Positions 1 through 64,000 of a stretch of DNA of 64,000 nucleotides are shown in pieces. Source of the stretch: Oryzisolibacter propanilivorax (GTDB lineage: Bacteria > Pseudomonadota > Gammaproteobacteria > Burkholderiales > Burkholderiaceae_C); assembly GCF_900103645.1 (NCBI RefSeq), contig NZ_FNHP01000005.1, forward strand, positions 248,001 to 312,000, read 5' to 3'. The notes under the pieces are model-generated. The model searched no databases. It saw only the letters and a list, made by a program, of their open reading frames with translations, and had not been told where the DNA came from. How positions within the stretch are numbered: position 1 is the stretch's first letter; each line of letters starts with the position of its first letter. A program made the position numbers and the translations under genes.

Positions 1-120
1 CACCGGGTCCTGAGCGGTCGGCCCGCCCCAGGCATGCCAGACCATGTCGCCGCCCGGACCGGGCACCGCCACACGCCGCGCCTGGGCGCGCAAGTGCGCC
101 ACCAGGGGCGATTCGGTCAC
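1..120 (-). CDS. Probable alpha/beta-hydrolase, N-terminal fragment
   Basis: Only the first 40 codons are in the window; the gene continues past the left edge. It starts with GTG at 118-120, overlapping the aroQ stop in a GTGA arrangement, so it is very likely translated with aroQ. The visible peptide begins [11 protein letters not shown] and contains [14 protein letters not shown], which resembles the first beta strands of alpha/beta-hydrolase esterases. That family assignment is an inference from a short stretch; the nucleophile elbow and catalytic triad lie outside the window. Confidence 0.45.
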
Positions 121-566
121 CACTGCGCCACCCCGTCGATGGCCAGCGCATAGCCCTGCACGCCAAAGCCGCACAGCACCGCGCGGGCGGCGGCCGACAG
201 ATAGGAATGGTGGCGGAAGGATTCGCGTGCGTGCACGTTGCTGATGTGCAACTCGACCAGCGGCACACCGGTGCCCTTGACCGCATCCAGCAGCGCCACG
301 CTGGTGTGGGTGTAGGCGCCGGCGTTCAGGACCAGCCCGGCCAGCGCCCCCTGGCCGTGCAGGCGTCCGGCCTCGTGGATCCAGTCCACCAGCTCGCCCT
401 CGTGGTTGCTCTGGCGAAACACCAGCCCCAGGCCATGGCGCTCGCAGGCCTGATGGCACAGCGCCTCGACGTCGGCCAGGGTGTGCGCGCCATAGATCTG
501 CGGCTCGCGCGTGCCGAGCAGGTTCAGGTTGGGGCCGTTGAGGACAAAAACGGTCTTGTGGGTCAT
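117..566 (-). CDS. aroQ: 3-dehydroquinate dehydratase, type II
   Basis: Catalyses the trans-dehydration of 3-dehydroquinate to 3-dehydroshikimate, the third step of the cytoplasmic shikimate pathway; family members form dodecamers. The 149-residue length is normal. Diagnostic motifs are all present: [13 protein letters not shown] near the N-terminus followed by the catalytic loop tyrosine (QIYG), [17 protein letters not shown], the NAGAYTHTS substrate-binding stretch, [17 protein letters not shown] with the catalytic histidine, and G-Y-A-L-A near the C-terminus. A GTG-started reading frame overlaps its stop codon, indicating a downstream co-transcribed gene. Identification is secure. Confidence 0.97.
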
Positions 567-674
567 GGCGGGGGTAAAAGGACGTGTGACGAGGTCAAGG
601 CCGCCGATTATCCGGGCGCCACAAGCACCACGGCCCGCGCGAGCGGGCCGTCAAAGGAAGCGGCAGGCGCAGCG

Positions 675-1019
675 TCAGCGCCAGTCGCGCCCGCCGTAGC
701 GATGGTGATGATGGTGGTAATAGCCGCCACCGTAGTACGGCCGCGGCGCCACGTACACCGGCGCCGGCGGGCGGTAGTAGACCGGCGGCGGCGCGTAGTA
801 CACCGGCGCCGGCGGACGGTAATACACCGGCGGGGGCGGCGTGTAGTACACCGGCGCCGGCGGGGTGTAGTAGCCAGGCGCGGAAGCGCCGACCACCACG
901 CCGGGCACGCCCACGCCGATCGACCATTGCACATCGCTGCGCGCCTGCGCCGCACCAGCGCCGGCCAGCAACGCCAGCGCCACGCCGGCCGAGGTGATCC
1001 AGGTACGGGTTGCAATCAT
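675..1019 (-). CDS. Secreted Tyr/Pro-repeat protein with C-terminal His cluster
   Basis: A 114-residue protein. The ATG at 1017-1019 is chosen because GGAGAG lies 6 bases upstream and the first 27 residues form a signal peptide (basic start, ALALLAGAGA core, cleavage after AQA). The mature part begins SDVQWSIGVGVPGVVVG, then carries five to six tandem units of the type PPAPVYY / PPPPVYYRPP (about residues 49-92), and ends with GGGYYHHHHHRYGGRDWR. Such YxPP/PVYY secreted proteins are common in Burkholderiales with no established function. The polyhistidine run could bind divalent metal (inference). High GC and repeats also give long open frames on the other strand, which I treat as shadows. 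Confidence 0.75.
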   Translation of the reverse strand: MIATRTWITSAGVALALLAGAGAAQARSDVQWSIGVGVPGVVVGASAPGYYTPPAPVYYTPPPPVYYRPPAPVYYAPPPVYYRPPAPVYVAPRPYYGGGYYHHHHHRYGGRDWR

Positions 1020-1200
1020 GAGAACTCTCCTATAGCGGCGGCAATCCAGGCCGCGCAGTGGGTCCAGGGACCAGTGGCTGTGTTCACCACAACGCTCGAA
1101 GTAGCTGAACGGATGGCAGGAGTGTGCAGGTTTGTTGTTTCGGAACGTACGGCCCGGCGTCACCAGGCGTAACCAGGCGGCCATCCTAGAATCGCCTCCC

Positions 1201-2997
<1,797 letters not shown>

Positions 2998-3159
2998 GCT
3001 GCTCGTCCTCCGCCGCCGCGCTTCCTCCGTGCGGCGGTGCTTCATGGGCCGCCTGCAGCGCGGCCCGTGCCCGATAAAGCGCTGGCTTCCTACTCCTGCC
3101 TGGCCCATGCCCGGCTACGCTCGCGCGTTTCTCACATTCCCCTTCACACAGGAGATTCC

Positions 3160-4017
3160 ATGCGTGCGACGACCGCGTACAAGACCCTTTCCACCCTGGC
3201 GCTGGCGGCCCTGATGGCGGCCTGTGCCAGCGGCCCCGCGCCGTCCAGCCAGTCGCCGGTCCAGCCCGGCCAGGTGGCCACCACCCCGGCGTCCATGCCC
3301 GCAACTCCGCTGACCTCCAGCCAGCCTCCCAGCATCGCGGCCTTCGACTGGGAGCTGGTATCCATGGCCGACCGCCAGGGCAATGCCGACACGCGCTGGC
3401 GCATCCCCGGCCAGCGCGCTCCGCGCCTGCACTTCGAGGGCGGGCGCCTGACGGTGCACAACCTGTGCAACGTGGTCAGCAGCGGCTACCAGATCCAGGG
3501 CAGCACCATGCTGCTGCTGCCCGGCGCCGCCACCAAGCGCGCCTGCGCCAACCAGCAACTGACGGAGCTGGAGCAGAACATGGCGCTTTACCTGAGCGCG
3601 CCTGCCACCTACGAGCTGCGCGGCAACGCCGGCGGCCCGCCGCTGCTGGTACTGCACTTCGGCGACGGCACGCGCTGGGAGATGACCGGCACGGCCACGC
3701 CGCAGTCGCGCTACGGTGGCCCGGGCGAGCGGGTGTTTTTGGAAGTGGGGCCGCAGCGCGTGTCCTGCAGCCACCCCTTGATGCCTGGCGCGCAGTGCCT
3801 GCAGATACGCGAGGTGCGCTACGGCGACAACGGCGTGCGCCAGAGTACCGGCCAGTGGCAGCCCCTGCAGGGCGAGATCGAGGGCTTCGAATTCCAGCCC
3901 GGCATGCGCCAGGTGCTGCGCCTGCACCGTTTCACGCTGCGCCCGCCATTGCCGGCTGACGCAGCTCCCCACGCCTACGTGTTGGACACGGTGATCGAGT
4001 CCGAGCAGGTGCGCTGA
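3160..4017 (+). CDS. META/DUF4377 domain lipoprotein
   Basis: A 285-residue exported lipoprotein. The ATG at 3160 has AGGAG about 5 bases upstream and gives a lipoprotein signal ending in the lipobox-like LMAACASG, so cysteine about residue 22 is probably lipidated. A Pro/Ser/Gln-rich linker leads into a META (HslJ-like) domain (about 60-190; FDWELVSM ... LHFEGGRLTVHNLCN ... LVLHFGDGTRWEMTG). The C-terminal DUF4377 domain (about 195-285) contains ERVFLEVGPQRVSC and MPGAQCLQIREV. Several cysteines suggest periplasmic disulfides. Proteins of this architecture are envelope proteins of unknown exact role, linked in some species to stress. It stands alone, ending at a strong shared terminator. Confidence 0.8.
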   Translation: MRATTAYKTLSTLALAALMAACASGPAPSSQSPVQPGQVATTPASMPATPLTSSQPPSIAAFDWELVSMADRQGNADTRWRIPGQRAPRLHFEGGRLTVHNLCNVVSSGYQIQGSTMLLLPGAATKRACANQQLTELEQNMALYLSAPATYELRGNAGGPPLLVLHFGDGTRWEMTGTATPQSRYGGPGERVFLEVGPQRVSCSHPLMPGAQCLQIREVRYGDNGVRQSTGQWQPLQGEIEGFEFQPGMRQVLRLHRFTLRPPLPADAAPHAYVLDTVIESEQVR

Positions 4018-4027
4018 ACGCGCCAAG

Positions 4028-4068
4028 AATAAAGGGCTGAAGGCCAAAACAGCCTTCAGCCCTTTATT
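4028..4068. terminator. Bidirectional intrinsic terminator
   Basis: A perfect 17-bp inverted repeat (4028-4044 pairs with 4052-4068; AATAAAGGGCTGAAGGC) with a 7-base loop. Because the stem ends in AATAAA/TTTATT, the transcript carries a U-rich tail in either direction. It sits between the convergent lipoprotein gene and aspA and overlaps a copy of the palindromic repeat family. Confidence 0.8.
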
Positions 4069-4102
4069 TATATAGGCGCTTAGCTCCTTTTTTTATAGCA
4101 AA
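4045..4102 (-). repeat. Palindromic intergenic element, copy 1
   Basis: Reads on the minus strand as GCTATAAAAAAAGGAGC..GCGCC..AAGGGCTGAAGGC..TTTT, matching the element found throughout the window. It abuts the aspA stop codon and contributes one arm of the terminator at 4028-4068. Confidence 0.65.
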
Positions 4103-4103
4103 C

Positions 4104-5507
4104 TCAATGGGACGCGCTCAGCGCCCCGGCCTGCGTCAGGCGCTCGGCCACCAGCAGCTTGGCCATGTCGGCCTGGCTCATGATGCCCAGGTCTTCGGCC
4201 ACCTGGGCGATGGGCTTGCCGCTGGCGATTGCCGCCTTGGCGATCGCCGCCGCCTTCTCGTAGCCGATCAGCGGGTTCAGCGCCGTCACCAGCGTCACCG
4301 ACGAGGCGATGCGCTGGGTCAGCAGATCCTGGTTGGCGACGATGCCTTCGACGCAGTGGACCTGCAGCGTGTGACAGGCGCGGCTCAGGTGGTGCAGGCT
4401 CTTGTGCAGCGCCCAGGCGATCAGCGGCTCGAAGGCGTTGAGCTGCAGCTGCCCGGCCTCGCAGGCCATGGTGATGGCGGCGTCGTTGCCGATGACCTCG
4501 AAGCACACCTGGTTCATGACTTCCGGGATCACCGGGTTGACCTTGCCGGGCATGATGGACGAGCCGGCCTGGCGCGCCGGCAGCTGGATGTCGCCCACGC
4601 CGGCCTGCGGGCCCGAGGACAGCAGGCGCAGGTCGTTGCTGATCTTGGACAGCTTGGCGGCGATGCGCTTGAGCACACCGGAGATGTCGACAAAGGCGCC
4701 GGTGTCCGAGGTGGCGGCGATCAGGTTGCCGGCGGCCTTCACGGGCACGCCCGACAGCTCGGCCAGCTTCGGCGTGACCACGTCCACGTAGCCCACGGGC
4801 GCGTTGATGCCGGTGCCGATGGCCGTGCCGCCCATGTTGATCTCGCACATCAGGTAGGCCGACTCGCGCAGGCGGCGCTCGTCGTCGGCAATCATGGCGG
4901 CGAAGGCCTCGAACTCCTGGCCCAGCGTCATGGGCACGGCGTCCTGCAGCTGGGTGCGGCCGACTTTCAAAATCTTGGCGAACTCGCGCGCCTTGGCTTC
5001 GAAGGCGCCGCGCAGCGCGGCCAGGGACGACAGCAACGTCTGGATGCCGAAATACGTGGCGATCTTGACGGCGGTCGGATAGGTGTCGTTGGTGCTTTGC
5101 GAGGCGTTGACGTGGTCGTTCGGGTGGATCACGTCGTAGCGGCCCTTGTCCAGGCCCAGGTGCTCCAGGGCGCGGTTGGCGATGACCTCGTTGGCGTTCA
5201 TGTTGGTCGAGGTGCCGGCGCCGCCCTGGATCACGTCGACGGCGAACTGCTCGTGCAGCTGCCCGGCGATCAGGTCGTCGCAGGCGCGCGAGATGGCATC
5301 CGCCTGGCGCTGGTCAATGGCGCCCAACTGCAGGTTGGCGTGCGCCGCGGCCTTCTTGACGAAGGCGAAGGCCCGGACCAGCTCGGGCATCTGGGCCACG
5401 CTGTGGCCGGTGATGGGGAAGTTCTCCACGGCGCGGGCCGTGTGCACGCCCCAGTAGGCGTCGGGAGGAATGGTCTTGATGCCGAGGAAGTCTTTTTCTT
5501 GGCGCAT
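4104..5507 (-). CDS. aspA: Aspartate ammonia-lyase
   Basis: Reversibly deaminates L-aspartate to fumarate and ammonia in the cytoplasm; fumarase/aspartase superfamily. The start at 5505-5507 gives MRQEKDFLG and 467 residues, the normal length, although the frame is open upstream. The superfamily signature GSSIMPGKVNP lies at about residues 313-323; GGAGTSTNMNANEV and HPNDHVNASQSTNDTYPTA are the other two conserved regions. The N-terminus (KDFLGIKTIPPDAYWGVHTARAVENF) and NANEV are aspartase-like rather than fumarase C-like, though the families are close. No clear Shine-Dalgarno sequence is present; a pyrimidine-rich leader precedes the ATG. It is a single gene, ending against a shared terminator. 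Confidence 0.92.
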   Translation of the reverse strand: MRQEKDFLGIKTIPPDAYWGVHTARAVENFPITGHSVAQMPELVRAFAFVKKAAAHANLQLGAIDQRQADAISRACDDLIAGQLHEQFAVDVIQGGAGTSTNMNANEVIANRALEHLGLDKGRYDVIHPNDHVNASQSTNDTYPTAVKIATYFGIQTLLSSLAALRGAFEAKAREFAKILKVGRTQLQDAVPMTLGQEFEAFAAMIADDERRLRESAYLMCEINMGGTAIGTGINAPVGYVDVVTPKLAELSGVPVKAAGNLIAATSDTGAFVDISGVLKRIAAKLSKISNDLRLLSSGPQAGVGDIQLPARQAGSSIMPGKVNPVIPEVMNQVCFEVIGNDAAITMACEAGQLQLNAFEPLIAWALHKSLHHLSRACHTLQVHCVEGIVANQDLLTQRIASSVTLVTALNPLIGYEKAAAIAKAAIASGKPIAQVAEDLGIMSQADMAKLLVAERLTQAGALSASH

Positions 5508-5901
5508 GGTGGTCGGAAGGAAAGAAAACAAGAAGGAAAAAAGGAATGTGGCTGGCACGAACGGCTGCACCGCCGCGGGCGGACGCCGGATCGTGCGGCC
5601 GGTGCGGCAACCGCTGCCGGCCGGGTGGCCATGGGACCGGCGCGCACCTTGTGGGCAGCGCATGTACCACGGCCCGGCGGCGCGCAGGCACGCCGGTGCC
5701 AAACGTGGCAATGCCCTGTCGGCGAGTCGCGCGGATGGCGCGGCGCCGCACAGGGCATGGCGGTGGATTATGACCCAATGCGCGGAGCGCGCATGGCTTC
5801 ATCCCCAAACCGCATAACCCGCCCAGGCGGCGCATCCAGGCTGCGGCTTTCCTACACTGCGCACCGGGCGTTCGTGCTCCCTTTGCCTTCGCCCCCACAT
5901 C
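5508..5901. other. Divergent intergenic region aspA / pseudouridine synthase
   Basis: 394 bases with no convincing gene. The first 50 bases are A/G-rich on the plus strand, giving aspA a pyrimidine-rich leader. A 9-bp inverted repeat ATGCCCTGT (5711-5719) / ACAGGGCAT (5750-5758) is separated by 30 bases and could be an operator or a hairpin; nothing else shows how aspA is controlled. Short open frames here lack start signals and normal protein character. Confidence 0.4.
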
Positions 5902-6540
5902 ATGCCCTCCGCCCCGCCGCCCCTTTTGCCCCCTGCCTCCACGCTCTCCGGCCGGCGCCTGCTGCGCTTCTACAAGCCCTACGGCGTGCTCAGCCAGTTC
6001 ACCGCCGAGGGCCGCTGGCGTGGCCTGAAGGATTTCATCGACGTGCCGGGTGTGTATGTGGCCGGCCGGCTGGATGCCGACAGCGAGGGCCTGCTGCTGC
6101 TGACCAACGACGGGCAGTTGCAGGCGCTCATCAGCGATCCGCGGCACAAGATGCCCAAGACCTACTGGGTGCAGATCGAGGGTGTGCCGGATGATGCGGC
6201 GCTGGCGCGCCTGCGCGCCGGCGTGCTGCTGAACGACGGCCCCACCCTGCCCGCCCAGGCGCGCCTGCTGGACACGGCGCCGCCGCTGGCGCCGCGCGAG
6301 CCGCCGATCCGCGTGCGCCAGAGCGTGCCCGACAGCTGGATCGAGCTGGTCATCCGCGAGGGGCGCAACCGCCAGGTGCGGCGCATGACCGCCGCCGTCG
6401 GCCACCCCACGCTGCGCCTGGTGCGCGCGGCGGTCGGGCCCTACGCGCTGCAGGGCCTGGCGCCAGGCACCTGGGACGACGTGCCGCCGCCCGAGGGATA
6501 CCGCAGGCGCCCCGCGCCACCCAAGGCGCGCAGGATCTGA
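5902..6540 (+). CDS. rluE: RsuA/RluE-family 23S rRNA pseudouridine synthase
   Basis: Converts a specific uridine in large-subunit rRNA to pseudouridine; closest in form to RluE (U2457 in E. coli), a short RsuA-family enzyme without the S4 domain. The 212-residue protein has the family signatures in order: RFYKPYGVLSQFT (about 21-33), the catalytic-aspartate block GRLDADSEGLLLLTNDG (about 54-70, Asp in GRLDAD), HKMPKTYWVQIEG, and EGRNRQVRRMTAAVGHPTLRLVR near the C-terminus. The first 18 residues are Pro-rich and poorly conserved, so a slightly later start is possible. Assignment to RluE rather than RluB/RsuA rests on length and the absent S4 domain. Confidence 0.85.
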   Translation: MPSAPPPLLPPASTLSGRRLLRFYKPYGVLSQFTAEGRWRGLKDFIDVPGVYVAGRLDADSEGLLLLTNDGQLQALISDPRHKMPKTYWVQIEGVPDDAALARLRAGVLLNDGPTLPAQARLLDTAPPLAPREPPIRVRQSVPDSWIELVIREGRNRQVRRMTAAVGHPTLRLVRAAVGPYALQGLAPGTWDDVPPPEGYRRRPAPPKARRI

Positions 6541-6562
6541 CCGCGGGCACGGCGGCGCCGGT

Positions 6563-6760
6563 TCAGCGCGGCTTGCGCAGCCCGCAGGTGTTCATGCCCA
6601 GCAGGCCATAGGCCGGGCAGAAGCGGAACATTCCCGTGAGCAGGGGCACCACGCCCAGCCAGCCCCACCAACCCACGGTGCCGGTTGCGGCCAGGGCGAT
6701 CAGTACCAGTCCGAACACGACGCGCAGGATGCGGTCGATGCCGCCTACGTTGAATTGCAT
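6563..6760 (-). CDS. DUF2892 (YgaP-type) small membrane protein
   Basis: A 65-residue inner-membrane protein. It starts MQFNVGGIDRILRVVFGLVLI, the standard DUF2892 opening, with two predicted helices (about 10-27 and 29-45) and the ending FRFCPAYGLLGMNTCGLRK; the two cysteines of the FCPAYxxxGxxTC block are conserved in the family. It lies just downstream of a rhodanese fused to a similar two-helix module and probably shares its transcript (43-base gap). The exact role is unknown; the context suggests handling or export of a sulfur or thiocyanate species by analogy with YgaP. Confidence 0.8.
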   Translation of the reverse strand: MQFNVGGIDRILRVVFGLVLIALAATGTVGWWGWLGVVPLLTGMFRFCPAYGLLGMNTCGLRKPR

Positions 6761-6802
6761 GGTGTTTTCTCCCTCGACGGTTGGATGAACGAATGTGGCC
6801 CG

Positions 6803-7345
6803 TCAGGCCGCGGCAGCCCTGCGGTTCCAGGGCATCCTCAGCAGCAGGCGCGCCATGCCGCAAAAGCCCGACACGCCTGCAAACACCAGCCCGCAGCCGA
6901 CAAACGCCGGCAGCAGCAAAAACCAGGGCGACAGCCCGGCGCCCAGCGCCGTGCCCAGGGCCACCAGCGTCCCGGCGGTGATCTGCACCTGACGCTGCAA
7001 CTCCAGCGGTTGCGCGGCGTCGCGCAGCACCGGCAGGCCGGCGCGCTTCCAACCGTCCAGCCCACCCTCCAGCACATACGCCGGGCACGGCGCGCAGCCG
7101 GCCAGCCAGGCCGCGTATTGCGCGGTGCGCTGGCCCGAGCGGCAGTGGAAGACCACCGCCGGCGCGCCGGCCAGCAGGCTGCCGGCATCCGGTGCCTGGG
7201 CGCGCAGGCGGTCCAGCGGCAGGCTGCGCGCGCCGGCGATGCGCTCGCGCGCATGCTCGTCGGGGCCGCGCACGTCGACGAGCACGGCGCCCCGGGTGTC
7301 GATCAGGTGGCGCGCGGCCAGGGCGTCCAGGGGTTGCAGGGTCAT
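6803..7345 (-). CDS. Rhodanese-membrane fusion protein (YgaP-like)
   Basis: 180 residues. Residues 1-105 form a rhodanese domain (VLVDVRGPDEHARERIAGARSLPL) with active-site loop CRSGQR, whose cysteine would carry a persulfide. Residues about 118-165 contain two hydrophobic helices of DUF2892 type, and the C-terminus is basic (RMPWNRR). This is the architecture of E. coli YgaP, an inner-membrane sulfurtransferase with a cytoplasmic rhodanese domain. It sits 29 bases downstream of an ArsR-family gene whose cysteines match persulfide sensors, so induction by reactive sulfur is the natural inference. Confidence 0.85.
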   Translation of the reverse strand: MTLQPLDALAARHLIDTRGAVLVDVRGPDEHARERIAGARSLPLDRLRAQAPDAGSLLAGAPAVVFHCRSGQRTAQYAAWLAGCAPCPAYVLEGGLDGWKRAGLPVLRDAAQPLELQRQVQITAGTLVALGTALGAGLSPWFLLLPAFVGCGLVFAGVSGFCGMARLLLRMPWNRRAAAA

Positions 7346-7374
7346 GGCGGGTCGGTGCTTTCAGGGCAGAAGGG

Positions 7375-7695
7375 TCACGGACAGAAGATGTCCTTGAGCG
7401 TGGCCACCAGGGTGGCCACGTGCGGGTGGTCGATGCGGTAGTACAGCGTCTGCGCCTCGCGGCGGAAGGCCACCAAGCCTTCGTCGCGCATGCGCGAGAG
7501 GTGCTGCGACAGCGCCGAGGGGCTGAGCGCCACGAACTCGTTCAGCGCGCCCACGCTCATCTCGCCATGCTCGATCAACAGGCACAGCACCAGCAGGCGG
7601 TTCGGGTTGCCCACCGCCTGCAGCAGCGCGGCCGCCTGCGTGGCGCTGCGCTGCAACTGGGCAAAGCTGTCGGATGGAGCGTGGGAGTCGTTCAT
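7375..7695 (-). CDS. ArsR-family repressor, BigR/SqrR-like persulfide sensor
   Basis: 106-residue winged-helix repressor. Recognition helix region SPSALSQHLSRMRDEGLVAFRREAQTLYYRI is typical of ArsR/SmtB proteins. It lacks metal-site motifs such as ELCVCDL and instead has cysteines at 38 (LLVLCLL) and 105 (DIFCP), 67 apart. BigR and SqrR sense persulfides by linking cysteines at nearly the same spacing (41/107 or 42/108), so a reactive-sulfur sensor is the best reading. It heads a leftward transcript with the rhodanese-YgaP gene and the DUF2892 gene. An AT-rich palindrome lies just upstream of its start. Confidence 0.8.
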   Translation of the reverse strand: MNDSHAPSDSFAQLQRSATQAAALLQAVGNPNRLLVLCLLIEHGEMSVGALNEFVALSPSALSQHLSRMRDEGLVAFRREAQTLYYRIDHPHVATLVATLKDIFCP

Positions 7696-7712
7696 GGCGT
7701 GCTCGGGATTGT

Positions 7713-7732
7713 AATTCAGTAATTTCTAAATT
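7713..7732. promoter_or_regulatory. Candidate operator for the BigR-like ArsR repressor
   Basis: AATTCAG-N6-CTAAATT: two 7-base half-sites matching at 6 of 7 positions, 17 bases upstream of the repressor start codon, in an AT-rich patch that stands out from the GC-rich surroundings. Known BigR boxes are AT-rich palindromes of similar size. It lies between the leftward sulfur genes and the rightward AhpD-like gene, so it could control both. Confidence 0.6.
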
Positions 7733-7817
7733 AGACTTCGCTAAACAAAGCGCCCGTTTACCGCGTGGCCTTTGTTCTCATCGTCTGTTCCACCGGCATT
7801 TTCCAGGGAGTGTTTCC

Positions 7818-8168
7818 ATGACCGTCGCCTCGTACCAGCAACTCACCCAGACCATCTCCGGCAACCTCGCGCCGCTGCGCAAGAGCGTGCCGGGTGTGAT
7901 GGCCGGCTTTCACGAGATGGGCAAGGCCGCCATCGCCGACGGCGCGCTGGACGCAAAGACCAAGGAGCTGATCGCCCTGGCGGTCGGCGTGGCCGCGCGC
8001 TGCGAGGGCTGCATCGGCTTTCACACCAAGGCCCTGGCGCGCCTGGGCGCCACGCAGGCGGAGGTGCACGAGGCGCTGGGCGTGGCGATCTACATGGGCG
8101 GCGGTCCGGTGGCGATGTATGCCGCCAGCGCCGTGCAGGCGTTCGACGAGTTCAAGCCGGCGGCCTGA
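7818..8168 (+). CDS. Carboxymuconolactone decarboxylase family (AhpD-like) protein
   Basis: 116 residues, all-alpha AhpD-like fold. The frame is open upstream, but the ATG at 7818 gives the family's normal N-terminus (MTVASYQQLTQTISG). The redox motif CEGCIGFHTKALARLGAT (CxxC then H, about residues 61-67) is the AhpD/CMD signature: such proteins act as disulfide or peroxide reductases. It diverges from the ArsR-rhodanese group across the operator at 7713-7732, which suggests a shared role in oxidative or sulfur stress. True carboxymuconolactone decarboxylase activity is unlikely given the CxxC motif and context. Confidence 0.85.
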   Translation: MTVASYQQLTQTISGNLAPLRKSVPGVMAGFHEMGKAAIADGALDAKTKELIALAVGVAARCEGCIGFHTKALARLGATQAEVHEALGVAIYMGGGPVAMYAASAVQAFDEFKPAA

Positions 8169-8202
8169 CGGGTCGCCGCCTGCGCCGGGCAGCGCCTGTT
8201 CG

Positions 8203-9165
8203 TCAGGCGCGCGCCTGGCGCAGGCGCAGCCCTCCGTCCAGCACCAGCAGCGCCACGGCGGCGAAGATCGGGCCGTAGGTCGCCCACTGCGTATGGTCAA
8301 TGCTCTCGCCCAGCACCAGCGCCACCAGCGCCAGCAGCACCGGTTCGACATAGCTCAGCAGACCGAACAGCGTCAGCGGCAGCCAGCGGGCGGACATCAT
8401 GTACAGCGCCAGCGCCACCGCGCTGACCAGGCCCATCAGCGGCACCATCGCCCACAGGTGCGGGCTGCCCGTCACCAGCGGCAGCGACGACGGTGCACGC
8501 AGCACGAACCACAGCGCCGCCGGCAGCAGTAGCAGCATGTCCAGCCAGTGCCCGCCCAGGCTGTCGCTGCGCAGCCAGCGGCGCCAGACGAAATAGACCG
8601 TGTAGCCCACCGAGACCAGCCAGGTCTCCCACGACAGTCCGCCCGAATGCAGTACCTCGTGCGCCACGCCGGCCGCGGCCAGCAGGGTCGCCACCCACTG
8701 CAGCCGCGTCAGGCGCTCGCCATACAGCACCCGCCCGGTCAGCACCATCATCAGCGGCAGCAGAAAGTAGCCCAGCGACACCGGCAGCGCCCGCCCGTGC
8801 AGCGGCGCCCACAGGAAGAGCCACAGCTGCACTCCCAGCATCGCCGCGCTGGCCAGCAGGCCCAGCGCCAGCCATGGCGCGCGCCGCATGCGCAGCAGCA
8901 GCAGGCGCACGCGCGCGCCCTGGCGCAGGCCGAGCAGCAGCGCGGTGGTGAAGGGCAGCGTGCTGAGCACGCGCCAGCCGAAGATCTGCTCACCGTCCAG
9001 CGGCACGAGAAACGGCGCCATGAAATACATGGCGCCAAACAGCACGGATGCGGCGACGGACGCCGCCAGGCCTTTGAACACGAAAGCAACCGGAAAGGAT
9101 AAGAGGAAGGGAAAGCAAAGCGGCAGGAAGGCGCGGCCCCTGCGCGGTCCTGGATTGTCCGCCAT
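8203..9165 (-). CDS. EamA-family (RarD-like) permease
   Basis: About 320 residues with ten predicted membrane helices and two EamA repeats. The stretches GLAASVAASVLFGAMYF, LPVSLGYFLLPLMMVLTGRVLYGERLTRLQW and LSYVEPVLLALVALVLGE match the RarD branch of drug/metabolite transporters. The substrate is unknown; RarD-type proteins have been linked to chloramphenicol resistance or metabolite efflux without firm proof. The start is uncertain: the ATG at 9163-9165 gives a long, partly charged leader, and a GTG about 33 codons downstream (VFKGLAASVA) would start right before the first helix. Neither has a good ribosome-binding site. Confidence 0.8.
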   Translation of the reverse strand: MADNPGPRRGRAFLPLCFPFLLSFPVAFVFKGLAASVAASVLFGAMYFMAPFLVPLDGEQIFGWRVLSTLPFTTALLLGLRQGARVRLLLLRMRRAPWLALGLLASAAMLGVQLWLFLWAPLHGRALPVSLGYFLLPLMMVLTGRVLYGERLTRLQWVATLLAAAGVAHEVLHSGGLSWETWLVSVGYTVYFVWRRWLRSDSLGGHWLDMLLLLPAALWFVLRAPSSLPLVTGSPHLWAMVPLMGLVSAVALALYMMSARWLPLTLFGLLSYVEPVLLALVALVLGESIDHTQWATYGPIFAAVALLVLDGGLRLRQARA

Positions 9166-9395
9166 GCGCTGCGCACGGCTGCGGGCGCAGTGCATTGGCG
9201 TTGGCCTTGGTGGTGGTGGCGTTGACGGCGGCAGCGGTGGCGTCAGGGCGCCTCGCAGCATGTGGTCGCTCCGGGCGCGTTCTCAGGCATGCGCCGCCGG
9301 GGCCATGCAGCCGTGCATCGGCATCACCGCCCTGCTTCCACCCGCCGTCCGGGCGGACATCTTCTATATTCGCCGCTTTTATCCCTGTCCCGCCC

Positions 9396-9827
9396 ATGCC
9401 TGCCGCCGTCCTGCTGTGTTTGGTCATCGCCGTCGGCGATGGCGACTCGCTGTCGGCGCGCTGCGACGCCAGCCAGCGGCCGCTGCAGGTGCGCCTTGCC
9501 ACCATCGACGCCCCCGAGCTGCGCCAGGCCTTTGGCCAGGCAGCGCGCAGCGGCCTGCAGGGCCTGTGCCTGCACCAGCGCGCGCAGATGCACACCCTGG
9601 GGCACGACGCCTACGGCCGCACGCTGGCCCATGTGCGCTGCCGTGGCCAGGACGCGGCGGCTGCGCAGGTGGGCGCCGGCCTGGCCTGGGTACCGTCGCG
9701 GCAGGCTGCCAGCCAGCCGCAGCTGTACCGGCTGCAGCAGCAGGCGCGCGCCAGCGGTGCCGGCCTGTGGGCGCAAAGGCGTCCGATGCCGCCATGGGAC
9801 TATCGGCGCCGCCACGGGCAGCCCTGA
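9396..9827 (+). CDS. Thermonuclease-family (SNase-like) protein
   Basis: 143 residues. An N-terminal hydrophobic stretch (MPAAVLLCLVIAVGDGDSL) merges into the first strand of the staphylococcal-nuclease fold, so it may be exported, although the signal region is short. Recognisable elements are VGDGDSLSARC, VRLATIDAPELRQAFGQAA (Arg/Asp/Glu of the active region), DAYGRTLAHVRC and GLAWV. In SNase the catalytic residues are Arg35, Glu43 and Arg87; the R..IDAPE and YGRTLA blocks supply the equivalents. Probably a secreted or periplasmic DNA/RNA endonuclease. It stands alone between divergent transporter genes. Confidence 0.78.
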   Translation: MPAAVLLCLVIAVGDGDSLSARCDASQRPLQVRLATIDAPELRQAFGQAARSGLQGLCLHQRAQMHTLGHDAYGRTLAHVRCRGQDAAAAQVGAGLAWVPSRQAASQPQLYRLQQQARASGAGLWAQRRPMPPWDYRRRHGQP

Positions 9828-9874
9828 AGGCCGGGCGCTAGCATCGCGCCTTCTCGCCCTGCCTGCCCGCCGCC

Positions 9875-11164
9875 GTGGATTCCTCGCCTCCCCCTTCGTC
9901 CCCTTCCTCCGCATCGCCCGCTGCCGCGCCGCCGGGCACCAGCACCAGCGTCTATCGCCACGGTGGCTTCCTGTCGTTCCTGACGGCGCGCCTGGTGGCG
10001 GTCATCGCCACCCAGGTGCAGGCGGTGGTAGTGGCTTGGCAGGTCTATGACCTGACGCGCCAGCCGCTGGCGCTGGCCTGGGTCGGGCTGGCGCAGTTCT
10101 TGCCGATGCTGGTGCTGTTGCTGCCGGCCGGCGATCTGATCGACCGCGTCTCGCGCAAGCCCATCCTGGCGTGCAGCTGGGCCTTGGGTGCGGTGTGCAG
10201 CGCACTGCTGTGGTGGTTGTCGGGGCATGGCCACGCGGGGGTGAACGGCATCTACGCGGTGCTGGTGCTGTTCGGCTGCTCGCGCGCGTTCTCCGGCCCG
10301 GCGCTGCAAAGCCTGCTGCCGCAGATCGTGCCGCGCGCGCAACTGGCGCAGGCCGTGGCGGCCAACAGCATGCTGATGCGCGGTGCCGCCATCGGGGGGC
10401 CATTCGTTGGCGGCGTGCTGTATGCGCTGGGCGGCGGCGAGCTGACCTATGCGCTGTGCGCCGTGTGCTTCGCCCTGGGCACGCTGCTGCTGGCGCGGGT
10501 GGCGGTGGCCTACGCCGCGCCGCGGCCGCAGCACCCGGCGCCGATGTGGCAGCGCTTCGGCGCGGGCATCGGCTTCATCCGCTCGCGTCCGATCGTGCTG
10601 GGCACCATCTCGCTGGACCTGTTCGCCGTGCTGCTGGGCGGTGTGGTGGCGCTGCTGCCGATCTACGCACAGGAGGTGCTGCACGTCGGCCCGCAGGGCC
10701 TGGGCGCGCTGCGCAGCGCCATGGCCATCGGCGAGGTGGGCGCCGGGCTGTACCTGAGCCTGCGACCCTTCGACCGGCACGTGGGGCGCACCATGTTCGC
10801 GGCGGTGGCGGTGTTCGGCGTGGCCAACCTGGTGTTCTCGCTGTCCACGCTGTTCTGGCTGTCGTTCGCGGCGCTGCTGGTGGCGGGGGCGGCGGACATG
10901 GTCAGCGTCTACATCCGCGGCGCGCTGGTGCAGTTCTCGACGCCCGACGAGATGCGCGGGCGGGTGAACGCGGTGAACATGCTGTTCATCGGCTCGTCCA
11001 ACGAGCTGGGCGAGTTCCGCGCGGGGACCAGCGCTGCGTGGCTGGGGGCGGTGCCGGCGGCGGTGCTGGGCAGTGTGTGCACGCTGGCGGTGGTGGCGGG
11101 GTGGATGGCGTGGTTCCGGCCGCTGCGGGAGGTGGATCGGTTCGAGGATGCGACGGGGGGGTAG
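9875..11164 (+). CDS. MFS exporter, EntS/DHA3-like
   Basis: 429 residues with a GTG start; after a Ser/Pro-rich cytoplasmic leader of about 30 residues come twelve predicted helices. FLTARLVAVIATQVQAVVVAWQVYDLTRQPLALAWVGLAQFLP at the start and DRVSRKPILACSW (the loop 2-3 motif) resemble enterobactin exporter EntS and the macrolide exporter family DHA3. SMLMRGAAIGGPFVGGVLYALGG and FSTPDEMRGRVNAVNMLFIGSSNELGEF are also typical. The substrate is not evident; no siderophore genes are adjacent. The stop codon TAG lies immediately before a copy of the palindromic element. Confidence 0.82.
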   Translation: MDSSPPPSSPSSASPAAAPPGTSTSVYRHGGFLSFLTARLVAVIATQVQAVVVAWQVYDLTRQPLALAWVGLAQFLPMLVLLLPAGDLIDRVSRKPILACSWALGAVCSALLWWLSGHGHAGVNGIYAVLVLFGCSRAFSGPALQSLLPQIVPRAQLAQAVAANSMLMRGAAIGGPFVGGVLYALGGGELTYALCAVCFALGTLLLARVAVAYAAPRPQHPAPMWQRFGAGIGFIRSRPIVLGTISLDLFAVLLGGVVALLPIYAQEVLHVGPQGLGALRSAMAIGEVGAGLYLSLRPFDRHVGRTMFAAVAVFGVANLVFSLSTLFWLSFAALLVAGAADMVSVYIRGALVQFSTPDEMRGRVNAVNMLFIGSSNELGEFRAGTSAAWLGAVPAAVLGSVCTLAVVAGWMAWFRPLREVDRFEDATGG

Positions 11165-11170
11165 TTTTTT

Positions 11171-11218
11171 TGATAGCTGCTCGGCCTTTATTGATATGGG
11201 CTTGGGGCTGTTTTGATT
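11171..11218 (+). repeat. Palindromic intergenic element, copy 2 (left arm of a giant hairpin)
   Basis: GATAGCTGCTCGGCC..TATGGGCTTGGGGCTGTTTTGATT. Together with the opposite-orientation copy at 11279-11336 it forms an imperfect inverted repeat with arms of about 47 bp and a 60-base spacer, placed between the convergent MFS gene and ddh, where it probably terminates both. Confidence 0.85.
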
Positions 11219-11278
11219 AGTGTTCTGGTTTTGAGTGTGGGGGCCGGGACTCGCCCCGGCAATCAAAGCCAAAACAAC

Positions 11279-11336
11279 AATCAAAACAGCCTCAAGCCCA
11301 TATAAACAAAGGGCCGGAAGCTATCGAAACTACAGC
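11279..11336 (-). repeat. Palindromic intergenic element, copy 3 (right arm)
   Basis: Reverse-complement partner of copy 2. On the minus strand it reads TGCTGTAGTTTCGATAGCTTCCGGCCC..ATGGGCTTGAGGCTGTTTTGATT. Its first bases coincide with the last two codons and the stop of ddh (LL-stop), so the end of the coding sequence lies inside the element. Confidence 0.85.
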
Positions 11337-12337
11337 AAATCCGCCCGCAACTCCTGCGCACTGCGGGGCGACAGCAGCCCCGGCGCCACGTCGAACACCG
11401 TCTTGCACCCGTACTGCCGCGCCACCCGCATGCGGTGCACCGCCCGCGCATACGCCACCAGCACACTGGCGGTGAACTCTGGGTTGCTGTCCAGCTGCAG
11501 CCGGTACTCGACGACCTGCGACACGCCGTCGCTGGTGCTGCCGCTGCGGATGACGAAGCCGCCATGCGGCATCGCCGTGTGGTCGCGCGCCAGTTCCTCG
11601 GCGCTGATGAAGTGCACCGTGGTGTCGTACTGGTCAAAGTAGTGCGGCATCTCGACGATGCTGCGGCGCACGGCGTCGGCGTCGGCGCCTTCGGCCAGGA
11701 CCACATGGCACTCGCGGCGGTGCTTCTGGCGCGTGGTCAGATCAGGCCGGGTGCCGCTGCGCACCTGCTCGACGGCCTCGTCGACAGGAATGGTGTACTG
11801 CACGCCGCCGGCCACACCGGGCACGCGGCGGATGGCGTCGGAATGGCCCTGGCTCAGGCCCTTGCCCCAGAAGGTGTAGGTCACGCCATCGGGCAGCAGC
11901 GCCTCGCCCATCAGGCGGTTCAGCGAGAACATGCCCGGGTCCCAGCCGGCCGAGATCAGCGCCGTGGTCTGGCCGCCCTGGGCGGCGGCATCGACGGCGG
12001 CGAAGTGCTCGGGGATGCGGGCATGGGTGTCGAAGCTGTCCACCAGGCTGAACTGCGCCGCCAGCTGCGGGCTTTGCACGGGCAGGTCGTCCTTGGAGCC
12101 GCCGCACAGGATCAGCACGTCCACGCGGTCCTGGTGCTGCGCCAGCGCGTCCATGCGGTGCACGGGCGTGCCGGCGTGCAGCGGCTGCAGCTGCGCCGGG
12201 TCGCGCCGGGTGTAGATGCCGACGACCTGCAGGTCGGGGTTCTTGGCGATGGCCGCCTCGACGCCCCGGCCCAGGTTGCCGTAGCCGACGATGCCGATGC
12301 GGATCGGGGAAGTGCTGCTGCTGTGTGCTTGTGCCAT
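11330..12337 (-). CDS. ddh: meso-Diaminopimelate D-dehydrogenase
   Basis: 335 residues. NADPH-dependent enzyme that forms meso-diaminopimelate from tetrahydrodipicolinate and ammonia in one step, bypassing the succinylase branch of lysine and peptidoglycan-precursor synthesis. The Rossmann motif is IGIVGYGNLGRGVE (about 13-26); GIYTRRDP, CGGSKDDLPVQSPQLA, VDSFDTHARIPEH, ISAGWDPGMFSLNR (the signature Trp-Asp-Pro-Gly-Met-Phe loop) and WGKGLSQGHSDAIRRV are all diagnostic. It stands alone, and its last codons run into a palindromic element. Ddh is patchy in Proteobacteria, which most often rely on the succinylase route, so gain by transfer is possible; its composition nevertheless matches the neighbours. 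Confidence 0.93.
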   Translation of the reverse strand: MAQAHSSSTSPIRIGIVGYGNLGRGVEAAIAKNPDLQVVGIYTRRDPAQLQPLHAGTPVHRMDALAQHQDRVDVLILCGGSKDDLPVQSPQLAAQFSLVDSFDTHARIPEHFAAVDAAAQGGQTTALISAGWDPGMFSLNRLMGEALLPDGVTYTFWGKGLSQGHSDAIRRVPGVAGGVQYTIPVDEAVEQVRSGTRPDLTTRQKHRRECHVVLAEGADADAVRRSIVEMPHYFDQYDTTVHFISAEELARDHTAMPHGGFVIRSGSTSDGVSQVVEYRLQLDSNPEFTASVLVAYARAVHRMRVARQYGCKTVFDVAPGLLSPRSAQELRADLL

Positions 12338-12467
12338 TGGAGGGTGGTGCCGCTGCCCGGGGGCAGCAGGAAAGAGTGAAACGAAAAAAGAAAACTGCTT
12401 GGCCCGGGTCCATCACCAGCCCGACCGCGCAGACAAAAAAATCATAGCTGCATGCCGGCAGCGCGGT

Positions 12468-13397
12468 TCAGCAGGCCTGGAAGCTGCCCGACAGCAACTC
12501 AGGCAGGCGCGCCGCGTCCATACGAAAGCCGCAGGCCTGGGCATGCCCGCCGCCGCCCATGCTGACGGCCAGCGGCGAGCAGTCGTAGCCGCGCTGCGAG
12601 CGCAGACCGACCTTGACCTGGCCCTCGCTGCCCACGGCCCACATCAGCGCGAAGCTGCCGCTCTCGCGCGACAGCAGCTCGCCCACCAAGCTATGGAAGG
12701 CGCCGGGCGCGTTCACCATCAGCCCGGCCTCGCCGTTGAACACCAGCGGCCGCGCGCCGCGCGCCACGTCCTGCGCCAGGTGGCGAAACTTCTCGTCCAT
12801 GGCCTGGCCGCGCGCCACGAAGGCCTGCACCTGGGTGGCGTCGAAATCGGCGATGGCGCTCCAGCGGTCGAAGTCGAAAGGCTCCATGTCCAGCGCGGCG
12901 ACGAAGCCGGCGGTCTCGGGGTGCTGCCAGCGCCACAGGTCGCGGTCCTCGACGAAGCGCACCAAGTCGGGCGGCGGCACATCGGGGAAGAAATAGTCCC
13001 AGGCCAGCCGCGCGCCGGACTTGTCCATGTCGAAATGCACCGCGCCGCAGCGGCACTCGAAGCCGGCCAGCTGTGCGGCGGCGCTTTTGTGGTGATCCAG
13101 CAACAGCAGCCGCGCGGCCTGGGCGTCGATCTGCGCCAGCAGGTCGGGCGCAAAGGCGAAGTCCAGCACATACACCTGGCGCCCCGTCAGCGGCGGCAGG
13201 TCCTGCAGGCCCGACACCTGGCCATGCGACAGGCCGATGCACTCCACCGCCCCGCCATAGAAGCGCCACGCCGCCAGCGCGGCGCCAAAGCCGTCGGCGC
13301 AGCGGCCGTGGTACAGCACCAGCGGCTGAGGATCGTCAACGGAAGGGGGGGCCAGCAGGGACAGCGGCAGCAGGGTGGAGCGTGGGGACAGCGTCAT
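12468..13397 (-). CDS. DHH-family phosphoesterase
   Basis: 309 residues from the ATG at 13395-13397; an upstream extension is Ala/Arg-rich and unlikely. The N-terminal DHH domain has LYHGRCADGFGAALAAW and VYVLDFAFAP, then the signature LLLDHHKSA. The C-terminal DHHA1-type motif is MGGGGHAQACGFRM. Such stand-alone proteins are Mn-dependent phosphoesterases related to RecJ, NrnA and cyclic-dinucleotide phosphodiesterases. Lack of a RecJ OB domain, the short length and the FVEDRDLWRW motif place it with the small DHH proteins that hydrolyse nanoRNA, pAp or similar; the exact substrate cannot be read from sequence. Confidence 0.85.
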   Translation of the reverse strand: MTLSPRSTLLPLSLLAPPSVDDPQPLVLYHGRCADGFGAALAAWRFYGGAVECIGLSHGQVSGLQDLPPLTGRQVYVLDFAFAPDLLAQIDAQAARLLLLDHHKSAAAQLAGFECRCGAVHFDMDKSGARLAWDYFFPDVPPPDLVRFVEDRDLWRWQHPETAGFVAALDMEPFDFDRWSAIADFDATQVQAFVARGQAMDEKFRHLAQDVARGARPLVFNGEAGLMVNAPGAFHSLVGELLSRESGSFALMWAVGSEGQVKVGLRSQRGYDCSPLAVSMGGGGHAQACGFRMDAARLPELLSGSFQAC

Positions 13398-13640
13398 GCG
13401 CGCGGATTGTGCTGCAGCCCTGGCAGCCCGCGCCGCCGTGGGTGAACGCGGCAATGCGCCCGGCTCCTACAGCCGGTTACACGTCCCGCTCCGAAGATGG
13501 CCGGGCCGGTGCACTGCGCGACGGCCCATGACCAGCAGGATCACGATGCGCCATGCCTTCCCATCCAATACTCTGCAGACACCTGCCGGCGCCCGCCGCC
13601 GCGCCTTGCGACGACGGGCGGCATTGCAAGCGACCGGCGT

Positions 13641-13913
13641 TCAGGGCGTCACCACGATGCGGCTGCGCGGCCTGGCCTGCGGCTCGCGCGTCCACTTGCG
13701 CAGCCCGTCGCGCCCGGCGGCCGAGCGCGCCAGCAGCGCCCCGCCCACCACCGCGTGCAGCACCGATCGGGTACGCGAGGAGGTGAGGAAGGCACAGGCG
13801 ATCAGCCCCACCCCCGTCAGCAGGGCGATCTCGTGCTCGAACGGGGCGCTTTCGCGGGCATCGTCGTAGGCGATGACATCCCGCACGGTTTCACGCACAT
13901 CGGAGGTGTTCAT
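13641..13913 (-). CDS. Small membrane protein, YgaP/cyclase-associated TM module
   Basis: 90 residues starting MNTSDVRETVRD, with GGAAG-like GGAAG (complement side) about 7 bases before the ATG. It has two hydrophobic segments (ALLTGVGLIACAFL and VLHAVVGGALLARSA) followed by a basic tail (RDGLRKWTREPQARPRSR). The pattern resembles the short membrane module found in front of polyketide cyclase/SRPBCC proteins and in YgaP-like proteins, but I do not recognise a named family with confidence. Function unknown. Confidence 0.6.
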   Translation of the reverse strand: MNTSDVRETVRDVIAYDDARESAPFEHEIALLTGVGLIACAFLTSSRTRSVLHAVVGGALLARSAAGRDGLRKWTREPQARPRSRIVVTP

Positions 13914-14116
13914 GTCAGAGCTTCCTTTGATTCAGGTGCAGGCCGCGCACCGCGCGCGGCCCGGGGCTGCAAGCCCGGCCCCTGACCGTAGGACCGCGCT
14001 CGGCAGCCCCGCGCCATCGGTCAGGCACTGGCGTTGTAGGAATGCCGCGCACTCTTTCATGACTGGATGCATATCCAGTTACCATCCACTCCCATCCTGA
14101 TTTGGAGGCTTTCATC

Positions 14117-14410
14117 ATGGGAATCGACCAGATCGCCATGGCCTTGCTCGGCGCCTGTGCCGCGTGGCTGTCGCAGGCCCGCACGGTGCGCGCGCGCCGC
14201 TGGGCCTGTGTCCTGGGGCTGCTGGGCCAGCCCTTTTGGTTCTACGTCTTCTGGTCTACGCAGCAGTGGGGCCTGCTGGTCGTCGCCGGGCTGTACTTGT
14301 GCGCCTGGCTGCGCGGGCTGTGGGTGTACTGGCTGGCGCCGCAGCCCGAGGGCGAGGTGCAAGGCTCGCGCCTGGGCACCATCCAGCTGACGCCGGGCAG
14401 CGGCCTGTAA
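14117..14410 (+). CDS. Small inner-membrane protein of unknown function
   Basis: 97 residues; the ATG at 14117 is preceded by GGAGG at 14104-14108 (8-base spacing), so it is preferred to a TTG five codons upstream. There are two to three hydrophobic stretches (IAMALLGACAAWLS, RRWACVLGLLGQPFWFYVFW, WGLLVVAGLYLCAWLRGLWVYWL), then a short hydrophilic tail. Trp-rich helices suggest a membrane role. Its stop codon directly abuts the GTG start of the next gene, so the two are translationally linked. I do not recognise the family. Confidence 0.65.
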   Translation: MGIDQIAMALLGACAAWLSQARTVRARRWACVLGLLGQPFWFYVFWSTQQWGLLVVAGLYLCAWLRGLWVYWLAPQPEGEVQGSRLGTIQLTPGSGL

Positions 14411-15196
14411 GTGGCAGCGCACGCGCCGCTGCCGCTGCTGTGGCAGGACGAGCACCTGGTGGCTGTGGCCAAGCCCGCTGGCTGGCTGGTGCACCGCACC
14501 GGCCTGGACGCGGGCGAGACGCGCTTCGTGCTGCAGGCGCTGCGCGACCAGCTGGGCCGCCATCTCTATCCCGTGCACCGGCTGGACAAGGGCACCTGCG
14601 GCGTGCTGGTGATGGCGCTGCACCCGGCGGCGGCGCGCGCGCTGTCCGAGTCCTTCGCCACGCAGGCGGTGGCCAAGCGCTACCTGGCGCTGGTGCGCGG
14701 CTGGGCTGCGCCACTGGTCGAGGTGGACCACCCCTTGCGCCCCGACGACGCACCGCCCGATGCTCCGGTGCAGGACGCGCGCACCCGCCTGCGCTGCCTG
14801 GCACGGCTGGAGCTGCCGGCGGCCAGCGACGCGCACTTCGCCACCACCCGCGCCTCGCTGGTGCAGGCCGAGCCCGCCACCGGCCGGCGCCACCAGATCC
14901 GCCGCCACCTCAAGCATGTCGCCCATCCCATCATCGGCGACGCCACCCACGGCAAGGGGCCGCTGAACCGCTGGTGGGCGCACCAGTTGGGCCAGGCCCG
15001 GCTGTGGCTGCATGCCTGGCAGCTGCAGCTGCCGCATCCTGTCGACGGCCGACTGCTAACGCTGGACAGCGGCCTGCGCTGGCCGCCGGACGGCGCTGCA
15101 CCGGCGCATGTGCAGGACTGGCAGCAAATCCTGAGCCTGCCATGGCAACCCACCGCCAGCGCGAACCCAACCGCGGGCCCCGCCATTTCTGCCTGA
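14411..15196 (+). CDS. truC: tRNA pseudouridine synthase, TruC-like (RluA family)
   Basis: 261 residues, GTG start immediately after the preceding stop codon. The opening LLWQDEHLVAVAKPAGWLVHRTGLDAGETRFVLQALRDQLG is characteristic of TruC, which makes pseudouridine 65 in tRNA-Ile and tRNA-Asp. The RluA-family catalytic block is YPVHRLDKGTCGVLVMA (about 55-71, catalytic Asp in HRLDK), followed by RYLALVRGW, the GRRHQIRRHLKHVAHPIIGD motif (about 158-177) and THGKGPLNRWWA, another TruC hallmark. A C-terminal tail of about 15 residues is unconserved. Confidence 0.88.
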   Translation: MAAHAPLPLLWQDEHLVAVAKPAGWLVHRTGLDAGETRFVLQALRDQLGRHLYPVHRLDKGTCGVLVMALHPAAARALSESFATQAVAKRYLALVRGWAAPLVEVDHPLRPDDAPPDAPVQDARTRLRCLARLELPAASDAHFATTRASLVQAEPATGRRHQIRRHLKHVAHPIIGDATHGKGPLNRWWAHQLGQARLWLHAWQLQLPHPVDGRLLTLDSGLRWPPDGAAPAHVQDWQQILSLPWQPTASANPTAGPAISA

Positions 15197-15227
15197 TCTG
15201 CGAGGCGCGCCCGCGCACGGCCTTCAA

Positions 15228-15280
15228 CTATCAAAATAATAGCTGCAGGCCCTTGTATATCATGGGCTGGAGGCATTTTT
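15228..15280 (+). repeat. Palindromic intergenic element, copy 4
   Basis: CTATCAAAATAATAGCTGCAGGCCC..ATGGGCTGGAGGCATTTTT. It lies 31 bases after the truC-like stop codon, ends in a T run, and is plausibly that gene's terminator. The remaining 175 bases up to the next gene show no other feature. Confidence 0.85.
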
Positions 15281-15454
15281 CTGCCACATCACCGGCGCCT
15301 GCCTGCGTGCGCCCCGTCCTACCCATGAATCCGGCCAGGACTGCCGGCACCGGCGCGCATCCGTGGCGAGACTGCGCCGCATGCCGTCAACCGCATCCAT
15401 CGTCCGCCACATGCGGCGCTTCTTCCCGGCCGCCCGCCGCGCCGGCCGACAGAC

Positions 15455-16027
15455 ATGAGCAGCTGGTGGGACCAAGCCCTGGCCACCGCCAGCCAGGAAT
15501 TCGCCAGCACCACCGACCCGGAGCTGGTCACGCGCGTCGTGCTGCGCCTGGGCGTGGCGGCGGTGCTGGGCGGCCTGCTGGGCTGGGAGCGCGAGCGCGC
15601 CGGCAAGGCCGCAGGGCTGCGTACGCACATGCTGGTGTCGATGGGCGCGGCGCTGTTCGTGCTGGCCGCCGAGCAGGCGGGCATCGAACCGGCCGACAAC
15701 AGCCGGGTGCTGCAGGGCGTGACCGCCGGCGTGGGCTTCCTGGGTGCGGGCACCATCCTCAAGCGCGAGGACCCGGACACCGTCAAGGGTCTGACCACCG
15801 CCGCCGGCATCTGGTTCACCGCCGCCATCGGCACCGCCGCCGGGCTGGGCCAGGAAGGCATGGCCCTGCTCAGCGGCCTGATGGGGCTGGTTGTGCTGTG
15901 GGCCATACCGCTGGCCCACCAGACGCTGGCGCCTGGCCATACCCCCAGCCCGGCGGCGGCACCGATCCGGCACGATCGCCAAGACCCACCCTTCCTGCCA
16001 CCCTCTTCACCACCCGCCGACCCATGA
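15455..16027 (+). CDS. mgtC: MgtC/SapB-family membrane protein
   Basis: 190 residues with four predicted helices in the conserved N-terminal domain: LGVAAVLGGLLGWERERAGKAAGLRTHMLVSMGAALF, then GVTAGVGFLGAGTILKRED and GLTTAAGIWFTAAIGTAAGLG, all MgtC signatures. MgtC proteins modulate F-type ATP synthase and help growth in low magnesium or inside host cells. The C-terminal ACT-like cytoplasmic domain of Salmonella MgtC is absent, replaced by a short Pro-rich tail, so this is the short SapB-type form. Its TGA overlaps the start of the next gene (ATGA), indicating coupled translation. Confidence 0.85.
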   Translation: MSSWWDQALATASQEFASTTDPELVTRVVLRLGVAAVLGGLLGWERERAGKAAGLRTHMLVSMGAALFVLAAEQAGIEPADNSRVLQGVTAGVGFLGAGTILKREDPDTVKGLTTAAGIWFTAAIGTAAGLGQEGMALLSGLMGLVVLWAIPLAHQTLAPGHTPSPAAAPIRHDRQDPPFLPPSSPPADP

Positions 16028-16272
16028 GCCAGCACGACACCACGCCTGCCCCGCGCCACGCCACCGTCCACGGCCACGTGACCTACCGCGTGGGCGACGG
16101 CCCGGACCTGCCCATCCCTGAAGGCCGGGTCGAGCTGCTGCCAGCACCCGACAGCGTCACGCTGAGCTGGACCGCCGCCAACGGCGCCGCCGGCCGCGCC
16201 GCGTTGCCGCGTTCGCAGTACGAGCAGTACGTGCAGCGCGGCGGCATCGTCCCGGACGACGGCCCGCATTGA
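16024..16272 (+). CDS. Small hypothetical protein downstream of mgtC
   Basis: 82 residues, starting at an ATG that overlaps the mgtC stop by four bases. The sequence (HATVHGHVTYRVGDGPDLPIPEGRVELLPAPDSVTLSWTAANGAAGRAALPRSQYEQYVQRGGIV) predicts a small beta-rich soluble protein without cysteines or membrane segments. I do not recognise a named family. The overlap argues that it is a real gene made together with MgtC. Confidence 0.65.
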   Translation: MSQHDTTPAPRHATVHGHVTYRVGDGPDLPIPEGRVELLPAPDSVTLSWTAANGAAGRAALPRSQYEQYVQRGGIVPDDGPH

Positions 16273-16291
16273 CCGCCCGGCGCGGGCTACC

Positions 16292-18109
16292 ATGCCCGCA
16301 GCCATGCCTCAACCCACCGTTCCACCCGCCAGCAGCCCCCCGCGCCCGCCCGACGCCGCGCAGCTGCGGCGCCTGCTGCAGCTGGCGCTGCCCGACAAGG
16401 GCCACGGCAAGGCCGCCGGGTGGTGGCAGCAAACCGACTTCCTGCTGACCCGCAGCCATGTGGACGCGGATGGCGACGTGTTCCTGGATGGGGTGTTCCT
16501 CAGCATCTGGAAACGCTGGGACTTCTGGCTGGCGCTGCCGGGCAGCGCGCCGCGCGCGCCGGACGAGGGCTGGCTGGCGCGCGCCAGCGCCTGGGCGCGG
16601 TCGGTACGTATGCCAGCAGCGGCGCAGGGCGTGGTGCGCCAGTACCGTGCCTGCGACCCGCACGGCGAGCCTGGCGCTTGGCAGCTGCTGGACGCCGCCA
16701 GAGCGCCCGCCGCTTGGGCGGCCTTTTCGCGGGCCTGGGAAGCGCTGCTGGCGTATTGGGACGCCGCGGAAGACGAGCGCCGCCAGGGCCGGCCGGCGCG
16801 CGCCGCCCTGCACGCCGCACTGCAGCCCACGCACATTGCTGCGCTGGTGGCGCTGCCGCTGTTCACCGAGCAATACAACGACTGGAGCGACCCGGACCGA
16901 GCCGGACTGTGGCTGGGCGATGTCTGGGCAGGCGCGCACGCCGGCGGCGTGCAGGGCGGCGCGCGCCACCCGGCCGCGCTCAAGCTGAGCTGGCGCAACG
17001 GCCAGGAGATGCCCGGCGACCCCGAGGACGACGCCCACGCCAGCTACCAGATCGAGGTGCTGCCGCCCGGCGCGCCGCCGCCGGCCGGCACCGCGCACCC
17101 GCCAGGGCTGGCCGTCAGCTACCGTCAGCGCCAGGGCGACGCGCGCCAGCCGCTGCCGGCGCACGCGGTGGCGCACCTGCGGCGGCTGGCGCAGCTGTTC
17201 CTGCAGGTGCAGGCCGCGCTGCTGGCGCTCGATGCGCGCGCGCGCCGCCAGGACGACGAGGTGCTCCTGGACCGCACCCCCGCCCCGGCGCTGGCCCGGC
17301 TGCCCCCCTACGCCGCACCGCAGTCCGACGCCGAGGCGCTGGGCGCGGGCGTGCTGGCGCTGTCGCACGCCTGGCAGGACGCCGCGCGCGCCCATGCCGC
17401 CGCCCTGCGCGCCCGGTGGGAAACCGATGCCGCGTCAGATACCTCTGCCCCGGCGCGCGACGCCCGCGCGCGCCAGGCTGGCGCCGTGCTGCGGCTGATG
17501 CGGCAGGCGCAGCAGCTGGGCGATGCCGGACTGTCCGAGCGCCTGCACCACCGCTTCGCCTTCGCGCCCACGGTGTTCGCGGCGCACGCCGCGCAGCATG
17601 GTCAGGCGGTGGCGGCGCTGGCCTGGCAGCCAGACGGCGGGCTGCGCGCCTGGGTGCGCGCGCCGCAGGGCCCGCGCTGCTGGCAGCTGCCCGCCGGCGG
17701 CTGGCAGGTCTGGCCTGACGGCGCTGCCTCAGGCCATTCACCAGGCGGCGCTGGCGGCCTCGTTCCGGCGCACGACGGGGCTGGCCCTGCGATCCTTTCC
17801 ACCCCCGAGCCGAGCCCGGCCCGGGTGTGGCTGCACGGCGTGGATATCGGAGGCGATGTGAACGGGGACCTGCACGGTGTGTCCGAGGATGGCGCGCCGC
17901 TGTGGCGCCACCACTTGGGCGGGGCCATCGTGTGCCTGAGGCCGGCGCCGCACGACTCCGACCTGCTGGCCGTGGGCACGGCCGCCGGCTACCTGGTGCT
18001 GCTGCGCAAGGGCGCCGCGCCGCTGGCGCACCAGCCCGCTACCTCGCGCTGGCACGAACTGCGCCGCGTGCTGTTCTGGGACGACTTGCCAGCGCCGCTG
18101 GTCTGGTGA
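16292..18109 (+). CDS. Large protein of unknown function with propeller-like C-terminus
   Basis: 605 residues and not recognised. Residues about 20-100 are conserved-looking and Trp-rich (LPDKGHGKAAGWWQQTDFLLTR, DGDVFLDGVFLSIWKRWDFWLALPG). The central 150-430 region is Ala/Arg-rich and largely helical, with a charged segment around the HLRRLAQLFLQVQAALLALDARARRQDDEVLLDR helix. The last 100 residues look like beta-propeller blades (ARVWLHGVDIGGDVNGDLHGVSEDGAPLWRHHLGGAIVCLRPAP, then LLAVGTAAGYLVLLRKG), and the protein ends LFWDDLPAPLVW. No signal peptide or membrane span is visible. It follows the mgtC pair by 19 bases. Codon use matches the neighbours, and no frameshift is seen. Confidence 0.75.
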   Translation: MPAAMPQPTVPPASSPPRPPDAAQLRRLLQLALPDKGHGKAAGWWQQTDFLLTRSHVDADGDVFLDGVFLSIWKRWDFWLALPGSAPRAPDEGWLARASAWARSVRMPAAAQGVVRQYRACDPHGEPGAWQLLDAARAPAAWAAFSRAWEALLAYWDAAEDERRQGRPARAALHAALQPTHIAALVALPLFTEQYNDWSDPDRAGLWLGDVWAGAHAGGVQGGARHPAALKLSWRNGQEMPGDPEDDAHASYQIEVLPPGAPPPAGTAHPPGLAVSYRQRQGDARQPLPAHAVAHLRRLAQLFLQVQAALLALDARARRQDDEVLLDRTPAPALARLPPYAAPQSDAEALGAGVLALSHAWQDAARAHAAALRARWETDAASDTSAPARDARARQAGAVLRLMRQAQQLGDAGLSERLHHRFAFAPTVFAAHAAQHGQAVAALAWQPDGGLRAWVRAPQGPRCWQLPAGGWQVWPDGAASGHSPGGAGGLVPAHDGAGPAILSTPEPSPARVWLHGVDIGGDVNGDLHGVSEDGAPLWRHHLGGAIVCLRPAPHDSDLLAVGTAAGYLVLLRKGAAPLAHQPATSRWHELRRVLFWDDLPAPLVW

Positions 18110-18130
18110 CGCGGCCGGCGCGCGCCAGCG

Positions 18131-19081
18131 TCAGTCGCCCTGGTTGCGCGCACGGCGCTCGTCGCGCTTCTTCTGCTCGGCGCGGCGCTCGACGCGCTCG
18201 GCCTCGCGCAGCTGCGCGGCCGCCGTCCAGGCGGCGTACTCGTCCACGGTCTCCAGCGTCATGCGGCCCATGGCGCCGGCGCGGAAGTCGGTCAACACGA
18301 TCTCGGCGGCCTTCTGCAGGTTCAGGCGTCCGCCGCTCATCACCGCGCCGCGCTTGCGCGCGATGCGCTCGAGCAGTTCGTCGTCGTGCAGCGCGGCGAT
18401 GTCGGCTGCCGCCATGCCCAGCTTGTAGCGCGCGTCCAGCAGCGGCGCGTAGTGCTGCCTGCAGTAGCCCAGCAGGGCCAGCGCCACCTCCTCCTCGTCG
18501 TAGGCGTTGCGGCCCACCGCGCCGCTGGCAGCCAGGCGCTCGCCGCTTTCGGGCACGACGATGCGCGGCCAGAGCATGCCGGGCGTATCCCACAGGTAGA
18601 AGTCGTCCTCCAGCACGATGCGCTGCTCCTGCCGGGTGACACCGGCCTCGTCGCCCGTCTTGGCCTCGCGCTTGGCCGACAGGGTGTTGATCAGCGTGGA
18701 TTTGCCGACGTTGGGCACGCCGACGATCAGCACCCGCATCGGCCGGGCCATGCCGCGGCGGTTCGGCGCCAGCTGGCGGCAGCCTTCGATCAGCCGGCGC
18801 GCCGGCGCGCTGTCCGAGGCATCGAGCGCGATGGCGCGGGTGCCGGCGCGGGCGTTGTACCAGTCCAGCCAGGCAGGCGTGCGGCTCGCGTCGGCCAGGT
18901 CCTGCTTGTTCAGCACCTTCAGCGTCGGGCGGTTGCCGGTCAGCTCGGCCAGCAGCGGGTTGGCGCTGGAGGCCGGCAGGCGCGCGTCCAGCAGCTCGAT
19001 GACCACGTCGATGTCCTTGATGCGCTGCGCTATGGCCTTGCGCGTCAGGTGCATGTGACCGGGGAACCACTGGATGGACAT
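18131..19081 (-). CDS. ylqF: Ribosome biogenesis GTPase YlqF/RbgA
   Basis: 316 residues. Circularly permuted GTPase that acts in late assembly of the 50S subunit. It begins MSIQWFPGHMHLTRKAI, the family's standard N-terminus. G motifs occur in permuted order: G4 LNKQDLAD (about 79-86), G5 region AIALDASD, G1 Walker A GVPNVGKST (about 121-129), G2 around GVTRQEQ, G3 DTPGMLWP. The C-terminal ANTAR-like region interacts with rRNA; the tail here is highly charged (EAERVERRAEQKKRDERRARNQGD). The gene is isolated between convergent and co-directional neighbours. Confidence 0.92.
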   Translation of the reverse strand: MSIQWFPGHMHLTRKAIAQRIKDIDVVIELLDARLPASSANPLLAELTGNRPTLKVLNKQDLADASRTPAWLDWYNARAGTRAIALDASDSAPARRLIEGCRQLAPNRRGMARPMRVLIVGVPNVGKSTLINTLSAKREAKTGDEAGVTRQEQRIVLEDDFYLWDTPGMLWPRIVVPESGERLAASGAVGRNAYDEEEVALALLGYCRQHYAPLLDARYKLGMAAADIAALHDDELLERIARKRGAVMSGGRLNLQKAAEIVLTDFRAGAMGRMTLETVDEYAAWTAAAQLREAERVERRAEQKKRDERRARNQGD

Positions 19082-19150
19082 GGGGCGGGCTGCTTTCTCG
19101 TCGGGCGCGGGGGAAACGGGGCGCCAAGGATACCGCCCGCCACGGGCGCT

Positions 19151-20056
19151 TCAGGCGCCGGCGGCGCATTCGCGCACCAGCCAGTCGCGCAGCGCCACCA
19201 CCAGCGGCGTGTGCGCGCGCGCCTCGGGGTACACCAGGTGGTAGGCGCCAGCGCTGGCCAGGGCCTGCGGCGCCAGCTGCACCAAGCTGCCGGCGGCCAG
19301 TTCCTGCTCGATCAGGAAGCGCGGCAGCAGCGCCGCGCCCAGGCCGCTGACCGCCGCCTGCGCCAGCATCGAGAAGTGCTCGCAGCGCGCGCCGCGCAGC
19401 GCCACCGTGGTGGCCACGCCGGCCTGCTCGAACCACTCGGACCACTGCGTCGGCCGAGTGCTTTGCTGCAGCAGCGCCACGCGCGTCAGATCGTGGGCGG
19501 TGGCGATGTCGTGTGCGGCGCGGAACGCCGGGCTGGCCACCGGCACCACCTCCTCGCGCATCAAGAAGCGGCACACCGCGCCCGGCCAGCTGGGCGCGCC
19601 GAAGTGGATCGCCGCGTCGAACGGCGTACCGGCGAAGTCGAAGGGCTCGGTGCGCGCCGCCAGGTTCACCGTCGCCTGCGGATGCAGCGCCAGGAACCTG
19701 GGCAGGCGCGGCACCAGCCAGCGCGTGCCCAGGGTGGGCAGCACCGCCAGGTTCAGCAGGCCGCCGGCGTGCGAGAAGGCCATGGCCTGTTGCGTGCTGG
19801 CCGACAGCTGCTGCAGCGCGACGCGCACGTCGGCGGCGTAGACCCGGCCGGCGTCGGTCAGCACGATGCGCTGGCGCACGCGGTGGAACAGCGCCATGCC
19901 CAGCTGGCGCTCGAGCTGGCGGATCTGGCGCGAGACGGCGCTCTGCGTCAGGTGCAGCTCCTGCGCGGCGCGCGAGATGCTGGCGTGGCGCGCCGCGGCC
20001 TCGAAGGCAAGCAGGTCGGAGATGGGCGGCAGGAAGGTCTTGCGCAGCAGGGTCAT
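19151..20056 (-). CDS. LysR-family transcriptional regulator, GcvA-like
   Basis: 301 residues from the ATG at 20054-20056. N-terminal helix-turn-helix PPISDLLAFEAAARHASISRAAQELHLTQSAVSRQIRQLERQLG resembles the GcvA/AmpR branch (PPLNALRAFEAAARH). The effector domain contains GTRWLVPRLPRFLALHPQATVNLAART and PFDAAIHFG. It diverges from a periplasmic binding protein and a thiamine-diphosphate enzyme across a 216-base gap and is the likely regulator of both. A second start upstream, open in frame, lacks LysR character. Confidence 0.88.
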   Translation of the reverse strand: MTLLRKTFLPPISDLLAFEAAARHASISRAAQELHLTQSAVSRQIRQLERQLGMALFHRVRQRIVLTDAGRVYAADVRVALQQLSASTQQAMAFSHAGGLLNLAVLPTLGTRWLVPRLPRFLALHPQATVNLAARTEPFDFAGTPFDAAIHFGAPSWPGAVCRFLMREEVVPVASPAFRAAHDIATAHDLTRVALLQQSTRPTQWSEWFEQAGVATTVALRGARCEHFSMLAQAAVSGLGAALLPRFLIEQELAAGSLVQLAPQALASAGAYHLVYPEARAHTPLVVALRDWLVRECAAGA

Positions 20057-20205
20057 GCGGTCAGGGAATGAAGCGGGCCATGCGGGTTTTCCCGCTATCG
20101 GGCCACGGCCTTTGCTTGGAGCGGGCCAGGGGCCAATGGCGGCTGGAGTCGGCCACCGGCACTTCATTCTCTCCCGACATCAAGTCGTTCCGCTTTTTCG
20201 CTATT

Positions 20206-20225
20206 CACCGCGCCAGCGCGCGGTG
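20206..20225. promoter_or_regulatory. Inverted repeat in the LysR / binding-protein divergent region
   Basis: CACCGCGC-CAGC-GCGCGGTG, a perfect 8-bp palindrome inside the slightly less perfect context CTATT..GATAG, located 47 bases upstream of the binding-protein ATG. It could be a regulator-binding site or an RNA hairpin in the leader. The divergent position suggests control by the adjacent LysR protein, but LysR boxes are usually T-N11-A and AT-rich, so this is weak. Confidence 0.35.
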
Positions 20226-20272
20226 ATAGTGCGGCGAGGACAGTTCCCACAACGCAGAAAAAGGAGACCCCC

Positions 20273-21187
20273 ATGGCACCCTTCCGTCGCACCCTGGCAG
20301 CGCTGGGCGCCGCCCTGGCGCTGTGCTGCGCACTGCCGGCCGCCCAGGCGCAGCCCGCCGCAGCCTCCGGCACGCTGGACAAAATCAAGGCCTCGGGCAA
20401 GGCCGTGCTGGGGGTGCGCGAGGCCTCGCCGCCCATGGCCTATGCGCTGGGCGCGCACGACCGCTTCGTCGGCTACCACGTCGAGCTGTGCGAGCGCGTG
20501 TTGCGCGAAGTGGCGCCCGGCGCGCAGCTGGAATACATGGCGATCACCGCGCAGAGCACGCTGCCGCTGGTCAGCAACGGGACGGTGGACATCGGCTGCG
20601 GCCCGACCACCAACAACCTCGCACGCCAGCAGCAGGTGGCCTTCGCCGTGACCAGCTACGTCAGCGAGGTGCGCATGGCGGTGCGCAAGGACTCCGACCT
20701 GAGCTCCATCGCCCAGCTGGGCGGGCGCACGGTGGCCGCCTCCGCCGGCACCACGGCGGTGCAGCTGCTGCGCAAGCAGGAGCGCGCGGTGGGCACGCCC
20801 ATCAAGACGGTGCTGGGCAAGGACCACCACGAGTCGTTCATGCTGCTGGAGTCGGGCCGCGCCGATGCCTTCGTGCTGGACGACAACCTGCTGGCCGGCC
20901 TGATCGCCGCCTCGCGCGATCCGCAGGCCTACCGCATCGTCGGCGAGCCGCTGGGCGCCGAGCCGATCGCGCTGCTGTTCCGCAAGGACGACCCGGCCTT
21001 CAAGGCGGCGGTGGACGGCGTGCTCACGCGCTTGATGCAATCGGGCGAGATGGAGAAGATCTACGCCAAATGGTTCGTACAGCCGATCCCGCCCAAGAAC
21101 GTCAGTCTGAACCTGCCGCTGGGCGGCACGCTGCGCGCGCTGTTCGCCAACCCCAACGACAAGCCGCTGGAAAGCTACCAGCAGTGA
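20273..21187 (+). CDS. Periplasmic amino-acid-type substrate-binding protein
   Basis: 304 residues. A signal peptide (MAPFRRTLAALGAALALCCALPAAQAQ) is followed by a family-3 solute-binding domain: TLDKIKASGKAVLGVREASPPMAYALGAHDRFVGYHVELCERVL, then TVDIGCGPTTNNLARQQQVAFAVTSY, GGRTVAASAGTTAVQLL and the C-terminal EKIYAKWFVQPIPPKNVSLNLPLGGTLRALFANPNDKPLE. It resembles the glutamate/aspartate-binding GltI group. A good AGGAG precedes the ATG. No permease or ATPase gene is nearby, so it must work with a transporter encoded elsewhere. It is followed at once by a strong terminator. Confidence 0.88.
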   Translation: MAPFRRTLAALGAALALCCALPAAQAQPAAASGTLDKIKASGKAVLGVREASPPMAYALGAHDRFVGYHVELCERVLREVAPGAQLEYMAITAQSTLPLVSNGTVDIGCGPTTNNLARQQQVAFAVTSYVSEVRMAVRKDSDLSSIAQLGGRTVAASAGTTAVQLLRKQERAVGTPIKTVLGKDHHESFMLLESGRADAFVLDDNLLAGLIAASRDPQAYRIVGEPLGAEPIALLFRKDDPAFKAAVDGVLTRLMQSGEMEKIYAKWFVQPIPPKNVSLNLPLGGTLRALFANPNDKPLESYQQ

Positions 21188-21205
21188 GAACGTGTGAATG
21201 AACCC

Positions 21206-21241
21206 GCCGGCGCGCCGCCACCGCGCGGCGCGCCGGCCTTT
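21206..21241 (+). terminator. Intrinsic terminator after the binding-protein gene
   Basis: A perfect 13-bp GC stem (21206-21218 with 21225-21237, GCCGGCGCGCCGC) and a 6-base loop, followed by CTTTTC. It ends 19-50 bases after the stop codon and precedes the next start, so the downstream thiamine-diphosphate enzyme is expressed at least partly by read-through or its own promoter. Confidence 0.8.
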
Positions 21242-21266
21242 TCGGCCTGAACCGCAGCCGCGCCCC

Positions 21267-23000
21267 ATGCCCGATATGACTTCTGCCCCCGCTCCTTCCC
21301 CTTCTTCTGCCCCCCACGCCGTGCCGTTGCGCACCGGCGGGCGGATCCTGGTCGACCAGCTGCTGCTGCACGGCGTCCAGCAGCTGTTCTGCGTGCCCGG
21401 CGAAAGCTACCTCGCGGTGCTGGACGCGCTGCACGACGCCCACATCGCCGTCACCGTCTGCCGGCAGGAGGGCGGCGCGGCCATCATGGCCGAGGCGCAG
21501 GGCAAGCTGACCGGGCGCCCGGGCATCTGCTTCGTCACGCGCGGGCCGGGAGTGACGAATGCGTCGGCCGGCATCCACATCGCGCACCAGGACTCGACGC
21601 CGCTGATCGTCTTCGTCGGCCAGGTGGCGCGCGGCGCGCTGGGGCGCGAGGCGTTCCAGGAACTGGACTACCGCGCCGTCTTCGGCACCATGGCCAAGTG
21701 GGTGGTGCAGATCGACGACGCGCGCCGCCTGCCCGAACTGGTGGCGCGCGCCTTCCAGGTCGCCACTTCGGGCCGCCCCGGCCCGGTGGTGGTGGCCCTG
21801 CCCGAGGACATGCTGACCGACACCGTGCAGACGGCCGACGCCCTGCCCTACGCCGCGCCCGAGACCTACCCCGGCGCCCCCGCGCTGCAGGAGCTGGCGG
21901 CGCGGCTGCAGGCGGCCGAGCAGCCGGTGGTCATCCTGGGCGGCAGCCGCTGGTCGGCGCAGGCGGTGCAGGACGTGACGGCCTTCGCCAGCGCCTGGCA
22001 GCTGCCGGTGTACTGCTCGTTCCGCCGGCAGATGCTATTCCCGGCCAGCCACGACAGCTACGCCGGCGATCTGGGCCTGGGCGCCAATCCGCGGCTGCTG
22101 GCGCGCATCCGCGCCAGCGACCTGGTCTTGGTGCTGGGCGGGCGCCTGTCCGAGGTGCCGTCGCAGGGCTACGAGCTGCTGGACATTCCCGTGCCGGCGC
22201 AGCCGCTGGTGCACGCCCATGCCGACGCCGACGAGCTGGGCCGCGTCTACCAGCCGGTGCAGGCGCTGCACGCCACGCCCCAGCCGCTGGCCGCCGCGCT
22301 GGCGCAGCTGCACCCGCCAGGGCCGGTGCGCTGGGCCGCGCACACCCGGGCGGCGCGCGCCGAATACTTGGCCTGGAGCGACCCCTCGCCGATCCGCATC
22401 CCCGGCCCGCTGCAGATGGGCCAGGTGATGCAGCACCTGCGCCAGGTGCTGCCAGCCGACACCATCTTCTGCAACGGCGCCGGCAACTTCGCCACCTGGG
22501 TGCACCGCTTCTGGCCGTTCACCGCCTACGGCAGCCAGCTGGCGCCGACCAGCGGCTCGATGGGCTACGGCCTGCCGGCGGCGGTGGGCGCCAAGCGGCT
22601 GTGGCCGCAGCGCGAGGTGGTGGTGGTCTCGGGCGACGGCGACTTCCTGATGCACGGGCAGGAATTCGCCACCGCCGTGCAGTACGGTCTGCCGCTGGTG
22701 GTGGTGCTGCTGGACAACGCCATGTACGGCACCATCCGCATGCACCAGGAGCGCGAGTACCCCGGCCGCATCAGCGCCACGCATCTGCAGAACCCCGACT
22801 TCCGTGCCTACGCCCAGGCCTTCGGCGGGCACGGCGAGCGGGTGGAGCGCACCGAAGACTTCGCGCCGGCCATGGCACGCGCGCGCGCCAGCGGCCTGCC
22901 CAGCGTGCTGCACTGCCTGATCGACCCGCAGGCCATCACGCCCACCGGGACGCTGGACGGCATCCGCCAGGCGGCGCTGGCGCGCGGCGTCGGCGCCTGA
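21267..23000 (+). CDS. Thiamine-diphosphate-dependent enzyme, acetolactate synthase-like
   Basis: 577 residues from the ATG at 21267; an upstream ATG (21198) would begin before the terminator and gives an Arg/Pro-rich leader, so it is rejected. Domain order is that of POX/ALS enzymes: N-terminal PYR domain with FCVPGESYLAVLDALHD and the catalytic Glu in VCRQEGGAAIMAEA; central domain (VVILGGSRWSAQ ... LVLVLGGRLSEV); C-terminal PP domain with NGAGNFATWVHRFWPF and the ThDP/Mg motif GDGDFLMHGQEFATAVQYGLPLVVVLLDN. It is not the canonical IlvB, because no small subunit follows and residues such as FWPFTAYGSQLAP differ. Substrate is unknown, probably decarboxylation or carboligation of a 2-oxo acid. 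Confidence 0.85.
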   Translation: MPDMTSAPAPSPSSAPHAVPLRTGGRILVDQLLLHGVQQLFCVPGESYLAVLDALHDAHIAVTVCRQEGGAAIMAEAQGKLTGRPGICFVTRGPGVTNASAGIHIAHQDSTPLIVFVGQVARGALGREAFQELDYRAVFGTMAKWVVQIDDARRLPELVARAFQVATSGRPGPVVVALPEDMLTDTVQTADALPYAAPETYPGAPALQELAARLQAAEQPVVILGGSRWSAQAVQDVTAFASAWQLPVYCSFRRQMLFPASHDSYAGDLGLGANPRLLARIRASDLVLVLGGRLSEVPSQGYELLDIPVPAQPLVHAHADADELGRVYQPVQALHATPQPLAAALAQLHPPGPVRWAAHTRAARAEYLAWSDPSPIRIPGPLQMGQVMQHLRQVLPADTIFCNGAGNFATWVHRFWPFTAYGSQLAPTSGSMGYGLPAAVGAKRLWPQREVVVVSGDGDFLMHGQEFATAVQYGLPLVVVLLDNAMYGTIRMHQEREYPGRISATHLQNPDFRAYAQAFGGHGERVERTEDFAPAMARARASGLPSVLHCLIDPQAITPTGTLDGIRQAALARGVGA

Positions 23001-23015
23001 AGGGCAGCTGCCGGA

Positions 23016-23924
23016 TCAGCCCGCCGCGCGCAGCGCCGCGCGCAATTGCTCGCCCAGCTGGGGTCGCTCGGCGAATGGGTCGGGCGGGTTGCCGCCGGCG
23101 GCGATGCCCTCCAGCCGGCTGCGCACGCCGCCCAGCGCCTGCGGGTGGCTGAAGACATAGAAGCGGCCGCAGGCCACCGCATCGAAGACCTGGCGCGCCA
23201 CCTCGGCGGCACTGACCCGGCCGCTGTCCACGGCCTTGGCGGTCATGGCCTGGCTGATGCGCTGGCTGGCGGTGGGCGCCACGCCGGTCGCGGCCGGCGG
23301 ACGGTTGCGCTCGCTGGCGCCAATGCCGGTGGGCACGAAGTACGGGCACAGCACGCTGGCGCCGACCTGGGTGGTGACCAGCGACAGGTCGTGGTACAGG
23401 GTTTCGCTCAAGGCGACCACGGCGTGCTTGCTGACGTTGTACACGCCCATGTTGGGCGCGTTCACCAGCCCGGCCATGCTGGCCGTGTTGACGATGTGGC
23501 CGCGCCAGGCCGGGTCGGCGCGCGCTGCCTCCAGCATCAACGGCGTGAACAGGCGCACGCCGTGGACCACGCCCCACAGGTTCACGCCCAGCACCCACTG
23601 CCAGTCGGCCACGCTGTTTTCCCAGATCAGCCCACCGGCGCCCACGCCGGCGTTGTTGAAGACGAAGTGCGGCGCGCCAAACTGCGCGTACACGTCGCGT
23701 GCCAGCTGCTCCATCTGCGCGGCGTCGGCCACGTCCACATGCCGCGCCAGCACCTCGCAGCCGGCAGCGCGGGCCTCGGCGGCGGCCGCGTCCAGCGCTC
23801 CCGGCTGCACGTCCACCAACACCAGGCGCATGCCGCGCTGCGCGGCGATGCGCGCGCATTCCCGGCCGAAGCCCGATCCGGCGCCCGTCAGCACCGCCGT
23901 TTTGCCGTGGAAGTCTTCGATCAT
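23016..23924 (-). CDS. Short-chain dehydrogenase/reductase
   Basis: 302 residues; ATG at 23922-23924 with AGGAG 6 bases upstream. Classical SDR: cofactor motif TGAGSGFGREC (about 13-23), NNAGVGAGG, active-site Ser in NTASMAGL and the YNVSKHA Tyr-Lys pair (about 158-164). The acidic residue after strand 2 (LVLVDVQPGAL) suggests NAD preference. Substrate unknown. It is convergent with the thiamine-diphosphate enzyme gene and, with 79 bases between, may be transcribed with the GNAT and MDR genes to its right. Confidence 0.88.
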   Translation of the reverse strand: MIEDFHGKTAVLTGAGSGFGRECARIAAQRGMRLVLVDVQPGALDAAAAEARAAGCEVLARHVDVADAAQMEQLARDVYAQFGAPHFVFNNAGVGAGGLIWENSVADWQWVLGVNLWGVVHGVRLFTPLMLEAARADPAWRGHIVNTASMAGLVNAPNMGVYNVSKHAVVALSETLYHDLSLVTTQVGASVLCPYFVPTGIGASERNRPPAATGVAPTASQRISQAMTAKAVDSGRVSAAEVARQVFDAVACGRFYVFSHPQALGGVRSRLEGIAAGGNPPDPFAERPQLGEQLRAALRAAG

Positions 23925-24003
23925 GGTGGCTCCTGGGAGGTAGGGGCGGTCTGCCGCGCGGGTCGCATGCCGCCGGCGGACCGCGGGAAAGGAGGAAGGT
24001 TGC

Positions 24004-24483
24004 TCAGCGCCCCGCGCCTGGCCAACGCCAGAGCATGTCCACGTGGGGGATGCCATCCTCCACGTACGCCTGGGAAACGGCCACGAAGCCCAGCGCGCCG
24101 TAGAAGCGCTGCAGGTGCGCCTGCGCGCTGATGCGGATGTCCTGCCCCGGCCAGGCCGTCTGGCAGCGCGCCAGGCCCTCGCGCATGAGGGCCTGGCCCG
24201 TGCCGCCGCCGCGTGCCTGCGGCGCGATGACGACGCGGCCGATGGACGGCCCGGCGCCCTTGCCGTCCGGGTCCACCACGCGCAGCGTGGCCAGCAGCGG
24301 CCCGCCGGGCGCGGCGCGGCCCAGCAGGTGCCAGGCGCGGGTGTCGGCCTCGTCCACTTCCTGGTAGGCGCAGGCCTGTTCGACCACGAACACGCGGCAG
24401 CGCAGCACCAGGGCTTCGTGCAGCGCGTGCACGCCCAAGTCGTCGAACCGGGCCCAGGTCCAGTGCAGCGGGACTGTCGCCAT
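24004..24483 (-). CDS. GNAT-family N-acetyltransferase, ElaA-like
   Basis: 159 residues. LHWTWARFDDLGVHALHEALVLRCRVFVVEQACAYQEVDEADTRAWHLLG is the ElaA signature N-terminus. The acetyl-CoA loop is RVVIAPQARGGGTGQALMREGL (Q/RxxGxG/A type), and the C-terminus includes AQAHLQRFYGALGFVAVSQAYVEDGIPHVDM. Substrate unknown. Its ATG shares one base with the stop codon of the upstream oxidoreductase (TGATG), so the two are translationally coupled. Confidence 0.88.
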   Translation of the reverse strand: MATVPLHWTWARFDDLGVHALHEALVLRCRVFVVEQACAYQEVDEADTRAWHLLGRAAPGGPLLATLRVVDPDGKGAGPSIGRVVIAPQARGGGTGQALMREGLARCQTAWPGQDIRISAQAHLQRFYGALGFVAVSQAYVEDGIPHVDMLWRWPGAGR

Positions 24484-25499
24484 CAGACCAGCCGGACCAG
24501 CTGCTTGCCGAAGTTCTGGCCCTTGAGCATGCCCAGGAAGGCCGCCGGCGCGGCGGCCAGGCCCTGGGCAATGCTCTCGCGCGGGCGCAACTTGCCCTGG
24601 GCGACCAGGCCGCCGAGCTCCTTGAGCGCCGGCGGCCAGGCGTCCATGTGCTCGCTGACGATGAAGCCTTCGATGCGCATGCGGTTGACGAGCAGCAGCG
24701 CCGGGTTTTGCAGCGGCAGCGGCTGGCCGTCGTAGCCGGCGATCATCCCGCACAGCGCCACGCGCGCAAACGTGTTGGCGCGCAGCAGCACCGCGTCCAG
24801 GATGTGCCCGCCGACGTTCTCGAAGTGCCCGTCGATGCCCTGCGGGCAGGCGGCCTTGAGCGCCGCCGACATGGATTTCAGATCGGTGTGCTGGCGGTGG
24901 TCGATGCAGGCGTCGAAGCCCAGTTCCTCGACCGCATAGCGGCATTTCTCCGGCCCGCCGGCGATGCCCACCACGCGGCAGCCGCGCGCCTTGGCCAGCG
25001 CGACGAAGGCGCTGCCCACCGCGCCGGTGGCGGCGCTGACGGTGACCGTCTGGCCGGGCTTGGGATCGATGATGCGCACCAGCCCATACCAAGCGGTGAC
25101 GCCCGGCATGCCCACCGCGCCCAGGTAGTAGGACAGCGGCACGTGCGTCGTGTCCACTTTGCGCAGCAGGCCGGGCTGGCGGGCGTCGACCACGCTCCAT
25201 TCCTGCCAGCCGCCCATGCCGACGACCTGGTCGCCCGGCTGGTAGTCCGGGTGGCGGCTTTCCACCACCTCGCCCACGGTGCCGCCGATCATCACCTCGC
25301 CCAGCGGCTGGGCGGCGGCGTAGCTCTTGCTGTCGTTCATGCGCCCGCGCATGTAGGGGTCCAGGCTGAGGTAGTGGTGGCGCACCAGCACCTGGCCGTC
25401 CTGCAGCGGCGGGGTGTCGGTGGTGACCAGGCGGAAGTTGGCCTCGGTGGCCTCGCCCTCGGGGCGGTTGTCGAGCAGGATCTGCTGGTTGCGTGGCAT
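24483..25499 (-). CDS. NADP-dependent MDR oxidoreductase (CurA/PTGR type)
   Basis: 338 residues from the ATG at 25497-25499, with AAGGAG 6-7 bases before it. Zinc-free medium-chain reductase: N-terminal MPRNQQILLDNRPEGEATEANFRLV and LSLDPYMRGRMNDSKSY, the cofactor loop VSAATGAVGSAFVALAKARGCRVVGIAGGPEKC (about 149-182), HFENVGG and FIVSEH near the C-terminus. This is the family of curcumin reductase CurA, leukotriene B4 12-hydroxydehydrogenase and prostaglandin reductases, which reduce alpha,beta-unsaturated carbonyls with NADPH. Overlaps the GNAT gene downstream. A palindromic element lies in the leader, 32-84 bases upstream of the start. Confidence 0.9.
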   Translation of the reverse strand: MPRNQQILLDNRPEGEATEANFRLVTTDTPPLQDGQVLVRHHYLSLDPYMRGRMNDSKSYAAAQPLGEVMIGGTVGEVVESRHPDYQPGDQVVGMGGWQEWSVVDARQPGLLRKVDTTHVPLSYYLGAVGMPGVTAWYGLVRIIDPKPGQTVTVSAATGAVGSAFVALAKARGCRVVGIAGGPEKCRYAVEELGFDACIDHRQHTDLKSMSAALKAACPQGIDGHFENVGGHILDAVLLRANTFARVALCGMIAGYDGQPLPLQNPALLLVNRMRIEGFIVSEHMDAWPPALKELGGLVAQGKLRPRESIAQGLAAAPAAFLGMLKGQNFGKQLVRLV

Positions 25500-25530
25500 G
25501 GCGGGCTCCTTCATCAGTGAACGTTGGACT

Positions 25531-25583
25531 CTGTTTTTGATAGCTGCCGGCCCTTGCATATCAAGGGCCAGGGGCCGTTTTTA
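25531..25583 (+). repeat. Palindromic intergenic element, copy 5
   Basis: TTTTTGATAGCTGCCGGCCCTTGCATATCAAGGGCCAGGGGCCGTTTTTA. The central GGCCCTTG-CATAT-CAAGGGCC is a near-perfect hairpin with T runs on one side and A runs on the other, so it can terminate transcription. It separates the thioesterase gene from the MDR gene, both leftward. Confidence 0.88.
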
Positions 25584-25601
25584 TCTAAAAACCGGCCGGC
25601 T

Positions 25602-26054
25602 TCAATCGGTGGCGATGGGCGCGATGCTGTCGGCGCGCGGCACGTAGCGGAAGGTGCCGCTGGCCTGGCTGCACAGCCGGCCCTCGGCATCGTGCACCGT
25701 CGCCTCGGCGAAGGCCATGGAGCGCGTGCGGTGCAGCAGCCGCCCGTGCGCCGTCAGCGCGCCGCGCGCGGGCTGCATGAAGCTGGTCTTCATCTCGATG
25801 GTGACCACCCCCAGGTCGAAGGCCACGCTGCGCGCCGCGGTGGCCATGGCCACATCCAGCAGCGTCATGCTGACGCCGCCGTGCGCCACGGCGTAGGAAT
25901 TGGTGTGGCGTGGCTGCACCTCGTAGAACAGCTCGGACTGGCCATCGGCCATGCGGCGCAGCTGCAGGCCGAGTTCCCGGAAGAACGGCACGTCGGCGCC
26001 CAGGTCGGGCACGTCGGCGGCGGGGCTGAAAAGGTCGTGTGGAGTGGGTTGCAT
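25602..26054 (-). CDS. PaaI-family hotdog thioesterase
   Basis: 150 residues from MQPTPHDLFSP (ATG 26052-26054). Hotdog fold: PFFRELGLQLRRMADGQSELFYEVQPRHTNSYAVAHGGVSMTLLDVAMATAAR contains the HGG motif of PaaI-type acyl-CoA thioesterases (HGGVSMTLLD, catalytic Asp), followed by VVTIEMKTSFMQPARG. It probably hydrolyses aromatic or short-chain acyl-CoA esters. It lies downstream of an SDR gene (118 bases) in the same direction and within reach of the beta-oxidation genes. Confidence 0.88.
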   Translation of the reverse strand: MQPTPHDLFSPAADVPDLGADVPFFRELGLQLRRMADGQSELFYEVQPRHTNSYAVAHGGVSMTLLDVAMATAARSVAFDLGVVTIEMKTSFMQPARGALTAHGRLLHRTRSMAFAEATVHDAEGRLCSQASGTFRYVPRADSIAPIATD

Positions 26055-26172
26055 GTGGCTTGTCGGTTGGCCCTGATCGCCGGGCACGGGGCGCATGGAA
26101 CTGGCGCTGCCCTGCCCGCGGGGCGCGGCCGTGCGGGAGCGGGCGCAGGCCGCACGGGCGGCAGGGTGCGTT

Positions 26173-26961
26173 TCAGCCTACCAGCGCGCTCACGCCGCCG
26201 TCCACCGCCAGCCACTGGCCGGTGATGTGCTTGCCGGCGTCGCTGGCGTACAGCAGGGTGATGCCCTTCAGGTCTTCGTCGTCGCCCAGGCGGCGCAGCG
26301 GCGCCTGGGCGGCCATCTTTTCCTCGCCCAGCGTCTCGATCAGCACGCTGGCCATCTTGGTCTTGAAGAAGCCCGGGCAGATGGCGTTGACGGTGATGCC
26401 GTGCACGCCCCACTCGCCGGCCAGCGCGCGCGTGAAGTTCAGCACCGCGCCCTTGGAGGTGTTGTAGGCGATGGTGCGCATCTCCACCGGGTTGCCGCCC
26501 AGACCGGCGATGGAGGCGATGTTGAGGATGCGCCCGCTGCCGCGCGGGATCATGTCGGCGCGGGCGACGGCCTGCGACAGCAGAAAGTAGCCGCGCACGT
26601 TCAGGTTCATGACCTTGTCCCAGGCGGCGACGGGGTGCTCCTCGGCCGGCGCGCCCCAGCTGGCGCCGGCGTTGTTCACCAGGATGTCCACGCGGCCCAG
26701 GCGCGCCAGCGCGTCCGAGGCCAGGCGCTGGATGTCGGCCTCGTGCGCGCAGTCGGCGGCGATCCACTGCGCGTCGATGCCCGCGGCCTGCAGCTGCGCG
26801 GCCGCCTGCTCCAGGTCGGCCGCTTTGCGCGAGCTGATCAGCACGCGCGCACCGGCCTCGCCCAGCGCCTGCGCCATTTGCAGCCCCAGGCCGCGCGAGC
26901 CGCCGGTGACGAGGGCGGTCCTGCCCGAGAGGTCGAAGAGTTGCTGCACGCTGCGCGCCAT
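26173..26961 (-). CDS. Short-chain dehydrogenase/reductase, FabG-like
   Basis: 262 residues; ATG at 26959-26961 with AGGAG about 11 bases upstream. TGGSRGLGLQMAQALGEAG (about 17-35), NNAGASWGAP, NIASIAGLGG and YNTSKGAVLNFTRALAGEW give a complete SDR active site (Ser-Tyr-Lys). RK after strand 2 (ISSRKAADLE) points to NADP(H). The close match to gluconate 5-dehydrogenase / 3-oxoacyl-ACP reductase-like proteins that lie near fatty-acid and aromatic catabolism genes makes an acyl-CoA substrate plausible but unproven. Confidence 0.88.
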   Translation of the reverse strand: MARSVQQLFDLSGRTALVTGGSRGLGLQMAQALGEAGARVLISSRKAADLEQAAAQLQAAGIDAQWIAADCAHEADIQRLASDALARLGRVDILVNNAGASWGAPAEEHPVAAWDKVMNLNVRGYFLLSQAVARADMIPRGSGRILNIASIAGLGGNPVEMRTIAYNTSKGAVLNFTRALAGEWGVHGITVNAICPGFFKTKMASVLIETLGEEKMAAQAPLRRLGDDEDLKGITLLYASDAGKHITGQWLAVDGGVSALVG

Positions 26962-27203
26962 GGGGTGGGATCTCCTGTCGAAAAGGGCTTGGGGCGGCGA
27001 CCGGCACCGCACGGGCGCGGCCGGCCGCGATGGTGGATTGTGTGCAGCAGCTGGCGCCGCCCGCTGTCACGCGCGCGATTGGCACCCGGCGGCAGCGGGT
27101 GCGCGCCGCCGCAGCGCCGGCGCGCGGCCGATGCCCGACGCGCGCGCTCGGCCAGCGCCCACCTGGCCAGCGCGGCCTTGGCGCATCGCTTACAACCGGG
27201 CCC

Positions 27204-28469
27204 ATGCACCCGCCCTCCACCTCCCCGTCCCGCTGGTACTTCGGCTGGAACATCGTCGCCGCCGCCACCGTCGTCACCCTGCTCACCGTCGGCATGCGCC
27301 TGGGGATCGGCCCGCTGTTCCTGCCGATGGCCGAGGACCTGGGCTTTTCGCGCAGCCTGCTGTCGTCCATCGTCGCCGTGGGCATGCTGTGCTATGGCCT
27401 GGCGATGCCGCTGGCCGGCTGGCTGGTGGCGCGGCGCGGCACGCGCTTCGTGCTGCTGGCGGGCACCGCCATCCTGGTGCTGGCGACGCTGTGGGCGGTG
27501 AACACGCGCACGCCCGCAGGGCTGCTGCTGAGCTTCGGCATCCTGATGAGCATCGGCGCGGGCTTCACCAGCCCGATCGCGCTTACCCCGGTCATCAGCC
27601 GCTGGTTCCAGCGCCGGCGCGGCATGGCGCTGTTCTTCCTGTCCACCGGCTCGATGGCCGGCATCGCCTTCATGACGCCGGCGCTGGGCCTGGCGCTGCA
27701 GCACCTGTCGTGGCAGACCACGCTGCTGGCCTTCGCCGCGCTGTTCACGCTGGTCACCGTGCCGGTGGCGCTGTGGGTGGTGCGCGACCAGGCGCCCGAC
27801 GGCGGCGACGCGCCCCTGCCCGGCGCGCGCGCCGGCAGCGCGCCGACGGTGGCGCCGTGCGCGCACTTCAGCATCGCGCAGGCGATGCGCACCGCCACCT
27901 TCGCCAAGGTGTCGCTGGGCCTGTTCGCCTGCGGCTTCAGCATGAACCTGCTGGGCACGCACGGCATGCCGATGCTGATGGACCACGGCTTCGACGCCAC
28001 CACCAGCGCGCTGGGCATCGGGCTGATCGGCCTGGTGGCGATTCCCAGCACCGTGTTCCTCGGCCGGCTGGCCGACCGGCTGCCGCGGCGACTGCTGCTG
28101 GCCGCCATCTACTGCGTGCGCGGCATCGGCTTCTTCGCGCTGCTGCTGGCGGGCGACCGGCTGCAGCTGTACGGCACCTCGGTGGTCGGCGGTATCGTCT
28201 GGGCCGGCAGCATCGCGCTGTCCTCGGCCATCCTGGCCGACGTGTACGGCGTGCGGCTGGTGGGCGTGCTCTACGGCTGGGCCTATCTGTCGCACCAGGT
28301 GGGCGCCATGGCCAGCGCCTGGCTGGGCGGCTGGGGCTACGAGCACCTGGGCACGCACTGGCTGGCCTTCGGGCTGGCGGGGGCGCTGCTGCTGGTGGCC
28401 TCGGGCGTTGCGCTGGCGCTGCCGGGGCGCGTCGTGGCGGGCGGCGCGCGGGCGGCGTCCGGCGCCTGA
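27204..28469 (+). CDS. MFS transporter, oxalate/formate-antiporter-like
   Basis: 421 residues with twelve helices. RWYFGWNIVAAATVVTLLTVGMRLGIGPLFLPMAEDLGFSRSLLSSIVAVGMLCYGLAMPLAGWLVARRGTRFVLLAG is typical of the OFA/monocarboxylate branch of MFS, and VISRWFQRRRGMALFFLSTGSMAGIAFM is its cytoplasmic-loop motif. Substrate is probably a small organic acid. It is transcribed away from the SDR gene, with 242 bases between them that show no other gene. Confidence 0.85.
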   Translation: MHPPSTSPSRWYFGWNIVAAATVVTLLTVGMRLGIGPLFLPMAEDLGFSRSLLSSIVAVGMLCYGLAMPLAGWLVARRGTRFVLLAGTAILVLATLWAVNTRTPAGLLLSFGILMSIGAGFTSPIALTPVISRWFQRRRGMALFFLSTGSMAGIAFMTPALGLALQHLSWQTTLLAFAALFTLVTVPVALWVVRDQAPDGGDAPLPGARAGSAPTVAPCAHFSIAQAMRTATFAKVSLGLFACGFSMNLLGTHGMPMLMDHGFDATTSALGIGLIGLVAIPSTVFLGRLADRLPRRLLLAAIYCVRGIGFFALLLAGDRLQLYGTSVVGGIVWAGSIALSSAILADVYGVRLVGVLYGWAYLSHQVGAMASAWLGGWGYEHLGTHWLAFGLAGALLLVASGVALALPGRVVAGGARAASGA

Positions 28470-28487
28470 AATGGCTGTTTTCAGATG

Positions 28488-28542
28488 AAAAACGCCTCCA
28501 ACCCATATGCGCTATGGGCCCCCAGCTATTGAAAACATAGCA
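28488..28542 (-). repeat. Palindromic intergenic element, copy 6
   Basis: On the minus strand: TGCTATGTTTTCAATAGCTGGGGGCCC..ATATGGGTTGGAGGCGTTTTT. It follows the MFS stop codon by 18 bases; an extra short T run and TGTTTTCAGATGAAAA hairpin sits between them. Likely 3'-end element for the MFS gene. Confidence 0.8.
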
Positions 28543-28690
28543 ATTGCAGAAAGGCGCTCCCGCCCGGCGGCGGCGCCATGACCCCAATGCAGGGTTCTCC
28601 CGGGGGCCTGCCTAGAATCGCCGGCTTCGCCCGCGCCCCGGCCCTGCCCTGCCGCGCGGCCCGTGCGCCCCACAACCAGGAGACATTGCC

Positions 28691-29161
28691 ATGACCGATC
28701 TTGAACTCTTGCGCCAGGCCGTGGAGCTGGCGCGCGACAACCGCGCGCGCGGCTTCCACCCCTACGGCGCCGTGCTCGCCAGGGACGGCCAGGTGGTCGC
28801 CACCGGCGTGAACGAGATGGTGCAGACCTGCGACCCCAGCACCCACGCCGAGATGCAGGCGATTCGCGCCGGCACGCGCGCGCAGGGCAGCGCCAGCCTG
28901 GCCGGCCACACGATGTATGCCAGCGGCATGCCCTGCCCGATGTGCCTGGCGGCGCTGCTGAACGCCGGCACCGCGCGCGTGGTGTATGCCTTCGACAACC
29001 AGGATGCCGAGCCGTACGGCGAATCCAGCGAGGGCACCTACCGCCGCCTGGGCATCACGCTGCAGCCGCCGCCGCTGCCGATGGACAAGCTCGATACCGG
29101 CATCACCCCCGCGCAGATGTACGGCGACGCCCCCTGGCCGCACGACCGTGCCGGTGGCTGA
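28691..29161 (+). CDS. Nucleoside/base deaminase (CDA-fold)
   Basis: 156 residues; AGGAG precedes the ATG. Zinc-dependent deaminase: HAEMQAI (zinc-binding His and catalytic Glu, about residues 55-61) and PCPMCLAALLNAG (two zinc-binding Cys, about 85-97). Similar to guanine deaminase / tRNA-adenosine deaminase-like proteins of the type with the SSEGTYRRLGI and LPMDKLDTGI C-terminal motifs. The substrate, a purine or cytosine base, cannot be fixed from sequence. The downstream MFS gene overlaps its 3' end, so the pair probably imports or exports and deaminates a related nucleobase compound (inference). Confidence 0.85.
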   Translation: MTDLELLRQAVELARDNRARGFHPYGAVLARDGQVVATGVNEMVQTCDPSTHAEMQAIRAGTRAQGSASLAGHTMYASGMPCPMCLAALLNAGTARVVYAFDNQDAEPYGESSEGTYRRLGITLQPPPLPMDKLDTGITPAQMYGDAPWPHDRAGG

Positions 29162-30395
29162 GGCGCACGCCTCGGCCGCGCAGCCCGCGGGCGGCACCGC
29201 ACTGCTGTGGATTGCCACGGTGGTGCTGGTTACCCTGAACCTGCGCCCCTTCATCACCGCCATCGGCCCGCTCGCGCCCACCCTGGAGGCGCAGACCGGC
29301 ATGGGCCTGGAGGCGCTGTCCGGCCTGACGCTGCTGCCCATGGTGCTGATGGGCGTCGGCACCTGGGCCGCGCCCACGGCGCTGCGCCGCCTGGGCGCGC
29401 GCCGGTGCATCGCCGCGGCGCTGGCGACCATCGCCCTGGGCAACCTGCTGCGCCTGGGCGCGCACGGCGCGCCACTGCTGCTGGCCAGCGCGGCGCTGTG
29501 CGGCGCCGGCGTGGCGCTGGTGCAGGGCGTGCTGCCGGGGCTGATCAAGCAGCGCTCGCCCGGCGGCGTGGCGCGGATGATGGGCATCTACTCGGCCTCG
29601 CTGATGGGCGGCGGCGCTTTGGGCGCACAGCTGTCGCCGCTGGCGCTGCAGTGGGGCGCATCGTGGCAGATGGCGCTGGGGTTGTGGGCCGTGCCGGTGC
29701 TGCCGGCGCTGGCGCTGGCTTGGCACACGCTGCGCGAACGCCGGCCGGCAGTCGTAGCCGCCTCTGGTGCGGTGCACGACCAGAACACCGGCTGGCTGGT
29801 GCACCGCGCGCGCACCTGGCTGCTGATCCTGACCTTCGGACTGCTCAACGGCGGCTACGCGTCGATGGTGGCCTGGCTGGCGCCGTTCTACCAGTCGCTG
29901 GGCTGGAGCGCGCCGGCCAGCGGGTTGCTGGTGGCGGTGCTGTCGGTGGCGCAGGCGGCGGCGGCGCTGGGCCTGCCGGCGCTGATCGGCCACCGGCCCG
30001 ACCGCCGGCCCTGGATCTGGCTGACGCTGGCGCTGCAGGTGCTGGGCTTTGCCAGCCTGGCCTGGTGGCCCGAGGTCTCGCCGATGGGCACCGTCATCGT
30101 GCTGGGCATGGGCCTGGGCGGGTGCTTCGCGATGATCATGGTGGTGCCGCTGGACCACCTGCGCTCGCCCGTGCAGGCCGGCGCCTTGAGCGCGCTGATG
30201 CAGGGCGGAGGCTTCATCCTGGCCGCCATGGCGCCGTGGGTGGTAGCGCTGCTGCACGAGAGCTCGGGCGGTTTTCGCGCCGGCTGGCTGGCGCAGCTGC
30301 TGGCGGTGCTGGCGGTGGCGCTGCTGGTGACGCGGCTGGCGCCGCAGCACTATGCGCGGGCCATGCGCGCGCCGGGCGCGGCGGCGCACGGCTGA
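29148..30395 (+). CDS. MFS transporter, CynX/NimT-like
   Basis: 415 residues from GTG at 29148 (a second GTG at 29154 is equally possible; both overlap the deaminase stop). TALLWIATVVLVTLNLRPFITAIGPLAPTLEAQTGMGLEALSGLTLLPMVLMGVG is the signature N-terminus of the CynX/NimT (YeaN) family. RSPGGVARMMGIYSASLMGGGALGAQLSPLAL and LLNGGYASMVAWLAPFYQSLG are conserved. Twelve helices are predicted. CynX transports cyanate and NimT 2-nitroimidazole; here, coupling to a deaminase suggests a nitrogenous heterocycle. The stop codon lies within a duplicated 30-base segment. Confidence 0.85.
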   Translation: MPVAEAHASAAQPAGGTALLWIATVVLVTLNLRPFITAIGPLAPTLEAQTGMGLEALSGLTLLPMVLMGVGTWAAPTALRRLGARRCIAAALATIALGNLLRLGAHGAPLLLASAALCGAGVALVQGVLPGLIKQRSPGGVARMMGIYSASLMGGGALGAQLSPLALQWGASWQMALGLWAVPVLPALALAWHTLRERRPAVVAASGAVHDQNTGWLVHRARTWLLILTFGLLNGGYASMVAWLAPFYQSLGWSAPASGLLVAVLSVAQAAAALGLPALIGHRPDRRPWIWLTLALQVLGFASLAWWPEVSPMGTVIVLGMGLGGCFAMIMVVPLDHLRSPVQAGALSALMQGGGFILAAMAPWVVALLHESSGGFRAGWLAQLLAVLAVALLVTRLAPQHYARAMRAPGAAAHG

Positions 30396-30481
30396 CACCC
30401 GCGCGAGCGCGGGCGTGAGCTACGCGCTGCTGGACTACTGCAAGCGCTTCGGCTGACACCCGCGCGGGCGCGGGCGTGAGC
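30391..30481. repeat. Duplicated 30-bp hairpin segment flanking a gene-end-like fragment
   Basis: GCTGACACCCGCGCGAGCGCGGGCGTGAGC at 30391-30420 (in two runs of the same segment) recurs at 30452-30481 with 29 of 30 bases identical. Each copy begins with a stop codon (GCTGA) and holds a CCCGCGC/GCGCGGG hairpin. The 31 bases between, read with the first copy's GTGAGC, encode SYALLDYCKRFG followed by the second copy's stop. It looks like duplication of a gene 3' end with its hairpin, or a tiny remnant of another gene. Confidence 0.7.
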
Positions 30482-30497
30482 GACCCGGCCCGCGCGG

Positions 30498-32336
30498 TCA
30501 GAACGCCTCGGGCGGCGTGTCGGCGCAGGTCATGTCGCGCCGCGCCACCACTGCCAGCCAGGGTCCGATGCGCGGCAGCTCATAGTGATAGAAATAGGCT
30601 GCAGCCCTTGTTCTTCCACGGTTTGCAGCTCCTGAAAGCATAGCATCGGCACGCCGCACGGCACAGGCCACGTCCAGCCACTTCCAGGCCAGCACCACGT
30701 GCCCGAAGGCCTGCAGGTACGGCACGGCGTTGGCCAGCGCCTGCTGCGCATCGCCCGTCGCCCAGGTGGCCTGCGTGGCGGCCTGCAGTTGCTGCAGCGC
30801 CTGCGCCAGCGCATCGGCCCAGGCGGCCAGCTCGGCATGGCCCGAATCCTGCGCGCGCTGGATGGTCTGGCCCACGGTGCGCCCCAGCAGCCGCAGCCCG
30901 GCGCCCTCCTGCATCACCACCTTGCGCCCCAGCAGGTCCTGCGCCTGGATGCCGTGCGTGCCCTCGTGGATCATGTTCAGGCGGTTGTCGCGCCAGTACT
31001 GCTCGACAGGAAAGTCGCGCGTGTAGCCGTAGCCGCCGTGGATCTGGATGGCCAGGCTGTTGGCCTCCAGGCAGTTCTCGCTCGGCCAGCTTTTGGCGAT
31101 GGGGGTCAGCACCTCCAGCAGCAGGCGCGCGTCGGCGGCCGCCTGGGCGCCGCCCGTGCGCGCCTCGTCCACCAGCCGCGCGCAGTACAGGTTCAGCGCC
31201 AGCGCGCCTTCGCAATAACTCTTTTGCGCCAGCAGCATGCGCTTGATGTCGGCGTGCTCGATCAGCGGCACGGGCGGCTGCGCGGCTTCCTTGCCGCCGG
31301 CGCCCACCGGCCGGCCCTGCAGACGCGTGCGGGCGTAGTCCAGGCTGGCGTAGTAGCCGGCCAGGCCCAGCATGGTCGCGGCCATGCCGATGGCGATGCG
31401 CGCCTCGTTCATCATGTGGAACATGCACCGCAGGCCCTCGCCCGGCTGGCCCACCAGGTAGCCGATGGCGCCCGCGTCGCCACGCACCGGGTAACGCCCC
31501 TCGCCGAAGTTCAGCAGCGTGTTCACCGTGCCGCACCAGCCCAGCTTGTGGTTCAGCCCGGCCAGGGCGATGTCGTTGTGCTCACCGGTCAGGCGGCCGC
31601 CCTCGTCCACCAGATGCTTCGGGCAGATGAACAGCGAAATGCCCTTGACGCCCGGCACCAGCCGCCCATCCGGCCCAGGAATCTTGGCCAGCACCAGGTG
31701 CACGATGTTCTCGGCCAGTTCGTGGTCGCCGCCGCTGATCCACATCTTGTGGCCGGTGAGGCGGTAGCGCGGCCCCAGCGGGTCGGCCTCGAAACCCGCG
31801 CCATCGGGCACGGCGCGCGTGGCGATGTCCGACAGCGACGAGCCCGCCTGCGGCTCGGACAGGCACATGGTGCCGGTCCAGCGGCCGTTGAACTCGTTGG
31901 CGGCGAACACCTGCTGCTGCACGGCCGTGCCGTGCGCCAGGATGGCGTTGCCGGTGGTCAGCAGGTTGGCGCCGATGCCGATCGAGGCCACGCCGAAGAA
32001 GGCGTTGGCCGCCGACTCGACCACGTAGGGCAGCTGCATGCCGCCCATCTCGTAGTCCTGCGCGGCGGCCAGCATGCCGCTGTGCGCGTAGGCCAGCCGG
32101 GCGTCGTGGGTGCACTGCGGCAGGATGACCTTGTCGCCGTCGAACCGGGGCTCTTGCATGTCCACCGTGCGGTTGAAGGGCGCGTATTGCTCGCGCGCGA
32201 TGCGCTCGCAGGTGTCCAGCACGGCATCGAAGGTCTCGCGCGAGTGGTCGCTGAAGCGCTCGCGCGCGGTGAGCGAACCGGCCTGCAGCCAGTCGTGCAG
32301 CAGGAAGTCGAGGGTGGCGCGCAAGGGACTGGTCAT
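30498..32336 (-). CDS. Acyl-CoA dehydrogenase, DmdC-like long form
   Basis: 612 residues from the ATG at 32334-32336; the frame is open further upstream but without family similarity. Flavoenzyme that oxidises acyl-CoA to 2-enoyl-CoA, passing electrons to ETF. The extra N-terminal helical region, MCLSEPQAGSSLSDIATRA and YRLTGHKMWISGGDHE (FAD/substrate motifs), EHADIKRMLLAQKSYCEGALALNLYCARLVDEA, IQIHGGYGYTRDFPVEQYWRDNRLNMIHEGTHGIQAQDLLGRK (with the catalytic Glu of the HEGT loop) and a C-terminal helical domain match the roughly 600-residue ACAD family including DmdC. Residues about 564-584 are encoded by a palindromic element inserted in frame. Confidence 0.9.
   Translation of the reverse strand: MTSPLRATLDFLLHDWLQAGSLTARERFSDHSRETFDAVLDTCERIAREQYAPFNRTVDMQEPRFDGDKVILPQCTHDARLAYAHSGMLAAAQDYEMGGMQLPYVVESAANAFFGVASIGIGANLLTTGNAILAHGTAVQQQVFAANEFNGRWTGTMCLSEPQAGSSLSDIATRAVPDGAGFEADPLGPRYRLTGHKMWISGGDHELAENIVHLVLAKIPGPDGRLVPGVKGISLFICPKHLVDEGGRLTGEHNDIALAGLNHKLGWCGTVNTLLNFGEGRYPVRGDAGAIGYLVGQPGEGLRCMFHMMNEARIAIGMAATMLGLAGYYASLDYARTRLQGRPVGAGGKEAAQPPVPLIEHADIKRMLLAQKSYCEGALALNLYCARLVDEARTGGAQAAADARLLLEVLTPIAKSWPSENCLEANSLAIQIHGGYGYTRDFPVEQYWRDNRLNMIHEGTHGIQAQDLLGRKVVMQEGAGLRLLGRTVGQTIQRAQDSGHAELAAWADALAQALQQLQAATQATWATGDAQQALANAVPYLQAFGHVVLAWKWLDVACAVRRADAMLSGAANRGRTRAAAYFYHYELPRIGPWLAVVARRDMTCADTPPEAF
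30586..30645 (-). repeat. Palindromic element inside the acyl-CoA dehydrogenase gene, copy 7
   Basis: On the plus strand: GATAGAAATAGGCTGCAGCCCTTGTTCTTCCACGGTTTGCAGC..TAGCA. The stretch AGCCCTTGTTCTTCCACGG differs at one base of 19 from the intergenic copy at 44366-44425, and the outer arms also align. It is read in frame as LSGAANRGRTRAAAYFYHY, just before the conserved ELPRIGPWL end of the protein. Confidence 0.8.
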
Positions 32337-32852
32337 GCGGCAAATTATGAAAGGCCCCGCGCCTGCCGGCCTGTCCGCTGGGTGACGACCGAGCCGTTCG
32401 CCTGCTTCCCCACCTCGGCAAACACGACGGCGCTGCACGCCACCCATCGCGCGCCGCGCAGCGCCGAAAGGCGGGCTTGCTGCCGCTGGCCATCGGGCTA
32501 TTTCGCGGCCTCCAGCGCCACGGCGGTCCGCGCCCGACGGCGGAGTGGCTGCGCGTGGGCGACACCGACGCGGCGGTGTGCGGACACAGGTGATGGGCCC
32601 ATGGCGGCCGGCACACCGGCCTGAGCAGTCGCCAGAAAGCGCGCCTGCGTGCCGGCGGTGCGTGCAGGGAACGGCCTGTTCGATCGCAACCGGCCTGGAC
32701 CGGGCGCGCGCCCGCCCCGCCCTGTCACACCGCATACCGTACCTCGCACACCGCGTAGCGGCGCAGCATGCGAAATGCTGCATGCGAATACTGTTGTTAT
32801 ATACAGATTGGCACTATATTCCCGGCCCCCTATCACTACCTCCGAGGAGCCC
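32337..32852. other. Divergent intergenic region, acyl-CoA dehydrogenase / VOC protein
   Basis: 516 bases. The first 400 are GC-rich without a recognisable gene; a 40-codon stretch ending at about 32593 (LLPLAIGLFRGLQRHGG, EWLRVGDTD) has protein-like composition and could be the tail of a lost gene, but I cannot name it. The last 90 bases are AT-rich and hold the repeats and promoter-like sequence described separately. Confidence 0.4.
32763..32820 (+). promoter_or_regulatory. Operator-like repeats and candidate promoter for the VOC gene
   Basis: GCAGCAT-GCGAA-ATGCTGC (32763-32781) is a 7-bp palindrome, overlapping a direct repeat of CATGCGAA (32767-32774 and 32781-32788). It is followed by the AT-rich TTGTTA-15-TATATT (about 32794-32820), resembling -35 and -10 boxes with a short spacer, then AGGAG and the ATG at 32853. 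Confidence 0.45.
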
Positions 32853-33266
32853 ATGCTCGACCACATGACCTTCCGCGTGACCGACATCCAGCGTGCCAAG
32901 GCGTTCTACAGCGCGGCGCTCGAGCCGTTGGGCTACAGCCTCTTTTTCGAGGGCAACTACGGCAGCAACATGCTGGGCTACGCCTACCCCGACCCGGCCG
33001 AGCCGGACGGCAAGAAGGCCGACGTGTGGTTCATCGACGGCCCTTCGCCCTATGGCGGGCCAGCAACCAGCACGGGTTGCCACCTGGCATGGCGGGCCAG
33101 CAGCCGCGCGCAGGTGGATGCTTTCTACCGGGCCGCCCTGGCCGCCGGCGGCCAGGACAACGGCGCGCCGGGCCTGCGCCCCGACTACCACGCGCACTAC
33201 TACGGGGCGTTCGTCATCGACCCCGAGGGCAACAACATCGAAGCGGTGTGCCACCTGCCTGAATAA
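32853..33266 (+). CDS. VOC (glyoxalase/bleomycin-resistance) family protein
   Basis: 137 residues, with GAGGAG a few bases before the ATG. Two beta-alpha-beta-beta-beta modules: LDHMTFRVTDIQRAKAFYSAALEPLGY (metal His in DHMTF) and GCHLAWRASSRAQVDAFYRAALAAGG ... YGAFVIDPEGNNIEAVCH (His in GCHLA and Glu in NNIEAV). It therefore keeps metal ligands but its reaction is unknown; homologues are annotated as lactoylglutathione lyase-like. It has its own apparent promoter region with repeats and is followed by a palindromic element. Confidence 0.85.
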   Translation: MLDHMTFRVTDIQRAKAFYSAALEPLGYSLFFEGNYGSNMLGYAYPDPAEPDGKKADVWFIDGPSPYGGPATSTGCHLAWRASSRAQVDAFYRAALAAGGQDNGAPGLRPDYHAHYYGAFVIDPEGNNIEAVCHLPE

Positions 33267-33314
33267 GGGCCGGCGCGCACGGGTGGCTGCCGGGTTGGCC
33301 GGCGCGCTTTTGAG

Positions 33315-33370
33315 GTTTTTTTGGCCTTCCGCCCATACTGGACAAGCGCGGGCAGCTATCAAAAGCAAAG
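33315..33370 (-). repeat. Palindromic intergenic element, copy 8
   Basis: On the minus strand: TTTGCTTTTGATAGCTGCCCGCGCTTGTCCAGTATGGGCGGAAGGCCAAAAAAACC. It lies between the convergent VOC and thiolase genes, next to the thiolase terminator. Confidence 0.8.
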
Positions 33371-33379
33371 CAAAACAAA

Positions 33380-33412
33380 CGCCCCGCGCAGGCATCCAGC
33401 CTGCGCGGGGCG
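33380..33412 (-). terminator. Intrinsic terminator of the thiolase transcript
   Basis: A perfect 14-bp stem (33380-33393 with 33399-33412, CGCCCCGCGCAGGC) and 5-base loop, followed on the minus strand by GTTTGTTTTGCTTTGCTTTT. It ends the leftward fadB-like/thiolase operon 45 bases beyond the thiolase stop. Confidence 0.85.
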
Positions 33413-33456
33413 TGGGGAGCGCCGGGCAAGGCGCCCGCCGGTTCAGGCCGGTGTGC

Positions 33457-34632
<1,176 letters not shown>

Positions 34633-34716
34633 GTGCGGATTCCTGTGGTGCGTTGTGCGTTGTGCGTTTAGCGGGCTGGCGTGAAGCGCAAAACGCTCAA
34701 CGCCGAACGCTCAAGC

Positions 34717-36816
<2,100 letters not shown>

Positions 36817-36943
36817 GCGGGCTTCCTCGTTGCGGGGTGAAAAAGAACGGTCGTGCGATTTTCCATTCTAGGCAGGCGCCGCGCGGGCGCCAGGGGCGCT
36901 TGTCCCAGGCGGGACAAGCGCGGCGGCACGCACCGCCTGCCGG

Positions 36944-37597
36944 TCAGGCAGCGTCGGGCTGGCGCTCGGGCGCGGCCTGCTGGAATGCCGGCAGCGCGTT
37001 GCATGCGGCCACGATGCGGCCGATGGTCGGGTAGGCGTCCAGCGGACAGCCGAAGCGCTGCGCGTTGTAGATCTGCGGCACCAGGCAGCAGTCGGCCAGG
37101 CCGGGCGCTTCGCCGTGGCAGAAGCGCCCGGTGTCCGGGCTGCCGGCCAGCATCTGCTCGACCGCGCCCAGGCCCAGCGCCACCCAGTGCGCGTACCAGG
37201 CGTTCTTCTGCTCGTCGCTCACGCCCAGGTCGCGCTTGAGGTAGCGCAGCACGCGCAGGTTGTTCAGCGGGTGCAGGTCGCAGGCGACGGCCTGGGCCAG
37301 GGCGCGCACGCGGGCGCGCGCCAGGGGCGCGGCAGGCAGCAGCGGCGGGCCGCCGTGCGCCTCGTCCAGGTACTCGATGATGGCCAGCGACTGCGTGAGC
37401 AGCGGGCCGCCGTCCTCGGTCTGCAGCGCCGGCACCAGCGCCTGCGGGTTGGCGGCGCGGTAGGCGGCCCCGTGCTGCTCGCCACCGTCCCGCAGCAGGT
37501 GCACCGGCACCGTTTCGTAGGGCAGGCCCTTCAGGGCCAGGGCGATGCGCACGCGGTAGGCGGCGGAGCTGCGGAAGTACGAATAGAGCTTGGGCAT
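36944..37597 (-). CDS. maiA: Maleylacetoacetate/maleylpyruvate isomerase (GST zeta class)
   Basis: 217 residues from MPKLYSYFRSSAAYRVRIALALKGL (ATG 37595-37597). SSAAYRVRIAL is the zeta-class glutathione-binding motif (Ser, Arg), followed by NPQALVPAL, DGGPLLTQSLAIIEYLDE (the thioredoxin-fold GSH-binding SNAIL-type element), DLHPLNNLRVLRYL and the C-terminal FCHGEAPGLADCCLVPQIYNAQRFG. It cis-trans isomerises maleylacetoacetate or maleylpyruvate with glutathione as cofactor. Placed at the end of a cluster with a fumarylacetoacetase-family hydrolase and an aromatic hydroxylase, it fits the gentisate or homogentisate ring-opening pathways; maleylpyruvate is the more likely substrate given the FAD hydroxylase (inference). 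Confidence 0.88.
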   Translation of the reverse strand: MPKLYSYFRSSAAYRVRIALALKGLPYETVPVHLLRDGGEQHGAAYRAANPQALVPALQTEDGGPLLTQSLAIIEYLDEAHGGPPLLPAAPLARARVRALAQAVACDLHPLNNLRVLRYLKRDLGVSDEQKNAWYAHWVALGLGAVEQMLAGSPDTGRFCHGEAPGLADCCLVPQIYNAQRFGCPLDAYPTIGRIVAACNALPAFQQAAPERQPDAA

Positions 37598-37638
37598 GGA
37601 CAGCGCTTGGAAACAAAGAAGGGATGGGAGGTGACCGA

Positions 37639-38970
37639 TCAGTTCAGGGCGTGCACCAGCCACAGCGACAGACCGGGCACCAGCACCAGCACCGCCGTGC
37701 GCAGCAGGTCGGACACGATAAAGGGCACCGTGCCGCGGTAGGTCTCCTTCATGGGCACGTCGCGCGCCAGGCTGTTGATGATGAACAGGTTCATGCCCAC
37801 CGGCGGGGTGATCAGGCCGATCTCCACCACCATCAGCGCCAGCACGCCGAACCAGATGGCCTTATCGGTCTGGTTCAGGCCCCAATACTCCATGCCCATG
37901 ACGATGGGCAGGAAGATGGGAATGGTCAGCAGGATCATGGACAGGCTGTCCATCACGCAGCCCAGCACCAGGTAGATGGCGATGATGGCCAGCAGCACCA
38001 GCATCGGCGGCAGGCCGGCATTCAGCACCCACTGCGCCACGGCGGTGGGCATCTGCGACAGCGCGAAGAAGGCATTCAGCAGGTCGGCGCCCAGCAGGAT
38101 CAGGAAGATCATCGCCGTGGCCGAGGCGGTGTCGAACGCCGCCTGGAGAAAGCCGCGCCAGGTCAGCTCGCGCGTGACCAGCGCCAGCGCGCCAGTGGCC
38201 AGGGTGCCGATGGCCGCCGCCTCGGTGGGCGTGAAGATGCCGCCGTAGATGCCGCCGATAACGGTGACGAACACCGCCACGATGGGCCACACGTCGCGCA
38301 GCGTCTTCCAGCGCCCCGGCCAGTCCATGCGCGGCGCGGCCGGGCCGCTGCCGGGCACCACGCGCACGTAGAGGGCGATGGCGGCCATGTAGCCCGCCAT
38401 GGCCAGCAGGCCGGGCAGCAGCGCGGCCATGAACATGGCGGCGACGTTTTGCTCGGCCAGCACGGCGTAGATGACCAGCACTACCGACGGCGGGATCAGG
38501 ATGCCCAGCGTGCCGCCGGCGGCCAGCGCCCCGGTGGCCAGCGCGGGCGAGTAGTGGTAGCGGCGCAGCTCGGGCAGCGCCACCTGCCCCATGGTGGCGG
38601 CGGTGGCCAGCGACGAGCCGCAGATGGCGCCGAAGCCCGCGCAGGCACCCACCGCGCTCATGGCCACGCCGCCGCGCCAGTGGCCCAAAAACGCGTTGGT
38701 CGCCTGGAACAGCCGGCGCGACAGCCCGCCGCGCGAGGCGATATTGCCCATCAGCAGGAACAGCGGCACCACCGACAGGTCATACACCGAGTAGCGCGCG
38801 AACGCCATGGTCTTGACGTAGTTGGCCAGCGGCGACCAGCCCGCCACCAGCGCGTAGCCGATGCCCCCGGCCAGCAGCATGGCCATGGCGATGTGCACGC
38901 GCAGCACCAACAGCACCAGCACCAGCCCGCCCATCAGGAAGCCGATGGTCTCGGCGCTCACGCCCGTCAT
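37639..38970 (-). CDS. dctM: TRAP transporter large permease (DctM)
   Basis: 443 residues. Twelve or more helices of the DctM family: MTGVSAETIGFLMGGLVLVLLVLRVHIAMAM, SVYDLSVVPLFLLMGNIASRGGLSRRLFQ, GFGAICGSSLATAATMGQVALPELRRYHYSPALATGALAAGGTLGILIPPSVVLVIY (the family signature), and FTPTEAAAIG. It is the sodium-driven membrane channel of a TRAP system, importing a carboxylate with the DctQ and DctP partners encoded upstream. It overlaps dctQ by four bases (ATGA). Confidence 0.93.
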   Translation of the reverse strand: MTGVSAETIGFLMGGLVLVLLVLRVHIAMAMLLAGGIGYALVAGWSPLANYVKTMAFARYSVYDLSVVPLFLLMGNIASRGGLSRRLFQATNAFLGHWRGGVAMSAVGACAGFGAICGSSLATAATMGQVALPELRRYHYSPALATGALAAGGTLGILIPPSVVLVIYAVLAEQNVAAMFMAALLPGLLAMAGYMAAIALYVRVVPGSGPAAPRMDWPGRWKTLRDVWPIVAVFVTVIGGIYGGIFTPTEAAAIGTLATGALALVTRELTWRGFLQAAFDTASATAMIFLILLGADLLNAFFALSQMPTAVAQWVLNAGLPPMLVLLAIIAIYLVLGCVMDSLSMILLTIPIFLPIVMGMEYWGLNQTDKAIWFGVLALMVVEIGLITPPVGMNLFIINSLARDVPMKETYRGTVPFIVSDLLRTAVLVLVPGLSLWLVHALN

Positions 38971-39509
38971 GCCGGCCTCCGCGCGCGGCCGAACTGCACC
39001 CGGGCCGTGTACAGCGCCGTCAGCGCCAGCAGCGCGAAACCGGGCGCGATGGTGATGTGCGCCCACCACTGCGGCCAGCCCAGGATCATTGAGGTCTCCA
39101 GCGTGTGGTAGGTGTCCCAGGCGCCGACGGCGCTGCGCCAGGCCAGCCATGCCGCCACCGCCGCCAGCAGCAGTGCCGCCAGCGCGTCCAGCCAGGCGCG
39201 CAGGCGCGGGCCGGCGCTGTGCGTGAAGAAGTCCACGATGACATGGGCGCCGCGCATCTGCGCGTAGGGCAGGAACGAGGCAATGGCCAGCGAGCAGGCC
39301 ACCTGCACCATCTCCACGTCGCCCAGCACCGGGGCGTCGAAGAACGCGCGCCCGACCACGCTCCAGGTGGACAGCAGGCACACCGCCACCAGCAGCGCCA
39401 CGCCACCCAGGGCGGACAGCTGTGACCAGGCCAGCAGGAAGCGCCCCACCGCGTCCTGCGGTGCAGCGGGATCGGGCGCGCCGTCCGGCGCGCTGAAAAC
39501 TTCGGCCAT
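38967..39509 (-). CDS. dctQ: TRAP transporter small permease (DctQ)
   Basis: 180 residues with four predicted helices: LLAWSQLSALGGVALLVAVCLLSTWSVVGRAFFDAPVLGDVEMVQVACSLAIASFLPYAQMRGAHVIVDFFTHSAGPRLRAWLDALAALLLA follows the DctQ pattern (G-D-V-E at helix 2, H-I-V-D-F-F). The N-terminal 25 residues are Pro/Ala-rich and cytoplasmic. It stabilises the DctM channel. Stop overlaps the dctM start; the binding-protein gene lies 125 bases upstream across a hairpin. Confidence 0.9.
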   Translation of the reverse strand: MAEVFSAPDGAPDPAAPQDAVGRFLLAWSQLSALGGVALLVAVCLLSTWSVVGRAFFDAPVLGDVEMVQVACSLAIASFLPYAQMRGAHVIVDFFTHSAGPRLRAWLDALAALLLAAVAAWLAWRSAVGAWDTYHTLETSMILGWPQWWAHITIAPGFALLALTALYTARVQFGRARRPA

Positions 39510-39547
39510 CGTGTCAGCCTTGCAAGGAAAGCAAAAAGAAAGGCACC

Positions 39548-39583
39548 GCCTGCCCGCTCCTGCACACCGGGAACGAGCAGGCG
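39548..39583. other. Hairpin between dctP and dctQ
   Basis: CGCCTGC (39548-39554) pairs with GCAGGCG (39577-39583), and interior bases CGCTC/GAACG pair with one mismatch. It has no following U run on the minus strand, so it is more likely a processing or attenuation structure that keeps binding protein made in excess of permease (inference), as is common in transporter operons. Confidence 0.4.
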
Positions 39584-39634
39584 GCCGGATGGCTGCCGGG
39601 CGCGCCAGGGCAGCGCCCGCAGCGCGTCGGCGCC

Positions 39635-40651
39635 TTATTTGGCCGACAGCGTGCGCGCCATCTCCAGCATGCCCTTGCCGTCGTAGCCCTTGGCCGTGAC
39701 TTCCTTGACCCAGCGGTCGGCCACCGAGGCCGTGGCCTTCTGGAAGCCCTCGACCTCGGCCGCGCCGATGGTGTTGAACTGGTTGCCGTGCTCGATCGCC
39801 TGCTTGCGCGCGGGCGGCGCCGACTCGTCCCAGGCGCGGCCGATGGACGCGGAGAAATCCGCGCCCGAGTTGGCGTCGATCACCTTCTTCAGGTGCGGCG
39901 GCAGGCTGTCGTACTTCGCCTGGTTCATGGCGATGGTGAACAGGGTGGTGTACAGGCCCGGCTGCGGCGGATTGATTTCGGAGTGGTACTTGGTCATCTC
40001 GTGCAGCTTCATGGTCGGGATGACCTCCCAGGGCAGCACGTAGCCGTCCACCACACCCTTGGAGACCGCGTCGGGCGTCTGCGGCATGGGCATGGCCACG
40101 GGCGTGGCACCCAGGGCGGCGACCATCATGTTGGTCAGGCGCGTGGGCGCGCGCATCTTCAGGCCCTTGAGGTCCGAGACCTTGGTGATGGGCCGCTTGT
40201 TGTTGTGGATCTGGCCGCGGTCGTGCACGTGGAACGCCAGCGGCTTGACGCCGGCGAAGTCCTTCTGGCCGTATTTTTCATAGATCGCCCAGGCGGCGCG
40301 GCTGCCGCCCTCGGCGTCCTTGGTGAGGAACGGCAGCTCCATCACCTCCATGGAAGGGAAGCGCCCGGCGGTGTAGCCGGGCAGCGTCCAGACGATGTCG
40401 GCCACGCCGTCGATGGCCTGCTGGATCAGCTGCGCCGGCGTGCCGCCCAGCTGCATGGCCGGGTAGATCTGGCACTGCAGCTCGTTGTTGGACTCCTTGG
40501 CGATCTTCGCGCACCACGGCTCCAGCACCTTCTGCTGCGACAGCGCGGTGGGTGGCCAGAAATGCGCCACTTTCAGCACGACGGGCTGCTGCGCCTGGGC
40601 TGCCATGGCGCCGGCGGCCAGCGCCAGGGCGGTAAGGATCTTCTTGTGCAC
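39635..40651 (-). CDS. dctP: TRAP transporter substrate-binding protein (DctP)
   Basis: 338 residues. Signal peptide MHKKILTALALAAGAMAAQAQ, then QQPVVLKVAHFWPPTALSQQKVLEPWCAKIAKESNNELQCQIYPAMQLGGTPAQLIQQAIDGVADIVWTLPGYTAGRFPSMEVMELPFL, a classic DctP N-lobe. LKGLKMRAPTRLTNMMVAALGATPVAMPMPQ contains the conserved Arg that binds the substrate carboxylate. The mature protein binds an organic acid in the periplasm. TGYTAGRFPSMEVMELPF-type sequences occur in TRAP systems linked to aromatic catabolism. It is encoded within the cluster of aromatic-degradation genes, so the ligand is probably the pathway's aromatic acid. Confidence 0.92.
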   Translation of the reverse strand: MHKKILTALALAAGAMAAQAQQPVVLKVAHFWPPTALSQQKVLEPWCAKIAKESNNELQCQIYPAMQLGGTPAQLIQQAIDGVADIVWTLPGYTAGRFPSMEVMELPFLTKDAEGGSRAAWAIYEKYGQKDFAGVKPLAFHVHDRGQIHNNKRPITKVSDLKGLKMRAPTRLTNMMVAALGATPVAMPMPQTPDAVSKGVVDGYVLPWEVIPTMKLHEMTKYHSEINPPQPGLYTTLFTIAMNQAKYDSLPPHLKKVIDANSGADFSASIGRAWDESAPPARKQAIEHGNQFNTIGAAEVEGFQKATASVADRWVKEVTAKGYDGKGMLEMARTLSAK

Positions 40652-40690
40652 GGTGTTGTCTCCTGGTTGTCGTTGTGAAAAAGAGGCGCT

Positions 40691-41704
40691 TCAGGGCGCG
40701 CTGGCGGTGTCCACCCGGTTTTCGATGGTGCCGAAGATGCTGCGCCCCTCGCCGTCGCGCATCTCGATGCGCACCACGTCGCCGTGGCGCATGAAGGGCG
40801 TGGCCGGCTGGCCCTGCTCGATGGTCTCGTAGGTGCGCAGCTCCGCCAGACAGGCATAACCCACCCCCCCGTTGGCGACGGTCGAGCCCCACAGGCTGCC
40901 CTGCTTGTTGGACACCGTGCCCGAGCCGATGACCGAGCCGGCGCACAGGGTACGCGTCTTGGCCACGTGGGCGATCAGGCGGCCGAAGTCGAACGTCATG
41001 TCCACGCCGGCGTTGGGCTGGCCGAACAGCTCGCCGTTCAGGTGCACGACCAGCGGCAGGTGCACCTTGGCGTCCTGCCACGCGTCGCCCAGCTCGTCGG
41101 GTGTGACGGCCACCGGGCTGAAGGCGCTGGCCGGCTTGCTCTGGAAGAAGCCGAAGCCCTTGGCGAGTTCGGCCGGGATCAGGTTGCGCAGCGACACGTC
41201 ATTGACCAGCATTACCAAGCGGATGGCACGCGCGGCTTCCTCCGGCGTGGCACCCATGGGCACGTCGCCGGTGGCCACCGTGACCTCGGCCTCGAAGTCG
41301 ATGCCCCACTCCTCGCGCGCCACCACCGGTGCGCGCGGCGGGATGAAGCCGTCGCTACCGCCCTGGTACATCAGCGGGTCGCTGTAGAAGCTCTCGGGCA
41401 CCTCGGCGCCGCGCGCGCGGCGCACCAGCTCGACGTGGTTGATGTAGGCCGAACCGTCGGCCCACTGCCAAGTGCGCGGCAGCGGCGAGTGGCAGGCCGC
41501 CTCGTCGAACGGCTCACCCGCGATGGCGCCGCTGTTCAGCGCTTCGTACACCTGGCGCAGCTGCGGCTCGGCGGCCTCCCAGTCGTCCAGCGCCGCCAGC
41601 AGGGTGTGGGCGATGGCAGGCACGGCGCGCTGGCGCGTGAGGTCGCGGCTGACGACGACCAAGGTGCCGTCGCGGCCGCCCTGCTGCAGGGTGGCAAGTT
41701 TCAT
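40691..41704 (-). CDS. Fumarylacetoacetate hydrolase family protein
   Basis: 337 residues. Begins MKLATLQQGGRDGTLVVVSRDLTRQRAVP and AHTLLAALDDWEAAEPQLRQVYEALN, as in the FAH-family enzymes of about 330 residues. Metal-binding region WGIDFEAEVTVATGDVPMG (Glu/Glu, about 134-152) with LVNDVSLRN, SKPASAFSPVAVTPDELGDAW, HLNGELFGQPNAGVDMTFDF and CAGSVIGSGTVSN follow the fumarylacetoacetase layout. Cleaves a carbon-carbon bond in a 1,3-diketo acid, here probably fumarylpyruvate or fumarylacetoacetate made by the adjacent isomerase. It sits 39 bases upstream of dctP. Confidence 0.9.
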   Translation of the reverse strand: MKLATLQQGGRDGTLVVVSRDLTRQRAVPAIAHTLLAALDDWEAAEPQLRQVYEALNSGAIAGEPFDEAACHSPLPRTWQWADGSAYINHVELVRRARGAEVPESFYSDPLMYQGGSDGFIPPRAPVVAREEWGIDFEAEVTVATGDVPMGATPEEAARAIRLVMLVNDVSLRNLIPAELAKGFGFFQSKPASAFSPVAVTPDELGDAWQDAKVHLPLVVHLNGELFGQPNAGVDMTFDFGRLIAHVAKTRTLCAGSVIGSGTVSNKQGSLWGSTVANGGVGYACLAELRTYETIEQGQPATPFMRHGDVVRIEMRDGEGRSIFGTIENRVDTASAP

Positions 41705-41725
41705 GGATCAGGGCTCTTTCAAGGC

Positions 41726-41780
41726 AAAAATGGCCACGGGCCCATATGGATAAAGGGCCTGCAGCTATCAAATATGAAGC
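41726..41780 (-). repeat. Palindromic intergenic element, copy 9
   Basis: On the minus strand: TTGCTTCATATTTGATAGCTGCAGGCCCTTTATCCATATGGGCCCGTGGCCATTTTT. It lies between the VOC protein stop and the FAH-family start within the catabolic operon. It shares CCCATATGGATAAAGGGC exactly with the copy inside selO. Confidence 0.9.
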
Positions 41781-41792
41781 AAAAGGCGCGCC

Positions 41793-42341
41793 TCAGGTGG
41801 GCGTGCCACTGCCGTCGTGCATCCAGCGCGCATGCTGCGGGGCCTGCTTGGTGCGGTCCCACTCGTCGAGCATGTCCCACTTGACCTGCTCCAGCGCCGC
41901 GCTCATTTGCGGCGTGGTGGTGTCGGCGGCCAGCTCCAGGCGGTGGCCGGACGGGTCGCGGAAGTAGATCGACTGGAACAGCGTGTGGTCCGTAGGGCCC
42001 ACGACCTGGATGCCGTCGGCCTCCATGCGCGCCTTGGCGGCCATCATGGCCTCTACCGAGTCCACCTTCAGCGCCAGGTGCTGCGTCCAGGCGGGGGTGT
42101 TGGCGTCCGACGGGGCGATCATCTCGGGCTTGGTCGGCAGCTCGAAGAAGGCCAGGATGTTGCCGCCGCCCACGTCCAGGAAGATGTGCATGTAGGGGTC
42201 GGGCTCCTTGGTGGAGGGCACCTGGTTTTCGGCGATGGCCAGGATGAAGTCCATGTCGAGGTATTTCTTGTACCACTCGACGGTCTGCTTGGCATTCTTG
42301 CAGCGGTAGGCGACATGGTGGACGCCGCGAACGAGGGACAT
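41793..42341 (-). CDS. VOC family protein, candidate ring-cleavage dioxygenase
   Basis: 182 residues; ATG at 42339-42341 preceded by AAGGAG (8-base spacing). VOC fold: VRGVHHVAYRCKNAKQTVEWYKKYLDMDFILAIAENQVPSTKEPDPYMHIFLDVGGGNILAFFELP, then WTQHLALKVDSVEAMMAAKARMEADGIQVVGPTDHTLFQSIYFRDPSGHRLELAADT. Likely metal ligands are His in GVHHVAY, His in TQHLAL and Glu in HRLELA, the 2-His-1-carboxylate set of extradiol dioxygenases and glyoxalases. Since the cluster has a ring hydroxylase, isomerase and FAH-type hydrolase but no cupin dioxygenase, this is the best candidate for ring opening; that is an inference. Confidence 0.82.
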   Translation of the reverse strand: MSLVRGVHHVAYRCKNAKQTVEWYKKYLDMDFILAIAENQVPSTKEPDPYMHIFLDVGGGNILAFFELPTKPEMIAPSDANTPAWTQHLALKVDSVEAMMAAKARMEADGIQVVGPTDHTLFQSIYFRDPSGHRLELAADTTTPQMSAALEQVKWDMLDEWDRTKQAPQHARWMHDGSGTPT

Positions 42342-42388
42342 GGCGGTTCTCCTTGAGAGGGTTGCGGACAGACGGGTGGGAGGGACGC

Positions 42389-42613
42389 TCACAGGCTGCC
42401 ACGGGCGATGCGCAGCGCCTCGCGCAGCACGCCGATGTCGCCGATGTGGTTGGCCAGCAGCAGTATCAGGCGCGCGTTCACGTGGGCGCTCTGCGCGTCG
42501 CTCAGGCCCTGGTGCGTCTCGATCAGGGCTTCGTAGAAATCGTCGCCCGGCGTGTAGGCCTGGAAGTAGCGCCGGCCGGGCTCGTGCAGGTGGGGCTGGG
42601 TGATCAGGGGCAT
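42389..42613 (-). CDS. DUF2783 family protein
   Basis: 74 residues: PHLHEPGRRYFQAYTPGDDFYEALIETHQGLSDAQSAHVNARLILLLANHIGDIGVLREALRIAR. This small helical protein belongs to DUF2783, seen next to FAD-dependent aromatic hydroxylases in beta- and alphaproteobacteria. It lies 18 bases downstream of the hydroxylase gene. It may be an accessory or chaperone subunit of that flavoenzyme (inference); no catalytic motif is visible. Confidence 0.82.
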   Translation of the reverse strand: MPLITQPHLHEPGRRYFQAYTPGDDFYEALIETHQGLSDAQSAHVNARLILLLANHIGDIGVLREALRIARGSL

Positions 42614-42631
42614 GGCGGACCTCTCGGCGCA

Positions 42632-44347
42632 TCAGGCGGTGACGGCGGCCCGGGCCTCAGCGCGGGCCTCGGTGGGGGCGGCATCGGCATTGGCCGTGGC
42701 GCGGGCCAGCGCGGCGCGCACCCGGGCGGCGTCGAACGCGCGCCAGCGCGCGGCCACGTGCTGGTCCGGGCGCAGCAAATAGCAGCTACCGGGGCGCAGG
42801 TCGTAGCGCTGGCGGATGGCGTCCTGTGCGTCCAGCAGCGTGGCCAGCGGCGCCGGCGCGCGCCCGCGCCGCGCCACCACCAGGGCCTGCACGGGGATGG
42901 GGCCCTCGGCCAGCGCCGCCAGCCTGTCGGCCTGGCCGGCATCCAGTGCGTCGGCGTCGTCCACGTAGTGCAGCAGCTGGAACTGCCCGCCCACATGGCC
43001 CAGCAGCCAGTCGGTGCGGCCGCCCGCCACCGGCGCGTCGTCCATGGGCGCGCCGGGCAGCATGTCGCCGGCGAAGGCGTCGGCGTCGGGCGTGTTCAGC
43101 GGCGAATCCACCAGCCAGGTGGGTACTGACAGCCGGCCCGAATTGACCAGCGCGCGGGCGAACGGGTAGTCCTGCGCCAGCTCCAGCACGGCATCGCGGA
43201 ACGCCCGGCTGGCGGCGCTCTTGGGCGTGATGAAGTCGGTGGAGCGGGTGGAGTTGCGCAGGTTCTCGTCGGCGGCCGCGCAGCGCTCGCGGCTGTAGCT
43301 ATCCAGCAGCGCTGGCGGGGCCTTGCCGTCGAGGACCAGCTTGAGCTTCCAGGCCAGGTTGTCGGCGTCCTGGATGCCGCTGTTGGCGCCGCGCGCACCG
43401 AACGGCGACACTTGGTGCGCCGCGTCGCCCACGAACAGCACCCGGCGGTGGTTGAAGCTGCCCATGCGCCGGCACTGGAAGGTGTAGACGCTGACCCACT
43501 CCAGCGTGAAGTCGCGCCCGTCGCCCAGCATCGCCTGGATGCGCGGGATGACGCGCTCGGGGCGCTTCTCGGCCTCCGGGTCGGCGTCCCAGCCAAGCTG
43601 GAAGTCGATGCGCCAGACGTTGTCGGCCTGCTTGTGCAGCAGCACCGACTGGCCGGGGTGAAACGGCGGGTCGAACCAGAACCAGCGCTCGGCCGGGTAG
43701 TCAGCGGCCATGACCACGTCGGCGATCAGGAAGCGGTCACGGAAGACCTTGCCGTCGATGTCCAGGCCCAGCATCCGGCGGATGGGCGAGCGCGCACCGT
43801 CGGCGGCGACCAGCCAGTCGCAGGTGAGGGTGTAGGCGCCGTCGGGCGTTTCCACGCGCAGCGTGGCGCTTTCGTCGTCCTGGTGGACGGCGGTGACGTT
43901 GTTCTTGAAGCGCAGCTCCAGGTGCGGCAGCTGGCGCGCGCGCTCGACCAGGTACTGCTCCAGGTAGTACTGCTGCAGGTTGACCATGCCCGGGCGCCGG
44001 TGGCCGTCTTGCGGGCGCAGGTTGAAGCTGAACACCTCGCCTTCGCGGAAGAAAGTGCGCCCGACGTTCCACGACGTGCCCTTGGCCACGCACGGGTCGC
44101 CGCAGCCCAGCCGGTCCAGCACCTCGAGCGCGCGCTTGGCGTAGCACACGCCGCGCGAGCCGATGGAGACGGTGTCGTCATTGTCCAGCAGCAGCACGGG
44201 CTGGCCCTGCGCGGCCAGGTCGATGGCCATGGCCAGGCCCACCGGCCCGGCGCCGACGACGATCACCGGGTAGTGACCGGCGCCCTGGCCGTCCAGCTCG
44301 GGCGGGCGCCGGTACTCGAAGCGCGGGTAGGTATAGGTGCCGAGCAT
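42632..44347 (-). CDS. FAD-dependent aromatic hydroxylase (MhpA-like)
   Basis: 571 residues. Class A flavoprotein monooxygenase: dinucleotide motif VVGAGPVGLAMAIDLAAQGQPVLLLDNDD (about 29-57), LVAADGARSPIRRMLGL (the DG motif) and RRVLFVGDAAHQVSPFGARGANSGIQDADNLAWKLKLVLDG (the GD motif). A C-terminal thioredoxin-like domain with no obvious CxxC follows (about 400-571), as in phenol- and 3-(3-hydroxyphenyl)propionate-hydroxylases. It uses NAD(P)H and oxygen to add a hydroxyl ortho or para to an existing one; 3-hydroxybenzoate-type substrates would give gentisate, fitting the isomerase and hydrolase in the cluster (inference). Confidence 0.9.
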   Translation of the reverse strand: MLGTYTYPRFEYRRPPELDGQGAGHYPVIVVGAGPVGLAMAIDLAAQGQPVLLLDNDDTVSIGSRGVCYAKRALEVLDRLGCGDPCVAKGTSWNVGRTFFREGEVFSFNLRPQDGHRRPGMVNLQQYYLEQYLVERARQLPHLELRFKNNVTAVHQDDESATLRVETPDGAYTLTCDWLVAADGARSPIRRMLGLDIDGKVFRDRFLIADVVMAADYPAERWFWFDPPFHPGQSVLLHKQADNVWRIDFQLGWDADPEAEKRPERVIPRIQAMLGDGRDFTLEWVSVYTFQCRRMGSFNHRRVLFVGDAAHQVSPFGARGANSGIQDADNLAWKLKLVLDGKAPPALLDSYSRERCAAADENLRNSTRSTDFITPKSAASRAFRDAVLELAQDYPFARALVNSGRLSVPTWLVDSPLNTPDADAFAGDMLPGAPMDDAPVAGGRTDWLLGHVGGQFQLLHYVDDADALDAGQADRLAALAEGPIPVQALVVARRGRAPAPLATLLDAQDAIRQRYDLRPGSCYLLRPDQHVAARWRAFDAARVRAALARATANADAAPTEARAEARAAVTA

Positions 44348-44365
44348 GGCGTCTCCTGCGTCTTT

Positions 44366-44425
44366 AGATCAAATCGACCTCTAGCCCTTGTTCTTCAACG
44401 GCCTACAGCTATCGTTTTTGTAGTT
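44366..44425 (-). repeat. Palindromic intergenic element, copy 10
   Basis: On the minus strand: CTACAAAAACGATAGCTGTAGGCCGTTGAAGAACAAGGGCTAGAGGTCGATTTGATC. It directly follows the MBL-hydrolase stop and precedes the hydroxylase start. Its AGCCCTTGTTCTTCAACGG core is the closest relative of the copy inside the acyl-CoA dehydrogenase gene. Confidence 0.88.
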
Positions 44426-44426
44426 A

Positions 44427-45392
44427 TCAGCCCTGCTGCAGCGCATGCCACATCTGCTGGTCGCGCTCGGCGGTCCAGATGCGCGGGTCGTGGATGCCGC
44501 TGGCCTCGTCGTGCGCGCGCGTCACGTCGAAGGGCAGGCAGTGTTCGTAGATGAAGACATGGCCGAACTTCGGGTCCATGGCGCGCCGCGTGTGGGCCAT
44601 GGTGGCCTTCAGGTCCATGCCCTGGGCCACGGCTTCCTGGGCGCTGGCGTACAGCGTGCTGACGAAGTCGCGCGTGTAGGCCAGGCCCTTACGCACCGCC
44701 TCGGGTGTCGTCAGGGCCGGGCCACGCCCAGGCACCAGCTTGTCGAAGTTCATTGCCGCCAGGCGGTCCAGCGTCTGCGGCCAGTCGGCCAGGTAGGCGT
44801 CGCCGGTGTAGCACGCGGCGTCGGCCTCCACCAGGTCGCCGGAAAAGCAGATGTTCTGGCCCGGCAGATAAACGATGGTGTCGCCCTTGGTGTGGCCGCG
44901 GCCGATCTGCTGGATCTTCACTTCCAACTCGCCCATCCACAGCGTCATCTCGCCCTGGAACGTCATCGTGGGCCAGGTCAGCCCGGGCACGCTTTCCACG
45001 GCCTGGAACAGACGCGGGAAGCGGCCGATCTCCGAGTCCATGTCCTGCTGGCCGCGCTCGACGATCAGGTCGTAGGTGTCGTGGCTGGCGATGATCTGCT
45101 GCAGGCCCTCGGTGCGGTAGCCGCTGGCGCCCAGCACCCGCACCGCGTGGTAGTGCGTCAGCACCACGTACTTGATCGGCTTGTCGGTGATCTCGCGGAT
45201 CTTGCGGATGACGCCCTGCGCCGCCACCGGGGTGGCGGTGGCGTCGATGATCATCACGCCGTCGTCGCCGATGATCACGCCGGTGTTCGGATCGCCCTCG
45301 GCGGTATACGCGTAGGCGTTGTCGCTGAGCTTGTCCCAGCTGATCTTCTTTTCTTCCAGGTCGGCCTGGGAGGCAAATTGCTTGTCGGTCAC
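44427..45392 (-). CDS. MBL-fold hydrolase with degenerate metal motif
   Basis: 321 residues from a GTG start (45390-45392) preceded by GGAGA. Metallo-beta-lactamase fold: NTGVIIGDDGVMIIDATATPVAAQGVIRKIREITDKPIKYVVLTHYHAVRVLGASGYR, then GRGHTKGDTIVYLPGQNICFSGDLVEADAACYTGDA. Canonical HxHxDH is replaced by H80-Y-H82-A-V84-R85, so two expected metal ligands are missing while the later His (GRGHTKGD) and Asp (SGDLVE) remain. It is the first gene of the leftward aromatic cluster, divergent from a LysR regulator. It may hydrolyse an aromatic ester, lactone or thioester feeding the pathway; reaction unproven. Confidence 0.85.
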   Translation of the reverse strand: MTDKQFASQADLEEKKISWDKLSDNAYAYTAEGDPNTGVIIGDDGVMIIDATATPVAAQGVIRKIREITDKPIKYVVLTHYHAVRVLGASGYRTEGLQQIIASHDTYDLIVERGQQDMDSEIGRFPRLFQAVESVPGLTWPTMTFQGEMTLWMGELEVKIQQIGRGHTKGDTIVYLPGQNICFSGDLVEADAACYTGDAYLADWPQTLDRLAAMNFDKLVPGRGPALTTPEAVRKGLAYTRDFVSTLYASAQEAVAQGMDLKATMAHTRRAMDPKFGHVFIYEHCLPFDVTRAHDEASGIHDPRIWTAERDQQMWHALQQG

Positions 45393-45492
45393 GGCGCTTG
45401 GGTCTCCGGTGGGGTCGCGGGGCACGGGGCACGGGGCACGGGGGCATTAGACGGCGGGCATATTTATCAGACAAACGATTTTTAGTAATCCA

Positions 45493-45505
45493 TTCACAAA
45501 TTGAA
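45493..45505. promoter_or_regulatory. Candidate LysR-type operator (T-N11-A)
   Basis: TTCA-CAAAT-TGAA, a perfect interrupted palindrome of the T-N11-A class, located 4 bases before the LysR start codon and in the AT-rich patch of the divergent MBL/LysR region. Position suits autorepression plus control of the leftward cluster. Confidence 0.5.
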
Positions 45506-45508
45506 CTT

Positions 45509-46414
45509 ATGAATGTCACGCTGCGCCAGCTCTCGGCCTTTCTGGCGGTGGCCGATACCGGCAGCTTCACGCTGGCGGCCGAGCGGCTGTTCGTCACCCA
45601 GTCTGCCCTGAGCGCGCTGATCAAGGAACTGGAGCTGTCCCTGGGACTGCGGCTGTTCGACCGCAGCACGCGGCGGCTGCGCCTGTCGGAGACCGGCCGC
45701 GAGCTGTACCCGCAGATCGAGAAGATCCTGAACGACCTGCAGGGCGTGATCAGCGAGGCCGGCAACCTGAAGGCGCTGGCGCGCGGCAGCGTGCGCGTGG
45801 CCGTCCCGCAGCTGCTGGCGTGCACGCTGCTGCCGCAGGTGATGGCGGGCTTTCACGCGCTGCACCCGGGCGTGCACCTGCGGTTGGTGGACTGCGCGGT
45901 GGAGAGCGTGATGGCGCGCGTGTTCTCAGGCGAGGTGGACATCGGCCTGGGCCCGGAGCGCGAGGCCAACTCTGACATCGACGCCGCGCCGCTGTTCACC
46001 CTGCCCTTCATGGCGGTGCTGCCGCCGCAGCATCCGCTGGCGCGGCGCGAGTGCCTGCAGTGGGACGACCTGAGCGGCCAGCCGCTGATCACCCTGCAGG
46101 GCCAGTTCACCGACCTGCTGGTCAGCGACGTGGGCGAGGCCGCGCGCGACCTGCCCAAGGAGGCCTTCACCCAGGTCACCTTCATGACCACGGCGCTGGC
46201 GCTGGTCGCCGCCGGCCTGGGCCTGACGCTGTGCATGCCCTATGCCAGCGCGCTGGTGCGCCAGTACGGCCTGGTGATGCGGCCCATTGGCGACCCGGTG
46301 GTCGAGCGTTCTTTCTGGATCTTCACGCGCCGCGGGCGTTCGCTGTCGCCAGCGGCGCAGGGATTTCTGGAGTATTTGCGCCAGCGGCTGCAGCAGCCGC
46401 AGGCGTTTGGCTGA
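45509..46414 (+). CDS. LysR-family regulator of the aromatic cluster
   Basis: 301 residues. MNVTLRQLSAFLAVADTGSFTLAAERLFVTQSALSALIKELELSLGLRLFDRSTRRLRLSETGRELYPQIEKIL is the N-terminal helix-turn-helix. The effector domain (residues 90-300) has SVRVAVPQLLACTLLPQVMAGFHALHPGVHLRLVD and AALALVAAGLGLTL. The ATG at 45509 is the family start. It faces away from the MBL-hydroxylase-FAH-TRAP cluster with an operator-like palindrome between them, so it most likely activates that cluster in response to the aromatic substrate or an intermediate. Confidence 0.9.
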   Translation: MNVTLRQLSAFLAVADTGSFTLAAERLFVTQSALSALIKELELSLGLRLFDRSTRRLRLSETGRELYPQIEKILNDLQGVISEAGNLKALARGSVRVAVPQLLACTLLPQVMAGFHALHPGVHLRLVDCAVESVMARVFSGEVDIGLGPEREANSDIDAAPLFTLPFMAVLPPQHPLARRECLQWDDLSGQPLITLQGQFTDLLVSDVGEAARDLPKEAFTQVTFMTTALALVAAGLGLTLCMPYASALVRQYGLVMRPIGDPVVERSFWIFTRRGRSLSPAAQGFLEYLRQRLQQPQAFG

Positions 46415-46446
46415 ACTGACCGGGCCGGCATGGGCCGGTACGGGGC

Positions 46447-47142
46447 TTACACCTCCAGCCACTCCTTGCGCACGGCCGCATCGGCCCGCAGCTCGGCGGG
46501 CGTGCCCGAGAACACGATGCGCCCATGGCCCATGACCAGCGCCCGGTCGGAGATCGTCAGCGCGATGGTGAGTTTTTGCTCGATCAGCAGCACCGACACG
46601 CCGCGGCTTTTCAGCAGCGTCAGGTACTGCGCCACCTGCTCGACGATCTTCGGCGCCAGGCCCTCGGTGGGCTCGTCGACCAGCACCAGCTGCGGGTCGC
46701 CCATCAGCGTGCGGCACAGCGTCAGCATCTGCTGCTCGCCGCCCGACAGCACGCCGGCCTGCACGTTGCGCCGCTCGCCCAGGCGCGGGAACAGCGCGTA
46801 CATGTCGTCCTCGCTCCAGCGCCCGGCGCGGGCGCCGCCCTTGCGGCCCAGCAGCAGGTTCTGCTGCACGGTGAGCTGCGGGAACACGTCGCGGCTCTCG
46901 GGCACGTAGCCCAGGCCCAGGTGGGCGATCTCGTAGGCCTTGCGCCCGGCCAGCGGCGTGCCGTTCCAGGCGACGCGGCCCTGCCAGTCGACCATCCCCA
47001 TGACGGCCTTGGCGGCGGTGGAGCGGCCCGAGCCGTTGCGCCCCAGCAGCGCGACGATCTCGCCGGGATGCACTTCCAGATCCACGCCGTGCAGCACGTG
47101 GCTCTTGCCGTACCAGGCGTGCAGGTTCTCGACGTTCAGCAT
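46447..47142 (-). CDS. livF: Branched-chain-type ABC transporter ATPase (LivF)
   Basis: 231 residues from MLNVENLHAWYGKSHVLHGVDLEVHPGEIVALLGRNGSGRSTAAKAVMG. The Walker A motif reads GRNGSGRST with Arg at residue 40 where nearly all ABC ATPases have Lys. Signature LSGGEQQMLTLCRTLM, Walker B LVLVDEPTEGLAP and the switch His region (LLIEQK, with Gln as typical of LivF) are otherwise intact. It would pair with LivG in a heterodimer. Final gene of the five-gene leftward operon, one base after the livG stop. Confidence 0.9.
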   Translation of the reverse strand: MLNVENLHAWYGKSHVLHGVDLEVHPGEIVALLGRNGSGRSTAAKAVMGMVDWQGRVAWNGTPLAGRKAYEIAHLGLGYVPESRDVFPQLTVQQNLLLGRKGGARAGRWSEDDMYALFPRLGERRNVQAGVLSGGEQQMLTLCRTLMGDPQLVLVDEPTEGLAPKIVEQVAQYLTLLKSRGVSVLLIEQKLTIALTISDRALVMGHGRIVFSGTPAELRADAAVRKEWLEV

Positions 47143-47143
47143 G

Positions 47144-47932
47144 TCAGCCCTCCCCCGCCTGCTGCGCGGCGATGACCGAGCCCAGGTAAGCCTCCTGCAC
47201 GCGCGGGTTGGCGCGCACCGCCTCGGGCGTGTCGAAGGCGATGACCTCGCCATACACCACCACGGCGATGCGGTCGGCCAGGCCAAAGACTACGCCCATG
47301 TCGTGCTCCACGGTCAGCAGCGTGCGGCCCTCGGTCACCTCGCGGATCAGGCGGATGAAGCGCGCGGTTTCGGTGGTGCTCATGCCGGCCGTGGGCTCGT
47401 CCAGCAGGATGACGCTGGCGCCGCCGGCGATGGTGATGCCGATCTCCAGCGCGCGCTGCTCGGCATAGGTCAGGTTCATGGCCAGCTCGTCGCGCTTGGG
47501 CGCCAGGTGGATCATCGCCATCAGTTGCGCGGCGCGCTCGTTGGCGTCGCGCAGGCTGGCCAGGCGACGCCAGAAGGCGTAGCCATACCCCAGGCTCCAC
47601 AGCACGCTGGCGCGCAGGTTCTCGAACACCGACAGGCGCGGGAAGATGTTCGTGATCTGGAAGCTGCGCGACAGGCCCAGGCGGTTGATCTCGAACGGCG
47701 CGCGGCCGTCGATGCGCGTGCCGTGCAGCAGCACCTGGCCGCTGGTGGGCGCGAAACGTCCGCTGATCAGGTTGAACAGCGTGGACTTGCCCGCGCCGTT
47801 GGGCCCGATGATGGCCACGCGCTCGCCGGCGTGCACCGCCAGGTCGGCGCCGCGGATGATCTCGGTCTTGCCAAAGCTCTTGCGCAGGGCGCGCAGCTCC
47901 AGGGCGGCAGGCGTGGCGGGGGGCTGCGTCAT
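47144..47932 (-). CDS. livG: Branched-chain-type ABC transporter ATPase (LivG)
   Basis: 262 residues. Walker A IIGPNGAGKST (canonical Lys), LISGRFAPTSGQVLLHGTRIDG, GLSRSFQITNIFPRLSVFENLRA, the signature region NLTYAEQRALEIGITIAGGASVILLDEPTAGMSTTET and switch LTVEHDMGVVFGLADR. The LSGGQ is replaced by LTYAEQ, a common variant in LivG homologues of this kind. Starts with ATG overlapping the livM stop (ATGA). Confidence 0.92.
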   Translation of the reverse strand: MTQPPATPAALELRALRKSFGKTEIIRGADLAVHAGERVAIIGPNGAGKSTLFNLISGRFAPTSGQVLLHGTRIDGRAPFEINRLGLSRSFQITNIFPRLSVFENLRASVLWSLGYGYAFWRRLASLRDANERAAQLMAMIHLAPKRDELAMNLTYAEQRALEIGITIAGGASVILLDEPTAGMSTTETARFIRLIREVTEGRTLLTVEHDMGVVFGLADRIAVVVYGEVIAFDTPEAVRANPRVQEAYLGSVIAAQQAGEG

Positions 47933-49269
47933 GGCGTCGCCCCCTGGCGCTGCAGCTGGCGCTCGATCTCGTCCTGCACCGCGTCCCAGCGGCGCACGAA
48001 GTGGCGCCGGCTGCACTCGAACAGCACCGCACCGATGGCGAACACCGCGCCAGCGCCCAGCCACGCCGCCGTGCCGCGCGCGTCCAGCGTCAGGCCGAGG
48101 AAGGACAGCTCACCGCCCAGCGCGGCGTTGAGCTGCAGGTGATAGACCATCTCCACCAGGGCCGCCGCACCCAGCAGCGCTGGCAGGCCGCTGGCCAGCA
48201 GCGCCGCATACGGCCAGGCCAGCGCGCGCCATTGCCCGAAACGCACCACGCGCAGGTTCATCAGGATCAGGCTGGCGATCCCGCCGGGCGCGAACATGAC
48301 CATCAACAGAAAGATCAGGCCCAGGTACAGCAACCAGGCCATGGACAGCTCGGACAGCAGCACCGATGCCAGCACCAGCAGGACCGCGCCGATGATCGGC
48401 CCGAAGAAAAACCCGGCCCCGCCCAGGAAGGTGAACAGCAGGTAACCGCCCGAGCGCACAGTGCTGACGCTGTCGGCGCCGGTGACGATCTCGAAGTTGA
48501 TCGCCGCCAGCGCCCCGCCCACCCCGGCGAAGAAGCCGGCGATGGTGAAGGCGAACCAGCGCACGCGCTGGGTGTTGTAGCCGATGAACTCCACCCGCTC
48601 GGGGTTGTCGCGCACGGCATTCAGGATGCGCCCCAGGGGCGTACCGGTGAAGGCAAACATCAGCGCCGTGCAGGCGAAACAGTAGGCGGCGATCAGGTAG
48701 TACACCTGGATCGCCGGGCCGAAGGTGATGCCCAGGAAGCCGCTGCCATAGACCCGGTCGGTGGTGATGCCGCCCTCGCCGCCGAAGAACTCGGGGAACA
48801 TCAGCGCCATGGCGGCGACCAGCTCGCCGATGCCCAGGGTGATCATGGCGAACGTGGTGCCGGCCTTGCGCGTGGTCACGAAGCCCAGCAGCAGCGCAAA
48901 GAATGCCCCGGCCAGCCCTCCCACTACCGGCATCAGCACCAGCGGAATCGGCAGCACGCCGCGTCCAGCCAGGTTGATGGCATGGATGGTGATGAACGAG
49001 CCGAGCCCGGTATAGACCGCGTGGCCGAAGCTCAGCATGCCACCCTGCCCCAGTAGGATGTTGTAGGACAGGCAGATGACGATGACATAGCCCATCTGCG
49101 AGAGCATGGTCAGCGCCAGGCTGCTGGTGAAGATGTGCGGCGCGGCCAGCAGCGCCAGCGCGAACAGCGTCCACACGGCGATGCGGCCGACGTTCAGGGG
49201 GTGGAAGCGGTAGACAGCAGGCGGGGGCGCGGCCGACGAAGTGGACGGAGACGAGAGTGTGGCGGTCAT
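47929..49269 (-). CDS. livM: Branched-chain-type ABC transporter permease (LivM)
   Basis: 446 residues, longer than a minimal LivM because of an added C-terminal segment of about 90 residues containing extra helices (LAWPYAALLASGLPALLG, GLTLDARGTAAWLGAGAVFAIGAVLF) and a charged tail (SRRHFVRRWDAVQDEIERQLQRQ). Core helices with ILLGQGGMLSFGHAVYTGLGSFITIHAIN, FVTTRKAGTTFAMITLGIGELVAAMAL and ILNAVRDNPERVEFIGYNTQRVRWFAFTIAGFFAGVGGALAA (the EAA-type loop) are classic. Overlaps livG and lies 4 bases after livH. Confidence 0.92.
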   Translation of the reverse strand: MTATLSSPSTSSAAPPPAVYRFHPLNVGRIAVWTLFALALLAAPHIFTSSLALTMLSQMGYVIVICLSYNILLGQGGMLSFGHAVYTGLGSFITIHAINLAGRGVLPIPLVLMPVVGGLAGAFFALLLGFVTTRKAGTTFAMITLGIGELVAAMALMFPEFFGGEGGITTDRVYGSGFLGITFGPAIQVYYLIAAYCFACTALMFAFTGTPLGRILNAVRDNPERVEFIGYNTQRVRWFAFTIAGFFAGVGGALAAINFEIVTGADSVSTVRSGGYLLFTFLGGAGFFFGPIIGAVLLVLASVLLSELSMAWLLYLGLIFLLMVMFAPGGIASLILMNLRVVRFGQWRALAWPYAALLASGLPALLGAAALVEMVYHLQLNAALGGELSFLGLTLDARGTAAWLGAGAVFAIGAVLFECSRRHFVRRWDAVQDEIERQLQRQGATP

Positions 49270-49273
49270 GGGG

Positions 49274-50227
49274 TCAATCCTCCCGCGTGCCGAGCAGCCC
49301 GCGCGGGCGCAGGATCAGCATCAGCACCAGCAGCAAATACGGCAGGATGGGTGCTACCTGCGAGACAGTGAGCTTCAATACCGGCCAGCCGAAGGTCTGC
49401 TCGCCCGTGGCCAGGCCAAAGTGTCCCAGCGCCCCGGCCACCGACCAGTCCAGCGCCACGGCAAAGGTCTGCACGATGCCGATGAGCAGCGATGCGAGGA
49501 ACGCCCCGGCCAGCGAGCCCATGCCGCCGACCACGACCACCACGAAGATGATCGAGCCGACCGACGCGGCCATGGCCGGCTCGGTGATGTAGGTATTGCC
49601 GCCGATCACACCCGCCAGCCCGGCCAGCGCGCAGCCGCCGCCGAACACCAGCATGAACACGCGCGGCACGTTGTGTCCCAGCGCCTCGACCATCTGCGGG
49701 TGCTTGAGCGCCGCCTGGATGACCAGCCCGATGCGCGTGCGCGTCAGCACCAGCCACACGCTCAGCAGCATCAGCAGCGCCACCAGCATGATGAACGAGC
49801 GCGACTTCGGGAACTGCGTGCCGTACAGCGTGAACAGCGGCCCCTGCAATGCCGGCGGAAGGCCGTAGGGCACCGTCGAGCGCCCCCACACCAGCTGCAC
49901 CACTTCCAGGATCAGGTAGGACAGGCCGAAGGTGATCAGCAGCTCGGGCACGTGCCCGAAACGGTGCACGCGCCGCAGGCACCAGCGCTCGAACGCCGCG
50001 CCCAGGGCGCCCACCAGCAGCGGCGCCAGCACCAGCGCCGGCCAGAAGCCCAGCACGCCCGACAGCGTATAGGCGAAGTAGGCGCCCAGCATGTAGAAAC
50101 TGGTGTGCGCGAAATTGAGCACACCCATCATGCTGAAGATCAGGGTCAGCCCCGAGCTGAGCATGAACAGCAGCAGCCCGTAGCTGACGCCGTTGAGCAG
50201 CGAGATGACGAAGAATTCCAGGTTCAT
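49274..50227 (-). CDS. livH: Branched-chain-type ABC transporter permease (LivH)
   Basis: 317 residues from MNLEFFVISLLNGVSYGLLLFMLSSGLTLIFSMMGVLNFAHTSFYMLGAYFAYTLSGVLGFWPALVLAPLLVGALGAAFERWCLRRVH, the LivH signature N-terminus. GLVIQAALKHPQMVEALGHNVPRVFMLVFGGGCALAGLAGVIGG is the EAA-type loop, and the C-terminus ends LMLILRPRGLLGTRED. Forms the translocation channel with LivM. It follows the binding-protein gene (100 bases) past a terminator that probably lowers its level. Confidence 0.92.
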   Translation of the reverse strand: MNLEFFVISLLNGVSYGLLLFMLSSGLTLIFSMMGVLNFAHTSFYMLGAYFAYTLSGVLGFWPALVLAPLLVGALGAAFERWCLRRVHRFGHVPELLITFGLSYLILEVVQLVWGRSTVPYGLPPALQGPLFTLYGTQFPKSRSFIMLVALLMLLSVWLVLTRTRIGLVIQAALKHPQMVEALGHNVPRVFMLVFGGGCALAGLAGVIGGNTYITEPAMAASVGSIIFVVVVVGGMGSLAGAFLASLLIGIVQTFAVALDWSVAGALGHFGLATGEQTFGWPVLKLTVSQVAPILPYLLLVLMLILRPRGLLGTRED

Positions 50228-50264
50228 CCGGCAACGCGCGGACAGCCGCGCCTTGTGCAATGGT

Positions 50265-50294
50265 CAAAAAAAGGGCCCGAGCGTACTCGGGCCC
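50265..50294 (-). terminator. Intrinsic terminator between the binding-protein gene and livH
   Basis: GGGCCCGAG (50273-50281) pairs with CTCGGGCCC (50286-50294) around a 4-base loop; on the minus strand the hairpin is followed by a run of seven T. It should partly end transcription after the abundant binding protein, with the remainder reading into livH-M-G-F. Confidence 0.85.
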
Positions 50295-50327
50295 ATGCAA
50301 TGCCCCCTCCAGGCCCCTCAAGAATCG

Positions 50328-51569
50328 TCAGCTTGGCCGTTTCATCTGGCACGACGTGGGCGTGCTGGCCACATAGGGTTCGTAGTACTTCACCGGCACG
50401 AACGTGTAGCCGGTGTTCTCCTGGTCGTACGGGTGCTGGCCGCCGGCCTTTTCCCAACGGGTGATGAACAGGCCCTGCTGCAGCTGGTGGTCGGTTTTGC
50501 GCATCTCGACCTCGCCGTTGAAGCTCTTGAACTTCATGCCCTCCATGACCTTGGCGACCTTGGCCGGGTCGGTCGAGCCGGCCTTGGCGAAGGCCGCGTC
50601 CAGCAGCGCAAAGCCGTGGTACACGGCCGAGGTGTACATGTCGTCGTTGAACTTCTGCTTGTAGCTGGCCACCAGCTTTTGCATCTCGCCCGGCAGGTTC
50701 ATGTGGCCGTACGAGACCATGTACACCCGCTTATCGGCGCCCGCACCCATGGCCGTGGGGCTGCCCGTGACGCCGCCGTAGTAGGTGTAGAAGTTGACGT
50801 TGTTCAGGCCGGCGTCGTTGGCCGCCTTGATCAAGAGCGCCAGGTCCGAGCCCCAGTTGCCGGTGATCACCGTGTCCGCGCCCGACTGCTTGATCTTGGC
50901 GATGTAGGGCGAGAAATCGCGCACCTGGGCCAGCGGCGCGAAGTCGTCGCCGACGATTTCCACATCAGGACGCTTGTGCTTGAGCATCTCCTTGGCGTAC
51001 TTGGAGACCTGCTGGCCGTGCGAGTAGTTCTGGTTGATCAGGTAGACCTTCTTGACCTCGGGATGGTCCTTCATGAAGGTGGTGATGGCCTCCATCTTCA
51101 TGGAGGTGTCGGCATCCAGGCGGAAGTGCCAGTAGCTGCACTTGCTGTTGGTGAGATCGGGGTCCACGGCGGCGTAGTTCAGGAACACCACCTCCTTGCC
51201 GGGGTTGCGCGCGTTGTGCTTTTCCAGCGCGTCCATGATGGCCAGCGCCGGGCCCGAGCCGTTGCCCTGCGCCACGTAGCGCGCACCCTGGTCGATCGCC
51301 GAGCGCAGCGCGCTGGTGGTCTCCTGCGGGCTGAGCTTGTTGTCGATGCCGATGATCTCGAACTTCACGCCCGAGGCGTTCTTCTTGCTGAACTCCTCGG
51401 CCAGGAATTGCCAGGTCTTCAGCTGGTTGGTGCCCACCGCCGCCATCAGGCCCGACAGTGGGTCCAGCCAGGCGATCTTCACGGTCTCGCCCTTCTGCGC
51501 CAGCGCGCTGGTGGCGCCGCAAGTGAGCAAAACGGCGCCGGCCAATGCCCTGATGGTGCGTGGTTGCAT
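50328..51569 (-). CDS. ABC transporter periplasmic binding protein, Liv/aromatic type
   Basis: 413 residues; ATG 51567-51569 with AAGGAG about 10 bases upstream. Signal peptide MQPRTIRALAGAVLLTCGATSALAQ, then KGETVKIAWLDPLSGLMAAVGTNQLKTWQFLAEEFSKKNASGVKFEIIGIDNKLSPQETTSALRSAIDQGARYVAQGNGSGPALAIMDALEKHNARNP. Family-5 binding fold, with QNYSHGQQVSKYAKEMLKHKRPDVEIVGDDFAPLAQVRDFSPYIAKIKQSGADTVITGNWGSDLALLIKAA. The ligand could be branched-chain amino acids, but linkage to an acyl-CoA ligase gene points to a carboxylic acid such as an aromatic or fatty acid (inference). Confidence 0.92.
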   Translation of the reverse strand: MQPRTIRALAGAVLLTCGATSALAQKGETVKIAWLDPLSGLMAAVGTNQLKTWQFLAEEFSKKNASGVKFEIIGIDNKLSPQETTSALRSAIDQGARYVAQGNGSGPALAIMDALEKHNARNPGKEVVFLNYAAVDPDLTNSKCSYWHFRLDADTSMKMEAITTFMKDHPEVKKVYLINQNYSHGQQVSKYAKEMLKHKRPDVEIVGDDFAPLAQVRDFSPYIAKIKQSGADTVITGNWGSDLALLIKAANDAGLNNVNFYTYYGGVTGSPTAMGAGADKRVYMVSYGHMNLPGEMQKLVASYKQKFNDDMYTSAVYHGFALLDAAFAKAGSTDPAKVAKVMEGMKFKSFNGEVEMRKTDHQLQQGLFITRWEKAGGQHPYDQENTGYTFVPVKYYEPYVASTPTSCQMKRPS

Positions 51570-51701
51570 GTCGGGGGTCTCCTTGGATGCAAATGGTTCC
51601 TGGAACGTGACCCGTGCAGCGTACAAGCCGCGCTGCGCGGGCCATTCAGGGATTGCCCCTAACGCCTATCGCCCAGGCGACTGGGGCACTGCGCCGCCCT
51701 A

Positions 51702-53339
51702 TCACAGGCCCGGCAGGCGGTAGCCCGCCAGCTGCTCGCGCAGCCGCGTCTTGAGCATCTTGCCGGTGGCGCCCAGCGGGATGGCGTCGACGAACACCAC
51801 GTCGTCCGGGATCTGCCACTTGGCCGTCTTGCCCTCGTAGAAGGCGAGCAGCTCCTCGCGCGTCAGCTCGGCGCCGGGCTTCCTGACCACCGCCACGACG
51901 GGCCGCTCGTCCCACTTCGGATGCGGCATGCCCACGCAGGCCGCCATGGCCACGGCCGGGTGCGCCATCGCGATGTTCTCGATGTCGATGGAGCTGATCC
52001 ATTCGCCGCCGGACTTGATCACGTCCTTGCTGCGGTCGGTGATCTGCATGAAGCCGTCGGCATCGATGGTCGCCACGTCGCCCGTGGGGAACCAGCCGCG
52101 GCCCTGCGCGTCGTGCACCAGCGGGTTCTCGCCCTTGTAGTAGCTGTCCACGATCCATGGGCCGCGCACCAGCAGATCGCCGAAGGTCTTGCCGTCCCAG
52201 GGCATCTCGCGCCCCTGGCCATCGACGATCTTCATGTCCACGCCGTAAATGGCCCGGCCCTGCTTCTGGCGGATCTTCATCTGCTCCTCGGGCGGCAGGT
52301 CCAGCTGCTGGTTCTTCAGCGTGCACAGCGTGCCCAGCGGACTCATTTCGGTCATGCCCCAGGCGTGCAACACCTCCACGCCAAAGTCGTCCTGGAAGGA
52401 GGCGATCATGGCCGGAGGGCAGGCCGAGCCGCCGATCACCGTGCGCTTGAGCGTCGAGAATTTCAGGCCCGCCGGCTTGAGGTAGCCCAGCAGCATCTGC
52501 CAGACCGTGGGCACGCCGGCAGCGTAGGTGACGTGCTCGGCCTCCATCAGCTCGTACAGTGACTTGCCGTCCAGCGCCGGGCCGGGGAAGACGAGCTTGC
52601 AGCCCGTGAGCGCCGCCGAGTACGGGATGCCCCAGGCGTTGACGTGGAACATCGGCACCACCGGCAGCACCGAGTCGCGCGCCGACAGGCACATCACGTC
52701 GGGCAGCGCCGCCGCGTAGGCGTGCAGCACGGTGGAGCGGTGGCTGTAGAGCGCCGCCTTCGGGTGGCCCGTGGTGCCACTGGTGTAGCACATGCTGGAC
52801 GCCGTGTTCTCGTCGAACTGCGGCCAGGCGTACTGGTCGGAGGCGCCACCGATCCACTCCTCGTAGCTGGCCAGGCCCGGAATGCCCGAGTCCTGCGGCA
52901 GCCGGTCGGCATCGCACAGCGCCACCCACTTCCGCACCGTCGGGCATTTGCCCTGCACCGCCTGCACCAGCGGCAGGAAAGTGAGGTCGAAGCACAGCAC
53001 CTGGTCCTCGGCGTGGTTCACGATCCAGGCGATCTGTTCCGGGTGCAGGCGTGGGTTCAGCGTGTGCAGCACCCGGCCCGAGCCCGACACGCCGAAATAC
53101 GCCTCCATGTGCCGGTAGCCGTTCCAGGCCAGCGTGGCGACGCGATCGCTGAATGCCAATCCCAGCCCGTCCAGCGCGTTGGCCAGCTGGCGCGAGCGCC
53201 GTGCCAGATCGCGGTAGGTATAGCGGTGGATGTCGCCCTCGACCCGGCGCGAGACGATCTGTCCGTCTCCATGGTGGCGCTCGGCGAATTCGATCAGCGA
53301 CGAGATCAGCAGCGGTTGGCTTTGCATCTGGCCCAGCAT
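51702..53339 (-). CDS. Acyl-CoA synthetase, AMP-forming (medium/long-chain type)
   Basis: 545 residues. The ATG at 53337-53339 ([36 protein letters not shown]) is chosen because AAGGAG sits 9 bases upstream; an ATG 3 codons earlier would overlap the AAGGAG. AMP-binding motif [18 protein letters not shown] (about 180-198), [33 protein letters not shown], the hinge [16 protein letters not shown] and C-terminal catalytic Lys in [16 protein letters not shown]. It resembles AlkK-type fatty acyl-CoA ligases. It would activate the acid imported by the adjacent ABC system for beta-oxidation. Confidence 0.9.
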
Positions 53340-53494
53340 GGGAGGCATCTCCTTGGAGAAGGGTTGGTCGGGACGATCGCGGCATGGTAGCGGCGCAAGG
53401 GCCGGCTGCTGTCGCCCATTCGTCAGGGCAAATCCCAGGGCACCGATGCGGCTCAAGGCCCCGTCCGACCTGGGGGATGGCGGCGGCGCCGACA

Positions 53495-54988
53495 ATGCCG
53501 CGCATGCACAGCCCGACCCTGGACCACCCCGCAACCGCGCCCTGGCGCCCCGACTGGCAGCCCGGCTTCGCCGCGCTGGGGCCGGCCTTCGTGCGCGAGG
53601 TGCTGCCCACCCCCCTGCCCGCGCCGCACTGGGTCGGCACCAGTCCGGAGGTGGGCGTGCTGCTGGGCCTGCCGCCGGACTGGCAGCAATCGGATGCGCT
53701 GCTGCAAGCGTTCACCGGCAACGCGCTGCTGCCGGGCAGCCGGCCGCTGGCCAGCGTCTACAGCGGACACCAGTTCGGCGTGTGGGCCGGGCAGCTGGGC
53801 GACGGGCGCGCACTGCTGCTAGGCGAGGTGAATGGCCAGGAAATCCAGCTCAAGGGCAGCGGCCGCACGCCGTACTCGCGCATGGGCGATGGCCGCGCGG
53901 TGCTGCGCTCGTCGATCCGTGAGTTCCTGTGCAGCGAGGCCATGCACGCGCTGGGCGTGCCGACCACGCGCGCGCTGTGCGTGACCGGCTCGCCGGCGCT
54001 GGTGCCGCGCGAGGAGATCGAGAGCGCCGCCGTGGTCACGCGTGTGGCGCCGAGCTTCATCCGCTTCGGGCATTTCGAGCACTTCGCCGCGCGCCGGCAG
54101 TACGACGACCTGCGCCGGCTGGCCGATTTCGCCATCGACTGCTGGTACCCGCAGTGCCGCGTTGCTGGAGACACGACCGGGCGCGCCACCTACGCCGCCT
54201 TCCTGCAGGCGGTCAGCCAGCGCACGGCACGGCTGGTGGCGCACTGGCAGGCAGTGGGTTTCTGCCACGGCGTGCTGAACACAGACAACATGAGCATCCT
54301 GGGCCTGACGCTGGACTACGGGCCATTCCAGTTCCTGGACGGGTTCGATCCCGGCCACATCTGCAACCACAGCGACAACCAGGGCCGCTACGCCTTCGAC
54401 CGCCAGCCGGCCGTGTGCTGGTGGAACCTGCACTGCCTGGCGCAGGCGCTGATGCCGCTGATCGACGACGCCCAGGCGGCCGAGGGCGCGTTGGCCGGCT
54501 ACGAGGCCGATTTCACCGCCGCCTATCTGGAGCTGATGCGCGCCAAGCTGGGCTTGGCGCAACCGCGTGAGGGCGACGCGGCGCTGGTGCAGCGTGTGCT
54601 GTCCGTGCTGGCCGACGAGGAGGTGGACTGGACCATCTTCTGGCGCCGCCTGTCGCACGCCACGGCCACGCAGGACTTTGAGCCCGTGCGCGACCTCTTC
54701 GTGCAGCGCAGCGGCATAGACGCCTGGTTGCTATCTTTTCAAGAGCTTCATGCCCATATGGATAAAGGGCTGGCGGCCGATTTGATGCTGAAAAGCAACC
54801 CAAAATTCGTGCTGCGCAACTACCTGGCCGAGCAGGCCATCGCCGAGGCGAAACTTGGGCGCCTGGGCGAACTCCAAACCCTGCAGACGCTGCTGGCGCG
54901 GCCCTTCGACGAGCATCCCGGCTTCGAGGGCCACGCCGGCTTTCCGCCCGACTGGGCTTCCCGCATCTCCATCAGCTGTTCCTCATGA
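53495..54988 (+). CDS. selO: Protein adenylyltransferase SelO
   Basis: 497 residues from ATG 53495 (an alternative ATG at 53504 would remove three residues). SelO is a pseudokinase that transfers AMP to Ser, Thr or Tyr of target proteins during oxidative stress. [66 protein letters not shown] (about 119-156), [21 protein letters not shown] (about 262-282; the DNMS and DYGPF active-site residues) and the VNPKYVLRNYL-type motif (here [15 protein letters not shown]) identify it. The C-terminus is SCSS instead of ending in selenocysteine, as usual in bacteria. Residues about 412-432 come from an inserted palindromic element. Confidence 0.93.
54728..54790 (+). repeat. Palindromic element inside selO, copy 11
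   Basis: TTGCTATCTTTTCAAGAGCTTCATGCCCATATGGATAAAGGGCTGGCGGCCGATTTGATG. The 18-base CCCATATGGATAAAGGGC is identical to the intergenic copy at 41726-41780, and the outer TTGCTATC and GGCCGATTT parts match the family. It is read in frame ([20 protein letters not shown]) immediately before the conserved [10 protein letters not shown] motif. Confidence 0.85.
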
Positions 54989-55398
54989 CCTACCCCATCC
55001 AGAAGTCCGACGAACAATGGCAGGCGCACCTGCAGGAGCGCGGCGCCGAGCCGCGCGCCTTCGAGGTCACGCGCCGCGCCGCCACCGAGCGTCCCTACAC
55101 CGGCAAGTACGAGCGCCACTGGGCCGACGGCAGCTACCACTGCATCTGCTGCGGCGCCAAGCTGTTCGACTCGGGTACCAAGTTCGACGCCGGCTGCGGC
55201 TGGCCGAGCTTCTCACAGGCCGTGCCCGGCGCGATTCGCGAAATCCGCGACACCAGCCATGGCATGGTGCGCACCGAGACGGTGTGTGCACAATGCGGCG
55301 CCCACCTGGGCCACGTCTTCCCGGACGGGCCGACCGAGACCGGGCTGCGCTACTGCATGAACTCCGCCTCGCTCGACTTCGAGCCGCCCGCCACCTGA
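54985..55398 (+). CDS. msrB: Peptide-methionine (R)-S-oxide reductase
   Basis: 137 residues. Reduces methionine-R-sulfoxide in proteins with thioredoxin. [15 protein letters not shown]-terminus, [35 protein letters not shown] with the first zinc CxxC (HCICC), [18 protein letters not shown] with the second zinc CxxC, and the catalytic [11 protein letters not shown] (Cys at about 124). All four zinc cysteines are present. Its ATG overlaps the selO stop (ATGA), linking an oxidative-stress AMPylator and a repair enzyme. Confidence 0.96.
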
Positions 55399-55414
55399 TG
55401 CCTTTCGCTCCCTC

Positions 55415-55984
55415 ATGAAGCTGCTGATCGACTTCTTCCCCATCATCCTGTTCTTCGCGGCGTTCAAGCTGTGGGGCATCTACGCGGCCACCGGCGTCGC
55501 CATGGCGGCCACGGTGGCGCAGATCGCCTGGCTGCGCCTGCGCCACGGCAAGGTCGAGCCCATGCAGTGGCTCAGCCTGGGCGTGATCGTGCTGTTCGGC
55601 GGCGCCACGCTGCTGGCGCACAGCGAGACCTTCATCAAGTGGAAACCCACCGTGCTGTACTGGCTGATGGGCAGCGCGCTGATGTTCGGCCAGCTGGTGC
55701 TGCGGCGCAACTTCATCAAGAGCCTGATGGGTGCGCAGCTGCAGCTGCCCGACGCCGCCTGGCGCCAGCTGAACTGGGCCTGGACCGGCTTCTTCGCCGC
55801 CATGGGCGTGCTGAACCTGTGGGTGGCCTACACCTTCGATACCGACACCTGGGTGAACTTCAAGCTGTTTGGCGGGATCGGACTGATGCTGGCATTTGTC
55901 GTCGCCCAGGCGCTGTTCCTGTCGCGGCACATGAAGGACCCCGACCCTGCTTCCCCCACCCTGCCCAAGGACGCCCAGCCATGA
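55415..55984 (+). CDS. yciB: Septation protein A homologue, YciB
   Basis: 189 residues with about five to six helices. MKLLIDFFPIILFFAAFKLWGIYAATGVAMAATVAQIAWLRLRHGKVEPMQWLSLGVIVLFGGATLLAHSETFIKWKPTVLYWLMGSALMFGQ is the YciB signature; NFIKSLMGAQLQLPDAAWRQLNWAWTGFFAAMGVLNLWVAYTFDTDTWVNFKLFG follows. An inner-membrane protein involved in envelope integrity and septation. Stop overlaps the next start by four bases (ATGA). Confidence 0.93.
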   Translation: MKLLIDFFPIILFFAAFKLWGIYAATGVAMAATVAQIAWLRLRHGKVEPMQWLSLGVIVLFGGATLLAHSETFIKWKPTVLYWLMGSALMFGQLVLRRNFIKSLMGAQLQLPDAAWRQLNWAWTGFFAAMGVLNLWVAYTFDTDTWVNFKLFGGIGLMLAFVVAQALFLSRHMKDPDPASPTLPKDAQP

Positions 55985-56259
55985 CCACCGACGCTCCCAT
56001 CGCCATCACCGCGGAAGCCATGCAGGCGCACCTGCAGGAGCGACTGCAGCCGACTTTCCTGGAAGTTCTGGACGAGAGCTGGCAGCACGAGGGCCACGCC
56101 GGCGCCAACGGCACGGGGTTCGGCACGCACTTTCGGGTGCGCGTGGCTTCGCCGCTGTTCGCCGGCAAGCGCCGCGTGGCGCAGCACCGCCTTGTGTATG
56201 ATGCGCTGCGCATTTTCATCGACCATGGCGCGCACGCCATCGCCATCGAAACCCTCTGA
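55981..56259 (+). CDS. bolA: BolA-family protein
   Basis: 92 residues: MQAHLQERLQPTFLEVLDESWQHEGHAGANGTGFGTHFRVRVASPLFAGKRRVAQHRLVYDALRIFIDHGAHAIAIETL. The BolA helix with FAGKRRVAQHRLVYDAL is conserved, including the His used in Fe-S binding with monothiol glutaredoxin. The HEGHAG loop before the strand is family-typical. Probably acts in iron-sulfur or iron homeostasis. Overlaps yciB (ATGA). Confidence 0.92.
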   Translation: MTTDAPIAITAEAMQAHLQERLQPTFLEVLDESWQHEGHAGANGTGFGTHFRVRVASPLFAGKRRVAQHRLVYDALRIFIDHGAHAIAIETL

Positions 56260-56323
56260 TACCGCCCCGCGCGAGGGCGCCGTTTCTTTCTCTTTCCCCT
56301 CTTTCCAACCCCCTGGATTTTTC

Positions 56324-57109
56324 ATGAAGCAAAAGCTCCTGTCCGGCCTGGTGGCCGCAGCCATGCTGGGCGCGTTGGCGCTGCCCGCCGTCGCGCAGAA
56401 CATCGCCGTGGTCAACGGCAAGCCCGTTCCCAAGGAACGCGCCGACGCGCTGAAGCAGCAGCTGGAGCGCTCGGGCCGCCCGGTGACGCCGGAGGTCGAG
56501 CAGCAGATCAAGGAAGAGGTCATCGCCCGCGAAGTCTTCATGCAGGAAGCGCAAAAGCGCGGCCTGGAAGCCTCGGCCGACTACAAGGCACAGATGGAAC
56601 TGGCTCGCCAGGCCATCCTGATCCGCGAGCTGTTCGCCGACTACCAGAAGAAGCACCCGGTCACCGACGAGGAAATCAAGGCCGAGTACGACAAGTTCGC
56701 CGCGGCCAACGCCGGCAAGGAATACAAGGCCAGCCACATCCTGGTCGAGAAGGAAGACGAGGCCAAGGCCATCATTGCCCAGCTGAAGAAGGGCGGCAAA
56801 TTCGACGAGATCGCCAAGAAGCAGTCCAAGGACCCTGGATCCGGCGCCCGCGGCGGCGACCTGGGCTGGGCCAATCCGAGCAGCTATGTGCCCGAGTTCA
56901 CCGAGGCCCTGATCAAGCTGGACAAGGGCAAGGTCACGCAGACCCCGGTGAAGAGCCAGTTCGGCTGGCACGTCATTCGCCTGGACGACACGCGTGAGGC
57001 CGAGCTGCCCAAGCTGGAGGACGTCAAGCCGCAGGTGGCGCAGCAGCTGCAGCAGCAAAAGCTGATGAAGTTCCAGGAAGAACTGCGCGCCAAGGCCAAG
57101 GTCGAGTAA
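56324..57109 (+). CDS. Periplasmic parvulin-type peptidyl-prolyl isomerase
   Basis: 261 residues. Signal peptide MKQKLLSGLVAAAMLGALALPAVAQ, an N-terminal chaperone helix region (NIAVVNGKPVPKERADALKQQLERSGRPVTPEVEQQIKEEVIAREVFMQEAQKRGL), then the parvulin domain (YKASHILVEKEDEAKAIIAQLKKGGKFDEIAKKQSKDPGSGARGGDLGWANPSSYVPEFTEALIKLDKGKVTQTPVKSQFGWHVIRLDDTR, about 134-226) and a coiled tail. Related to PrsA/SurA/PpiD-type folding factors; assists outer-membrane protein folding. Downstream of bolA in the same direction; followed by a UUCG hairpin. Confidence 0.9.
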   Translation: MKQKLLSGLVAAAMLGALALPAVAQNIAVVNGKPVPKERADALKQQLERSGRPVTPEVEQQIKEEVIAREVFMQEAQKRGLEASADYKAQMELARQAILIRELFADYQKKHPVTDEEIKAEYDKFAAANAGKEYKASHILVEKEDEAKAIIAQLKKGGKFDEIAKKQSKDPGSGARGGDLGWANPSSYVPEFTEALIKLDKGKVTQTPVKSQFGWHVIRLDDTREAELPKLEDVKPQVAQQLQQQKLMKFQEELRAKAKVE

Positions 57110-57152
57110 ACGCTCTCTTGCACGGTGCGGCGGCTGCCGCACCCCTCGCACG

Positions 57153-57174
57153 CAACGCGGCTTCGGCCGCGTTG
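57153..57174 (+). terminator. UUCG-capped hairpin after the parvulin gene
   Basis: CAACGCGGC-TTCG-GCCGCGTTG, a perfect 9-bp stem on an extra-stable tetraloop, extended by ACG/TGCGT. It is 44 bases after the stop. The following bases (TGCGTTGACA) lack a strong T run, so it may act as a transcript-protecting 3' hairpin or partial terminator between convergent genes. Confidence 0.6.
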
Positions 57175-57193
57175 TGCGTTGACAGCCAGCCGC

Positions 57194-57958
57194 TCAGCGC
57201 ACCAGCCAGGTCACAAGGACCAATGCGCCGATCAGCACCGGCTGGTGCAGCAGGTAGTAACTGAGCGAGTGCCGCCCCAGCCAGGCCAGCGGCACGGCGA
57301 AGCCAGCAACCGGGCCGGCCAGCGGCCGCGACGGACGCTGCAGCAGCCAGCGTCCCAGCGCCAGACCCCACCACACCACGCCCAGCCAGGGAAACAGCGG
57401 CACATAGTCCTCGGTGAACGGTTTGCGCGTGACCAGGCCCAGCCAGTTCAGCGCTCGCCCATTGAAGGCCGGCGCCAGCTCCGCCAGCGGCCCGCCCAGT
57501 GTCCAGCCGGCCAGCCACGGCAGCGCCAGCGCCAGCGCGCCGGCCAGCCACAGCCGCCAAGCGCGCCAGTCCGCAGTGGCACGCGCCACCAGCAGCATCA
57601 CGGCCACGCCATGCAGCACGCCGAAGTGAATGAAGCTGCGCGGGAACATCAGGTAGGAGCCCGCGCTGACCAGCAACGCGCCGCCGGCAATCTGCGCCCA
57701 GCGCCGCGCAAACCGCGTCAGGGGCACGCCCTGCCGCCAGGCCAGCGCCTGCCCCAGGCCGACGCACAACAGGAACAGGCTGACGATGGCCGTGCGCTGC
57801 CAGGTCCAGAAAGGGTCGTGCAGGAAGTCCTGGCGCCACCAGCCGAAGTGCGCCAGGTCGAAGCCCAGGTGGAAGGCGGTCATCCAGACCATCGCCACAC
57901 CGCGCAGCACATCCAGCCGGGCGTGGCGCGTGCCACCCGGCGGCAGCCCTTCAGCCAC
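57194..57958 (-). CDS. DUF1624 membrane acyltransferase (heparan-glucosaminide acetyltransferase-like)
   Basis: 254 residues from a GTG overlapping the LysE stop. HARLDVLRGVAMVWMTAFHLGFDLAHFGWW carries the LDVLRG and HxxFD motifs of the family that includes heparan-alpha-glucosaminide N-acetyltransferase. It continues RSFIHFGVLHGVAVMLL, TEDYVPLFPWLGVVWWGLALGRW and ends in HSLSYYLLHQPVLIGALV. About eight helices. It probably transfers an acyl group across the inner membrane onto an unknown glycan. Confidence 0.85.
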   Translation of the reverse strand: MAEGLPPGGTRHARLDVLRGVAMVWMTAFHLGFDLAHFGWWRQDFLHDPFWTWQRTAIVSLFLLCVGLGQALAWRQGVPLTRFARRWAQIAGGALLVSAGSYLMFPRSFIHFGVLHGVAVMLLVARATADWRAWRLWLAGALALALPWLAGWTLGGPLAELAPAFNGRALNWLGLVTRKPFTEDYVPLFPWLGVVWWGLALGRWLLQRPSRPLAGPVAGFAVPLAWLGRHSLSYYLLHQPVLIGALVLVTWLVR

Positions 57959-58583
57959 CCAGCAACTCGTAGGCGGCGTGCCCGAAGCCGCCGATGCCAA
58001 TCGCGAGCAACAGCACGGCGGAGGTGAGCAGCAGCTGGCGCTCGCGCGCCGGGCTGACCGCGCGGCGCATGGCAAACGCCAGCAGGCCCAGCGTGGCGAA
58101 GTCCAGCACGATCCACAGCCCGGTGAGCAGGCCGATGCTCCGGTCGGGCGACGGCAGCACGGCGATGAACTGCGGCAGGAACGAGGCGAAGAACACGATG
58201 TCCTTCGGGTTGGAGATCGCCAGCGTGAAGCCGCCCACGAAGCCCGCACGCGCGGTCGTCTGCACGGCCGACGCCGTCCCCGGCGCGGCGCGCGCCTCGC
58301 GCACCATGGCCAGGGCGATCCAGGCGATGTACAAGCAGCCCGCCAGGCGCACCAGCGAGAAGACCCGCTCATCGACAACGAGCAGGCCCTTGATCAGCAG
58401 CGCCGAGACGAAGATCAGGATCAGCGATGCGGCGTTGCTGCCGCAGATCGTGACGAACGCATGCCGCATGCCGCCGGCCAGGCCGGCGCGCAGCACCAGC
58501 AGCGTCACCGGCCCGGGCGTCACCAGCAGCGACACCACGGACGCGGCGTACAGCGCCACGAGGCTCAGGTCGAGGCCGGCCAT
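57951..58583 (-). CDS. LysE-family amino-acid exporter
   Basis: 210 residues. LSLVALYAASVVSLLVTPGPVTLLVLRAGLAGGMRHAFVTICGSNAASLILIF is the LysE/RhtB signature (PGP motif), then LVRLAGCLYIAWIALAMVREARA and GFVGGFTLAISNPKDIVFFASFLPQF. Five to six helices. Exports a basic or neutral amino acid or related metabolite. Lies 25 bases downstream of acnB and overlaps the acyltransferase gene. Confidence 0.88.
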   Translation of the reverse strand: MAGLDLSLVALYAASVVSLLVTPGPVTLLVLRAGLAGGMRHAFVTICGSNAASLILIFVSALLIKGLLVVDERVFSLVRLAGCLYIAWIALAMVREARAAPGTASAVQTTARAGFVGGFTLAISNPKDIVFFASFLPQFIAVLPSPDRSIGLLTGLWIVLDFATLGLLAFAMRRAVSPARERQLLLTSAVLLLAIGIGGFGHAAYELLGG

Positions 58584-58608
58584 CGCAGCGCCGTATGGAC
58601 CGCTCGCG

Positions 58609-61212
58609 TCAAACGGCCACGGCGTCCGCCGCGCCGCGTGCCACGTCCGCGTACTCCTCGATCTGGTCGAAGTTCATGTAGCGGTAGACGCTGGCCTTGT
58701 CCTGGTCGATCACGCCCATTTCGGCCAGGTACTCGTCCTTGGTCGGCAGCTTGCCCAGGCGCGAGGCGATGGCCGCCAGTTCGGCCGAGCCCAGGAACAC
58801 GTTGGTGTTCTTGCCCAGGCGGTTGGGGAAGTTGCGCGTGCTGGTGGAGATCACCGTCGCGCCTTCGCGCACCTGCGCCTGGTTGCCCATACACAGCGAG
58901 CAGCCGGGCATCTCGGTGCGCGCACCGGCGGTGCCGAAGGCGGCATAGTGCCCTTCCTTGATCAGCTCGGCCTCGTCCATCTTGGTCGGCGGCGCGACCC
59001 ACAGCTTGACCGGGATGTCGCGCTGGCCACCCAGCAGCTTGGCCGCGGCGCGGAAGTGGCCGATGTTGGTCATGCACGATCCGATGAAGGCCTCGTCGAT
59101 CTTGGTGCCGGCGACCTCGGACAGGAACTTGGCGTCGTCCGGGTCGTTCGGGCAGCAGACGATGGGCTCGGTGATCTCGCCCATGTCGATCTCGATCACC
59201 GCGGCGTACTCGGCGTCCTTGTCGGCCTCGAGCAGCTGCGAGTCGGCCAGCCAGGCCTGCACTTTCTCGATGCGGCGCGCCAGCGTCTTCGCGTCCTGGT
59301 AGCCCTGCGCGATCATGTTCTGCATGAGCACGACGTTGGACTTCAGGTACTCGACCACCGGCTCTTGGTTCAGCTTGATGGTGCAGCCCGCGGCGCTGCG
59401 CTCGGCCGAGGCGTCGGACAGCTCGAATGCCTGCTCCACCTTCAGATCCGGCAGGCCCTCGATCTCCAGGATGCGGCCCGAGAACACGTTCTTCTTGCCG
59501 GCCTTGGCCACGGTGAGCAGCCCGGCCTTGATGGCGAACAGCGGGATGGCGTGCACCAGGTCGCGCAGCGTCACGCCCGGCTGCATCTCGCCTTTGAAGC
59601 GCACCAGCACCGACTCGGGCATGTCCAGCGGCATGACGCCGGTGGCAGCACCGAAGGCCACCAGGCCGGAGCCCGCCGGGAAGCTGATGCCGATCGGAAA
59701 GCGCGTGTGAGAGTCGCCGCCAGTGCCCACGGTGTCGGGCAGCAGCAGGCGGTTCAGCCAGCTGTGGATCACGCCGTCGCCCGGGCGCAGCGCCACGCCG
59801 CCGCGGTTGCTGATGAACTGGGGCAGCTCGCGGTGTGTCTTCACGTCCACGGGCTTGGGGTAGGCCGCGGTGTGGCAGAACGACTGCATGACCATGTCGG
59901 CCGAGAAGCCCAGGCAGGCCAAGTCCTTCAATTCGTCACGCGTCATCGGGCCGGTGGTGTCCTGGCTGCCGACGGTGGTCATCTTCGGCTCGCAGTAGGT
60001 GCCGGGGCGGATGCCCTGGCCTTCGGGCAGGCCGCAGGCACGGCCGACCATCTTCTGCGCCAGGGTGAAGCCGGCGCTGGACTGCGCCGGCGCCTGGGGC
60101 AGACGGAAGGCGGTCGAGGCGGCCTGACCCAGGAATTCGCGGGCGCGCGCGGTGAGCGAGCGGCCGATGATCAGGTTGATGCGGCCGCCGGCGCGCACCT
60201 CGTCGAGCAGCACGTCGCTTTTCAGCTGGAAGTCAGCGATCTTCTCGCCGTTCTTCTCGATGCGGCCCTCGTAGGGGTAGATGTCGATGGCGTCGCCCAT
60301 CTCCATGCGCGAGACGTCCACCTCGATCGGCAGCGCACCCGAGTCTTCCTGCGTGTTGAAGAAGATCGGCGCGATCTTGCCGCCCAGCGTGACGCCGCCG
60401 AAGCGCTTGTTCGGCACGTAGGGGATGTCCTGGCCAGTGGCCCAGATGACGCTGTTGGTCGCCGACTTGCGCGACGAGCCGGTGCCGACCACGTCACCCA
60501 CGTAGGCCACCAGGTGGCCTTTGGCCTTCAGGTCCTCGATGAACTGCATCGGGCCGCGCTTACCGTCCTCCTCGGGCACGAAGGCCGCGTCCGGACGCGT
60601 GTTCTTCAGCATCGCCAGGTAGTGCAGCGGGATGTCCGGGCGGCTCCAGGCGTCGGGCGCCGGCGACAGGTCGTCGGTGTTGGTCTCGCCCGGCACCTTG
60701 AAGACCGTGACGGTGATCTTCTTCTCGACCTCGGGACGGCTGGTGAACCATTCCGCATCGGCCCAGCTGTGCATGACCTCCAGCGCGCGCGCATTGCCAG
60801 CCTTGGCCTTGGCGGCGACATCGTTGAAGAAGTCGAACATCAGCAGCGTCTTCTTCAGCGCCTCGGCGGCCTGCGCCGACACCTCGGCGTCGTCCAGCAG
60901 TTCGATCAGCGGGTGCACGTTGTAGCCGCCGACCATGGTGCCGAGCAGCTCAGTGGCCTTGGCACGCGAGATCAGGCCCACCACCAGGTCGCCGTGCGCC
61001 ACGGCGGCCAGGAACGAGGCCTTGACCTTGGCTGCGTCGTCCACGCCCGGCGGCACACGATGCGTCAGCAAATCGAGCAGGAACTCGGCCTCGCCCTCGG
61101 GCGGGTTCTTGATCAGCTCGATCAGCTCGGCCGTCTGCTTGGCGTCCAGCGGCAGCGGCGGGATGCCCAGGGCGGCGCGCTCGGCAACGTGGTCACGGTA
61201 GGCTTTCAACAT
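58609..61212 (-). CDS. acnB: Aconitate hydratase B
   Basis: 867 residues, matching E. coli AcnB (865). Interconverts citrate and isocitrate in the TCA cycle with a [4Fe-4S] cluster. The N-terminal AcnB HEAT-like domain ([75 protein letters not shown]) precedes the swivelling domain, as in AcnB but not AcnA. The three cluster cysteines are in [15 protein letters not shown] and [69 protein letters not shown] is diagnostic. Follows a strong hairpin in a leftward block with mdh. Confidence 0.97.
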
Positions 61213-61277
61213 GGGGGGTTCTCCAGGGAAGATGAAGGAAATCTTGCAGGGCTTGTCGAGTGGCCGGGCATGCCGCA

Positions 61278-61309
61278 GCCAGCGCGCGCCGCGATGGCGA
61301 CGCGCTGGC
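61278..61309. other. Stem-loop in the acnB upstream region
   Basis: GCCAGCGCG (61278-61286) pairs with CGCGCTGGC (61301-61309); the loop itself contains CGCC..GGCG. There is no T run after it on the minus strand. It lies 66-97 bases before the acnB start codon and 55 bases after the preceding gene's stop, so it may be a partial terminator or a leader structure for acnB. Confidence 0.45.
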
Positions 61310-61364
61310 CGGGTGTCCTGCCCGCACAGCGGGCCAGGCGAATCAGCGTGAAATCAGCAGGGGC

Positions 61365-61985
61365 TCAGGGGTTGGCCGGGCCGTCCAGCAGGCTGCGCGG
61401 TGGGGCTTTCTTGAAACCCTCGGCCACGGCGAACTGCTGCGGGCTCATGCACTCGTCGGCCATGCGCTGGCCGAGCTTCTGGTTCATGAGCATGGATTTG
61501 TTGGCGATCTGCAGCCACACCGCGCCGGCGCTTGCATCCTCCAGGCGCACCGCACCGGTCGAGGTGGCCACGGGCGCCATGTGGTACTTGAAGCCCTTGC
61601 CCTGCACGTGGAAGCGGCCGGGCGACTGGGCGTCGGGCTGGATGTCCACCGATGCGCCCAGCTCGCATGCGATGTGGCCGGTATGCACTAGCTGGGCGAT
61701 CTGCAGTTCTTCCGGAGTCAGCGCCGCCTCGGCGGCTGCCAGGCCGGCCGCCACCTGCGCCGCGCCGCTGCGCAGCTGGGTGCGGCTGCTGGGCGGCGAG
61801 GCCTTGGCAACGGTGGTCTTGTCCTTTTTCGTTGCCTTGGGCTTGGCCACGGTCTTTGCCGGCGCCGCCTTGGGCGCGGCCTTGGCGGAGGCCTTCGCCG
61901 CCGGCTTGACCAGTGTTGCAGCCGGGTTGGACCAGGCCAGCGCGGGAGCCAGCAGCATCAGGGCGGAAGCGACGAGGGTCTTCAT
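61365..61985 (-). CDS. Secreted Ala/Lys-rich protein of unknown function
   Basis: 206 residues from the ATG at 61983-61985. Signal peptide MKTLVASALMLLAPALAWS, then a low-complexity linker (PAAKASAKAAPKAAPAKTVAKPKATKKDKTTVAKASP) resembling a histone-H1-like tail, then a globular C-terminal domain of about 130 residues (LTPEELQIAQLVHTGHIACELGASVDIQPDAQSPGRFHVQGKGFKYHMAPVATSTGAVRLEDASAGAVWLQIANKSMLMNQKLGQRMADECMSPQQ) with two cysteines that may form a disulfide. I recognise it only as a protein found in Comamonadaceae near acnB; no function is known. Position between acnB and the lyase suggests TCA-linked expression. Confidence 0.8.
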   Translation of the reverse strand: MKTLVASALMLLAPALAWSNPAATLVKPAAKASAKAAPKAAPAKTVAKPKATKKDKTTVAKASPPSSRTQLRSGAAQVAAGLAAAEAALTPEELQIAQLVHTGHIACELGASVDIQPDAQSPGRFHVQGKGFKYHMAPVATSTGAVRLEDASAGAVWLQIANKSMLMNQKLGQRMADECMSPQQFAVAEGFKKAPPRSLLDGPANP

Positions 61986-62035
61986 GGAAAGTCCTGCAAC
62001 AAGGTAGGCGTGGTGAAACGAAGGCACCGGGTGGA

Positions 62036-63052
62036 TCAGGCGCTGGGCGCCATTGTCGCCGCGTCGGAAAACCAGACCTGCGCCGCGGGTGGCAGGGCCT
62101 GGCCAGTCTGGTGCGCGCGCTCCAGCACCTGCCAGTAGTAACGGTAGCTGGCGCGGTCGTGCAGCACACCGCCGTCGCTGATGGGCGCCCACTGCGCCGC
62201 CTGCGCCGCAGCCAGGATGCGCGCGGCCTGGCTCACTTCCTGCGCAGCAGGGGCAAAGGCGGCCAGGATGGGGCGGATCTGCGCCGGGTGGATGCTCCAC
62301 ATGCGCGTGTAGCCGAACTGCCGTGCCGCCCGCGTGGCCGCGGCCTGCAGCGCGTCGGCGTCGTTGAACTCGGTCACCACGCAGTGCGAAGGCACCTTGC
62401 CGTGGGCATGGCAGGCGGCGGCTATCTCCAGCTTGGCGCGCACCACCAGCGGGTGCTCGAACTGGCCGTCAGAGCCCATGGCGGATGCCGGGATGGCGCC
62501 GCCGTGCGCCGAGACGAAGTCCATCAGACCGAAGCTCAGGCTTTGCACGCGCGGGTGCGCGGCGATCTCGAAGGCCCGGTGCACGGCGGCCGAGGACTCG
62601 ATCAGCACATGCAGCGGCAGCTGGCGCGCGCCGGCGGCATCCAGCGCCCGCTCGGCGCGCAGCACGTCGTCCACCGACTCGACCTTGGGCACCATGAGGT
62701 GGCACAGCCGCTGGCCGGCTTGGCCGGCGATGGTGTCCACGTCGGCCACGAAAGCCGGGTGGTCCACCGTGTGCACCCGCGCCGCGACGCGCGCGCCGGG
62801 TGCAGCCTGCAGCGCCAGGCGCGCCACCAGCTCGGCATGCGCCCGCTCGGCACCCACCGGGGCGCCGTCCTCGCAGTCCAGCGTCACGTCGAAGACGCAG
62901 TGGCCGAACTCCTGCGCCATCTCCTGCTGCAGCTGCAGGCTCTTGCGCATGCGCTGCTCCACCCCGCTGTAGTGGTCGCATACCGGCAGCACCGGCACTG
63001 CGGCCTGGGCGTCCAGCAGGACTTGGCGGGGATGGGCGCTGACAGGGGTCAT
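62036..63052 (-). CDS. HpcH/HpaI-CitE family aldolase/lyase
   Basis: 338 residues. TIM-barrel: HCVFDVTLDCEDGAPVGAERAHAELVARLAL (the CitE acidic motif), RVHTVDHPAFVADVDTIAGQAGQRLCHLMVPKVESVDDVLRAERALD, LHVLIESSAAVHRAFEIAAHPRVQSLSFGLMDFVSAHGGAIPASAMG, TRMWSIHPAQIRPI. It is the citrate-lyase beta / malyl-CoA lyase type: it cleaves or forms malyl-CoA or citramalyl-CoA with Mg. CitD, CitF and a CitG-type partner are absent, so citrate lyase activity is unlikely. Conserved in this position between mdh and acnB in Comamonadaceae (from knowledge, not checked here). Confidence 0.85.
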   Translation of the reverse strand: MTPVSAHPRQVLLDAQAAVPVLPVCDHYSGVEQRMRKSLQLQQEMAQEFGHCVFDVTLDCEDGAPVGAERAHAELVARLALQAAPGARVAARVHTVDHPAFVADVDTIAGQAGQRLCHLMVPKVESVDDVLRAERALDAAGARQLPLHVLIESSAAVHRAFEIAAHPRVQSLSFGLMDFVSAHGGAIPASAMGSDGQFEHPLVVRAKLEIAAACHAHGKVPSHCVVTEFNDADALQAAATRAARQFGYTRMWSIHPAQIRPILAAFAPAAQEVSQAARILAAAQAAQWAPISDGGVLHDRASYRYYWQVLERAHQTGQALPPAAQVWFSDAATMAPSA

Positions 63053-63067
63053 GGCAGGATTGTGAAT

Positions 63068-63123
63068 GAAAAGTGGCGTTAGCCCTTTGAATACAAGGGC
63101 CTGCAGCTATCGAAAAAGAAGCA
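63068..63123 (-). repeat. Palindromic intergenic element, copy 12
   Basis: On the minus strand: TGCTTCTTTTTCGATAGCTGCAGGCCCTTGTATTCAAAGGGCTAACGCCACTTTT. It sits between the mdh stop and the lyase start and contains a CCCTTTGAATACAAGGG hairpin, so it may be a terminator or attenuator of the mdh transcript. Confidence 0.88.
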
Positions 63124-63149
63124 TCGACCGCTGCGGCCCCGGGGCCGGC

Positions 63150-64000
63150 TTACAGCAGGTGCTTGACGCCGTCCTGCTCACCCTGCAGTTCGGCCAGGGT
63201 GGCGTCGATGCGTTCCTGCGAGAAGGCGTCGATGTCCAGGCCCTCGACGATCTTGTACTTGCCGTTCTCGGTCGTCACCGGGAAGCCAAAGACGATGTCC
63301 TTGGGAATACCGTACTCGCCGTTGGAGGGCACGCCCATGGTCACCCACTCGCCCTTGGAGCCCAGTGCCCAGTCGCGCATGTGGTCGATGGCGGCGTTGG
63401 CGGCCGAGGCGGCAGAGGACAGGCCGCGCGCGGCGATGATGGCCGCGCCGCGCTTGCCCACGGTGGGCAGGAACACATCCTTGTTCCAGGCCTGGTCGTT
63501 GATCTTGTCCTTGACACTCTCGCCATTGACAGTGGCGAAGCGGTAGTCGGCATACATCGTGGGCGAGTGGTTGCCCCACACCGTCAGGTGCTTGATGTCG
63601 CCCACCTTGAAGCCGCCCTTGGCCGCCAGCTGCGAGGCTGCGCGGTTGTGGTCCAGGCGCAGCATGGCGGTGAAGTTCTCGCGCGGCAGGTCGGGAGCGC
63701 TCTTCATGGCGATGTGGGCATTGGTGTTGGCCGGGTTGCCCACCACCAGCACCTTCACGTCGCGCGAGGCCACGGCGTTCAGCGCCTTGCCCTGGGCGGT
63801 GAAAATCTGCGCGTTGGCGGCCAGCAGGTCGGCGCGCTCCATGCCGGGGCCGCGCGGACGCGCGCCCACCAGCAGGGCGTAGTCGGTGTCCTTGAAGGCG
63901 GTCATGGGGTCGCTGTGCGCCTCGATGCCGGCCAGCAGCGGGAAGGCGCAGTCCTCGAGTTCCATGATCACGCCCTTGAGCGCGTTCTGTGCCTTCTCGT
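63150..64000 (-). CDS. mdh: Malate dehydrogenase, C-terminal part
   Basis: The gene is cut by the right edge of the window; about the first 45 residues are missing and the visible frame is open to base 64000. Oxidises malate to oxaloacetate with NAD in the TCA cycle. Visible are [48 protein letters not shown] (NAD and substrate region), [22 protein letters not shown] with the catalytic His, and [53 protein letters not shown]. This is the MDH type usual in Burkholderiales (cytosolic eukaryote-like). A Met at about 63971 is internal, not the start. Confidence 0.95.

Follow-up and report, generated by a model that had tools for sequence, protein, structure and literature searches.

A translated copy of a short dispersed repeat in selO of Oryzisolibacter propanilivorax, with a core that follows the genome and arms that mainly follow descent

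Introduction

How does a repeat that lies mostly between genes come to be read as protein inside a conserved enzyme, and what becomes of it there? The question is raised by a 64,000-nucleotide stretch of the Oryzisolibacter propanilivorax genome (hereafter the window), in which the gene for the protein adenylyltransferase SelO contains, in frame, a copy of a dispersed and largely intergenic element. The initial annotation read it as a mobile insertion that had lengthened the protein in this genome only, at a tolerant surface loop, and likened it to the RPE of Rickettsiales. Short bacterial repeats have mostly been studied as movers or scars. In the family described here, old positions are common to several genera and the core changes in concert among the copies of each genome, translated copies included.

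A 67-bp repeat family in the window and the genome

A model of the repeat, R1, was built from a gap-free 67-base alignment of 30 copies from the same genome (G000), the selO copy being excluded. Its search of the window returned 12 full-length 67-bp copies, 10 of them from the building set, with three weak matches (E 0.002 to 0.34) left unused. Besides the copy in selO, these are:

4034..4100, minus strand: element copy, 45.8 bits
11160..11226, plus strand: element copy, oriented opposite to the copy at 11271 and separated from it by 44 bp, 50.4 bits
11271..11337, minus strand: element copy, 61.1 bits
15226..15292, plus strand: element copy, 59.8 bits
25527..25593, plus strand: intergenic copy immediately upstream of an oxidoreductase gene, 65.7 bits
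28476..28542, minus strand: element copy, 62.7 bits
30579..30645, minus strand: second in-frame copy within a gene, near the C-terminus of an acyl-CoA dehydrogenase-like gene and outside the R1 building set, 33 bits (NCBIfam acyl-CoA dehydrogenase models match below their cut-offs)
33306..33372, minus strand: element copy, 51.5 bits
41715..41781, minus strand: copy with the same 18-base core as the selO copy, between coding stretches on the same strand, 73.1 bits
44359..44425, minus strand: element copy between two genes on the same strand (from open reading frames), 59.0 bits
63057..63123, minus strand: element copy, 59.3 bits

The oxidoreductase gene beside the copy at 25527..25593 is presumably curA; the copy occupies the same position in three related genomes (G002, G003 and G006), and lies about 145 bases further out in a fourth (G008).

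Among 2211 first-look candidates in the genome, 150 were scored, all of which match R1 at E ≤ 1.6e-7, with the selO copy outside this set. The family therefore has at least 150 copies in the genome, and the density in the window, about one per 5 kb, makes hundreds likely. A survey covered 149 distinct copies in 326 kb of the genome, overlaps included; it took 30 plus 100 of the 150 places as loci and left out 20, some of them within the window. The repeat is AT-richer than its surroundings, with a mean GC content of 0.455 over the 149 copies against 0.699 for the window. Its consensus folds into only four pairs, and the ends of the 67-column alignment, on reading, lack the terminal inverted-repeat complementarity of a MITE. 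A search of the window against Rfam gave no match at the gathering score, and with E up to 1 a single match, to mir-1199 (E 0.62), which lies off the copies.

Of 40 genomes searched, 14 (G000 included) have R1 matches at E 1e-6, and all 14 are among the 24 of the same family, which we call Comamonadaceae after the named relatives among the SelO loci; none of the 16 genomes of other families has a match at this threshold.

The copy in selO

The features of the host gene and of its copy are as follows:

53504..54988, plus strand: selO, protein adenylyltransferase SelO, host of the in-frame copy, the start codon being a choice within a longer open frame (open reading frame; Pfam PF02696, E 2.8e-128; matches to SelO in the PDB)
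54729..54795, plus strand: full-length 67-bp element, in frame in selO (R1 positions 1–67, 54.6 bits, E 5.6e-13)
54729..54748, plus strand: left arm, R1 positions 1–20, mainly inherited by descent (ortholog versus paralog identity at five loci)
54749..54772, plus strand: core, R1 positions 21–44, in the dialect of its own genome and with the loop inverted relative to the arms (five-locus comparison; inverted class)
54753..54770, plus strand: exact 18-base core noted at the outset, CCCATATGGATAAAGGGC (exact match)
54773..54795, plus strand: right arm, R1 positions 45–67 (ortholog versus paralog identity at five loci)

The reading frame is open through the copy, as expected from the proposal that a mostly intergenic element is here translated. 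The copy is real, at 54.6 bits, and its extent has shifted from the 54728–54790 first given to the 67 bp of the element. The 18-base core is shared exactly between 54753–54770 and 41741–41758, with none expected in 100 shuffles, and with up to two mismatches CCCATATGGATAAAGGGC occurs at 38 places in the genome against none for a reversed control. Both outer arms, said to be shared with this copy 13 kb away, do match it, but only as the reverse complement. The 18-mer matches the 41.7-kb copy on the plus strand and the arms do not, because in selO the core lies the other way round between its arms.

The addition of about 20 residues to SelO did not survive comparison with other proteins. From the tryptophan of a DAW motif to an NPK motif there are 23 residues in all carriers of element-like DNA that have that tryptophan, and also in five of nine non-carriers, the other four having 17, 21, 25 and 25 (two loci, L013 and L014, were counted by eye, and one carrier, L028, lacks the tryptophan). 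Relatives without the repeat are thus of equal length here, and the two solved chains compared (6eac and 9jym) are 2–3 residues longer than the window protein at the segment. The site is not just the expected surface loop: the predicted structure has a helix at residues 402–416, a turn and a second helix at 421–431, with pLDDT of 89–94 over residues 401–430, and by residue numbering the variable core of the copy encodes the turn and its borders.

Carriage among SelO orthologues

Fifty-two of 60 genomes yielded a SelO relative, and R1 matches many selO orthologues at the same in-frame place. Each gene was compared with 3000 synonymous recodings. None reaches the observed score in 12 of the 24 testable genes and one in 3000 does so in two more, so that 14 of 24, the window's own gene included and 11 genera represented, have element-like DNA beyond codon expectation; in none of these 14 loci does another position attain the observed score. 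Of the remaining genes, two have p 0.006 (L019, and L031 with a strongly negative score) and eight behave as their recodings do. Six of the 30 SelO loci had no motif match and were scored only in a larger set of 109 loci, which comprises 41 carriers, four borderline cases and 64 non-carriers. The suggestion that the insertion exists only here is accordingly withdrawn. The initial annotation had further held that homologous residues lacking repeat-like DNA in most relatives would point to convergence or to an ancient insertion; the residues are indeed present, but in many relatives the repeat-like DNA is present with them.

Named loci (80, obtained with the alignment query A4, a single-protein query of the named genomes having returned no relative) place carriers in Acidovorax, Polaromonas, Rhodoferax, Simplicispira, Variovorax, Comamonas, Ottowia and one Rubrivivax. 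Non-carriers comprise Burkholderia, Massilia, Ralstonia and Caldimonas, as well as some records of Acidovorax, Paracidovorax, Polaromonas, Ramlibacter, Comamonas and Hydrogenophaga. In the SelO protein tree deep support is weak and carriers and non-carriers are mixed, so gains and losses are uncountable from it.

Carriage in selO follows the genome-wide copy number. All nine relatives with at least 20 R1 matches and both kinds of data have a carrier selO, and the ten with at most seven matches comprise eight non-carriers, one borderline case and one carrier (the comparison does not include G000 itself or G012, G017, G021 and G023). One genome, G016, has a carrier selO and a single R1 match.

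Because the protein is of equal length in relatives and 14 of 24 genes have element-like DNA at this position, the selO segment is the product of an old event, one that behaves as a replacement and not as a lengthening insertion.

Copies in other genes

The selO copy is one of several. With relaxed coding thresholds, under which the count may be too low or include a weak case, 11 of the 149 surveyed copies lie in frame in open reading frames with coding character on both sides; under stricter thresholds one flank of the selO copy, and one of the acyl-CoA dehydrogenase copy, counts as noncoding. The hosts are the KDO transferase WaaA, GluQRS, PutA (proline and aldehyde dehydrogenase), HemD, ComEC, SelO, a GntR/aminotransferase protein, an ABC/Wzt protein, the acyl-CoA dehydrogenase-like protein and, with two copies on the same contig, an MmeI-like region. 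The copy falls between annotated domains in the PutA, MmeI-like, GntR and ABC/Wzt proteins. Residue gains are seen in putA, gluQ, waaA and hemD, which bears out the proposal of an RPE-like process within genes of Comamonadaceae.

In PutA the stretch at the copy has 28 residues against six in a solved PutA, the one protein with which it was compared, a net gain of 22. The GluQRS copy recurs at the same place, with element scores, in G002, G003, G004, G006 and G008, and weakly in G007, and four loci without it (L197, L198, L200 and L202) have 22–23 residues fewer; the predicted structure has a low-confidence loop at residues 159–167, within the insert (152–173). Two further GluQRS loci have stretches of insert length without element DNA: a GC-rich one in G001 (L193), and an alanine-rich one at the same place in G009 (L196), a genome without R1 matches, which may be a relic or unrelated. 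The WaaA copy also keeps its position across the genomes named for GluQRS, and the eight loci without it (L212–L219) have a net 7–17 residues fewer. HemD has the copy in seven of the 13 loci that cover the site, the window's own genome included (the G001 locus stops short of it and was not counted), with a net 7–10 residues fewer in the six without (G005, G009 and four genomes of other families).

In G007 the gluQ and waaA matches (L199 and L211) are split between frames near the element, through either decay or sequencing error. The copy in comEC (L148) is hosted by a competence gene itself.

A core that follows the genome

Copies retained at corresponding places in several genomes allow likeness by descent to be separated from likeness within a genome. 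The comparison set comprised 24 copies from five genomes at five sites, namely selO, gluQ, waaA, hemD and the gap upstream of the curA-like gene, where G004 is missing, its best match there being a copy of another gene. The five loci were chosen for a strong copy in G000, and the cores of G003 and G008 are similar. Further copies from the other genomes were taken from 20-kb stretches picked regardless of copies, and the dialect matrices rest on 144 copies in G000 and on 17 to 29 in each of the others.

The two arms and the core behave differently. Identity in the left arm is 0.728 between orthologs, 0.580 between paralogs of the same genome and 0.567 between copies that are neither; the right arm gives 0.688, 0.553 and 0.535. 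In the core the order is reversed, with 0.510 for orthologs, 0.631 for paralogs and 0.487 for neither, and the paralog value is reached by none of 2000 within-locus permutations. The core is best described by the matrix of its own genome in 21 of 24 copies (18 of 20 for the four genes only); the advantage amounts to 287 bits, where the permutations reach at most 173. The own-genome matrix is best for the left arm in nine of 24 (19 bits, as high in 26 of 2000 permutations), and for the right arm in six of 24 (33 bits, as high in none of 2000). The arms thus carry a much smaller, yet present, own-genome signal, and the split between arm and core is not absolute. A separate comparison of cores found the own dialect best in 12 of 19 rows, the G004 gluQ row being counted as a miss, and for the selO core in five of eight genomes.

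By position, the ortholog excess is about zero at 19–54 and is restored on both sides, and the paralog excess is greatest at 35–46 and less at 19–26; positions 47–54 are conserved in all genomes, and are therefore uninformative on where the tract ends. A core that is specific to the genome (approximately positions 19–46), between arms mainly inherited by descent, is the new result of this analysis. Homogenisation is incomplete, core identity within a genome being only 0.63.

The dialects can be read directly. The majority core letters are GGCCCTT..AAGGGCT in G000, CGCTTGATTCACGCCGACTGAAGG in G002, GCGCTTGCCCGGCAAGCGCTGG in G003 and CAGCGCTTGCCNGGCAAGGGTTTGAG in G004, and the translations differ by genome as well: in G004, GluQRS has QTLASQALTA, WaaA QTLAGQALTA and HemD QTLTRQALTA, and in G000 the corresponding peptides are LAHINKGPAA, SAHMKHGLSA and LVHMQQWPAA.

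The core loop also differs in orientation relative to the arms. In G000, 101 of 149 copies have one orientation, 27 are inverted (the class to which the selO copy belongs, relative to the 41.7-kb copy) and 21 are unclear. Inverted loops number 0 of 21 in G002, 1 of 18 in G003, 7 of 18 in G004, 0 of 6 in G007, 6 of 29 in G008, 7 of 20 in G014 and 6 of 37 in G019, the calls being weak where the loop is nearly palindromic, as in G003 and G004. The core of G002 is not palindromic.

Origin and upkeep of the copies

Our best explanation of these patterns, with a probability of roughly 0.5 as judged from sequence comparison, is a short mobile repeat of old standing whose cores, and only they, have been made alike by ectopic gene conversion. 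The selO segment would be a long-established member of the 67-bp, AT-richer family of Comamonadaceae. That family probably moved as a short element, landing for the most part in intergenic DNA and at times in frame within genes, and its copies were then kept at orthologous positions across genera, as seen at five loci. Ectopic conversion between copies would make the cores alike within each genome. The arms would supply the homology, conversion would not extend beyond the core, and the palindromic stem would permit the core to be copied in either orientation. Inside genes, conversion would rewrite a short peptide to the dialect of the genome, within the bounds set by the protein. As SelO is of equal length with and without the copy, an ancestral stretch would there have been replaced, probably by conversion too, begun where that stretch partly resembled the arms. 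Several points count against this explanation: homogenisation is incomplete and the arms have a small own-genome signal, the carrier G016 has a single R1 match, G009 has a GluQRS stretch of insert length without element DNA, inversion of a spacer between inverted repeats can occur without a donor, and selection by a trans-acting factor could yield the same pattern.

More tentatively, carriers may possess a dedicated system that locates several hundred 67-bp sites through their arms and overwrites at each a core of about 28 bp, in genes too, so that unrelated proteins such as SelO, GluQRS, WaaA and HemD would carry the same genome-specific peptide dialect; sites would decay once the system is lost, as may be the case in G001. 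This genome, of the same genus, has seven R1 matches, which may be contamination, and GC-rich DNA in its selO segment and in the GluQRS stretch noted above, as expected if upkeep of the copies had stopped.

A trans-acting factor, of the kind that acts on DNA uptake sequences (DUS), offers a different route to the same dialects, and one that we consider doubtful: a binding or uptake protein would prefer its own core, and biased uptake with homologous recombination would spread that core site by site, the flanks unmoved. DUS are 10–12 bases long, a length far exceeded by 67 bp with conserved arms; gains of 22 residues require an insertion step, and loops inverted relative to the arms are unexpected of a contacted site. 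Turnover of a core between kept flanks, the presence of copies both in genes and between them, and genome-specific cores do also mark DUS dialects, as far as the accessible text of PMC3630211 describes them.

Overwriting from a template is improbable. A master locus would make retron-like single-stranded DNA, which would pair with the arms of many copies and supply a new core; this would suit a genome-specific tract confined to the core, the arms as possible homology and the equal-length replacement in selO. A single template would leave less variation among the cores of a genome than is seen.

That the family is an ordinary RPE-like or REP-like mobile repeat, with recent insertions only and spread by a RAYT transposase, seems very improbable. 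It would account for in-frame copies in unrelated genes, but copies stand at orthologous positions across genera, and the transposase domain PF01797 is found in 30 of the 40 genomes, including genomes without R1 matches, and was not found in the carrier G002; the PF01797 locus of G000 has a single weak element match. RAYT was rejected as the mover, the presence of PF01797 being uncorrelated with carriage (genomes that have it without R1 matches include G005, G009 and G011).

The absence of any special process, the selO segment resembling the repeat by way of a conserved protein segment and local codon choice, is disfavoured and has very little probability. Aligned relatives do have homologous residues of similar length, and the protein alone raises the scores of recodings, to a mean of 14.3 bits for the window copy. 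Recodings nevertheless fail in 14 of the 24 genes (12 with 0/3000, two with 1/3000), no other position of those loci scores as high, carriage tracks copy number across the genome, and the selO core best fits its own dialect in the five of eight genomes mentioned above. Birth of the family in selO, which the lack of a length change there might suggest, is just as improbable, since the selO segments of non-carriers, other families included, are not element-like.

Relation to known repeats

Several described systems share features with this family. The palindromic RPE are short repeats found in frame in unrelated genes, where the peptide inserts are tolerated, and are about 150 bp long in the accessible text of PMC10969869. 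The present repeat likewise occurs in frame in unrelated genes and lengthens several of their proteins, but it has 67 bp and a four-pair consensus fold, lies mostly outside genes (11 of 149 in genes) and has a core evolving in concert; it is set apart from RPE by description.

BRE, according to the accessible part of PMC3110155, occur in Betaproteobacteria, including Comamonadaceae, are mainly intergenic with some copies in coding sequences, measure 75–91 bp with 69% GC in Bordetella, and number at most 29 copies per genome in the table of that paper. The present family is also betaproteobacterial, mainly intergenic and in part coding, and is set apart by description, not by sequence, having 67 bp, 45.5% GC and at least 150 copies. 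With REP and REPIN it shares the character of a high-copy short repeat lying mainly between genes, and it differs from those linked to RAYT in that PF01797 is unlinked to carriage.

The DUS dialects of Neisseriaceae are clade-specific versions, present in many genic and intergenic copies, that follow phylogeny (PMC3630211, accessible text). The family resembles them in a genome-specific version kept alike within the genome (own dialect best in 21 of 24), and departs from them in its 67 bp with shared arms, its length-adding copies and its inverted cores. PMC2755013, in its accessible part, has CRISPR as its subject. No description of the 67-bp family was recognised in the open literature on RPE, REP, BRE and DUS; subscription papers lay mostly outside this coverage, and the family may bear another name there.

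Copies within genes are fixed, alignable sites, and the upkeep of likeness among dispersed short repeats thereby becomes testable. They also suggest that protein inserts arise in an RPE-like way outside Rickettsiales; several of these inserts lie between annotated domains.

Two minor observations concern in-gene copies. On contig C16 of G000 the two copies of the MmeI-like region (L113 and L134) lie about 2.6 kb apart and may share one MmeI-like restriction-modification gene, with one copy between its N-terminal and helicase-spacer domains. In the acyl-CoA dehydrogenase-like gene of the window, the copy at 30579–30645 (minus strand) contains AGA, AGG and GGA codons that look, on reading, rare for the genome.
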